Source: Byssovorax sp.
GTDB lineage: Bacteria; Myxococcota_A; Polyangia; Polyangiales; Polyangiaceae
Direction: 5' to 3'
NCBI GenBank assembly: GCA_025362495.1
Contig: JANYGI010000093.1
Span: 1 to 33,359, forward strand
DNA: 33,359 nucleotides
Both the position numbers and the translations under genes were made by a program. Under the pieces are notes generated by a model. The model saw only the letters and a program-made list of their open reading frames with translations. It had not been told where the DNA came from and did not search any database. This document shows positions 1 to 33,359 of this stretch, one piece after another. Numbering within the stretch: the first letter of the stretch is position 1; each line of letters starts with the position of its first letter.

Positions 1-237
1 CCCTCATCGCCCGACCTGCCTATACCGACTCCTGCCCGGCTCACCCGCCTCACCGATCCCGCAGCCTCACGCCGGTCATCCAAGCTTGCACCACGCGATG
101 CTCCGCCCAGCGCCGCCGATCTGCAAGTAAATACATCCCCGCGGTCCGCGGCCGAGTTCGCTGGTCGACGTCATTTCTCCGTCCCCGAAATTTTCGGACA
201 GACCTGCCGAGCACCGCCGCGCCCGGCGCGCGCTATC
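1..237. other. Non-coding stretch downstream of the intI-like gene
   Basis: I see no convincing gene here. The stretch is pyrimidine-rich on the plus strand. It ends at the stop codon of the minus-strand recombinase, so it is the 3' flank of that gene. The only structured element is a short dyad at 185-197. I looked for integron attC core sites (GTTRRRY paired with RYYYAAC) on both strands and found none. The left edge of the window may cut a feature that starts further left. Confidence 0.5.
185..197. repeat. Short A/T-centred inverted repeat downstream of the intI-like gene
   Basis: CCGAAA, one T, then TTTCGG gives a perfect 6-bp inverted repeat with a 1-nt centre. It lies 40 bases beyond the recombinase stop codon. 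It stands out because the surrounding DNA is very G+C rich. With a 1-nt centre it is a poor hairpin and has no following T run, so it is not a clear terminator. A protein-binding dyad or a recombination half-site pair is possible. I cannot tell these apart from chance. Confidence 0.25.
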
Positions 238-1290
238 CTACACATCCCCACCACCTCCGCCGCTCCTCGGTATCGCGCCACCCCCTGCTGATCGCCGCCC
301 CAGGACCCCGTCAAGTGGGCTCCACACCCCGAGCCCGCCGCGATTCAACACGTGTGTATAGATCATCGTCGTGCTCACATCGCGATGTCCGAGCAGCTCT
401 TGAATCGTGCGGATGTCATATCCCGCCTCCAGCAGATGGGTGGCGAACGAGTGCCGCAGCGTGTGACAGCTCGCCCGCTTCGCCAGCCCCGTCGCCAGCA
501 CCGCCGCGCGCACCGCGCTTTGCAGCACAGTCTCGTGCAGGTGATGCCGCCGCGTTCGACCCGTCACCGGCTCGCGGTAGGTGCGCGTCGCGGGGAACAC
601 CCACTGCCAGGGCCACTCGCGCGCCGCGTTCGGGTACTTTCGATCGAGCGCGTCGGGTAATTCCACCCAGCCGGCGTCGGCGTCGAGGTCGGCGAGGTGC
701 TGTTCGCGCACCCGGGCCAGGTGTCCGCGTAGCGGATTCACCATGCCTCGCGGCAGCATCGTCAGGCGATCTTGCCGCCCCTTCCCGTCGCGCACCACGA
801 TCTCCAGCCGCTCGAAGTCCAGGTCCTTCGCCCGCAGGCGCGCGCACTCGAGCAGCCTGAGCCCAGCTCCGTAGAGCAGCGACGCCATCAGCGCCGGAAC
901 ACCCCTCATCTGATTCAGCACCGCCGTGACCTCCCCGGGGGTGAGCACGGTGGGGACGCGGTGAGGCCGCTTGGCGCGCGTGAATTCTCCAAGGCGCGCG
1001 AGCGGCACCGACAGCACCTGGACGTACAGGAAAAGCAGCGCCGAGAGCGCCTGGTTCTGCGTCGATGGCGCGACGTGATGCTCGCTGGCAAGCGACGAGA
1101 GGAACGCTTCAATCTCCAGCGGCCCGAGCTCGCGCGGGTGACGGCGACCATGGAAGAGCACGAAGCGGCGGATCCACGCGCAGTAGGCCTCCGCGGTCCG
1201 AGGGCTATAGCCACGCGCGCGGATCGTTTCCCGAACGCGGTTGAGAAGACGTGGCGGGTTGCGGGAGAGGGAGGAGCTGCCGTCGTGCAT
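238..1290 (-). CDS. intI: Integron-integrase-type tyrosine recombinase (IntI family)
   Basis: A 350-residue site-specific recombinase. The N-terminal SAM-like core-binding domain spans about 14-105 and the catalytic domain about 113-318. Visible catalytic residues are R145 (GAGLRLLE), K170 nearby, H276 and R279 (CHTLRHSF), H302 (LLGHRDV) and nucleophile Y311 (TMIYTHV). The segment at about 211-235, with [16 protein letters not shown], matches the extra helix region that separates integron integrases from XerC/XerD. An open frame extends upstream to 1431. I chose the ATG at 1290 because it is preceded by a G-rich GGGGGGAG run and the upstream part is unlike the family. The C-terminal tail is Gly-rich and not conserved. 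In integrons the enzyme joins attC cassettes at attI, but I see no cassette array beside it, so it may be solitary or its array lies left of the window. Confidence 0.9.
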
Positions 1291-1456
1291 GGCTCCCCCC
1301 GACCGCACGCGCCGTACCAGGAAGAAAAACGCGACAGTCGAAGCTGAACCAGGGCGCGCAGCCCCTGGCGGCGACATGGCGGTCCGCACGGCCGCGTGTG
1401 CCGCCACAGCGATCTCGCTTGCAAAGCGCACCAGCTACCCTCTACCGTTCCTCTCC
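1291..1456. promoter_or_regulatory. Divergent intergenic region upstream of the intI-like gene
   Basis: These 166 bases separate the recombinase (-) from the unknown plus-strand gene at 1457. They must hold both promoters, and in a classical integron they would hold attI and the cassette promoter. I looked for a GTTRRRY core site and for paired RYYYAAC/GTTRRRY arms and found no good match. The closest string, GTTCCTC at 1447, departs from the consensus. I cannot place promoters with confidence. Confidence 0.3.
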
Positions 1457-2224
1457 ATGAGATTCCTCTCCCTCGCGGCCCTCAAGCTCGCCTTTGACGA
1501 TCTCGCCACCAAGCGCCATGCGGCGCTCGTCCACTCCAGCGCTGGCAAGACGTACCAGCCAATCCTGCTGGAGAAAAAGGCGCTCATCGATGCTCTGCCC
1601 GCGGCGCTCACCGGCGGTAAGCCCCTCGCCGAGGAGATCGCCGACGCCGACGTGGTCCACGATGGCTTCGGCGCGGCCATCTGGCACTTCAGCCAGGCCT
1701 ACGAGCGCTGGCCCGAGGTGCCATCCGACGTGCTGGCGGCGATCAAGCGCATCCAGGCGGCGCTCATCACCTCCCTTGACGATCTCCAGGCCAGCTATGC
1801 GACAGAGGCCCACGCGGCGGCCCGGCACCGGGAGAATCTCCAGACGCTGGAGTCCGATCTCAAGATGATCCCGGTCGCGGGCGGACTGTCACTGTACGAC
1901 TGGGCCGTGGGCTTCATCGGTGGTGGAGATCTGGTGGGCACTCTGCTCAGCCAGCGCGCCGACGCGAACACCCATACTCGCACCGACGCCGGGAAGATCC
2001 GCGCCGGCAGCGTGGCAGTCCTCGGCCGCTTTCGCGGCGCCCTCCAGGACGAGATCGCGCAAAACCTCGCTTTGCCGCGGGATCTTGACGCTCAGGTGTT
2101 TGCCTATTTCGACGAGCTGAGCGCGATGCGCGGCGCGGCGCTGGCCGCCCGGCCGAAGAAGAAGGCCGCTGTCCCGGCCGCGATACCGCCTGCCGCGCCC
2201 GCGACGCCCGGCACGGTGCCCTGA
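1457..2224 (+). CDS. Hypothetical protein, no family recognised
   Basis: A 255-residue protein that I do not recognise. The body, to about residue 225, is mostly helical in composition, with acidic and Ala-rich stretches such as a YATEAHAAARH segment. A Gly-rich part (GFIGGGDLVG) could be a loop or a short hydrophobic turn. The C terminus is a low-complexity tail with Lys-Lys-Lys followed by Ala/Pro repeats. There is no signal peptide or clear membrane segment, so it is probably cytoplasmic. I chose ATG 1457 because the open frame upstream runs into the divergent recombinase gene. The Shine-Dalgarno match is poor, so the start is uncertain. Lying directly opposite an integron-type integrase, it occupies the place of a first cassette, but no attC site follows it. 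The 42-bp tandem repeat begins 5 bases after its stop codon. Confidence 0.65.
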   Translation: MRFLSLAALKLAFDDLATKRHAALVHSSAGKTYQPILLEKKALIDALPAALTGGKPLAEEIADADVVHDGFGAAIWHFSQAYERWPEVPSDVLAAIKRIQAALITSLDDLQASYATEAHAAARHRENLQTLESDLKMIPVAGGLSLYDWAVGFIGGGDLVGTLLSQRADANTHTRTDAGKIRAGSVAVLGRFRGALQDEIAQNLALPRDLDAQVFAYFDELSAMRGAALAARPKKKAAVPAAIPPAAPATPGTVP

Positions 2225-2228
2225 GACA

Positions 2229-2438
2229 CCCCAGGGCCGCTCGATCGGGCGTCGGGGTCGTCCCGAGAACCCCGCGGGCCTCGCGACGTGGCGCCGCCGT
2301 CGTCGCGAGAGCCCCGCGGGCCTCTCGATCGGCCGTCGACGTTGTCCCGACAACCCCGCTGGCCTCTCGATCGGGCGTCCCGGGTGTCCCGAGAGCCCCG
2401 CTGGCCTATCGATCGGGCGTCGGGGTTGTCCCGAGAAC
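2229..2438. repeat. 42-bp tandem repeat, five copies plus a degenerate sixth
   Basis: Five units of exactly 42 bp lie head to tail, starting at 2229, 2271, 2313, 2355 and 2397. A partial, decayed copy continues from 2439 to about 2450. Each unit has the shape CCCGCNGGCC, then TCGATCGGGCGTC, then a G/T-rich part and a TCCCGAGAAC-like end. Units 1, 4 and 5 are close to each other. Unit 2 is the most diverged. Unit 3 contains a perfect dyad GTTGTC-CC-GACAAC at 2341-2354. The unit 2/3 junction holds CGAGAG and CTCTCG arms around CCCGCGGG. Because 42 is a multiple of 3, frames stay open across the block on both strands. I see no start codon with a ribosome site, so I treat it as a minisatellite. 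There are no variable spacers, so it is not CRISPR. Confidence 0.85.
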
Positions 2439-2475
2439 CTCAGGGTCGGGTGCCGATGGATGATAGATCCAGAGC

Positions 2476-3657
2476 GTGGCTCGCTCCCTCTTCTCGTCGA
2501 GTGACGATCTCGACGCCGTCCAGGTCCTCGATCACCTCGTCCGCCGGGCCGCCTCCGCGGGCGCCAGCGACATTCACATCGAGCCGAAGCGCGAGACGCT
2601 CCGGGTGCGGTTTCGCATCGACGGGGTGATGGTCAACCAGGGCCAGCTCCCGAGCGAGCTGGCGCCCCCGCTGACGAGCCGCGTGAAGGTGCTCGCGCGC
2701 ATGGACATGACCGAGCGCCGCTTGCCGCAAGACGGCCAGTTCAGCCTCGATCTCGGCGGCGGGCCGCTGGTTCACCTGCGCGCCTCGACGTTCCCCGCCA
2801 TCCACGGCGAGACGCTGGTGCTCCGCGTGCTGCTCGGCCACCAGATGATCCCCGTCGAGAAGATCGGCATGGATCCCGCCGATCTCGAGCGGGCGACGCG
2901 GCTCGCGGCGCGCCCCTCGGGCCTGATCATCGTGTGTGGGCCGACCGGATCCGGGAAGACGTCGACGCTCTATTCGCTGCTCAAGGTGATGAACACGACC
3001 GAGCTGAGCGTGGTCACGCTCGAGGATCCGATCGAGGTCGAGTTCGGCGAGATCACGCAGGGCCAGACCAACGTGCGGCAAGGCTTCACCTTCGCCGCGG
3101 GCCTGCGATCGATCCTGCGGCAAGATCCAGACGTGATCCTCGTCGGCGAGATGCGCGACGCCGAGACGGCGCAGATCTGCTTGCAAGCCAGCCTCACCGG
3201 CCACCTCGTGCTCTCGACCCTGCACACCTCGGACGCCGTCGAGACGGTGACCCGCCTCGTCGATCTCGGCGTCGAGCCCTGGATCGTGGCCAACTCGCTC
3301 CTCGCGGTGCTCGCGCAGCGCCTCGTGCGCGTGCTCTGCGACGCCTGCGCCGAGAAGCACGAGCTGGCCCAGGATCTCGGCGACGACGAGGGCAAGACGC
3401 TGCTGGCGAAGGGCACCGAGCTGCGCCGCGCCAAGGGCTGCGCGCGCTGTCACCAGACCGGCTACCGCGGCCGCACCGGCATCTTCGAGATGCTCGAGGT
3501 CGACGACGATCTGCGCGAGCTGATCAAGAGCCGCGCCGCCAAGCGCGCCTACCGCGAGAAGATCCGCGCGGCCGGCCTCGTGCCGCTGCGCGAGGCCGCC
3601 GTGGCCAAGGCGAAGGCGGGGATCACCTCGCTCGAAGAAGTGCTGCGCGTGACGTGA
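2476..3657 (+). CDS. GspE/PilB-family secretion ATPase, short form
   Basis: A 393-residue hexameric ATPase of the type II secretion/type IV pilus assembly class, which drives pilin or pseudopilin polymerisation at the inner membrane. Visible motifs are Walker A GPTGSGKT (155-162), the Asp box VVTLEDPIE (about 179-187), Walker B ILVGEMRD (221-228) and the His box TGHLVLSTLHT (241-251). A zinc-binding four-Cys module lies at C288, C291, C322 and C325 (CARCHQTGYRGR). It lacks the long N-terminal MshEN/N1 domain of full-length PilB or GspE (usually over 500 residues) and starts almost at the N2 domain. The four-Cys module and ASDIHIEP argue for GspE/PilB rather than the retraction ATPase PilT. 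The start is GTG at 2476, because in-frame stops lie at 2461 and 2464. No pilus or secretion partner is adjacent. Confidence 0.9.
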   Translation: MARSLFSSSDDLDAVQVLDHLVRRAASAGASDIHIEPKRETLRVRFRIDGVMVNQGQLPSELAPPLTSRVKVLARMDMTERRLPQDGQFSLDLGGGPLVHLRASTFPAIHGETLVLRVLLGHQMIPVEKIGMDPADLERATRLAARPSGLIIVCGPTGSGKTSTLYSLLKVMNTTELSVVTLEDPIEVEFGEITQGQTNVRQGFTFAAGLRSILRQDPDVILVGEMRDAETAQICLQASLTGHLVLSTLHTSDAVETVTRLVDLGVEPWIVANSLLAVLAQRLVRVLCDACAEKHELAQDLGDDEGKTLLAKGTELRRAKGCARCHQTGYRGRTGIFEMLEVDDDLRELIKSRAAKRAYREKIRAAGLVPLREAAVAKAKAGITSLEEVLRVT

Positions 3658-3663
3658 GGGAGA

Positions 3664-6075
3664 TCAGCTCGCGTCGCCGTTGCGGATGCGATCCGACTCG
3701 GCCAGGAGCGCGTCGCGCACGCGGCCGATCTCTTCCTCGATCGACGAGAGCGCGAAGGCGTTGTTGAACGGCACGCCCTGACGGGCCTTGTCCTCGACGC
3801 GCGCGCACAGCGCCGCGAGGGCCTTGGCGCCGAGGTGCCCGGCGCTGCCGCGGATGGTGTGGGCCACGCGCGAGATCAGCGGGAGATCGCCGCGCGCGAG
3901 GCCGTCGCGCAGCGAGACCAGGCGATCGGGCGTCTCTTGCAGGAAGAGCTCGATCACCTCGAGGACGAGGTCCGAGTCGCCCTGGCGCATGGCGCGGAGC
4001 TTCTCGAGGGCCGCGGGATCGATGGCCGGCGCGCGGCTGATCGGCGTGGGGCGGCGAGACGGCGATCGGTTCGACGTCGGCGCCGGCTCGGGCTCGACGT
4101 GGCGCCCGCGCGCGCCGGGGAGCGGCGCCCACTTGCGCAGGAGCCGATCGAGCTCGTCCCCCGCCATCGGCTTCGAGATGTAGTCGTCCATTCCGACCGA
4201 GAGGCACTTCTCGCGCGCGCCCGGGCCGGCGTCGGCCGTCATGGCGATGATCGGGATGCGCTGCGGCCCTTCGCGGCGGCGGATCTCCGCCGTGGCCGCG
4301 TAGCCGTCGAGCTTCGGCATCTGGCAGTCCATCAGCACCGCGATGTAGCCGCCGCGCAGGACCGCATCGATGGCCTCGAGCCCGTTCGACGCGACGTCGA
4401 CGAGGTAGCCGCGCTTCTCGGCCATCACCACGCCGACGCGCTGGTTGACGGCGTTGTCCTCCACGAGGAGCAGCCGCGGGCGCGCCGCGAGCTCGTTCTC
4501 GGGCTCGAGCGAGCGGCGCACGGCGTCGGCGAGGCTCACCCGGGGCATGATGCTCGTGCGCTGATCGTCGTCGTCGAGCGTCGACACGCCGAACGAGGGC
4601 GGCGCCGCGAACGGGATCCGCATCGACGCGGGCCCGCCGCGGATGGAGACGGGCGGGCGGGATCCCGGCGCCGTCGCCGAGGCGCCAGGCGTGGCTCCCG
4701 ACGCCGGCGGGATCGCCCGGCGGATCGTGTGCGGATCGCCGGTGCGCGTCGAGATCGGCCCGGCCGCGGGCGACGTGGCCTCGCTGCTCCAGGCGACCGC
4801 CGTCGAGGGATCGCGGCGGCGGTAGCGGACGCTCGACGGCGTGTCCTCGCCGCGGAGCTCGGCGGCGCGCCCCGTGGCGGTGACGCGCTCGACCGACGAG
4901 CCGAGCAGCCGGAGCAGCCCCGCCTGGAGCTGGGCCTGGCGCACCGGCTTGGCGAGCGTGACCAGAGGCCGCGGCGACGAGGCGAAGCCGCCCTCGCCAT
5001 GCAGGCGCTGACCCGGGTAGGCGATGGTGAGGATCTTGGTCGAGGCGATCCGCGGATCGTCGCTGATGGCCTGGAGCAAGGCGCCGTCGACCATGTCTTC
5101 GAGGGCGGCGTCGATCACCGCGACGTCGAACGGGCGGCCGGCGCGCGCCGCGTCGCGGAGCAGGAGCAGGACCGCGCCGCCCTCGGCCGCGAGCGCGCAG
5201 TCGACCTCGAGCGCCTCGACCATCTCGCGGATGTTGCGCCGGTTGGTCTCGTTGTCGATCGCCAGCAGCACGCGGCGCCCCTGCACGTCGACGCGCGGGA
5301 TCGCGCTCCGCTCCGGGGCCGCCGAGCGCCGATCGAAGCGCGCGGTGCACCAGAACGTGCTGCCCTTCCCGGGCGCGCTGCGGACGCCGATCGTCCCGTT
5401 CATGGCCTCGCAGAGGCGCTTCGCGAGCGAGAGGCCGAGGCCGGATCCGCCGAGCGCGCGCGAGCCGTCGTGGACCTGCGTGAACGGCTGAAAGAGCTTC
5501 GCCTGCCCCGCCGGAGCGATGCCGACCCCGGTGTCGCTGATCTCGAAGCGCGCCGTGACGCTCGAAGGCGACTCCTCGACGATCACCGCGCGGAGCACCA
5601 CCTCGCCGACGTCGGTGAACTTGATGGCGTTGCTGACGAGGTTGACGAGCACCTGGCGGAGCCGGGTGGGATCGCCGCGCAGGCTGCCCGGGAGCGACTG
5701 CGGCAGCGCGACGATGAGCTCGATGGCCTTGACGGCGGCGCGCTCGGCGAGGAGCTCGCCCACGTCGTCGGCGACGCGCCGGAGATCGACGTCGACGCGC
5801 TCGATCTCGATCTTCGACGACTCCATCCGCGTGTAATCGAGGACGTTGTTCAGCAGATCGACGAGGGCCTCGCCCGAGCTGCGGATGCGCTTGGTGTAGT
5901 CGCGCTGCTCGATCGAGAGATCGGTGTCGAGCAGGAGCGACGTCATCCCGACGACGCCGCTCGTGAGCGTGCGGATCTCGTGGCTGAGGTGGGCGAAGGC
6001 CTCGGTCTTCACCCGCGCTTGCTCGAGGGCTTCACGCGCCTCACGCAGCTCGTCGACGAGCCTCTGGTCGCTCAC
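3664..6075 (-). CDS. Soluble tripartite hybrid histidine kinase (HisKA-HATPase-REC-REC-HPt)
   Basis: An 803-residue multistep phosphorelay kinase. The order is a short coiled coil (1-24), HisKA with phospho-accepting H32 (HLSHEIRT), and an HATPase with the N box (LVNLVSNAIKF) and G boxes (DTGVGIAP, GGSGLGLSLAKR). A first receiver domain (about 255-380) is followed by a Pro/Arg-rich linker. A second, intact receiver has VEDN at 538-541 and phospho-acceptor D583 (VLMDCQMP), and a C-terminal HPt domain carries H739 (VAHTIRGSAGH). The first receiver is degenerate: its acidic pocket reads AIDN, although VID and AKP are kept. There is no membrane segment, PAS or GAF sensor, so input probably comes through a partner protein. 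The frame extends to a TTG at 6180. I prefer GTG 6075, which has CGAGGG 7 bases upstream. It converges on the ATPase gene with a 6-base gap. No cognate DNA-binding regulator is adjacent. Confidence 0.93.
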   Translation of the reverse strand: MSDQRLVDELREAREALEQARVKTEAFAHLSHEIRTLTSGVVGMTSLLLDTDLSIEQRDYTKRIRSSGEALVDLLNNVLDYTRMESSKIEIERVDVDLRRVADDVGELLAERAAVKAIELIVALPQSLPGSLRGDPTRLRQVLVNLVSNAIKFTDVGEVVLRAVIVEESPSSVTARFEISDTGVGIAPAGQAKLFQPFTQVHDGSRALGGSGLGLSLAKRLCEAMNGTIGVRSAPGKGSTFWCTARFDRRSAAPERSAIPRVDVQGRRVLLAIDNETNRRNIREMVEALEVDCALAAEGGAVLLLLRDAARAGRPFDVAVIDAALEDMVDGALLQAISDDPRIASTKILTIAYPGQRLHGEGGFASSPRPLVTLAKPVRQAQLQAGLLRLLGSSVERVTATGRAAELRGEDTPSSVRYRRRDPSTAVAWSSEATSPAAGPISTRTGDPHTIRRAIPPASGATPGASATAPGSRPPVSIRGGPASMRIPFAAPPSFGVSTLDDDDQRTSIMPRVSLADAVRRSLEPENELAARPRLLLVEDNAVNQRVGVVMAEKRGYLVDVASNGLEAIDAVLRGGYIAVLMDCQMPKLDGYAATAEIRRREGPQRIPIIAMTADAGPGAREKCLSVGMDDYISKPMAGDELDRLLRKWAPLPGARGRHVEPEPAPTSNRSPSRRPTPISRAPAIDPAALEKLRAMRQGDSDLVLEVIELFLQETPDRLVSLRDGLARGDLPLISRVAHTIRGSAGHLGAKALAALCARVEDKARQGVPFNNAFALSSIEEEIGRVRDALLAESDRIRNGDAS

Positions 6076-6264
6076 GGCCTGGCCCTCGCGGCGGACGCAA
6101 CGCGAAAGCTGAATGGTTTCCGATTGATCACGTCCCGTCGCATTCGAGATCAGGCTAGGGCCCGGTCTCTTCGGTCGCAAGCGTCACGCGGAGGCGCGGC
6201 CGCGCCATTTCCTTGGCGCTCCCCCGTGGTCCTGGACGCATGGCGTCTCGGCGCGTGCCGGATC

Positions 6265-6645
6265 TCACGAGCCGCGGCGCATCACCGGGATCCGGCGCGT
6301 CCCGCCCGGCACCGTTTCCTTGCGTTCTCTCGGCTCTTCGAGGTGATGGCGCGGGTGCTCGGGCCCCTCGCGGCGCACGGCTTTGTGGTGCAGGCCGCCA
6401 GGGTTCTCGCCGCGCTCGTAGCGGGCGTCGCTCTCGCGCGAGCTGAGGCCGCCGCTCTGCGCCTCGGCGACGCGGCGGATCGTCCGCTCGTCCGCGGGCT
6501 CGCTCGGCGGTCGCCACCACGCGCGCCGATCGCGCCGCGCGAGGACGATCCTCTTCACCCGCGCCGCCAGCGCCGCGATCGTCCGCGCGATCCAGCGTCC
6601 CAGCCAGCTCCCCTGCCCTCGTCGCGCCTTCATGCATGCACCCAT
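6265..6645 (-). CDS. Small basic hypothetical protein
   Basis: About 126 residues, with no family recognised. The N terminus is strongly basic with an amphipathic helix (LGRWIARTIAALAARVKRIVL) that could bind a membrane surface. The rest is charged, rich in Arg, Glu and Pro, and probably disordered. The codons have consistently G/C third positions, which supports real coding. Two starts are possible, ATG 6645 and ATG 6633; neither has a strong ribosome site. It lies on the same strand between the lipoprotein gene and the histidine kinase, 189 bases upstream of the kinase start. A longer overlapping frame (6155-6733) on the same strand looks less like protein. Confidence 0.55.
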   Translation of the reverse strand: MGACMKARRGQGSWLGRWIARTIAALAARVKRIVLARRDRRAWWRPPSEPADERTIRRVAEAQSGGLSSRESDARYERGENPGGLHHKAVRREGPEHPRHHLEEPRERKETVPGGTRRIPVMRRGS

Positions 6646-6907
6646 GGAGCCCCGCTGGGCCGCGCGGGAGCGGGTCGCCGACCGAAAATGCGACCTTGCC
6701 GTCGCCCGCCGGCGCGGCCATTCGGGAGGCCATGCGCGCCCTGGTCCACGACGGTGTTGCCGCCCGGATCCTCGATCGCCCCGCGCCCTCGCGGTCCTCG
6801 GCGACGGCTCCGGATCTCCGGCCTGGCAGGATGGAGATCGTGGAACGGGGGCGCGCGAAGAGGCCCTGCCTGCGCCCGAAAATCCGAGCTCCGGGGCTCG
6901 CGGCCGA
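6646..6907. other. Intergenic region, no supported gene
   Basis: These 262 bases lie between the Cys-rich lipoprotein gene and the small basic protein gene, both on the minus strand. Plus-strand and minus-strand frames cross it, but none has a ribosome site or recognisable protein character. Two similar A-rich words, CCGAAAATGCG near 6681 and CCCGAAAATCCG near 6877, are the only pattern noted. It may carry the promoter of the small gene. Confidence 0.4.
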
Positions 6908-7753
6908 TCAGTCGACGCAGAGCTTGTCGGTCTTGGGATCTTTCCAGGCGGGCTGGTTGTCGAGCTCGCGGACCTCGCCGGCGCGCGTGACGAGGTAGTC
7001 GACCGCGGTGTGGTTGTGGGGGCCGCAGCCGCAGAACTGGTAGCCGTAGAGGCGGACCTTGAAGCCATCGGCGACGGGCGTGACGCTGGTGGGATCGATC
7101 GTCTTCAGGAAGAGCACGGCGTCCTTCGGGAGATCGATCTTGCGGAGGGCCTTCGAGTCGGTGAGCGCGACGGCGAAGGCGAGGGCCTCGGCCGGGGTCT
7201 CGACGGGGGCGAAGCGCTTCACGAACGCGTCCTTGGTGTCGATGAGATCGAGCTTCTTGCCGTCGGCGACGACGTAGCGATGCCAGGTCGCGAGGCGGCA
7301 GCCGGAGCGATAAATCCCCTTCACTTCGAGGCCGCGACCGAGGGTGTCGCACCCGGTGATCGCGCTCTTGGGCGAGAGGGCGCCGAGGAGATCGTCGGCG
7401 CGCGAGTATTCGCCGCAGGTGATGCCGTCGCCCTTGGCCGTGCTCGGCGTGCCGCAGACGAGGGCGTCGCCCGCGACCTTGCAGCCGAGCTTGAGCAGCG
7501 GCTCGCGATCGACGTGCGCGTCGAAGGCGGTGACGACCGGGCCGGTCGCGGGCATCTCGGGGCGCGGGATGGCGCTCGCCGTCGGCGCCGCCGGATCGGT
7601 CGTCGAGGCGACAGGGGCCGCCGTGGGCGCGACCGTCGGCGCGATCGTCGGCATCGGCGGCGAGGCGACGGGAGGCGTGGCCTCGGGCGTCGTGCGGGGC
7701 TCGCAGGCGGCGAGTGAAATCGAGGCGGCGAGGAGCAGGAACGAGGTGCGCAT
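6908..7753 (-). CDS. Cys-rich envelope lipoprotein, function unknown
   Basis: A 281-residue lipoprotein. The signal peptide ends in the lipobox LAAC, giving a lipidated C17. A Pro/Thr/Ala-rich linker (about 20-70) leads to a folded domain with eight further Cys residues, in LGC, LVCGT, ITCGE, TGCDT, SGCRL, FCGCG (two) and the C-terminal LCVD. The even number and the extracytoplasmic location suggest four disulfides. The segment FCGCGPHNHTAVDY brings Cys and His residues together and could bind metal. I do not recognise the family. The start is ATG 7753. It lies 51 bases downstream of the Hsp33 gene on the same strand and could be co-transcribed with it. Confidence 0.85.
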   Translation of the reverse strand: MRTSFLLLAASISLAACEPRTTPEATPPVASPPMPTIAPTVAPTAAPVASTTDPAAPTASAIPRPEMPATGPVVTAFDAHVDREPLLKLGCKVAGDALVCGTPSTAKGDGITCGEYSRADDLLGALSPKSAITGCDTLGRGLEVKGIYRSGCRLATWHRYVVADGKKLDLIDTKDAFVKRFAPVETPAEALAFAVALTDSKALRKIDLPKDAVLFLKTIDPTSVTPVADGFKVRLYGYQFCGCGPHNHTAVDYLVTRAGEVRELDNQPAWKDPKTDKLCVD

Positions 7754-7804
7754 CGCCGCGGTTCATAGCCCGGAATCCCCGGGCCGACTACCCGCGGCGC
7801 GGCG

Positions 7805-8686
7805 TCAGTTGGTGGTGAGCAGGGGCTTCAACTGCATGGGCGGGACCTGGTAGTCCTTGCGGCAGTAGTCGCAGGTGATGTCGAGCACGTCGTCGCCCTT
7901 GACCAGATCCTCGATGTCGCCGCGCGGCAGCGTGGACAGGCTCTCGACGACGCGGGCCTGGCTGCAGTGGCAAGCGAACGAGAGCGGCGAGGTCTCGAGG
8001 CGCGTGAAGGGGAAGCCGTAGAGCAGCTCGTCCATCAGCGTGTCGGGGCTGGCCTCGGGCCGCGCGAGGGCCTCTTCGAGCGCCTCGAATGCCTGCAAAC
8101 GCTCGGTCATGATCATCAGCGGGCCGCGCTCGATCTCGGGCAGGAGCTGGACGATGTAGCCGCCCGCCGCGACGACGCGATCGCCGTCGAGCAGCGTGGC
8201 CACGGCGATGGTGGAGACGATCTGCTCCGAGTCCTGCATGTAGGCCATGAGCGCGCGCGAGACGACGCCGCCCGCCGCGGGATCCGACGCCGATCCCGGG
8301 ACCTCGATCACGCCCTGGTGGATCGTCCCGCCGGGGAGGCTGCGCATCATCTGCAAGAGCACGCCGTCGCCGAGGAGCAGCTCGCCGTGCTTCGATCCGA
8401 AGTTGACGAGGCCGCGGCTCGTCCCGTCGGGGTTCGAGTCAGCGACGAGGCTGCCCCTGCTGCGCTTGCCCTTGAGGATCCCCTGCACCCGGAGCGCGGG
8501 CGCCATCGCCTCGCGGATCAGGATGGCGCCTGTCATCAGCTCGCCGAAGCGCCGCGCGATGTCGCCGTGCGCCTCCTGGGCGGCGACGGCGCCGCGCACC
8601 GTCTCGGTGGTCATCGCGGTGATGACGCGGAAGGCGCCGTCGTCGGTGATCGATCGGACCACGCGGTCCCCGCTCGCTGTTCCCAT
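7805..8686 (-). CDS. hslO: Hsp33-family redox-regulated chaperone
   Basis: A 293-residue protein matching Hsp33, the cytoplasmic holdase that is inactive when its four Cys bind zinc and active once they form disulfides under oxidative and heat stress. The C-terminal redox switch is present as C239-x-C241 (ACHCSQ) and C272-x2-C275 (TCDYCRKDY). The N-terminal domain has the family's long beta-sheet region with GSLVADSNPDG and the MMRSLPGG segment. Length is normal for the family. ATG 8686 fits the Hsp33 N terminus. A much longer open frame upstream is only the shadow of the peptidase gene. It starts 11 bases after the oligopeptidase A stop codon, so the two are very probably one transcript pairing a peptidase with a chaperone. 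Confidence 0.93.
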   Translation of the reverse strand: MGTASGDRVVRSITDDGAFRVITAMTTETVRGAVAAQEAHGDIARRFGELMTGAILIREAMAPALRVQGILKGKRSRGSLVADSNPDGTSRGLVNFGSKHGELLLGDGVLLQMMRSLPGGTIHQGVIEVPGSASDPAAGGVVSRALMAYMQDSEQIVSTIAVATLLDGDRVVAAGGYIVQLLPEIERGPLMIMTERLQAFEALEEALARPEASPDTLMDELLYGFPFTRLETSPLSFACHCSQARVVESLSTLPRGDIEDLVKGDDVLDITCDYCRKDYQVPPMQLKPLLTTN

Positions 8687-8697
8687 ATCGTTTGACC

Positions 8698-10761
8698 TCA
8701 AACAGTCGCCGTGCCCGACGCGACGAGGCCGTCGCGCTCGAGCAGCGCCTCGAGCGTGGGCTCGCGGCCCATGAAGCGGCGGTAGAGCACCATCGGATCC
8801 TCGCTGTCGCCGCGGGCGAGGATCTCGGCGCGGAAGGCCTGGCCGACCTCGCGGTTGAAGAGCCCCTCGCGGCGGAAGCGCGAGAACGCGTCGGCGTCGA
8901 GGACCTCGGCCCACTTGTACGAGTAGTAGCCGGCGGCGTACCCGACCGGGCTCGAGAACAGGTGGGTGAAGCCCGCGACCATCGCGTGATCGTCGGGCAG
9001 CTTGACCGGCGAGAAGCGGTTGAGCAGCGTGCGCGCCCAGCCGGTGATGTCGCCCTGGGCTTCGTCCCAGTCCATGTGGAGGCCGAGATCGACCTCGGCG
9101 AAGCCGAGCTGGCGCATCATCGCGGTGGCCGCGCGGAAGGTGCGCGCCGCGCGCATGCGCTCGAGCACGTCGGCGGGGATCGTCGCGCCGGTGTCGACGT
9201 GGCGCGCGAACAGGTCGAGGGCCTCGCGCTCCCAGCACCAGTTTTCCATGATCTGCGAGGGCAGCTCGACGAAGTCCCACGCGACGTTGGTGCCGGCGAG
9301 GGTGCGCACCTCGACCCGGCTCGACGCGTGGTGCATCAGGTGGCCGAACTCGTGGAAGACGGTCTCGACCTCGCGGTGGCTGAGGAGCGCGGGGCGATCG
9401 CCGAGCGGCAGCGTCATGTTGCCCGCGAGGACCTCGAGGTGGTGCGCCGGGCCGCCGTCGCCGGCGACCTGGGTTACCAGGCCCTGCATCCACGCGCCGT
9501 CGCGCTTCGCTTCGCGCGGGGCGACGTCGACGTAGAAGGCCGCGCTGACGGTGCCGTCGGCCTCGCGGATGCGGAACGCGCGCACGCTGGGGTGCCACAC
9601 GGCCGCGTCGGTCCAGGGCTCGACCGTCACGCCGTAGAGGCGCGTGGCGATGGTGAACGCCCCTTCGAGGACGCGATCGAGCGCGAAGTACGGGCGCAGC
9701 GCCTCGTCGTCGAAGTCGAAGCGCGCGCGGCGGAGCTTCTCCGAGTAGTAGCCGACGTCCCACGGCGCGAGGGCCGGCGCCGTCGGGCCCTCGAGGTCGC
9801 GGCGGAAGGCCTCGAGCTCGGTGATCTCGCGATCGAAGAAGTGCGCCGCCTTCTCGCGCAGCGTCTCGATGAAGCGGCGCGCAGCGTGGCCGGACTTCGC
9901 CATGCGGTCTTCCAGGACGAGATCGGCGAAGGTGGCGAAGCCGAGGAGCTTGGCCTTTTCCCGCCGTAGCAGCACGATTTGCTTGACGATCGGGCGGTTG
10001 TCGAGCTCGCCCACCGTGGCCCGCGTGCTGAACGCGCGGTAGAGCGCCTCGCGCAGCGCGCCGTCGTCGAGGTACGTGAGCGCGGGGACGTAGCTCGGCG
10101 CCTGGAGGCTGAAGCGATACCCGGCGAGGCCTTTGCTGTCGGCGCCAGCGCGGGCCGCGGCGATCGCGCTCTCGGGGAGGCCGCCGAGGCGCGACGCGTC
10201 GGGGACCACAATCTCGAAGGCGTTGGTCGCGTCGAGCACGTTCTGGCCGTAGCGCAGCGTCAGCGTGGCGAGCTCGACGTCGATGGCGGAGAGCCGCTTT
10301 TTCCCCTCGGGATCGAGATCGGCGCCGCTGCGCCGGAAGTCGGCCACCGTCTTGTCGACGAAGCGCTTCCGCGCGCCGGTGAGCGCCTGCGCCTCGGGCG
10401 TCGCGGCGAAGGCCTTGAGCGCCTGCCACACCGGAGCCGAGAGGGCGATGCTGCTGAACAGCTCGCTCACCGCGGGCTGCACGGCGTTGTACGCGGCGCG
10501 CAAGGCCGGCGTGGTGGCCACCGACTCGAGGTGCCCGACGACGCCCATGACGAGCTCGAGGCGCTCGGTCACCGCTTCGAGGGCGTCCATCGTGTTGGCG
10601 TAGGTGCGCGGCGCGGGATCGCTGCCGAGCGCCGCGAGTCGGGCGCGGGCCTCGTCGAGCAGCGACGCGACGGCGGGCTCCACGTGCTCGCCGCGGATGC
10701 GGTCGAACGGGATCTCGTCGCCGAGGGTGAGCAGGGGATTGTCGACGGCCGCGCTGGACAT
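8698..10761 (-). CDS. prlC: Oligopeptidase A, M3 family zinc metallopeptidase
   Basis: A 687-residue cytoplasmic peptidase that cleaves short peptides, including signal-peptide remnants in the enterobacterial homologue. It aligns by eye with E. coli OpdA/PrlC along its whole length: N-terminal NPLLT, NVLDAT near 174-179, YSEKLRR, and WHP..R. The zinc site is HEFGH (470-474) with E499 in FVELPSQIMENWCWE as third ligand. GYAAGYYSYKWAEVL lies near the C terminus. The start is ATG 10761; the open frame extends further but that part is not family-like. It is the first gene of a probable operon with hslO 11 bases downstream. Its promoter should be in 10762-10974. Confidence 0.94.
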   Translation of the reverse strand: MSSAAVDNPLLTLGDEIPFDRIRGEHVEPAVASLLDEARARLAALGSDPAPRTYANTMDALEAVTERLELVMGVVGHLESVATTPALRAAYNAVQPAVSELFSSIALSAPVWQALKAFAATPEAQALTGARKRFVDKTVADFRRSGADLDPEGKKRLSAIDVELATLTLRYGQNVLDATNAFEIVVPDASRLGGLPESAIAAARAGADSKGLAGYRFSLQAPSYVPALTYLDDGALREALYRAFSTRATVGELDNRPIVKQIVLLRREKAKLLGFATFADLVLEDRMAKSGHAARRFIETLREKAAHFFDREITELEAFRRDLEGPTAPALAPWDVGYYSEKLRRARFDFDDEALRPYFALDRVLEGAFTIATRLYGVTVEPWTDAAVWHPSVRAFRIREADGTVSAAFYVDVAPREAKRDGAWMQGLVTQVAGDGGPAHHLEVLAGNMTLPLGDRPALLSHREVETVFHEFGHLMHHASSRVEVRTLAGTNVAWDFVELPSQIMENWCWEREALDLFARHVDTGATIPADVLERMRAARTFRAATAMMRQLGFAEVDLGLHMDWDEAQGDITGWARTLLNRFSPVKLPDDHAMVAGFTHLFSSPVGYAAGYYSYKWAEVLDADAFSRFRREGLFNREVGQAFRAEILARGDSEDPMVLYRRFMGREPTLEALLERDGLVASGTATV

Positions 10762-10974
10762 GGCTTTCTCGTCTCGATGGCGACGGAGCCGCCGGCCTCG
10801 GCCGAGGGCCCCCGAGGGACGTGGGTGGTCGGTGTACGTACGGCCTCGCGCCCGCCGAGGCAACGTCGGATCAAGGCCCGGTCGCGCGGTGGCCCGGTGT
10901 GACGAAGCATCCACCGGCGCACATTCACCGCCGATCAGGGTCAAGGTCCCGCGGGGCAGTCCGATGAATGAGCC
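10762..10974. promoter_or_regulatory. Divergent intergenic region with a 12-bp palindrome
   Basis: These 213 bases separate prlC (-) from the hypothetical gene at 10975 (+), so promoters for both should be here. A perfect palindrome CCTCGGCCGAGG occupies 10796-10807, 35 bases upstream of the prlC start. A dimeric regulator could bind there, but in DNA this rich in G+C such a palindrome can arise by chance. I see no convincing -35/-10 pair. Confidence 0.35.
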
Positions 10975-11445
10975 ATGGAATCATTCGAGCCGCAGACCCA
11001 CGGCGCCGCTTCGCACGCCGATTCCCTCGATCTCTCGACGTACAAGAGGCCCGGCGTCCGCGAAGGCGCGCCCGCCGCGCGCGAGCCCGGCTGGATCGTG
11101 ATGACCTCGTCGAGCGAGCCCTCCAACGTTCGTCCGGCCTGGGCCCGCTCGCGATCGCCGCGGTCGTTCGAGCCCCGCCGCCGCCGCCACCTCCGCGTCT
11201 CGCCGACGTGGCAGCCCCGCGCCGGCGCCTCGCTCGACGGCTTCCAGCCCTGGGAAAACCCGCTCTACCCGCGCATTCCCAAGGCGCCGCGGCTGCCCAG
11301 CGAGTTCGACGGCGTGACGCCCGCGAGCCCGAGCATGGCCCCGCAAGTCTTCGAAGACGGCGGCCTCGATCTGATCCACGGCGAGCCCTCGATGTGGCCG
11401 GCCGTGCGCCGCGTGTGGACCTGGCTCCGCGGCGGCAGCCGCTGA
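10975..11445 (+). CDS. Hypothetical Pro/Arg/Ser-rich protein, probably disordered
   Basis: A 156-residue protein of unknown function. The first half is rich in Ser, Pro and Arg (for example FEPRRRRHLR) and looks disordered. The second half has aromatic and Pro motifs (FQPWENPLYPR, PSMWPAVRRVWTWL), and the basic, Trp-containing C terminus could be a short amphipathic helix. There is no signal peptide or membrane segment. Third codon positions are consistently G/C, which supports real coding over the antisense frame at 10981-11649. The start is ATG 10975. It converges on the esterase gene with 10 bases between the stop codons. Confidence 0.65.
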   Translation: MESFEPQTHGAASHADSLDLSTYKRPGVREGAPAAREPGWIVMTSSSEPSNVRPAWARSRSPRSFEPRRRRHLRVSPTWQPRAGASLDGFQPWENPLYPRIPKAPRLPSEFDGVTPASPSMAPQVFEDGGLDLIHGEPSMWPAVRRVWTWLRGGSR

Positions 11446-11455
11446 TCGCGCGCCG

Positions 11456-12751
11456 CTACAGCGCGTTGAAGATCTGGAACGGCAGATACGCGCGCGCGGC
11501 CCAGGCGGCCTCGTTGTGCATCGCCCCCGGCGTGTAGCTGTAGAAGAAGTCCTGATCCTTCGTGTACCCGACGCCGTAGAGCACGTCGCGGAGCTGGGCG
11601 TTCTCGCAGTAGTTGTCCCCTGCCGTCGCGCTGTCGTCCTGGATGCCATCGCCGTCGCTGTCGACGCACGGGCCTTCGCCGCCCGAGTCCAGGTAGAGCA
11701 CCGTCGTCTGATGACCGTGCTTGCCGTAGCGCTCGATCAAGGTCTCGTTGTGGATGCCGGCGCCGATGCTGCCCCACCCCATCGTCCCCGACATGCTGGC
11801 CGCGAACGCGTACTCGCCCGGCTCGTGGTCGGCGATGTGGAAGCTTATCAGGCCGCCGAGCGAGGAGCCCATCACCCCCACGGGGCCCGGCTCGCCGTAC
11901 TGCTTCCTGATCAACGGCCGCACCGTGTTCTTGAGGAAATCGGCGTAGAGATCGCCCTTTCCGCCGAGCGACTGGCCGCTGATCACGTCGGGCACGTGGG
12001 TGTACTCGTCCATGCGGTCGCTGGTGTTGTCGATGCCGACGAGCAGCATCCCGAGCGGGGCGGTGTCTTGAAGATGCCAGCCGCCGAAGAACGCCCCGGG
12101 ATCGAAGAGGTTCTGCCCGTCGTGCACGTAGAGCTCGTGCTTGATCGGATCCTTCGGGACCCAGACGCGGAGCGTGCGCGGCTGCAACTTCGCGTCGCCG
12201 ATCGCCGGCCAGCGATCGAGGTGCGCAAAGGGAGGCGCGACGAGGCTGATCTCGCCGTTGGCGTCGTAGAGGTACGAGCGGGCCCACGGATCGGCCTGGA
12301 ACGTGGTCTTGTCGGTGAACTTGTAGTGCTCGCCGACGGGCACCTCGATCACCACCCAGAGGAAGCCGGCGTCGGCCTTCATCGCCGTGCCCGCCCAGCT
12401 GTCGTGATCGCCCGCGGCGAAGCCGAGCGTCATGTCGGTGTTGACGAAGAGGTGGCCGCCCGCGACGGGGACGGGCCATCCGCTCTCGCCGGCGTGCTTC
12501 GTCAGGGCGCCGGTGGTGTCGGCGCGCAACTCGGTGAGGATCGTGTCGAGATCGCCGACCATCACGCTGCCGCCCGTGCCGGCCGCGCTGCTCGCGTCGC
12601 TCGATTCCGATCCCGATCCGCCCGCGCCGCCGGCGGAGGATCCCGTCGCGGTCGCGCCGCTCGGCTCGCCGACGACCGAGCCGCACGCGGACGCGAAGAG
12701 CAGGAGCAAGCTCGAGAGCGGGGCGAGAGCGGAGCGAGAGAAGAGCTTCAC
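11456..12751 (-). CDS. Lipoprotein esterase, alpha/beta-hydrolase (Fes/esterase-D type)
   Basis: A 431-residue predicted envelope esterase. The signal peptide ends in FASAC, giving a lipidated C23, followed by a Gly/Ser/Ala linker to about 62. An N-terminal beta-sandwich-like part (about 95-190, with HDSWAG and RSYLYDANG) resembles the carbohydrate-module fold that precedes such esterases. The hydrolase begins near RTLRVWVPK. The nucleophile is S297 in GSSLGG, the likely acid is D355 (LYLDSGGEG) and the likely base is H412 (GAMHNEAAW). Directly after the acid residue lies an Asp-rich loop, DSDGDGIQDD (364-373), like calcium-binding thrombospondin-3 or EF-hand loops. The start is GTG 12751 with GAGGTG at 12758-12763 upstream. 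Relatives cleave siderophore, feruloyl or acetyl esters; the substrate here is unknown. Confidence 0.88.
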   Translation of the reverse strand: MKLFSRSALAPLSSLLLLFASACGSVVGEPSGATATGSSAGGAGGSGSESSDASSAAGTGGSVMVGDLDTILTELRADTTGALTKHAGESGWPVPVAGGHLFVNTDMTLGFAAGDHDSWAGTAMKADAGFLWVVIEVPVGEHYKFTDKTTFQADPWARSYLYDANGEISLVAPPFAHLDRWPAIGDAKLQPRTLRVWVPKDPIKHELYVHDGQNLFDPGAFFGGWHLQDTAPLGMLLVGIDNTSDRMDEYTHVPDVISGQSLGGKGDLYADFLKNTVRPLIRKQYGEPGPVGVMGSSLGGLISFHIADHEPGEYAFAASMSGTMGWGSIGAGIHNETLIERYGKHGHQTTVLYLDSGGEGPCVDSDGDGIQDDSATAGDNYCENAQLRDVLYGVGYTKDQDFFYSYTPGAMHNEAAWAARAYLPFQIFNAL

Positions 12752-12757
12752 GGTGGG

Positions 12758-12763
12758 CACCTC
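12758..12763 (-). promoter_or_regulatory. Ribosome binding site fixing the esterase start
   Basis: GAGGTG on the minus strand ends 6 bases before the GTG at 12751. It selects this start over the in-frame codon at 12817 and leaves a signal peptide of normal length. Confidence 0.6.
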
Positions 12764-12852
12764 GAAGGCAAGGACGCGCGAGGCCGGCAGCATGGGAGCC
12801 CTCGCCGCGGAAGGCAACCATCGCCCGTGGAGGGCGTGCTACGCCGACGCCG

Positions 12853-13536
12853 ATGGCAGCGCAGGATCTCACGGAGCTCTTCGATCTCTACGATCGCGAC
12901 GGCGCGCCGCTCGGCGTGGCGAAGGCGCGCGGCGACGTGCATCGCGACGGCGACTGGCACCGGAGCGTGCACATCTGGGTGGCCTTGCGCGACGGCTCGG
13001 GCGCGCCCGGCGCCTCGCGCGCGCCGTGCCTGCTGTTCCAGCGGCGCTCGCTCGAGAAGGACACCTGGCCGGGCGCGCTCGACGCCGCGGTGACCGGTCA
13101 TCTGCGCGCGGGCGAGGCGATCCTCGACGGCCTGCGCGAGGCCAGGGAAGAGATCGGCGTCGCGATCGGGCCCGACGACGTGGTCCGCCTCGGCCTTCGA
13201 AGGTGCGCCGACGAGCGCGTGGCCGGCCTCCGCGATCGCGAGCTGCAGGAGATCTTCGCGACCGCGACGCCGCTCCCGCTCGCGGCCTTCACGCCCGATC
13301 CCGACGAGGTCACGGCGCTCGTGGCCATCGATTTCGCGGCCGTCACGGCGCTGCTGCGCGGCGAGCTCGACGTCGTGGAAGGCTTTGAAATGAGGGGTTC
13401 GGGCGATGGCGCCGCGATCGTCACGGTGCGCGCCGACGACTTCGTGCGACCGGCCGACGGGTACTATGCCGTCGTGCTGCGGAGCCTCGGCGCGTGGCTC
13501 GAGGGCCGCGCCGAAGCTCCGTGGACGATCGGCTGA
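12853..13536 (+). CDS. Nudix hydrolase (isopentenyl-diphosphate isomerase/YfcD-like subgroup)
   Basis: A 227-residue cytoplasmic Nudix protein, expected to hydrolyse a nucleoside-diphosphate-linked or similar substrate with divalent metal. The N terminus FDLYDRDGAPLGVAKARGDVHRDGDWHRSVHIWV resembles the IPP-isomerase/YfcD entry strands. The Nudix box is GHLRAGE followed by LREAREEIGV, at about residues 82-103. The distance between the first Glu and the REx2EE helix is one residue shorter than the textbook GX5EX7REUXEEXGU pattern, although REAREEIG is intact. The C-terminal half (CADERVAGLRDRELQEIF) fits the same subgroup. The start is ATG 12853, without a strong ribosome site. It diverges from the esterase gene and converges on the M13 peptidase gene with 4 bases between the stops. 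Confidence 0.85.
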   Translation: MAAQDLTELFDLYDRDGAPLGVAKARGDVHRDGDWHRSVHIWVALRDGSGAPGASRAPCLLFQRRSLEKDTWPGALDAAVTGHLRAGEAILDGLREAREEIGVAIGPDDVVRLGLRRCADERVAGLRDRELQEIFATATPLPLAAFTPDPDEVTALVAIDFAAVTALLRGELDVVEGFEMRGSGDGAAIVTVRADDFVRPADGYYAVVLRSLGAWLEGRAEAPWTIG

Positions 13537-13540
13537 AAGG

Positions 13541-15772
13541 CTACCAGACCGCGCAGCGATCCTTGCGGATCATCGGCGCGTCGGGCTTGCACTGGAACGC
13601 CTCGGCGAACTCCGCCATGTTCGACACCGGCCCGTTGACGCGGAAGCGCGGCGGCGAGTGGGTGTTGTTCTTGGCCATCAAGAGCGCGTACTCGGGCCGC
13701 TGGTTGGTGCACCAGGCCTGCGCGAAGCCGAGGAAGAACTGCTGCTCGGGCGTGAACGAGGCCGCGGGCTCGGGCTTCTGCGCGAGCTCTTTCTTCATCG
13801 CCGCGAACGCGAGGCGCAGGCCGCCGAGATCGGCGAGGTTCTCGCCGAGGGTGAGCTTGCCCTTGAGGTGCGTGTCGCCCACGGCGACGTAGCCGTCGAA
13901 CTGCTTCTCGACGCACGACGCGCGGCGATCGAACTCTTCGCCGACCGATTTGCTCCACCAGTCGATGAGGTTGCCCTTGGCGTCGAACTGGCGACCCTCG
14001 TCGTCGAAGCCGTGGGTGAGCTCGTGCCCGACGACCATGCCGATGCCGCCGTAGTTCGTCGCGCGGGTCGCGCCCGTCGAGTAGAAGGGCGAGGCGAGGA
14101 TCCCCGCCGGGAAGACGATCTCGTTCATCGAGGGGTCGTAGAACGCGTTGACGATCGGCGGGGAGATCTCCCACTGGGTGCGGTCGAGCGGCTTTCCGAT
14201 CTTGCCGAGGTCGCGCTTCACCTCGAACGCCGCGGCGTGGAGGCGGTTGGCGAGGTAGTCGCCGCGATCGACCGCGAGCGCGTCGTAGCTGCGCCACGCG
14301 TCCGGGTAGCCGATCTTGTTGGCGATCGCGTCGAGCTTCTCGTGGGCCTTCTTGCGCGTGTCGGCGTCGAACCAGGCGAGGTGATCGAGATCGTCGCCGA
14401 GCGCGGCCTCGAGGTTCACGACCATCTGCTTGGTCGCGGCCTTGCCGTCGGGCCCGAGCATCTTGGCCACGAAGGGCCGCGCGAGCGCCTCGCCGAGCGC
14501 GTCGTCGGCCGCGCGTACGCAGCGCTTCCACCGCGGCGGGAGCTTCTCGGCGCCGGTGAGCGCGTGCTCGAACTGGAAGCGCTCGTCGACGAACCGCGTC
14601 GAGAGCGAGCTCGCCGCGGCGCGGATCGTGTGCCAGCGCAGGTAGGTCTTCCACTCGGCGGCGGGGAACTTCTTCGCCGGCGCGGCGCAGCCCTTCACCG
14701 CGGCGGGCTTGCCCTTCGGCGCCGCGCGCTTGGCCTCCGGATCGGCCGTGGTTTCGCCGTCGATTGGCGCGTCGACGACGCACGGCGATCCCGCGAGCAA
14801 GAGCGCGTCGAAGCCCTTGATGAAGTCGGGCTGGGCCACGTTGATCGCCGCGACGTCGGGCAGGCCGAGCTTGCCGAAGTAGTCGCGCCACGCGAAGTCC
14901 GGCGCGGCCTTCTCGAGGCCGTCGCGCTCGAGCCGGTGGTAGATCTTCTGCGGATCGCGGCGCTCTTCGCGCGACATCGAGGCCACGGCGAGCGCGTGCT
15001 CGAAGCGCAGCACCGCGTCGGCCGCGGCCCTCGCCGCCTCGGGCTTGTCGCCGAGGAGCGCGAACATCCGCGTCATGTGCTCGACGTAGGCCGCGCGGGT
15101 CTTCACCGTGGCCTCGTCGTTCTTCAGGTAGTAGTCGCGATCGGGCATGCCGAGGCCGGCCTGGCTCACGCCGGCGATCACCTGGGTCGCGTCCTTGAAG
15201 TCTTGCTGCGACTCGAACGCGAAGGCCGCGGGCACGCCGCGCGCGTGCAGCGTCGCGAGCACGGGGACGAGATCCCTGGCGGTCTTGATCTGCTCGATGG
15301 CGTCGAAGTCGGCCTTGAGCGCGCCGAGGCCGGCCTTCTCGATCGCGCCTTCGTCGACGCACGCCGCGTAGAAATCGCCGAGCTTCTGCGCGTTGGGCTC
15401 GTCCTTCCCCTGCCCCGCGGCGTAGCGCTCGAGGATGGCGCGGAGCTCGTTCTCGTTGCGCTCCTGGATGACGTCGAAGCTCCGCGTCCACGAGGGTTTG
15501 TCCGCGGGGATCGGCGTCGACTTGCTCCACGATCCACAGGCAAACTGGTAGAAATCGGTGCAAGCGGAGACGCTCTTGTCGAGCGCGGTCTCGTCGACGC
15601 TCATCAGCGCGGGCCCGGCCGCGGCGACGGGCGCGGTGGCGGCGCTGGGCGCGGCGCTCGGCAGCGGCGTCGTCGGCACGACGGGCGGCGGCTCGTCGCA
15701 GCCGACGAGAGCGCCGAGGATCACGCCAGCAGCGGCGAACGGGGTGAAACGAAGCGATCGGGCGGACAGCAT
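13541..15772 (-). CDS. pepO: M13-family metallopeptidase lipoprotein (PepO/neprilysin type)
   Basis: A 743-residue zinc endopeptidase, predicted to be anchored in the envelope. A signal peptide with the lipobox LVGC gives C25, followed by a Pro/Ala linker. The M13 N-terminal domain starts at CTDFYQFACGSW. The zinc site is HELTH (583-587) with E644 in GENLADLGGL, and NAFYDP and FPAGIL precede it as in the family. The protein ends in CAVW, the usual M13 terminus. A Lys/Ala/Pro-rich insertion with two extra Cys near the middle (around DPEAKRAAPKGK and KGCAAPAKK) is not typical. The start is ATG 15772 with GGAGGAG 6 bases upstream. Two upstream frames of similar length on other strands and frames are shadows. 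Confidence 0.94.
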   Translation of the reverse strand: MLSARSLRFTPFAAAGVILGALVGCDEPPPVVPTTPLPSAAPSAATAPVAAAGPALMSVDETALDKSVSACTDFYQFACGSWSKSTPIPADKPSWTRSFDVIQERNENELRAILERYAAGQGKDEPNAQKLGDFYAACVDEGAIEKAGLGALKADFDAIEQIKTARDLVPVLATLHARGVPAAFAFESQQDFKDATQVIAGVSQAGLGMPDRDYYLKNDEATVKTRAAYVEHMTRMFALLGDKPEAARAAADAVLRFEHALAVASMSREERRDPQKIYHRLERDGLEKAAPDFAWRDYFGKLGLPDVAAINVAQPDFIKGFDALLLAGSPCVVDAPIDGETTADPEAKRAAPKGKPAAVKGCAAPAKKFPAAEWKTYLRWHTIRAAASSLSTRFVDERFQFEHALTGAEKLPPRWKRCVRAADDALGEALARPFVAKMLGPDGKAATKQMVVNLEAALGDDLDHLAWFDADTRKKAHEKLDAIANKIGYPDAWRSYDALAVDRGDYLANRLHAAAFEVKRDLGKIGKPLDRTQWEISPPIVNAFYDPSMNEIVFPAGILASPFYSTGATRATNYGGIGMVVGHELTHGFDDEGRQFDAKGNLIDWWSKSVGEEFDRRASCVEKQFDGYVAVGDTHLKGKLTLGENLADLGGLRLAFAAMKKELAQKPEPAASFTPEQQFFLGFAQAWCTNQRPEYALLMAKNNTHSPPRFRVNGPVSNMAEFAEAFQCKPDAPMIRKDRCAVW

Positions 15773-15778
15773 CGGCGA

Positions 15779-15785
15779 CTCCTCC
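15779..15785 (-). promoter_or_regulatory. Strong ribosome binding site of the M13 peptidase
   Basis: GGAGGAG on the minus strand ends 6 bases before ATG 15772. It settles the start at the signal-peptide methionine rather than further upstream, where the open frame continues to 15913. Confidence 0.75.
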
Positions 15786-15947
15786 GGGCAGCGACGCGAT
15801 CGGCGAGGCGCCGACGCGGGGCGGCGCCTGGATAGCAGCGCGAGGCCCGCACCGGGGAGGGAATTTCGAGGCGCGCGGTGCGAACAATCGCCGCGCGATC
15901 CGTTGGGTGGCATCAGCGACGCAGGTGCGATGGCGCGAGCGCGCAGC

Positions 15948-16610
15948 TCAACGCGGCGCGGCCCCGGGGCAGGCCGGCCCTTCGGCGTCCTTCACGAGCT
16001 TGTCGAGGAGCTTCTGGTCGTCCGGCCGCAGCGACGCCCGCACGCCGAGGCAGAAGCAGAGCTGCGGCGCCGCCGGCGCGGGATCGCCGAGCGCGATGAG
16101 CGCCTCGGCCAGCCGGAGATGATTCTCGGGCGCCTCCGGGTGGAGCTTCACCAGGCCCTCGAGGAGCGAGAGCCCTTCCTCCGAGTCGCCGTGCGCCAGC
16201 ATCGTCGCGGGCACGAGCACGTAGAGCGTGCCCAGCAGCCGCGTGGCGACGCCGCCGCGAAAGTTCGGATCGAGCTCGCGGCTCCGGCGCGCCCAGGTCT
16301 CGACCTCGGCGACGTGGCGCACCCCCGCGAGCCCGTGCGTCTGCACGTAACGCCCGGTGATCGCGGCGCGCGCGAACGCGTAGGCGGCCGACGCGGGCTC
16401 CTCGTGCGCCGACGCTTCCTGGTAGGCGAAGGCGCGATCAGCGGCGCTGTCGGTCCCCGTGGCGATGAGCTCTTCGAGGGCGTCCGACAGCGCCAGCGTG
16501 TCGCGCTGCTGCGCGACGGTCGTGAGGCGGCCGTTGCGCACGGCGGGCGGCCCACACGCAGCAGATAGAGCCGCGAGGAGCAGAGCGATCACGGTCCCGG
16601 GAAGACGCAC
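15948..16610 (-). CDS. TPR-like lipoprotein resembling TRAP-transporter TatT components
   Basis: A 220-residue lipoprotein. The signal peptide ends in LSAAC, giving a lipidated C19. The rest is helical-repeat protein with TPR-like spacing. The segment DPNFRGGVATRLLGTLYVLVP, followed by a GDSEEGLSLLEGLVKLHPEAPENHLRLAEALIALGD-type repeat, resembles by eye the TatT family, lipoproteins that pair with periplasmic binding proteins of TRAP transporters. This family call is my pattern match, not a search result. A Cys-x-Cys (LCFCLG) lies near the C terminus. The start is GTG 16610 (GTG 16592 is possible); no strong ribosome site is seen. It lies 71 bases downstream of the PhnD-like binding-protein gene on the same strand, which fits a joint role. 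Confidence 0.8.
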   Translation of the reverse strand: MRLPGTVIALLLAALSAACGPPAVRNGRLTTVAQQRDTLALSDALEELIATGTDSAADRAFAYQEASAHEEPASAAYAFARAAITGRYVQTHGLAGVRHVAEVETWARRSRELDPNFRGGVATRLLGTLYVLVPATMLAHGDSEEGLSLLEGLVKLHPEAPENHLRLAEALIALGDPAPAAPQLCFCLGVRASLRPDDQKLLDKLVKDAEGPACPGAAPR

Positions 16611-16681
16611 GCAGGGGACAGATAACGCGAGTACGGGGGGCAGGCGCAAGCGCCACGGGCGAGAGCCCGCCCCCCAGGGTG

Positions 16682-17512
16682 TCACTTGTAGGCGGAGATC
16701 ACGGCGGAATAGTCGCCGTCGCCCGCCGCCTTGAACGACTGGATGCCCACCTCGGTGCAGGCCGTCTTGCCTTCGCCGTCGCAGAGCTTGCCGAAGCTGG
16801 CCTGGAAGGCCTTGCGCTCGGCCGCGGGCGCGCTCGGGAAGGCCGCGACCACCATCGGCGGGAGCTTGTCGCTCGACCAGATCGAGTGGATCCCGTCCGC
16901 GCCTTCCAGGTGCGCGAGCTCGGCGAGCTGCGCGTCGTCGACCAGCGCGCACTCGGCCTCGCCGCCGGCGACCTTCTTGATCCCCTGGAGCGGGCGTGTC
17001 GTCGCGACGAGCGTGAAATCGGCGAGCTTGAGCTTGCCGGCCCCCACGACCTGCTCGACGAACTTCACGTCGTCGGCGTGATCGGTCGCCAGGCGCTTGC
17101 CCTTGCAGCCCGCGAGATCCCCCGCCGTCTTGCTGACGACGAAGTACTGCTGCCCGCCGGCGCGAGCGACCGCCACCTGGCCGATGACGTCGAGCTTGTA
17201 CTTGTCCTTGAGCCCGAGGAACGCCGCGAGCGAGAGGATGCCGTAGTGGGGCTTCTCGGCCTGCACGAACCCGTCGGCGCCGGAGCGCGTGGTGTGGAAC
17301 TGGGCCTTGGAAGCGGCCCACCCGTTCTGTTTCGCCGCCAGGGCGACGAATTTGTCGACGTAGGGCTGGGCCTGCGCCGAGCTCCCGATCCCGTGCTCCT
17401 TGAGCACCAGGACGCCGACGGAGCCGCCGTCGGCCGAAGCGTTGCGGGGAGCCGACACGGCCACCGTGGCCAGGCCGAGAGCGAGGAGAGCGGGACGAAC
17501 GATTGCGCGCAC
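16682..17512 (-). CDS. PhnD-like periplasmic substrate-binding protein
   Basis: A 276-residue secreted protein of the PhnD/phosphate-phosphonate and related SBP class. A Sec signal peptide (residues 1 to about 27) ends at ASA. Family-like features are the first strand GSVGVLVLKEHG, the VDKFVALAAK helix, YGILSLAAFLGL, VSKTAGDLAGCKGKRLATDH (the usual 'dLkGkrva' turn), GEAECALVDDAQL (the second-lobe 'vDa' segment) and a C-terminal helix with Cys residues. The start GTG 17512 has AGGAGGT 4 bases upstream; the frame to 17608 is ignored. No ABC permease or ATPase genes are nearby. The companion downstream is the TatT-like lipoprotein. The ligand cannot be predicted. Confidence 0.85.
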   Translation of the reverse strand: MRAIVRPALLALGLATVAVSAPRNASADGGSVGVLVLKEHGIGSSAQAQPYVDKFVALAAKQNGWAASKAQFHTTRSGADGFVQAEKPHYGILSLAAFLGLKDKYKLDVIGQVAVARAGGQQYFVVSKTAGDLAGCKGKRLATDHADDVKFVEQVVGAGKLKLADFTLVATTRPLQGIKKVAGGEAECALVDDAQLAELAHLEGADGIHSIWSSDKLPPMVVAAFPSAPAAERKAFQASFGKLCDGEGKTACTEVGIQSFKAAGDGDYSAVISAYK

Positions 17513-17516
17513 AGGG

Positions 17517-17523
17517 ACCTCCT
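17517..17523 (-). promoter_or_regulatory. Ribosome binding site of the PhnD-like protein
   Basis: A perfect AGGAGGT on the minus strand lies 4 bases before GTG 17512. It fixes the start at the beginning of the signal peptide. Confidence 0.75.
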
Positions 17524-17724
17524 GAACAGCTGTGACGAGGCGCGGCGACAGGTTATGCAATCCCTGAGCAAATACCGCAACGAAGAGCAGCAACGAGCGC
17601 GAGGGCACGCGGGCGCCCCACCCGACGCGCGCAGGCTACCGAACGACCACCGCGCGTGCGAGGGCTTTCACCGACGGCGGTCGGTCACGCTTCGCGGCCG
17701 AGATCGTGGTAGCTCCCCGGGCCG

Positions 17725-20022
17725 GTGAGCGCCTCGAAGAGCCACGGCATCCTCCCCCGCGTCTTTGCCTTCCTCGTGGCGAAGCGCTGGATCATCGTCG
17801 CGCTGTACGCGCTGATCCTGCCGCCGGCCGCGTTTTACGCGACCAAAGTGGGGCAGGACAACTCGATCGATCGGCTGATGGTGCCGAGCGATCCCGACTA
17901 CGCCGCGACCATGGACTTCCAGAAAGTCTTCGGCTCGGGCGAGTACGCCGTACTGCTGGCCGAGGCGGACGATCCGTTCGCGCCGGCGGTCCTCGAGCGC
18001 CTCGACAAGATCGAGACAGCCCTGAAGGACGTCCCGCGGGTCTCGACCAACTCGGCGCTGTCGATTTATCGGCGCGCCAAGGCCGGATTCTCGCCCACGG
18101 CGGACGAGGCGGCGCGCTTCCGCACCTTCGCGACGGGGACGCCGATCCTCCGCAAGCAGGGGCTCGTCGGCGACGGGTTCCTGTCCATCGCCGTGATCCT
18201 CGACGTGAACAACCGCATCGATCGCCGGCAAACGCTGGAGGCGATGAACCGGGCCATCGACGTCGCCGGGGGCGGCAGCGCGCCGTTGAAGGCCCTGCGC
18301 CGCGTCGGGCAGCCGTACGTCAACGTCGATCTCGACGTCTCCACCGAGCGCGACGGGGCGATCTGCTTCGGCCTCTTCACGCTGCTGGTGATCATCCTCA
18401 ACGTCGCGCTGTACCGATCGGTGCGCGCGCTCGCAGCCTTCCTGATCACGCTCGGCGTCTGCCTCGCGCTCTCGGTCGGGTACATCGGCGTCACCGGCGG
18501 GACCTTCACGATCGTCTCGCCGATGGTGCCGATGACGATCCTCGTCACGGCCACCGCGACGCTGGTTTACCTGCACTCGCGCTTCGTCGACAGGCCCGCG
18601 GATGTGTCCGTCGACGAGCACCAGATCTTCGCGCTCAGCAACAAGTTCGTCGCCTGCACGGCGTCGATCTTCGCCACGCTGGTGGGCTTCGCGGCGCTCT
18701 CGGTCTCGCACATCCGACCGGTGCGGCAGATGGGCGTCTGGGTCGCGGTGGGCCTGCTGCTCACGTGGATCGTGGTGCTCACGCTCTTCCCCGCGCTCCA
18801 GAAGATCCTCAAGACACCGACGGGGACGGGCGAGCGGGCGGCCGACGCTTGGTTCCTCACGTTCACGCAGTGGCTCCCCGGGTTCAGCTACCGCTTTCGC
18901 TTTCTGCTCGTCGGGGCGGCGATCACGCTCTCGGCGGGCGGCGCTGTCGCGCTGTTCGGCTTCCCGGGCGTGGTGCGGCCGATGCTGCTGCTCACCGATC
19001 CGGTCGAGTACATCCCGCGCAACTCGCCGCTGTACGCGGACACCAAGCGCATCCAGGAGCTGATGCCCGGGCTCAGCATCACCGAGGTGTGGCTGAAGGG
19101 GAAGCTCGGGGCCGTGTCCGAGCCCGAGACGCTCACCGCGCTCAACAAGTTTCACAACGCGCTCGAGGCCGATCCGCTCGTGGGCGCGGTGGTCGACGCG
19201 ACGACGATCCTCCGCGTCACCCGCTACGTCGGCGGCCAGGGCGACGCGTTCCCGGCCGACGCCGAGGGGCTCGATCAGCTCGCGAGCGACTTCGAGGGGC
19301 TGGTCCCGGTCGAGCCGATGCTCCAGCGCTTCACCAACCGATCGCTCTCGCAGACGCACATCTCGATCGTGTCGCGCGCGACCGAGGACGACGGGTTCCG
19401 CGCGCTCGACGCGCACATCCACGCGCTGTGGGACGCGGCCTGCCTCGCGACGCCGTCGCTCAAGGCCTTCGAGATGAAGACCGTCGGCCTCGGACCGCTG
19501 CAGGCCAAGATGGCGCAGAACCTCGTGCCGACGCTGATGGAAAGCTTCGGGCTCACGGTGGGGATCATCTTCATGACCTTCGTCGTCGTCTTCCGCAGCG
19601 GCGCGGCGCGGCTGATGACGATGATCCCCTCGCTCTTCGCCATCCTCGTGATGTTCGGCGCGATGCGCCTCAGCGGGATGCTGCTCAACGTGGCGACGAT
19701 CCTCATCGCCTCGACCGTGCTGGGGACGAGCGAGAACGATCAGATCCATTTCTTCTATCACTTCCTCGAGAAACGAAAGACCGGCACCGTCGAGGAGGCG
19801 CTGCGGCACACGCTGCGGGTCTCGGGCAAGGCGATCTTCTTCGCGACGCTGATCAACGCCGGTGGGTTTCTGGCGTTCGCGCTCGCGGATCTGCCGCCGA
19901 TGCGGCAATTCGGCGTGCTCACGGCGATCGCGCTCACGGCCTCGATGATCGCAGACTTCACGGCGCTCCCCGCGGCGCTGTGGATCGTGTTCCGCGAGAA
20001 ACCCGACGCGCTCAAGAAGTAG
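17725..20022 (+). CDS. MMPL/RND-superfamily exporter (HAE3-like)
   Basis: A 765-residue inner-membrane transporter with the two-fold RND architecture. TM1 (about 21-41) is followed by a periplasmic loop with QDNSIDRLMVPSDPDY, the typical MMPL entry. A TM2-6 bundle begins near 213 (ICFGLFTLLVIILNVALY), then a second TM (about 390-410), a second periplasmic loop, and a last bundle from about 606. In that bundle TSENDQIHF (S669-D672) holds the acidic residue expected for proton relay. Relatives export lipids, hopanoids or other hydrophobic molecules. The start is GTG 17725 with no clear ribosome site. It diverges from the binding-protein operon across 212 bases and converges on the sigma-factor gene with a 9-base gap. 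No membrane-fusion protein is adjacent. Confidence 0.9.
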   Translation: MSASKSHGILPRVFAFLVAKRWIIVALYALILPPAAFYATKVGQDNSIDRLMVPSDPDYAATMDFQKVFGSGEYAVLLAEADDPFAPAVLERLDKIETALKDVPRVSTNSALSIYRRAKAGFSPTADEAARFRTFATGTPILRKQGLVGDGFLSIAVILDVNNRIDRRQTLEAMNRAIDVAGGGSAPLKALRRVGQPYVNVDLDVSTERDGAICFGLFTLLVIILNVALYRSVRALAAFLITLGVCLALSVGYIGVTGGTFTIVSPMVPMTILVTATATLVYLHSRFVDRPADVSVDEHQIFALSNKFVACTASIFATLVGFAALSVSHIRPVRQMGVWVAVGLLLTWIVVLTLFPALQKILKTPTGTGERAADAWFLTFTQWLPGFSYRFRFLLVGAAITLSAGGAVALFGFPGVVRPMLLLTDPVEYIPRNSPLYADTKRIQELMPGLSITEVWLKGKLGAVSEPETLTALNKFHNALEADPLVGAVVDATTILRVTRYVGGQGDAFPADAEGLDQLASDFEGLVPVEPMLQRFTNRSLSQTHISIVSRATEDDGFRALDAHIHALWDAACLATPSLKAFEMKTVGLGPLQAKMAQNLVPTLMESFGLTVGIIFMTFVVVFRSGAARLMTMIPSLFAILVMFGAMRLSGMLLNVATILIASTVLGTSENDQIHFFYHFLEKRKTGTVEEALRHTLRVSGKAIFFATLINAGGFLAFALADLPPMRQFGVLTAIALTASMIADFTALPAALWIVFREKPDALKK

Positions 20023-20031
20023 CGCGACGGA

Positions 20032-20931
20032 TCACGTCAGCCGGACGAGCGCGCCCAGGCTGACGTCGAGCTTGCTGCGGACGATGCCGAGGAGGCTCTG
20101 CAGCTCGGTCGGGCTCGCGGGGAGGCGCTCGCCGAGCAGCCGCAGCGTCTCCTCGAGCACCCGGGCGCGCCCGGAGATCATCCGCCGGCCCACCGTGGCG
20201 CGCGAGAGGCCGAGGACGCGCGCGATGGCGTCGAGGTTCAGTCCGTCCATGAAATACAGGCGAAGCACGTTGCGCTCCTCCCCGGAGAGCGAGGCGAAAG
20301 CGTCGCTCAGCGCGGCCTGGAAGGCGGCGCCGTAGCGGCGCTTGATCAGCGTGAGCTCGGGATCGATCACGGTCATCGCGGCGGGGCTCCCGGCGTCGTC
20401 GGCGAGCGTGGCGCGGTGACCCTCGTCGCGCCGCGCGTTCGACGCCGCGCGGATCGCGGCGACGCGCAGCCACCCCGCGAGCGAGCCGCGGCCGTCGTAG
20501 TCGACGATCTTCGCGCGCCCGCCGGCCGTCCCGACGAAGAGGCGCTCGCGCAGGGACTGCACGACCTCGTCGGCGACGTCGCGCGCGATCCCCTTGCGCA
20601 TGAGCAGCTGCGGCAGCGGCGCAAGGTAGTGGCGATCGAACGCGGCGACGCTGGCGGCGTCCCCCGCCGCGCACGCGCAGGCGAGGTAGAGGTCCGCGGC
20701 CTGAAGTCGATCGAGGTGCGCGGGCGAGGCCCCCGGCGTCCGCGCTGCCAGGTAACGCACGAAGGTCGCGTCGTCGGTCGCGGCGGACTTCCAGGCGGCG
20801 CGCCCCTCGGCGAGGAGGCGCGCGAGGGACGCTTCGAGCGCGTCGTGATCCGGCGGATCGACGGCGCCCTCCGCGCCCGCAGGCGCGCGCGCCACGAGGA
20901 ACACGGCGGCGAGAGCACAGCGATCACTCAA
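20032..20931 (-). CDS. Sigma-70-family RNA polymerase sigma factor, myxobacterial type
   Basis: A 299-residue alternative sigma factor. Region 2 lies at about 96-168 (ARDVADEVVQSLRERLFV, then GRGSLAGWLRVAAIRAASNARR). Region 4 lies at about 203-262, with a helix-turn-helix in LNLDAIARVLGLSRATVGRRMISGR. There is a longer than usual N-terminal extension. I associate this layout with a myxobacterial group of ECF-like factors (TIGR03001, from memory). The displayed start is TTG 20931; GTG codons at 20904 and 20892 are alternatives. It lies 25 bases downstream of the lipoprotein gene on the same strand. The divergent kinase carries an anti-sigma-type zinc finger, which makes that kinase the prime candidate for its control. 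Confidence 0.9.
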   Translation of the reverse strand: MSDRCALAAVFLVARAPAGAEGAVDPPDHDALEASLARLLAEGRAAWKSAATDDATFVRYLAARTPGASPAHLDRLQAADLYLACACAAGDAASVAAFDRHYLAPLPQLLMRKGIARDVADEVVQSLRERLFVGTAGGRAKIVDYDGRGSLAGWLRVAAIRAASNARRDEGHRATLADDAGSPAAMTVIDPELTLIKRRYGAAFQAALSDAFASLSGEERNVLRLYFMDGLNLDAIARVLGLSRATVGRRMISGRARVLEETLRLLGERLPASPTELQSLLGIVRSKLDVSLGALVRLT

Positions 20932-20956
20932 GCCGCCAGGCTACCACGCGTCGGCG

Positions 20957-22348
20957 CTACGGCTCGCGCCAGAGGACGACGCCGCTGCCGCTCTGGTCGC
21001 CGCCGAGCGTCCCGTCGAAGGCCATCGTCAGCTTGTTTTCGTGGGTGAAATACGAGTCGACGTACTTGCCGCCGAGGTCCGCGTACTTCTTGTCGGCGTC
21101 GGCGCCGCACGCGGCCCAGGTCTTCAGATCGCTCGAGCGGATGATGCGCGGGTCGCCGCAGGCGTTGTCGCCGCTGCCGCCGTTGATGTACGCCGACACC
21201 GCCGCGTTGCCCTTGGAGTCGATCGCCAGCGACTGATACCAGGCCGTAAACGACGATCCGTCGCGCGGGAGCTGCACCGGGGCGGCCCAGGTCAGCCCGT
21301 CGGTCGACGTCGCGACGCGCAGATCGTAGGGGGCCGACGTCTCGGCGACGAGGTGCGCGGCGAGGCGCGGCCTGGTCCCGTCAAAGGCCAGGCTCAGCGA
21401 GGGGTCATCGTTCTGGATGTCGTTCGAGTCCATCACCTTCACCGGAGCGCTGCCCGGTCGCCAGTAGATCGCGGTGGTGTTGTAGCCCGTCGCCGGCCCC
21501 TGGAAGAACGCCAGCGCCGGCTTCCCCGCCGAGTCCACGGCGATGGAGACGGTGCTGCCCGAGACCTGCACCGGGCCGGCCGCGTCGCTCACCATCGCGC
21601 GCGTGAACGTCGCGCCGTCGCCTTCGAGGTACCAGACCGCGGCGCACCCGCCGCAGTTCGGGTCGGCGAGGAGGCAGCACGCGTGGTTGTCCTGCGCGTA
21701 GGCGATCTGGATCTTCCCGCCGGTCAGCGCGACGACGGGGCCGCGCGCCTGCTCGATGTCGCCCGGCTTCTGCTCGCTGACCTGAAGCTTGCCCGTCCAC
21801 GTCGCGCCGAGATCCGCCGAGGTCTGGAGGAAGATCCCGTTGCTCGCGTTGTACCCGGTCACCTGGAAGATCTCTTCGTAGGCGATCGCCAGCTTCTTCG
21901 TGGCGAGGTCGTAGGCGAGCGCGACCCTCCGCGTCGGGCCGTTGGTGCTGACCCCGCCGACGACGTCGACCTTCACCGGCGTCGTGAAGGCGCCGGCGCA
22001 GCGATCCCAGCGCGTGAAGTAGACGGCGGTCTGATCTTGATTGTTGCCCGGCGAATTCCACTGGTAAGCGATCATCGGATCGTCGTTTTCATCGGCGACG
22101 ACGGCGGTGTCGATGCCGAGCGTCCCGTCGGTGCTCGGCGCGACGACGGTGGTGAAGCCCGACGGCGGCGCCTTGTCGCAGGTCGCGCCGCCTCCTCCAG
22201 AGGTGCTCGACGACGCGCCCGAGGTCGACGATGTGCCCGAGGTCGACGCCGGGTCCGAGCACGCGGCGAGCGCTGCCGCGACCGAGAGCCCGAGGGCGGC
22301 GAAGAAGCGGGGGCGAAGCAGGCGCGAAATCGTGGTAATTGACGTCAT
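20957..22348 (-). CDS. Lipoprotein with sialidase/BNR-like propeller repeats
   Basis: A 463-residue predicted surface or periplasmic lipoprotein. The signal peptide ends in ALAAC, giving a lipidated C30, followed by a Ser/Thr/Gly linker. The body has repeating beta-strand units with Asp-box-like motifs (TSADLGATWTG, TSTDGLTWAAP, SSDLKTWAACG) and recurring AIDSKGNAAVSAYI / AVDSAGKPALAFF strands, as in six- or seven-bladed sialidase-fold propellers. No catalytic Arg triad is evident, so I read it as a binding or scaffold propeller. A cluster of Cys (HACCLLADPNCGGCAAVW) is unusual. The start is ATG 22348. An in-frame GTG at 22396 would overlap the divergent promoter. It is the first gene of the operon with the sigma factor. 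Confidence 0.82.
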   Translation of the reverse strand: MTSITTISRLLRPRFFAALGLSVAAALAACSDPASTSGTSSTSGASSSTSGGGGATCDKAPPSGFTTVVAPSTDGTLGIDTAVVADENDDPMIAYQWNSPGNNQDQTAVYFTRWDRCAGAFTTPVKVDVVGGVSTNGPTRRVALAYDLATKKLAIAYEEIFQVTGYNASNGIFLQTSADLGATWTGKLQVSEQKPGDIEQARGPVVALTGGKIQIAYAQDNHACCLLADPNCGGCAAVWYLEGDGATFTRAMVSDAAGPVQVSGSTVSIAVDSAGKPALAFFQGPATGYNTTAIYWRPGSAPVKVMDSNDIQNDDPSLSLAFDGTRPRLAAHLVAETSAPYDLRVATSTDGLTWAAPVQLPRDGSSFTAWYQSLAIDSKGNAAVSAYINGGSGDNACGDPRIIRSSDLKTWAACGADADKKYADLGGKYVDSYFTHENKLTMAFDGTLGGDQSGSGVVLWREP

Positions 22349-22431
22349 TTGAAGCTGGTTCTCCTCGGGCGATCGAACACCCTGCTCCCGGGACACGGCG
22401 CTCGGTGGGTTGTCTCAGCTCCCCCGCAAAA
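22349..22431. promoter_or_regulatory. Short divergent control region of the sigma/kinase locus
   Basis: Only 83 bases separate the start of the lipoprotein-sigma operon (-) from the kinase start (+). Both promoters must be here or overlap the coding ends. A TCCCGGGA palindrome lies at 22386-22393, with GAACACC just to its left. I cannot assign -35/-10 elements. If the sigma factor is autoregulated, its recognition element should lie here. Confidence 0.4.
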
Positions 22432-25167
22432 ATGATCGGCTGCCTCGACGACAACGCGATCGCGGCGCTCCTCGACGGCGAGGTGCTCCCCGCCGAGCGG
22501 GCGGCGCTCAGCGCGCACCTCGACACGTGCGACGCGTGCCGCGCGCTCGTCGCCGACGCGTTCCAGAGCGCGACGGTCGAGGGCCCGCGGGTCCTCGGAC
22601 CGGGGACGACGCTGGGCCGCTACGTGGTCCTCGAAGCGGTGGGCGCCGGCGCGATGGGCGTGGTCTACGCCGCCTACGATCCCGAGCTCGGGCGCAAGGT
22701 CGCGCTCAAGGTGCTCCGCCCCGATCCGCTGGCGGACTCGCCCTCGCGCGGCGCGCGGCGGCGCCTGCTCCGCGAGGCGCAGGCGCTGGCGAAGCTCTCG
22801 CACCCTCACGTGATCGCCATCCACGACGTCGGCACGCTCGACGGCGAGATCTTCCTGACGATGGAGTTCATCGAGGGCGGGACGCTCGGCGGCTGGCTCG
22901 CTTCCGAGAAGCGCTCGTGGCGCGCGGCGCTGGAGCTGCTCCGGCAGGCCGGCGAGGGGCTGGCCGCGGCGCACGAAAAAGGCCTGGTTCACCGTGATTT
23001 CAAGCCCGAGAACGTCCTCGTCGAGGCGGGGCGACGCGCGCGCGTGACCGACTTCGGGCTGGCGCGGCCCGCCGGCGAGCGCGGCCCGGGCGCGGATGAT
23101 CGCGACGCCGACGAGGCCACAGCGCGCAGCAGCGAAGCGCCGCCGGAGCCGCAGCTCACCGCGACCGGCGTGCTCGTGGGAACGCCGGCGTACATGGCGC
23201 CGGAGCAGCTCGCGGGCGGCCCCGCGGACGCGCTGTCGGATCAGTTCAGCTACTGCGTGACGCTCTACGAGGCGCTCCACGGCGAGCGGCCGTTCGAGGG
23301 CACCGACGTGGCGTCGCTGCAGCGATCGATCGCGCGCGGGCAGGTGCGGCCGGCGCCGCCGACGCGACGCATCCCCGCGTGGCTGCGGCGGCTCGTCACG
23401 CGGGGTTTGCAGGCCGATCCGGCGCGTCGGTTCCCCTCGATGCGCGCGCTGCTCGACGCGCTCGGCGCCGGGCCCGCCGCGTGGCCGAAGCGGATCGCGA
23501 TCGCCGCGGCCCTGCTCGCCGGCGTCGCGCTGATCGCATCGAGCCTGTCGCGGCGGGCGCCCGCCATGTGCACCGGCGCCGACGCCGCGTGGAGCGGCGC
23601 GTGGGACGGGTCGCATGCGGCGGCGGTGCGGGCGGCGTTCGAGCGCGCGGGGCGCCCTTCAGGCGCGCACGCGCTCGCCGAGGTCACCCGCGCGCTCGAC
23701 GACGAGAGCGCGCGCTGGCACGCGATGCACCGGGACACCTGCGAGGCGACGCGCGTCCGCGGCGAGCAGTCCGAGCAGCTCCTCGACTTGCGGATGCGGT
23801 GCCTCGACGATCGCCGACGCGAGGTGGCGACGCTGACGCGCCTGCTCGAGCACGCCGACGGCGAGATCGTCGATCACGCCGTGTCGGCCTCGATGTCGCT
23901 CCCCGCGCTCGACGCCTGCAGCAACCTGCGCGCGCTCTCGGCGCAGATCCCGCTACCCGCGGCGCCCGAGGTGCGCGCGCAGATCGACGCGGTCGACGAG
24001 CGGCTCGCGCAGGCCAACGCGCTGCACTACGCCGGCAAATATGGCCAGGGGCTCGAGCTCATCGGGCCGGCGCTCGACGAGGCGCGCCGGCTAGGGTTCG
24101 CACCGATCCTCGCCAAGGCCCTGCTCGTCGAAGGTCGCCTCGCCGCCGGCTCCAACGATTTTGCCCGCGCCGAGGGCGCCTTCCACGAGGCCGCCGCCGT
24201 CGCCGAGGACGCCCACGACGACGACGTCGCCGCCGACGCGTGGACCGCCCAGGTCCGGGTGATCGGCTTCAACCGGTCGAGGCCGCTCGAGGGCCGCACC
24301 TGGGCGCGCTACGCGGAGGCCGCGATCCGCCGCGCCGGAGGCGACGATGAGCGCGAGGCCGTTCGCCTCCGCAACCTCGCCACCGTCGTGTGGCGACGGG
24401 AAGGTCAGCTCGACGAAGCCCGCCGGCTCCTCGGTCGCGCCCGCGACCTCTACGACCGCACCCACGGCGCGCGCTACGAGCTCCAGGTTGCGAGCTGCGA
24501 CGAGGACATCGCCGGCATCGCGTTCGACCTGGCGCGCCCCGACGAGGCGCTCGTGCTTCATCGCCGCGTCGCCGAGGTGCGTGAGCGCATCTTCGGCGCC
24601 GATCACCCGTCGATCGCGACCGCGTGCGTGAACCAGGGCGAAGATCTGACGCTGCTCGGGCGCCCCGACGAAGCCATCGCGCTGATCGAGCGGGCCGTCG
24701 CCATCGCCGCGCCGCTCCGGGCGCGCGGAGGCGACGGCTACTACCGGCATCGCCTCGCCGCAGCGCTGCGCGGGAAGGGCGAGCCCCGCGCCGCGCTCGA
24801 GCAGGATCGCCTCGCCGTCGCCGCGAGCGCCCTCGCTGGCGAGACCGGTGGCTACTGGGAGTCGTGGTCGCTCACCGGGCTCGGGCTCGATCTGCTCGCG
24901 CTCGATCGTCCTGCCGAGGCCGTCGATCCGCTCGAGCGCGCCGTGAGCGAGCGGGCCGCGGGCTCCGTCCCGTTCGAGCTCGCCGAGTCGCGCTTCGCCC
25001 TCGCTCGCGCGCTCTGGGAGACGGGCGCGCGCCCGCGAGCCCGCGCGCTGGCCGAGAGCGCGCGCGACGGGATCCGCGCCCCCGCCGAGCGCTATGGATC
25101 CTGGTACGCCTCGACGCTCGACACCATCGATCGCTGGCTCGTCGCGCACCCGGCGCGCGGGACGTGA
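22432..25167 (+). CDS. Transmembrane Ser/Thr protein kinase with N-terminal anti-sigma-type zinc finger and C-terminal TPRs
   Basis: A 911-residue fusion. Residues 1-45 form a zf-HC2/ZAS-like finger with H29-x3-C33-x2-C36 (HLDTCDACR) and C4. A Hanks-type kinase spans about 60-345: glycine loop GAGAMGVVY, K93 (VALKVL), catalytic HRDFKPEN (187-194), DFG D207 and GTPAYMAPEQ (250-259). A single membrane helix lies at about 354-374 (IAIAAALLAGVALIASS). The rest (about 380-911), probably periplasmic, contains TPR units, clear from about 560 on (FARAEGAFHEAAAVAEDAH, PDEALVLHRRVAEVRERIFG, PDEAIALIERAVAIA). All catalytic residues are present. The start ATG 22432 places the finger at the N terminus; GTG 22405 is an alternative. 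The finger plus the divergent sigma gene suggests that the protein binds or phosphorylates the sigma factor. Confidence 0.93.
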   Translation: MIGCLDDNAIAALLDGEVLPAERAALSAHLDTCDACRALVADAFQSATVEGPRVLGPGTTLGRYVVLEAVGAGAMGVVYAAYDPELGRKVALKVLRPDPLADSPSRGARRRLLREAQALAKLSHPHVIAIHDVGTLDGEIFLTMEFIEGGTLGGWLASEKRSWRAALELLRQAGEGLAAAHEKGLVHRDFKPENVLVEAGRRARVTDFGLARPAGERGPGADDRDADEATARSSEAPPEPQLTATGVLVGTPAYMAPEQLAGGPADALSDQFSYCVTLYEALHGERPFEGTDVASLQRSIARGQVRPAPPTRRIPAWLRRLVTRGLQADPARRFPSMRALLDALGAGPAAWPKRIAIAAALLAGVALIASSLSRRAPAMCTGADAAWSGAWDGSHAAAVRAAFERAGRPSGAHALAEVTRALDDESARWHAMHRDTCEATRVRGEQSEQLLDLRMRCLDDRRREVATLTRLLEHADGEIVDHAVSASMSLPALDACSNLRALSAQIPLPAAPEVRAQIDAVDERLAQANALHYAGKYGQGLELIGPALDEARRLGFAPILAKALLVEGRLAAGSNDFARAEGAFHEAAAVAEDAHDDDVAADAWTAQVRVIGFNRSRPLEGRTWARYAEAAIRRAGGDDEREAVRLRNLATVVWRREGQLDEARRLLGRARDLYDRTHGARYELQVASCDEDIAGIAFDLARPDEALVLHRRVAEVRERIFGADHPSIATACVNQGEDLTLLGRPDEAIALIERAVAIAAPLRARGGDGYYRHRLAAALRGKGEPRAALEQDRLAVAASALAGETGGYWESWSLTGLGLDLLALDRPAEAVDPLERAVSERAAGSVPFELAESRFALARALWETGARPRARALAESARDGIRAPAERYGSWYASTLDTIDRWLVAHPARGT

Positions 25168-25201
25168 TCGTCGATCCGCTCGGCAAACAGGCTGCAAGTC
25201 G

Positions 25202-25213
25202 TCGTCGCGACGA
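25202..25213. repeat. Perfect 12-bp palindrome between convergent genes
   Basis: TCGTCGCGACGA is a perfect palindrome in the 61-base gap between the convergent kinase and WD40 genes. It is followed by GATCGCGAC, so a slightly longer imperfect stem is possible. No T tract follows on either strand. A factor-dependent terminator for both genes is possible, but chance is not excluded. Confidence 0.3.
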
Positions 25214-25228
25214 TCGCGACGCTGCGGC

Positions 25229-27886
25229 CTACTCGGCCTCGGCGGACGTCGCCGGCGCGGCCGAATCGCCGGGGGCGGCCGACGCGTTCGGCGCACCCGA
25301 AGCGATCCCCGCGGGGCTCTGCTCGCGCCGCGCCGCGGCCATGCACACCTCCTTCACCTGCCCGATCTCGCGCTCGCCCACGAGCATGCGGCAAGCCTGG
25401 AAGAGCAGCCCGTCGGGCGTCACGGGGAAGATGCGGACGGTGCCGTCCCAGCTCGCGACGGCGAGGCGCTTGCCGTAGGGCCCGAACGCCACCGACGAGA
25501 CGCCCGCGGCCGGGCCGACGTACGTGCCGAGGGGCGCCCCTTGCTTCGCGTCCCAGACGCGCGCCGTCGCGTCCCAGCTCCCCGTCGCGAGGCGGCCGCC
25601 GTCGGGCGAGAACACCACCTGCGACACGGTGTCGCTGTGCCCCTCGAGCACGGCGATCGACTTCCCATCGGCGCCGTTCCAGAGGCGCGCCGTCGCGTCG
25701 GCGCCCGCGGTGGCCACGCGCGTCCCGTCGGGCGAGAACGCCGCCGTCAGGATCCGCTCGGTGTGCCCTTCGAGCGCGGCGACGAGGCGGCCGCCGTCGA
25801 CCTTCCACAGGTTCGCGGAGCCGTCCTGCGCGCCGGTCACGATCTTCGCGCCGTCCGGTGAAAAGGCCACCGCCGTCACGGCCGCCCCGCTGCCCTGCAG
25901 CGTCGCCTGGAGCTTGCCGTCGCGCGCGTCCCACAGCTTCGCCGTGCCGTCTTCGCTCGCCGTGGCCACGGTCGCTCCGGTCGGCGCGAACGCCACCGCG
26001 AGGATCCTCCCCGTATGCCCCTCGATCGCGGCGATCGGCTTGCCGCCGCGGATGCTCCAGAGGAGCGCCGTCTTGTCCCAGCTCGCCGTGATCAGGCGCG
26101 ACGCGCGCGGCGAGAACGCGACCGCGCTCAGCTGATCGGTGTGCCCGCTGAACACGGTCACCTCGCGCGCGTCCTTCGGGTCCCACGTGCCGTCCTTGCT
26201 CAGCTGGAACACGCGGGCCTTCTTGTCGTCGCCGGCGGTGACCACGTGCGCGCCGTCGGGGAGGAACGCCGCGAAATGAACGCGCGCCCCGTGGCCCGTG
26301 AGGACCGCGAGCACCTTGCCGTCCTTCGCGTCCCAGATCCGCGCGGTGCCGTCGTCGCTCGACGTGACGAGGCGCGCCCCGTCCGCGGAGAAGGTCACCG
26401 TGTTGACGTCGTCGGCGTGGCCGTGAAGGAGCAGCAGCGGGCGCGCGTCGCGGGCGTCCCAGAGGCGCGCAGAGCGATCCTCGCCTGCGGTGAGCACCCG
26501 CGCGCCGTCGGGCGAGAACGCCGCCGACGTCACGGTCTCGGCGTGCCCGCGCAGGATGCCGAGCGGGCTGCCGTCGTCCGCGGACCAGAGGCGCACCGTG
26601 TGATCGGCGCTCGCGGTGACCACGCGCGTCCCGTCGGGCGAGAACGCCGCCGACGTGACGCGATCGTCGTGGCCGCGCAGCGACGCCGCGAGCTTGCCTT
26701 CCTTCACGCCCCACAGGCGAGCCGCGCCGTCGGCGTGGGCTGCGACGATCCGCGCGCCGTCGAGCGAGAACGCCACCGACGCGATCGCCGACGCCGTCGA
26801 CTCGGGCTCTTGCAGCGAGGCGCGGAGCTCGCCGTCCTTGGTGCTCCACAGGCGGAGCTTGCCGTCGCCGCCGCCGCTCGCGACGAGCGCGCCGTCGGGC
26901 GAGAAGGCCACGGCGCTGACGGCCTCGAGGCCGTGCCCTTCGAGCGTCGCGAGCGCGTGCCCCGCGGCGTCCCAGAGGCGAACCGTCTTGTCGGCGCTCC
27001 CCGTGGCGATCCGCGCGCCGTCGGCCGAGAACGCCACCGTGGTGATCGCGTCGCCGTGCCCTTCGAGCGCGATCACCAGCTTGCCGGTCGCCGCGTCCCA
27101 GAGCCGGCCGAGGTGATCGCTGCTCCCCGTGAGCGCGCGCTTCCCGTCGGGCGAGAACGCCACGGCGTTCACCGTCCCGATCTCGCCCTCGAGGCGCCAC
27201 GCCACCTTGCCGGTGGAGGCGTCCCAGAGCCGCGCGCCGCCCGCGCCGCCGGTGAGCAGCCGCGCGCCGTCGCTCGAGAACGCGATCGCCCCGAGGGCGA
27301 GCGGGTGCGCGGGGTTGCCCGGCTCGCTCAGCGTGAAGACGGATCGCCGCTCCTTCACGTCCCAGATCCGCGCCGTCCCGTCGTCGCTCGCGGTCGCGGC
27401 CCGCGCGCCGTCCGGCGAGAAGATCGCCGCCGTGACCGCGCCGGCGTGGCCGCGAAGGATCGTCAGCCTCTTGCCGCCCATCAGCGCCGCCGCCAGCGCC
27501 TCGGTCGCCGCGGGCGTCAGCTTGGCCGGCTCCGCGGCGTGCTGCCCCACGAGCGCGATCCCCAGCACCAGCGCCTCGTTGCCGTGCCCCGTCTGCGCCG
27601 CGATCCGCATCACGCGTTCGGCCCGCGCGGAGCCCATCGCGTCGGACGCGTCTTGCTGGCGCAGCACGAGCAACGCCGCCTCGCCGCGGGCGCGGCGGAA
27701 TTCGAAGGCGCCGAACCCGAGCGCCCCGACGAGGGCGACGCCCAGCAGCCCGATCAGGAGCCGCGCGCGCGAGTCACGCCGCGCGAGCGCGACCGCAGCG
27801 GACGGCGGGCTCGCGCTGTCGACGCCGTCTGACCGGGTATCCGGCGCTTCGTCCGCGATCGGGTCCGGTGAAAGGGGAGTGGCCAT
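25229..27886 (-). CDS. Membrane-anchored WD40 protein with about 16 repeats
   Basis: An 885-residue protein. The N-terminal 40 residues are acidic and Pro-rich, then one membrane helix (about 42-61) and a helical segment (RGEAALLVLRQQDASDAMG). About 16 WD40 repeats follow from about 135 to 820, each near 42 residues with the form L.GH...V..VAFSPDG.R..T.S.D.T.RLWD. Repeats 2 and 6 have longer first loops, and repeat 10 carries a KDGTWDPKDA insertion. Sixteen repeats would make two seven- or eight-bladed propellers. The C terminus has ACRMLVGEREIGQVKEVCMAA, then an Ala/Ser/Pro tail. No kinase, TIR or NTPase domain is fused, so it is probably a protein-interaction platform. The start is ATG 27886; the ribosome site is weak. 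It converges on the kinase gene. Confidence 0.9.
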   Translation of the reverse strand: MATPLSPDPIADEAPDTRSDGVDSASPPSAAVALARRDSRARLLIGLLGVALVGALGFGAFEFRRARGEAALLVLRQQDASDAMGSARAERVMRIAAQTGHGNEALVLGIALVGQHAAEPAKLTPAATEALAAALMGGKRLTILRGHAGAVTAAIFSPDGARAATASDDGTARIWDVKERRSVFTLSEPGNPAHPLALGAIAFSSDGARLLTGGAGGARLWDASTGKVAWRLEGEIGTVNAVAFSPDGKRALTGSSDHLGRLWDAATGKLVIALEGHGDAITTVAFSADGARIATGSADKTVRLWDAAGHALATLEGHGLEAVSAVAFSPDGALVASGGGDGKLRLWSTKDGELRASLQEPESTASAIASVAFSLDGARIVAAHADGAARLWGVKEGKLAASLRGHDDRVTSAAFSPDGTRVVTASADHTVRLWSADDGSPLGILRGHAETVTSAAFSPDGARVLTAGEDRSARLWDARDARPLLLLHGHADDVNTVTFSADGARLVTSSDDGTARIWDAKDGKVLAVLTGHGARVHFAAFLPDGAHVVTAGDDKKARVFQLSKDGTWDPKDAREVTVFSGHTDQLSAVAFSPRASRLITASWDKTALLWSIRGGKPIAAIEGHTGRILAVAFAPTGATVATASEDGTAKLWDARDGKLQATLQGSGAAVTAVAFSPDGAKIVTGAQDGSANLWKVDGGRLVAALEGHTERILTAAFSPDGTRVATAGADATARLWNGADGKSIAVLEGHSDTVSQVVFSPDGGRLATGSWDATARVWDAKQGAPLGTYVGPAAGVSSVAFGPYGKRLAVASWDGTVRIFPVTPDGLLFQACRMLVGEREIGQVKEVCMAAARREQSPAGIASGAPNASAAPGDSAAPATSAEAE

Positions 27887-27989
27887 TCGAGGATGAGCCC
27901 ACGATCAGCGCAACCTCCCCGCGAAAGCAAGCGTTGATGCGCTGGCCGGGCGCTCGCGCCGCCGGGGTGCGCGCGGGCGCGGGAGCGCA

Positions 27990-28003
27990 GCGCTCGTGAG
28001 CGC
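27990..28003. terminator. Possible hairpin after the PEGA/TPR protein gene
   Basis: GCGCTC and GAGCGC flank a 2-base centre, 3 bases beyond the stop codon of the minus-strand gene at 28007. With the inner pair open this gives a 5-bp stem and 4-base loop. No T run follows on the minus strand, so an intrinsic terminator is doubtful. Confidence 0.25.
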
Positions 28004-28006
28004 GAT

Positions 28007-29002
28007 TCACCAGGTGCCTTGAACGAGCACCGACGCGGTCGTCGGCCCCGGGACGAGAGAGGCCCTGATCCACCGAGCGCTCGCCGCCGGCTTCGGCGCG
28101 GCAGGCTCGGTGACGAACAGCACAGTCGAGACGACGACCAGCGCGCCGCCCGCGACGACGCCCACGGTGCTGGCCAGGGCGAACGCCTTGAGGTCGTCGG
28201 CGGCGGCCTTCCCCTGGTGATCGCACGCCTCCACGAGGCCACCCACGTTGCAGTGGTCGTCGACGACGCCCTTCTTCGCGAGCGCCGCGCCGCCCATCCC
28301 GCCGCCGATGACCAGGCCAGCGAGGCCGAATCCACCGGTCAAGAACGCGGTGAGGCGCCTTCCGCTCAGGCCACGGTGCCCCTCGCGGGCGGCCGGATCC
28401 GACACGACAGGCGCCTTCGGAAACTCCAGCACGAGGCTCTTGCTCTCGCTCCGGGCGAGGGTGACATTGAGCTCCCGCAGGGGGCCGCCGGGCACCGATA
28501 TCCGCACCACGTGATCGCCGGGATCGACAGGCATCGACGCGCCGAGCGACGCCGAGGGGACGAGCTGCCCGTCGCGCTCGACCACCGTCCCTGCCGGCGC
28601 GCTGGGAGCGAGCGTGAGAGTGAGCTTCGGCACCTGGGGTGACAGCGCCGCGACCTGGGCGCGCGCCGCGGCGGGGCGGCTCGTCTGGAGCTTCTTCTTC
28701 ACCGGCGACAGGCCGTCGTAAGCCTTCAGATACTGCTGATACCGGGTCACCGCCGCCGCGATGCGCCCCCACTTGGACTGGCACTCTGCCAGCGTGTAGA
28801 GCACGCCCGGGCGCGGATCGAGCTCGTAGCTGTGCTCGATTGACGGGCAGGCCTCGGCGTACCGCCCCGCCTCCATCTGGAGCACGCCGGCGTCGAAGAG
28901 AGCATTGGAGTCGTCCTTGCCGGCCGCCGCCGGCGCGGCCGCAAAGAGGCTGACGGCGAGGCACGACCACGCGAGAAAGCGCTGTCCGCCAGCACGGCTC
29001 AT
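28007..29002 (-). CDS. Secreted TPR/PEGA-like protein with C-terminal membrane helices
   Basis: A 331-residue envelope protein. A Sec signal peptide (residues 1 to about 27) ends at AAA. A TPR-like segment follows (ALFDAGVLQMEAGRYAEACPSIEHSYELDP, then VLYTLAECQSKWGRIAAAVTRYQQYLKA). Next is a PEGA-like beta domain (VERDGQLVPSASLG, MPVDPGDHVVRISVPGG, NVTLARSESKSLVLEF). Two hydrophobic helices follow, at about 222-243 (Gly-rich, LTGGFGLAGLVIGGGMGG) and about 277-297 (STVGVVAGGALVVVSTVLFV), separated by a Cys-containing loop (DDHCNVGGLVEACDHQG). This architecture is common in large myxobacterial genomes, but its role is unknown. Its ATG overlaps the TGA of the upstream lipoprotein gene (ATGA at 28999-29002), so the two are translationally coupled. 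Confidence 0.87.
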   Translation of the reverse strand: MSRAGGQRFLAWSCLAVSLFAAAPAAAGKDDSNALFDAGVLQMEAGRYAEACPSIEHSYELDPRPGVLYTLAECQSKWGRIAAAVTRYQQYLKAYDGLSPVKKKLQTSRPAAARAQVAALSPQVPKLTLTLAPSAPAGTVVERDGQLVPSASLGASMPVDPGDHVVRISVPGGPLRELNVTLARSESKSLVLEFPKAPVVSDPAAREGHRGLSGRRLTAFLTGGFGLAGLVIGGGMGGAALAKKGVVDDHCNVGGLVEACDHQGKAAADDLKAFALASTVGVVAGGALVVVSTVLFVTEPAAPKPAASARWIRASLVPGPTTASVLVQGTW

Positions 29003-29949
29003 GGCAGGTCGAAGTCGTCGAAGATGCCGGTGCCCGGGGAGTCGGCCCCGATGGGGATCACGCCGAAGTCCACGCGCACCGAGGACACGAACGCCGGCGC
29101 CTTCTCGCGGCGCTGAACGACCCACGCCATGCCGTCCGAGCCCGTCTCCCAGAGCAGATCGCCGCCGACCTCGCGGATCCGCCAGTAGCGATGGGCGATG
29201 GGCAGATACGGTATCGTGCACTCGTCGGTCGCGACGCCGCCGACCACCATCGCGAACTTCAACCACGGGCCGATCTGGTGCACCTCGACGAGATCGGCGC
29301 CGCTCGACGGGTCGGGCGAGAACGACAGGTGCGTCACCGTCGAGGGGTGCTGTGGCGATTGCAGGACTGCCATCGAGCCATGACAGCCCTGGAGCGAGTA
29401 GGGCATCGACGAGACGAAGCCGGCGAACTTGTTGAGCGCACCGGGGATCGTCACCTCGACCCGATGGTTCACCTCTGCCGCCGTCCCGCTGCCGATCTGG
29501 TAAACAGCCCAGAGCGGGCTGACGAGGTTGTCGTTGAAGTTGTCGGCGAGGACGGCCACCGACGACGAGCCGCAGGGATCGCTGCCCCCGGGATCGGCCG
29601 GCTCGCCATGCCAGCAGGTGTCGTTCACGGCGCCGCCGGTGCCCGAGCTGCTCGATGACGCCGTCGCCGTGCTGGCACTGGCGGTCGCCGTCGTGCTCGC
29701 GCTCGCGCTCGCGGCGCCCCCGCCTCCGTCCGAGGATCCGCCCGCCGAGGCGCTGCTCGCCTCCGCGCTCGTCGTCGCGGCCATGCCGCCCGCGCCCCCC
29801 GCGGCGACCTCGTAGTAGGGGTGATTGGCGCCGAGGATCACCGAGCACCCGGGGGCCAGCAGCGCGACGGCGGCGGCCAGCCACGACCACGGGGAGCCGG
29901 CGACGCGGCCGCCGCATCTCGATCCGCGGGAGCTCGACGGCGATCTCAC
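28999..29949 (-). CDS. Lipoprotein with concanavalin-like C-terminal domain
   Basis: About 316 residues. A signal peptide with the core WLAAAVALLAPGC precedes a lipidated Cys. A long low-complexity Ala/Ser/Thr/Gly linker follows, then a folded domain beginning near NDTCWHGEPADPGGSDPCG. NFNDNLVSPLWAVYQIGSG, VEVTIPGALNKFAGFVSS, YWRIREVGGDLLWETGSDGMAWV and a final GTGIFDDFDLP look like the jelly-roll of concanavalin/DUF1349-type proteins, which often bind sugars. The start is unsettled: GTG 29949 gives a signal peptide of plausible length, while GTG 29988 adds 13 residues. Neither has a ribosome site. Its stop overlaps the start of the TPR/PEGA gene, so both proteins probably act together in the envelope. 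It diverges from the GGDEF gene. Confidence 0.82.
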   Translation of the reverse strand: MRSPSSSRGSRCGGRVAGSPWSWLAAAVALLAPGCSVILGANHPYYEVAAGGAGGMAATTSAEASSASAGGSSDGGGGAASASASTTATASASTATASSSSSGTGGAVNDTCWHGEPADPGGSDPCGSSSVAVLADNFNDNLVSPLWAVYQIGSGTAAEVNHRVEVTIPGALNKFAGFVSSMPYSLQGCHGSMAVLQSPQHPSTVTHLSFSPDPSSGADLVEVHQIGPWLKFAMVVGGVATDECTIPYLPIAHRYWRIREVGGDLLWETGSDGMAWVVQRREKAPAFVSSVRVDFGVIPIGADSPGTGIFDDFDLP

Positions 29950-30083
29950 GCGACGAACTATACGTGCTCCGCGGCCGCGGCTGGCCACAAAGCAGAGCAG
30001 CGGCGGCGCCGGGGATCGCGCCCCCGGCGCACGCTTTCCCTCAAGCCGTGGCGCGGCCCACCGTACGACGGCTTCACGTATCC

Positions 30084-31058
30084 ATGGAGAGCCTCCCTCC
30101 GCCGCCCGAAGCCGTGCGGCGCATTCTCATCGTCGACGACGACAGCGCCCGCCGCGGCATGCTGCGTCGCATGCTCACGCACGAGGGCTACGACGTCGAT
30201 GATCTCGCCGACGGCGCCGACCTGCTCGACCATGTGCGCAGCCGGCCGCCGGATCTCGTGCTCCTCGACATCATGCTCCCCGGGATCTCGGGCTTCGAGC
30301 TCTGCGGCGATCTGCGGATGATGAACGAGATGACGCTGACGCCGATCGTGCTGATCACGGCGGCGTGCCTCGACGAGGAGAGCGTGGTGCGCGGATTGTT
30401 CTCCGGCGCCGACGACTACATCGTCATGCCGTCGCGCCTCAAGGAGCTCCGCGCGCGAATCCGCGTCCAGCTCCGGAACCGCCGCGATCGCGAGCTGCTC
30501 CAGTGGGCGCGGGCGCGCGGCGCCAGCCTCCACAACGCGGCGATGTGCGATCCGCTCACCGGGATCGCCAACCGCCGCGCCATCGATCGCGAGATCGACG
30601 AGGTGCTCAAGGGCGCCGAGGGGCTGCTGCTGGTGCTCCTCGACATCGATCACTTCAAGAAGGTCAACGACACCTACGGCCACGCCGCGGGCGATCGCGT
30701 GCTCGTCGAGGTCGCGCGCTGCCTCGGCACGCGGACCCGCGCCCGCGATCTCGCGGGTCGCTACGGCGGCGAAGAGTTCATGATCGTCATCCGGGGCGCG
30801 CGGCTGGGCGTCGCCGACTCGATCGGCGAGCGCTACCGCAACGCGATCCGCGACCTCGTCCTCGACGGCGGGCCCGAGCGCGTGACCGTGAGCATCGGGA
30901 TCGCCGGCTGCAGCGGGGCCGCGCCGCGCCTCGCTCGCGCCGAGCTCTTCGCCGCAGCCGACGCCGCGCTCTACGAGGCCAAGCATGGGGGCCGCGATCG
31001 CGTCGTCGTCGCCAGCCCGGACGGGTACCCGACGGCCGCACGGAAGCCGACAGAATGA
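30084..31058 (+). CDS. Response regulator with diguanylate cyclase (REC-GGDEF)
   Basis: A 324-residue cytoplasmic protein. The receiver domain (about 12-130) has the acidic cluster VDDD (17-20), phospho-acceptor D62 (LVLLDIMLPG) and the switch Thr (LITAAC). The normally invariant Lys of the KP motif is replaced: the sequence reads DYIVMPSRLKEL, with M115 at that place. The GGDEF domain (about 150-310) is complete, with DPLTGIANRRA, DIDHFKKVNDTYGHAAGD and the active-site GGEEF (228-232). An RARD motif (219-222) forms a product-inhibition I-site, so c-di-GMP synthesis with feedback is expected. The start is ATG 30084. Its TGA overlaps the ATG of the HDOD gene (ATGA, 31055-31058), indicating translational coupling. 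Confidence 0.93.
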   Translation: MESLPPPPEAVRRILIVDDDSARRGMLRRMLTHEGYDVDDLADGADLLDHVRSRPPDLVLLDIMLPGISGFELCGDLRMMNEMTLTPIVLITAACLDEESVVRGLFSGADDYIVMPSRLKELRARIRVQLRNRRDRELLQWARARGASLHNAAMCDPLTGIANRRAIDREIDEVLKGAEGLLLVLLDIDHFKKVNDTYGHAAGDRVLVEVARCLGTRTRARDLAGRYGGEEFMIVIRGARLGVADSIGERYRNAIRDLVLDGGPERVTVSIGIAGCSGAAPRLARAELFAAADAALYEAKHGGRDRVVVASPDGYPTAARKPTE

Positions 31059-31855
31059 CGCCCACCGCCCCCACCAAGGCGCGCTCGACGCGCGAGCTGC
31101 TGCTCCAGGATCTCGCGCGCGGGACGAGCGATCTCCCGGCGCTGGCGCAGGGCGCGGCCGAGGCGCTGCGGCTCGCCCAGAACCCCGCCGTCGATTTCGC
31201 GGCAGTAGCCGCTGTCGCGGAAGCCGATCCGCCGCTGGCTGCGCGGCTGCTCTCGGTGGCCAACTCGGCCGTGTACGGCGGCCGCACGCCGCTGAGCTCG
31301 GTCAAGCGCGCGCTCGATCGCCTCGGCCTCCAGACGACGCGCGACGTGCTCTACCAGGCCGCGTACGCGTCGATGCTCGTCAAGGTGCCGCGCTACCGCG
31401 CCCTCGTCGAGGCGAGCTTCCACCACGGCGTGCGCACCGCGAAGCTCTCGCGCGTGCTCGCGAAGGAGCGGGGCCTCGACGAAGACGTCGCGTTCCTCTC
31501 GGGGCTGCTCCACGACGTCGGACGGCCGCGCTGCTGGAAGCTCGTGGCGACGCGCGCGGCGGCGGAGAAAGACGATCCCGACGCGCTGGCGGCCGTCGAC
31601 GAGCTGCACGGTCGCGCCGGCGGCGAGCTCGCGGCGGCGTGGCGCCTGCCGCCCGAGGTCATCGACGTCTGCCACGCGCACCACCAGCCGGAGGGCCGCG
31701 CCTTCCCGCTGCTGATCGGCGCCGCCGACGCGCTGGCCCACCACCTCGAGACGCGCGGCTCGAGCGACGAGGCGCGGGCCGCGCTCACGGCGGCCGGCCT
31801 CGCCGCCGACCGCCTCGAGTGGCTGGTCTCGAAGATCCAGCTCACCTCGCCGTGA
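31055..31855 (+). CDS. HDOD-domain signalling protein
   Basis: A 266-residue cytoplasmic protein made almost entirely of an HDOD domain. Family features are LPALAQGAAEALRLAQNP, PPLAARLLSVANSAVYGG (the usual 'La.klLrlaNSa.y'), VKRALDRLGLQTTRDVLYQ, HHGVRTAKLSRVLA, FLSGLLHDVGR and LPPEVIDVCHAHHQP. Unlike many HDOD proteins it keeps HD-like residues (the HHG, LLHDVG and HAHH positions), so metal binding or residual phosphohydrolase activity is conceivable. HDOD proteins usually relay regulatory signals with c-di-GMP or two-component partners, which fits its coupling to the REC-GGDEF gene. The start is ATG 31055, overlapping the upstream stop codon. Two hairpins follow its stop. Confidence 0.9.
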   Translation: MTPTAPTKARSTRELLLQDLARGTSDLPALAQGAAEALRLAQNPAVDFAAVAAVAEADPPLAARLLSVANSAVYGGRTPLSSVKRALDRLGLQTTRDVLYQAAYASMLVKVPRYRALVEASFHHGVRTAKLSRVLAKERGLDEDVAFLSGLLHDVGRPRCWKLVATRAAAEKDDPDALAAVDELHGRAGGELAAAWRLPPEVIDVCHAHHQPEGRAFPLLIGAADALAHHLETRGSSDEARAALTAAGLAADRLEWLVSKIQLTSP

Positions 31856-31857
31856 GC

Positions 31858-31880
31858 GGCTGACCGTCTCTCGGTCAGCC
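31858..31880 (+). terminator. Perfect 9-bp stem-loop just after the HDOD gene
   Basis: GGCTGACCG, a TCTCT loop, then CGGTCAGCC: a perfect 9-bp stem with a 5-base loop, 2 bases after the HDOD stop codon. No T run follows directly. It may act with the second hairpin at 31899-31924, or stabilise the mRNA 3' end. Confidence 0.55.
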
Positions 31881-31898
31881 TCGAAGTGGGGGTGGGGT

Positions 31899-31924
31899 GG
31901 GGCCCCTCGGGGTGCCCCTTTTTT
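31899..31924 (+). terminator. Probable rho-independent terminator of the GGDEF-HDOD operon
   Basis: GGGGC (31899-31903) and GCCCC (31914-31918) form a stem with further inner C/G pairing, followed at once by six T residues (31919-31924). It lies about 45 bases downstream of the HDOD stop. This is the only T-tract hairpin I found in the window. Confidence 0.6.
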
Positions 31925-31978
31925 GAATCTCTCTAAGTACAAGTAAAGATTCACGAAACCGACGTTTCTACGTTCCCT
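31925..31978. other. A+T-richer junction with inverted repeats, candidate attachment region
   Basis: Base composition changes sharply after the terminator. GAATCT (31925-31930) is repeated inverted as AGATTC (31947-31952). GAAAC, CGAC, GTTTC forms a second dyad at 31955-31968. The stretch lies between the end of the resident HDOD operon and the 3' end of an island-type integrase, where att core and arm sites are normally found. No tRNA gene is present here. The matching right-hand site would be outside the window. Confidence 0.35.
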
Positions 31979-33268
31979 TCATTCCGCCGCGATTGGCTCC
32001 GTTTCCAGCGTGTTACCACGCTGGCGGGCCCGCTCCAGCGCCCTCGACCGCAGCAACCACCCGCGTGCCTTGCTCTTCTTGACGCGTTGCGCCGCCGCCC
32101 GCGACTGCTCGGGGACCAGCTTCGCGTCCCGTTGCTCTTGCCCCGCTTCGTGCGCGCGGCCGAGGACCCCGACCGCCACCCCCTTGTCCGCGTTGAGGAC
32201 CTCGGCATACTTCTGCGTCGTTGCCAAGTCCTCATGTCCAGCCAACGCGCTGACGACATGCACAGGCACGTGACCGTTCAGGAGCGCGGTCACGAAGTAG
32301 GCCCGGAGAGCATGCAGGCGATGGCGCGGAAGTTTGCACCTCCGAAACGTCGCTTGCAGCATCGCCCAGATCCCATCCTGGCCCCAGGGCTTCCGCCAAC
32401 TCGACAGTGCCGCCTCTTGATCACGCGGGCGCGTGTCGACGCCGGTCGCGAGAAGCGCTGCCCTCAGTTGCGGAGACAGGGGCACGATGCGCTCCTTCCT
32501 CCCCTTGGTCGATCCCGTCACCTCGCGGTAGCGGGACAGACGCACGATGAGGCGATTGCGATCGAAGTCGACATCGCTACACCGAAGGGCGCGGATCTCG
32601 CCCCTTCTCAATCCCCCATGAGCCGCGAGCAGCATCGTCGCGCGGTGTTCATCACACGTTGTAGCGTCGATGCACGTTGCGACATCGACGACACTCGGGG
32701 CGACAGGCACGCGCTTGATGCGTTTCGGAAGGGCCAGAAGAAGCGGCGGCTTCTCGAGGATCTTCGCTTCGAGTGCAAACCGCACCACACTGCGCAACGC
32801 GAGAAACGTGTTGGCTCGCGTCGAGACCTTCGAGCCTCGCTCCAGCATGGCGACGTCGATCTCACGCGACTTCGACACTTCGATCGCCTCCGACATCACC
32901 AGATGTCCGAGATGAGGAAGCAGACACGATCGCAACTTGCTCTCGTAACTATCTCGCGTCGAGTATTCGAGCGCGGACGGCGCGTATTCGGCAAGATACC
33001 GCTTCGCTACGTCCGCGAACGTGGGCTCGGGAGGCGGCTTGATCTCCGCTGCCTTGGCTCGGAGCGGGACGCCGTTCTTATCGACGATGATCTCCGGATC
33101 CCCGAACAGCGTTGCTCCGAGCTTCCGGCCCGCTTCTTCCGTCTGCGCCGCCGCCATGATCTGCACGGCGGCATCGCGACGGTACCGCCCCTCGGTTCCG
33201 TCAGGTTTCGTGAATGAAAAGTCAATGACCAGGAACCGCTTACCGCGCCGATTCGTCTTGCGTACCAT
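31979..33268 (-). CDS. Phage/genomic-island-type tyrosine integrase
   Basis: A 429-residue site-specific recombinase. An arm-binding-like N terminus (about 1-70, basic with strands FLVIDFSFTKPDG) is followed by a core-binding domain (about 80-175) and a catalytic domain (about 190-365). Catalytic residues are R221 (GGLRRGEIRAL), K255 or K258 in STKGRKER as likely Lys, H319 and R322 (RLHALRAYF), H345 (AGHEDL) and nucleophile Y354 (TTQKYAEV). A basic C-terminal tail follows. Third codon positions use A and T noticeably more than in neighbouring genes, and the gene adjoins an A+T-richer junction, both signs of transfer. The start is ATG 33268 with GAGAAGGAAG upstream (33276-33285). The element it moves should extend to the right, beyond the window. 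Confidence 0.92.
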   Translation of the reverse strand: MVRKTNRRGKRFLVIDFSFTKPDGTEGRYRRDAAVQIMAAAQTEEAGRKLGATLFGDPEIIVDKNGVPLRAKAAEIKPPPEPTFADVAKRYLAEYAPSALEYSTRDSYESKLRSCLLPHLGHLVMSEAIEVSKSREIDVAMLERGSKVSTRANTFLALRSVVRFALEAKILEKPPLLLALPKRIKRVPVAPSVVDVATCIDATTCDEHRATMLLAAHGGLRRGEIRALRCSDVDFDRNRLIVRLSRYREVTGSTKGRKERIVPLSPQLRAALLATGVDTRPRDQEAALSSWRKPWGQDGIWAMLQATFRRCKLPRHRLHALRAYFVTALLNGHVPVHVVSALAGHEDLATTQKYAEVLNADKGVAVGVLGRAHEAGQEQRDAKLVPEQSRAAAQRVKKSKARGWLLRSRALERARQRGNTLETEPIAAE

Positions 33269-33359
33269 GATTGAGCTTCCTTCTCATGGCGCGCGCTTTC
33301 GCAAGACGGAGCCTATCACACGAGGTCCGCGCGCCGCAACTGTGTCTGTTCTTGAGAAT
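33269..33359 (-). promoter_or_regulatory. 5' flank of the island integrase
   Basis: These 91 bases contain the integrase ribosome site (GAGAAGGAAG at 33276-33285) and probably its promoter. Reading toward the integrase, TTGCGG followed about 16 bases later by GATAGG is the best -35/-10-like pair, but the match is weak. No complete further gene is visible before the window ends. Confidence 0.3.

Follow-up and report, generated by a model that had tools for sequence, protein, structure and literature searches.

What does a Ser/Thr kinase that begins with a zinc finger do beside a sigma factor gene? In a stretch of 33,359 nucleotides from Byssovorax sp. (contig JANYGI010000093.1, hereafter the window), a sequence-only reading had noticed such a kinase gene divergent from a lipoprotein gene and a sigma factor gene, and had suggested that the kinase, perhaps with the lipoprotein, governs the sigma factor. 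Our analysis indicates that the divergent pair probably encodes a gmx1 sigma factor and an anti-sigma factor dedicated to it, with a Hanks-type kinase placed between finger and membrane helix; the finger would hold the sigma factor and kinase signalling would release it. We infer the finger-sigma binding, the phosphorylation and the signal from the comparisons described here.

Genes of the locus

The kinase gene (22432..25167, forward strand) has an ATG start and encodes 911 aa with a zinc finger, a Ser/Thr kinase, one TM helix and C-terminal TPRs. The finger (22441..22539, forward strand) reads C4-x24-H29-x3-C33-x2-C36, in agreement with the H-x3-C-x2-C motif first seen at residues 29-36, and residues 9-37 match zf-HC2 (PF13490) with 31.3 bits against a cut-off of 22.2. 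The kinase domain (22621..23442, forward strand; Pkinase, residues 64-337) is intact, with the catalytic Lys, HRD and DFG of Hanks-type Ser/Thr kinases, and across 68 finger kinases the VAIK Lys is kept in 66, the HRD Asp in 65 and the DFG Asp in 66. It is followed by a single hydrophobic helix predicted from hydropathy (23494..23550, forward strand; residues 355-373) and by a TPR region in which the profile search matched TPR_12 in four stretches, the best-scoring at 24505..24708 (forward strand; residues 692-759). Thus the complete kinase, single membrane helix and TPRs of the sequence-only reading were all recovered. C4, which that reading lacked, is likely the fourth zinc ligand; an upstream Cys is present in 67/68 finger kinases, relatives that were chosen by H-x3-C-x2-C and not by this Cys. 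A simple scan found a TM helix in only 48/68 finger kinases, therefore a membrane sensor is not universal among them; the C64 paralogue in the window's genome, for instance, is a 352-aa protein without a TM helix.

The sigma gene (20032..20931, reverse strand) encodes an ECF-type sigma factor of 299 aa with an uncertain TTG start. In the profile search its residues 57-296 matched Sig-70_gmx1 (TIGR03001) at E 1.8e-70 and 237 bits, above the curated cut-off of 154.6 bits, while a fold search with the whole protein gave only weak matches to sigma factors of known structure, the best being an ECF at E 4.3e-3. Between the two genes lies the lipoprotein gene (20957..22348, reverse strand; 463 aa). 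The 25 bases from its stop to the sigma TTG, and the 83 bases between its ATG and that of the kinase (22349..22431), were as previously described.

Pairing of sigma factor and finger kinase

With finger kinases defined by an H-x3-C-x2-C finger at the N-terminus, 51 of 81 gmx1 loci had one within 200 bp; the number rose to 57 at 500 bp and to 68 at 5 kb, and in the window's genome all five gmx1 loci were paired. The link between a Ser/Thr kinase and a sigma factor that had been proposed for one locus is hence broader than that reading could tell, being usual for the gmx1 sigma in Myxococcota. Divergent orientation accounts for 44 of the 68 pairs. Among the 13 unpaired loci, three have a finger-domain kinase whose ligands are partly or wholly lost (L118, L135, L045), one has a finger ORF that ends, about 0.5 kb short of a contig end, without reaching a kinase (L122), and in three the sigma gene lies close to or at the edge of its contig (L142, L164, L054); in 6/81 gmx1 loci no finger was detected by profile. 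Most kinase homologues thus keep the finger ligands, as expected by the earlier reading, and a few do not.

There is only the slimmest chance that finger kinase and sigma factor are neighbours without a functional link. Orphan finger kinases do exist (in genome G019, 5/13 identified finger kinases had no gmx1 sigma within ~10 kb), as do the few gmx1 loci without a finger kinase, but the 57 pairs within 500 bp occur in mixed orientations and exceed the chance expectation of ~0.4% of loci, a rough figure calculated for a 12.2 Mb genome with 13 finger kinases. A finger of the same kind moreover adjoins the sigma gene of a sister family. Co-divergence over 63 pairs suggested that the finger tracks the sigma factor modestly better than it tracks its own kinase domain: sigma-finger r was 0.251 (0/5000 permutations as high), sigma-kinase 0.164 (162/5000) and kinase-finger 0.066 (703/5000). 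With permutation inside genomes only, the signal was weaker (sigma-finger 137/5000, sigma-kinase 975/5000), and single-genome correlations were mixed. No natural sigma-kinase fusion was present among the ORFs of the loci searched, and a literature search, with the main ECF classification paper outside its scope, found no published description of a gmx1 sigma/finger-kinase unit.

Likeness of the finger to anti-sigma domains

The suggestion that the finger is an anti-sigma module was supported by sequence comparisons. At E<=10 the finger gave seven PDB sequence matches, of which five were anti-sigma chains: the best were RslA (2.5e-6, 3hug) and DdvA (3.7e-5, 8rlz), followed by the weaker ChrR (0.01; 2q1z, 2z2s) and RsiW (0.016, 5wuq). 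The other two were a ferritin at E 1.4 and 8rot (E 3.1e-4), a chain of 991 aa that bears the name CHAT domain-containing protein; it carries the DdvA finger stretch and is an example of a finger of this kind attached to a different large domain. Foldseek with the finger model gave only three, individually weak matches, RsiW twice and RseA (E 0.33-6.8), and superposition of the model on RsiW gave Z 6.3 over 61 residues with an rmsd of 3.6. The model has three helices and lacks the fourth one of full anti-sigma domains. Judged by its sequence matches, the finger is homologous to ZAS anti-sigma domains, and the window protein would share with RslA, ChrR, RsiW, RsrA and the Myxococcus xanthus DdvA both the N-terminal finger and the position of its gene near a sigma gene. 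ZAS anti-sigma factors often carry a TM segment and a sensor part; the window protein differs from them in the Ser/Thr kinase domain between finger and membrane and in the missing fourth helix of its finger model.

The sister family is found in loci with Acidobacteriota titles. In 51/52 of its loci a finger without a kinase directly follows the sigma gene, its frame opening 16-952 bp after it on the same strand, and 37/51 of these finger proteins have a TM segment. The finger was checked by Pfam on five examples, and judged by sequence the sister protein belongs to the ordinary ZAS anti-sigma factors. Such a finger occupies an equivalent genomic place on a kinase-free protein, which fits sequestration of the sigma factor and not substrate docking.

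Conserved residues of the sigma factor

The earlier expectation of conserved Ser/Thr in the N-terminal extension failed, since the alignment of gmx1 sigma rows showed none there; the conserved ones lie in the C-terminal tail (20038..20112, reverse strand; residues 274-298), a helix in the AlphaFold2 model. Of 78 rows, 70 keep Ser 279, 70 have Ser/Thr at 286 and 72 have Ser/Thr at 291, where S (53) alternates with T (19); in 54 lower-scoring rows other residues prevail at 279 and 286, and position 291 is mixed (17 S, 1 T). These residues raise the alternative that the finger is a docking module only and that the kinase activates the sigma factor by phosphorylation, likeliest at this tail, with no sequestration. 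The S/T interchange at 291 would suit such a role, and a receptor kinase with TPRs adjoining an ECF gene recalls EcfK/PknS, where PknS is described as having an N-terminal extension of 83 aa and, at its C-terminus, periplasmic TPRs (PMC13147305). We nevertheless regard docking alone as unlikely, given the kinase-free sister finger. In addition, the three positions may be structural, because the tail is helical in the model and the seven rows without a detected finger kinase also keep them (S279 7/7, S286 6/7, S291 7/7).

A further alternative is a switch of the ECF43 type, in which the sigma factor gains activity only when phosphorylation of region 2.2 by the kinase creates an acidic RNA polymerase contact. 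In the pairs EcfP/PknT and EcfK/PknS, as in gmx1 loci, an ECF sigma gene adjoins a gene for a Hanks-type receptor kinase (PMC8999054, PMC13147305). However, ECF43 sigma factors are reported to have STTA-like residues in place of the acidic motif (PMC8999054), whereas at positions 121/122 (D121-E122 in the window) gmx1 sigma factors have at least one acidic residue in 78/78 aligned rows, both being acidic in 58, and Ser/Thr in only 4. Because the acidic residues are kept, we consider this switch very unlikely. According to the same source, acidic residues persist in other kinase-linked groups, which may act in a different way (PMC8999054). The finger may be another difference, as the portion of the account that deals with EcfK/PknS mentions no anti-sigma finger (PMC13147305). 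Of the two ways of freeing the sigma factor considered originally, finger binding fits best, and phosphorylation of region 2.2, by which kinases are known to act on ECF sigma factors, is disfavoured.

Lipoprotein and intergenic region

The lipoprotein was originally called propeller-like and seen as a dedicated partner. By eye it has a lipobox-like LAAC and some Asp-box-like stretches, but neither Pfam nor NCBIfam gave a match at E<=1, so the first description rests on motif reading. No relative turned up in the ORFs searched, which came from the window's locus and from own-genome, named and relatives' loci; of 38 other genomes only G007 had one, split into two pieces that lie at contig ends. 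The first leaves its contig on the side that matches the window's kinase, the second being C731, and no gmx1 sigma lay downstream within the 9 kb examined, the upstream side being off the contig. On conservation across these loci and genomes, the lipoprotein was ruled out as a member of the conserved unit and appears as a local addition; sigma factor and finger kinase are co-conserved, the three genes together are not. A three-gene unit in which the lipoprotein senses a signal and acts on the kinase TPRs is accordingly highly improbable: the lipoprotein and sigma genes are co-directional and closely spaced, yet the sigma-kinase pairing occurs without the lipoprotein.

A promoter motif shared across the divergent gaps had also been anticipated. 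From 43 divergent pairs we left out three with >450 bp from sigma to finger (window included) and four near-identical Nannocystis loci, and added one 100-base piece around the window's 83-base gap. In comparison with 20 mononucleotide shuffles of these 37 stretches, CGCG-N20-GCCG occurred in 7 (shuffle maximum 6), CGAGCG in 17 (maximum 14) and CGAGCGC in 11 (maximum 8). No motif is claimed among these stretches, because the slightly enriched words are plain GC-rich words. As for other neighbours, the window's WD40 and RND proteins matched nothing in the other loci by phmmer at E<=1e-20, and its TPR gene (at 28007) had matches in three loci.

Proposed mechanism and relation to known systems

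In the preferred reading, the cytoplasmic finger would bind the sigma factor and block its access to RNA polymerase. Where a form has an extracytoplasmic TPR part, this could sense a ligand or partner and turn the kinase on; phosphorylation in cis of the finger or the finger-kinase linker, and perhaps also of the sigma C-terminal tail, would then loosen the grip. The freed sigma factor would transcribe its regulon, to which its own divergent promoter region may belong, and the lipoprotein would be a non-essential local passenger or target. The distance from C36 to the Gly loop, measured in 63/68 finger kinases, is 27-76 residues (median 45). These linkers contain 12.8% Ser/Thr compared with 9.1% in the kinase part, 7/63 have none, and no column of finger or linker stood out as a conserved phosphosite (Ser/Thr in at most 0.32 of rows). 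More tentatively, one polypeptide may serve as receptor, kinase and anti-sigma factor, such that the kinase, once a ligand occupies the extracytoplasmic TPRs, phosphorylates both its own finger or linker and the sigma C-terminal tail, coupling release and activation in one step; such switches, derived from a kinase joined to a ZAS anti-sigma factor, might have multiplied in Myxococcota to at most nine or ten parallel systems per genome.

Phosphorylation of the ZAS anti-sigma factors RshA and RseA by mycobacterial PknB is described as releasing the ECF sigma factor (PMC8999054). There, kinase and anti-sigma factor are separate proteins; the finger kinase would unite in one chain two forms of control so far assigned to separate proteins or routes, and one molecule could both hold the sigma factor off and release it by phosphorylation. 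RsbW and SpoIIAB are each a single protein acting as anti-sigma factor and Ser kinase, but these soluble proteins have a GHKL fold and phosphorylate an anti-anti-sigma factor. They share the dual role proposed for the finger kinase and differ from it in having no Hanks kinase with a ZAS finger. The kinase query matched 161 and 175 stretches in two of these genomes, and few of these many Ser/Thr kinases have known targets. A kinase whose sigma partner is specified by its own sequence would give one kinase class a directly testable output, for which the kinase-free sister family is a natural control. The pair itself is testable because named Nannocystis genomes, with Nannocystis exedens (L042) among them, carry it in divergent form (loci L042-L044, L047 and L051).

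Results and Discussion

The window carries a divergent gene arrangement with the finger kinase gene (22432-25167, + strand) as its rightward arm, and the lipoprotein gene (22348-20957, - strand) followed by the sigma gene (20931-20032, - strand) as its leftward arm. Re-checking confirmed the coordinates and spacings of the sequence-only reading, as well as its anatomy of the sigma factor and the kinase. The sigma factor belongs to family TIGR03001 (Sig-70_gmx1; 237 bits against a cut-off of 154.6), and the kinase contains zf-HC2 (residues 9-37), Pkinase (64-337) and TPR_12 repeats, all exceeding Pfam cut-offs, and a single hydrophobic helix (355-373). The ligands of its finger are probably C4, H29, C33 and C36. 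The genome of origin (10.8 Mb, 240 contigs) encodes five gmx1 sigmas above the family cut-off, and all five have in their vicinity a kinase that bears the H-x3-C-x2-C finger at its N-terminus. Measured between aligned parts, the spacing is 37-87 bp in three directly divergent pairs and 690 bp in a convergent pair; the window pair is 1504 bp apart with the lipoprotein gene intervening. Three other zf-HC2 matches inspected in this genome (C214, C11, C84) were not on finger kinases of the gmx1-linked kind. A second kind of ECF-kinase pair was observed on its contig C51 (locus L177), where a kinase of the same kind but lacking the finger (9056-11653, +) and an ECF sigma of ordinary type, its region 2.2 acidic (EADDL; 11660-12355, -), are convergent and abutting.

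A TIGR03001 search of the own genome and 38 relatives gave matches above cut-off in 15 of the 39, often several per genome. We compared the own loci with 48 other above-cut-off places listed in relatives, two places just below cut-off, and the best 80 of 119 loci confirmed in a single scan of named genomes. Scores against a profile of the five own-genome paralogues separated gmx1 proper (at least 140 bits; 81 loci: 5 own, 49 from relatives and 27 named, from the best 80 of 119) from a lower-scoring set (at least 84 bits; 53 loci: 52 named, from the same best 80, and L165 of relative G008); the named locus L107, just below 84 bits, fell outside both. Record titles of the 27 named gmx1 loci include Nannocystis, Polyangiaceae, Kofleriaceae, Myxococcaceae, Myxococcales and Deltaproteobacteria, and the 81 are called Myxococcota because of record titles and kinship to the window's genome. 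Titles of the 52 named lower-scoring loci are of Acidobacteriota type (Pyrinomonadaceae, Blastocatellia, Acidobacteria).

A finger kinase lies within 200 bp of the sigma in 51 of the 81 gmx1 loci, within 500 bp in 57, 1 kb in 62, 2.5 kb in 66 and 5 kb in 68. Most pairs are divergent (44 of 68); in the others the kinase is downstream on the same strand (11), convergent (7) or upstream (6). Of the three-gene signalling unit proposed earlier, the co-occurrence of sigma and finger kinase was upheld, and the lipoprotein dropped out as their dedicated partner: it had no relative among the ORFs of the sigma loci compared (own, named and relatives). Only one of the 38 other genomes, G007, carries a relative, split into two fragments that lie at contig ends; the 9 kb downstream contain no gmx1 sigma, and the upstream side is beyond the contig end. 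The window's lipoprotein had no Pfam or NCBIfam match at E≤1.

The remaining 13 gmx1 loci were inspected individually. Finger-domain kinases with ligands partly or wholly lost occur in L118 (4.05 kb away), L135 (overlapping) and L045; in L122 the finger ORF ends ahead of any kinase, about 0.5 kb from the contig end; and the sigma of L142, L164 and L054 adjoins a contig edge or lies close to it, with L142 having in addition a kinase-free finger ORF 3.6 kb off. The finger profile detected no finger at E≤10 in L125, L138, L124, L041, L145 and L147; in L145 a kinase match lacking the finger lies 124 bp from the sigma, and in L147 a kinase-like fragment lies 127 bp from it. Locus L152 combines a finger kinase with a separate finger ORF that lacks a kinase, 2.4 kb away from the sigma. 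At L125, a lipoprotein-like gene unrelated to that of the window (7452-8813, -) is divergent to the sigma. Among the matches listed, the single-contig genome G019 has at least 13 finger kinases, eight adjoining a gmx1 sigma and five (L169-L173, one look-alike subfamily) surrounded by only weak sigma-profile matches (≤22.9 bits). These five resemble one another and the finger kinase of L162, which makes a local expansion likely; gmx1 sigmas at other sites might be their targets. At L162 itself the sigma beside the finger kinase is split (9266-9793 and 10802-11185).

The 68 finger kinases were picked by H-x3-C-x2-C, and 67 have an additional Cys 20-30 residues upstream, exactly 25 before the His in 58. 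A PDB sequence search with a 25-row finger profile gave seven matches at E≤10: 3hug chain B, titled RslA (2.5e-6), DdvA (3.7e-5), a CHAT-domain chain carrying a DdvA stretch (3.1e-4), ChrR twice (about 0.01), RsiW (0.016) and a ferritin (1.4). NCBIfam models of RsrA and antisigmaE type also matched weakly (E 0.002-0.004, below cut-off). The AlphaFold2 finger model (pLDDT 81.7; helices 7-14, 20-32 and 34-48) had three Foldseek matches at E≤10 among 350,542 chains, RsiW twice and RseA, individually weak (E 0.33, 0.44 and 6.8) and all anti-sigma factors complexed with their own sigma; the VIA-align comparison with RsiW (Z 6.3, 61 residues, rmsd 3.6) is likewise weak taken singly. The earlier assignment of the finger to the zinc-binding anti-sigma (ZAS) type is borne out by the matches to RslA, DdvA, ChrR and RsiW and by a kinase-free sister family.

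In this sister family, a profile built solely from the 68 kinase fingers and run on every ORF of 70 aa or more found a finger ORF in 51 of the 52 lower-scoring named loci (from the best 80 of 119), always on the sigma's strand and beginning 16-952 bp past the aligned sigma; in the 52nd, L066, the sigma is near a contig end. All 51 lack a kinase, and in 37 the finger is followed by a TM segment; the H-x3-C-x2-C ligands are complemented by an upstream His in 49 and by an upstream Cys in 2. Pfam zf-HC2 matched all five examples scanned, three above its cut-off. Judged by sequence, these proteins are ordinary ZAS anti-sigma factors. In the G008 locus L165 a kinase whose finger is degenerate lies 115 bp from the sigma. 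One genomic position is thus taken by the same finger whether or not a kinase is attached to it; any order of these two states we infer rather than observe. In a quick tree of the sigmas (73 rows, roughly every second one after removal of eight loci and short rows; outgroup of four unrelated ECFs), all 27 Acidobacteriota-type rows fell to the same side of one branch (SH-aLRT 90). The unconstrained tree requires two changes for gmx1 (41 rows); forcing gmx1 into one clade gave a better likelihood and was not rejected (p-AU 0.875).

Co-divergence was analysed in 63 sigma-kinase pairs (67 minus four near-identical Nannocystis loci). With BLOSUM distances, r was 0.251 for sigma-finger (0 of 5000 permutations as high), 0.164 for sigma-kinase (162) and 0.066 for kinase-finger (703); permuting within genomes only, the counts were 137, 975 and 1454 of 5000. 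Identity distances gave 0.197 (0), 0.176 (99) and 0.040 (1173), and with the four Nannocystis loci retained 0.496, 0.382 and 0.244 (each 0/2000; within genomes 67/2000 for sigma-finger and 431/2000 for sigma-kinase). Single-genome r values for sigma-finger and sigma-kinase were 0.0 and -0.19 (own), 0.36 and 0.25 (G009), -0.29 and 0.02 (G019), 0.37 and 0.60 (G024), and 0.44 and 0.28 (G001). The finger thus tracks the sigma more than it tracks its attached kinase, as expected if the finger is the sigma-contacting part, although the signal is modest.

Catalytic residues are largely retained in the 68 finger kinases (Lys 66, HRD Asp 65, Asn 66, DFG Asp 66), and a simple scan found a TM helix in 48. 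In the sigma alignment (78 rows; three of the 81, shorter than 200, removed), region 2.2 positions 121/122 hold at least one acidic residue in every row and two in 58, with Ser/Thr in four. According to PMC8999054 (section 3.4), ECF43 sigmas are, in contrast, phosphorylated on an STTA-like motif in region 2.2; six ECF groups are proposed there as kinase-regulated, and those besides ECF43 retain acidic residues and may operate differently. In the sigma model (pLDDT 88.5), the N-terminal extension is helical and residues 274-298 form a helix at the C-terminus. This tail conserves Ser 279 (70 of 78 rows), Ser/Thr 286 (64 S, 6 T) and Ser/Thr 291 (53 S, 19 T), candidate phosphosites by conservation; 54 lower-scoring rows mostly have other residues at the first two of these positions and vary at the third (17 S, 1 T). 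Seven rows for which no finger kinase was found still keep 279 (7/7), 286 (6/7) and 291 (7/7), so a structural role is possible.

Most likely, the sigma would be held by the finger and freed from it by a kinase signal. The domain anatomy, the pairing, the homology of the finger and the kinase-free sister family are observed here, and from them we infer the binding, inhibition, signal and phosphorylation sites. For the release, the closest precedent is PknB, which, as described in PMC8999054, phosphorylates separate ZAS anti-sigma factors and thereby releases sigma. No description of a finger-kinase/sigma unit was found in the literature searched, where related work comprised reviews and ECF43 studies, nor in the available parts of PMC8999054, PMC8103513, PMC13147305, PMC7694542, PMC11032199 and PMC4374960; an earlier mention is possible in ECF classification, EcfP or 2008 myxobacterial kinome work.

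Elsewhere in the window, an XerD-like tyrosine recombinase below family cut-offs (31979-33268, -) lies at one contig end with no adjoining tRNA, the sole tRNA found in the window being Ala (12977-13054). Near the opposite end, the contig start, is an integron integrase (238-1431, -; TIGR02249, 437 bits against a cut-off of 265), and any cassette array beyond it would fall outside the contig. Between two open frames, 2213-2439 holds four copies of a tandem unit of about 42 bp with inverted-repeat character.
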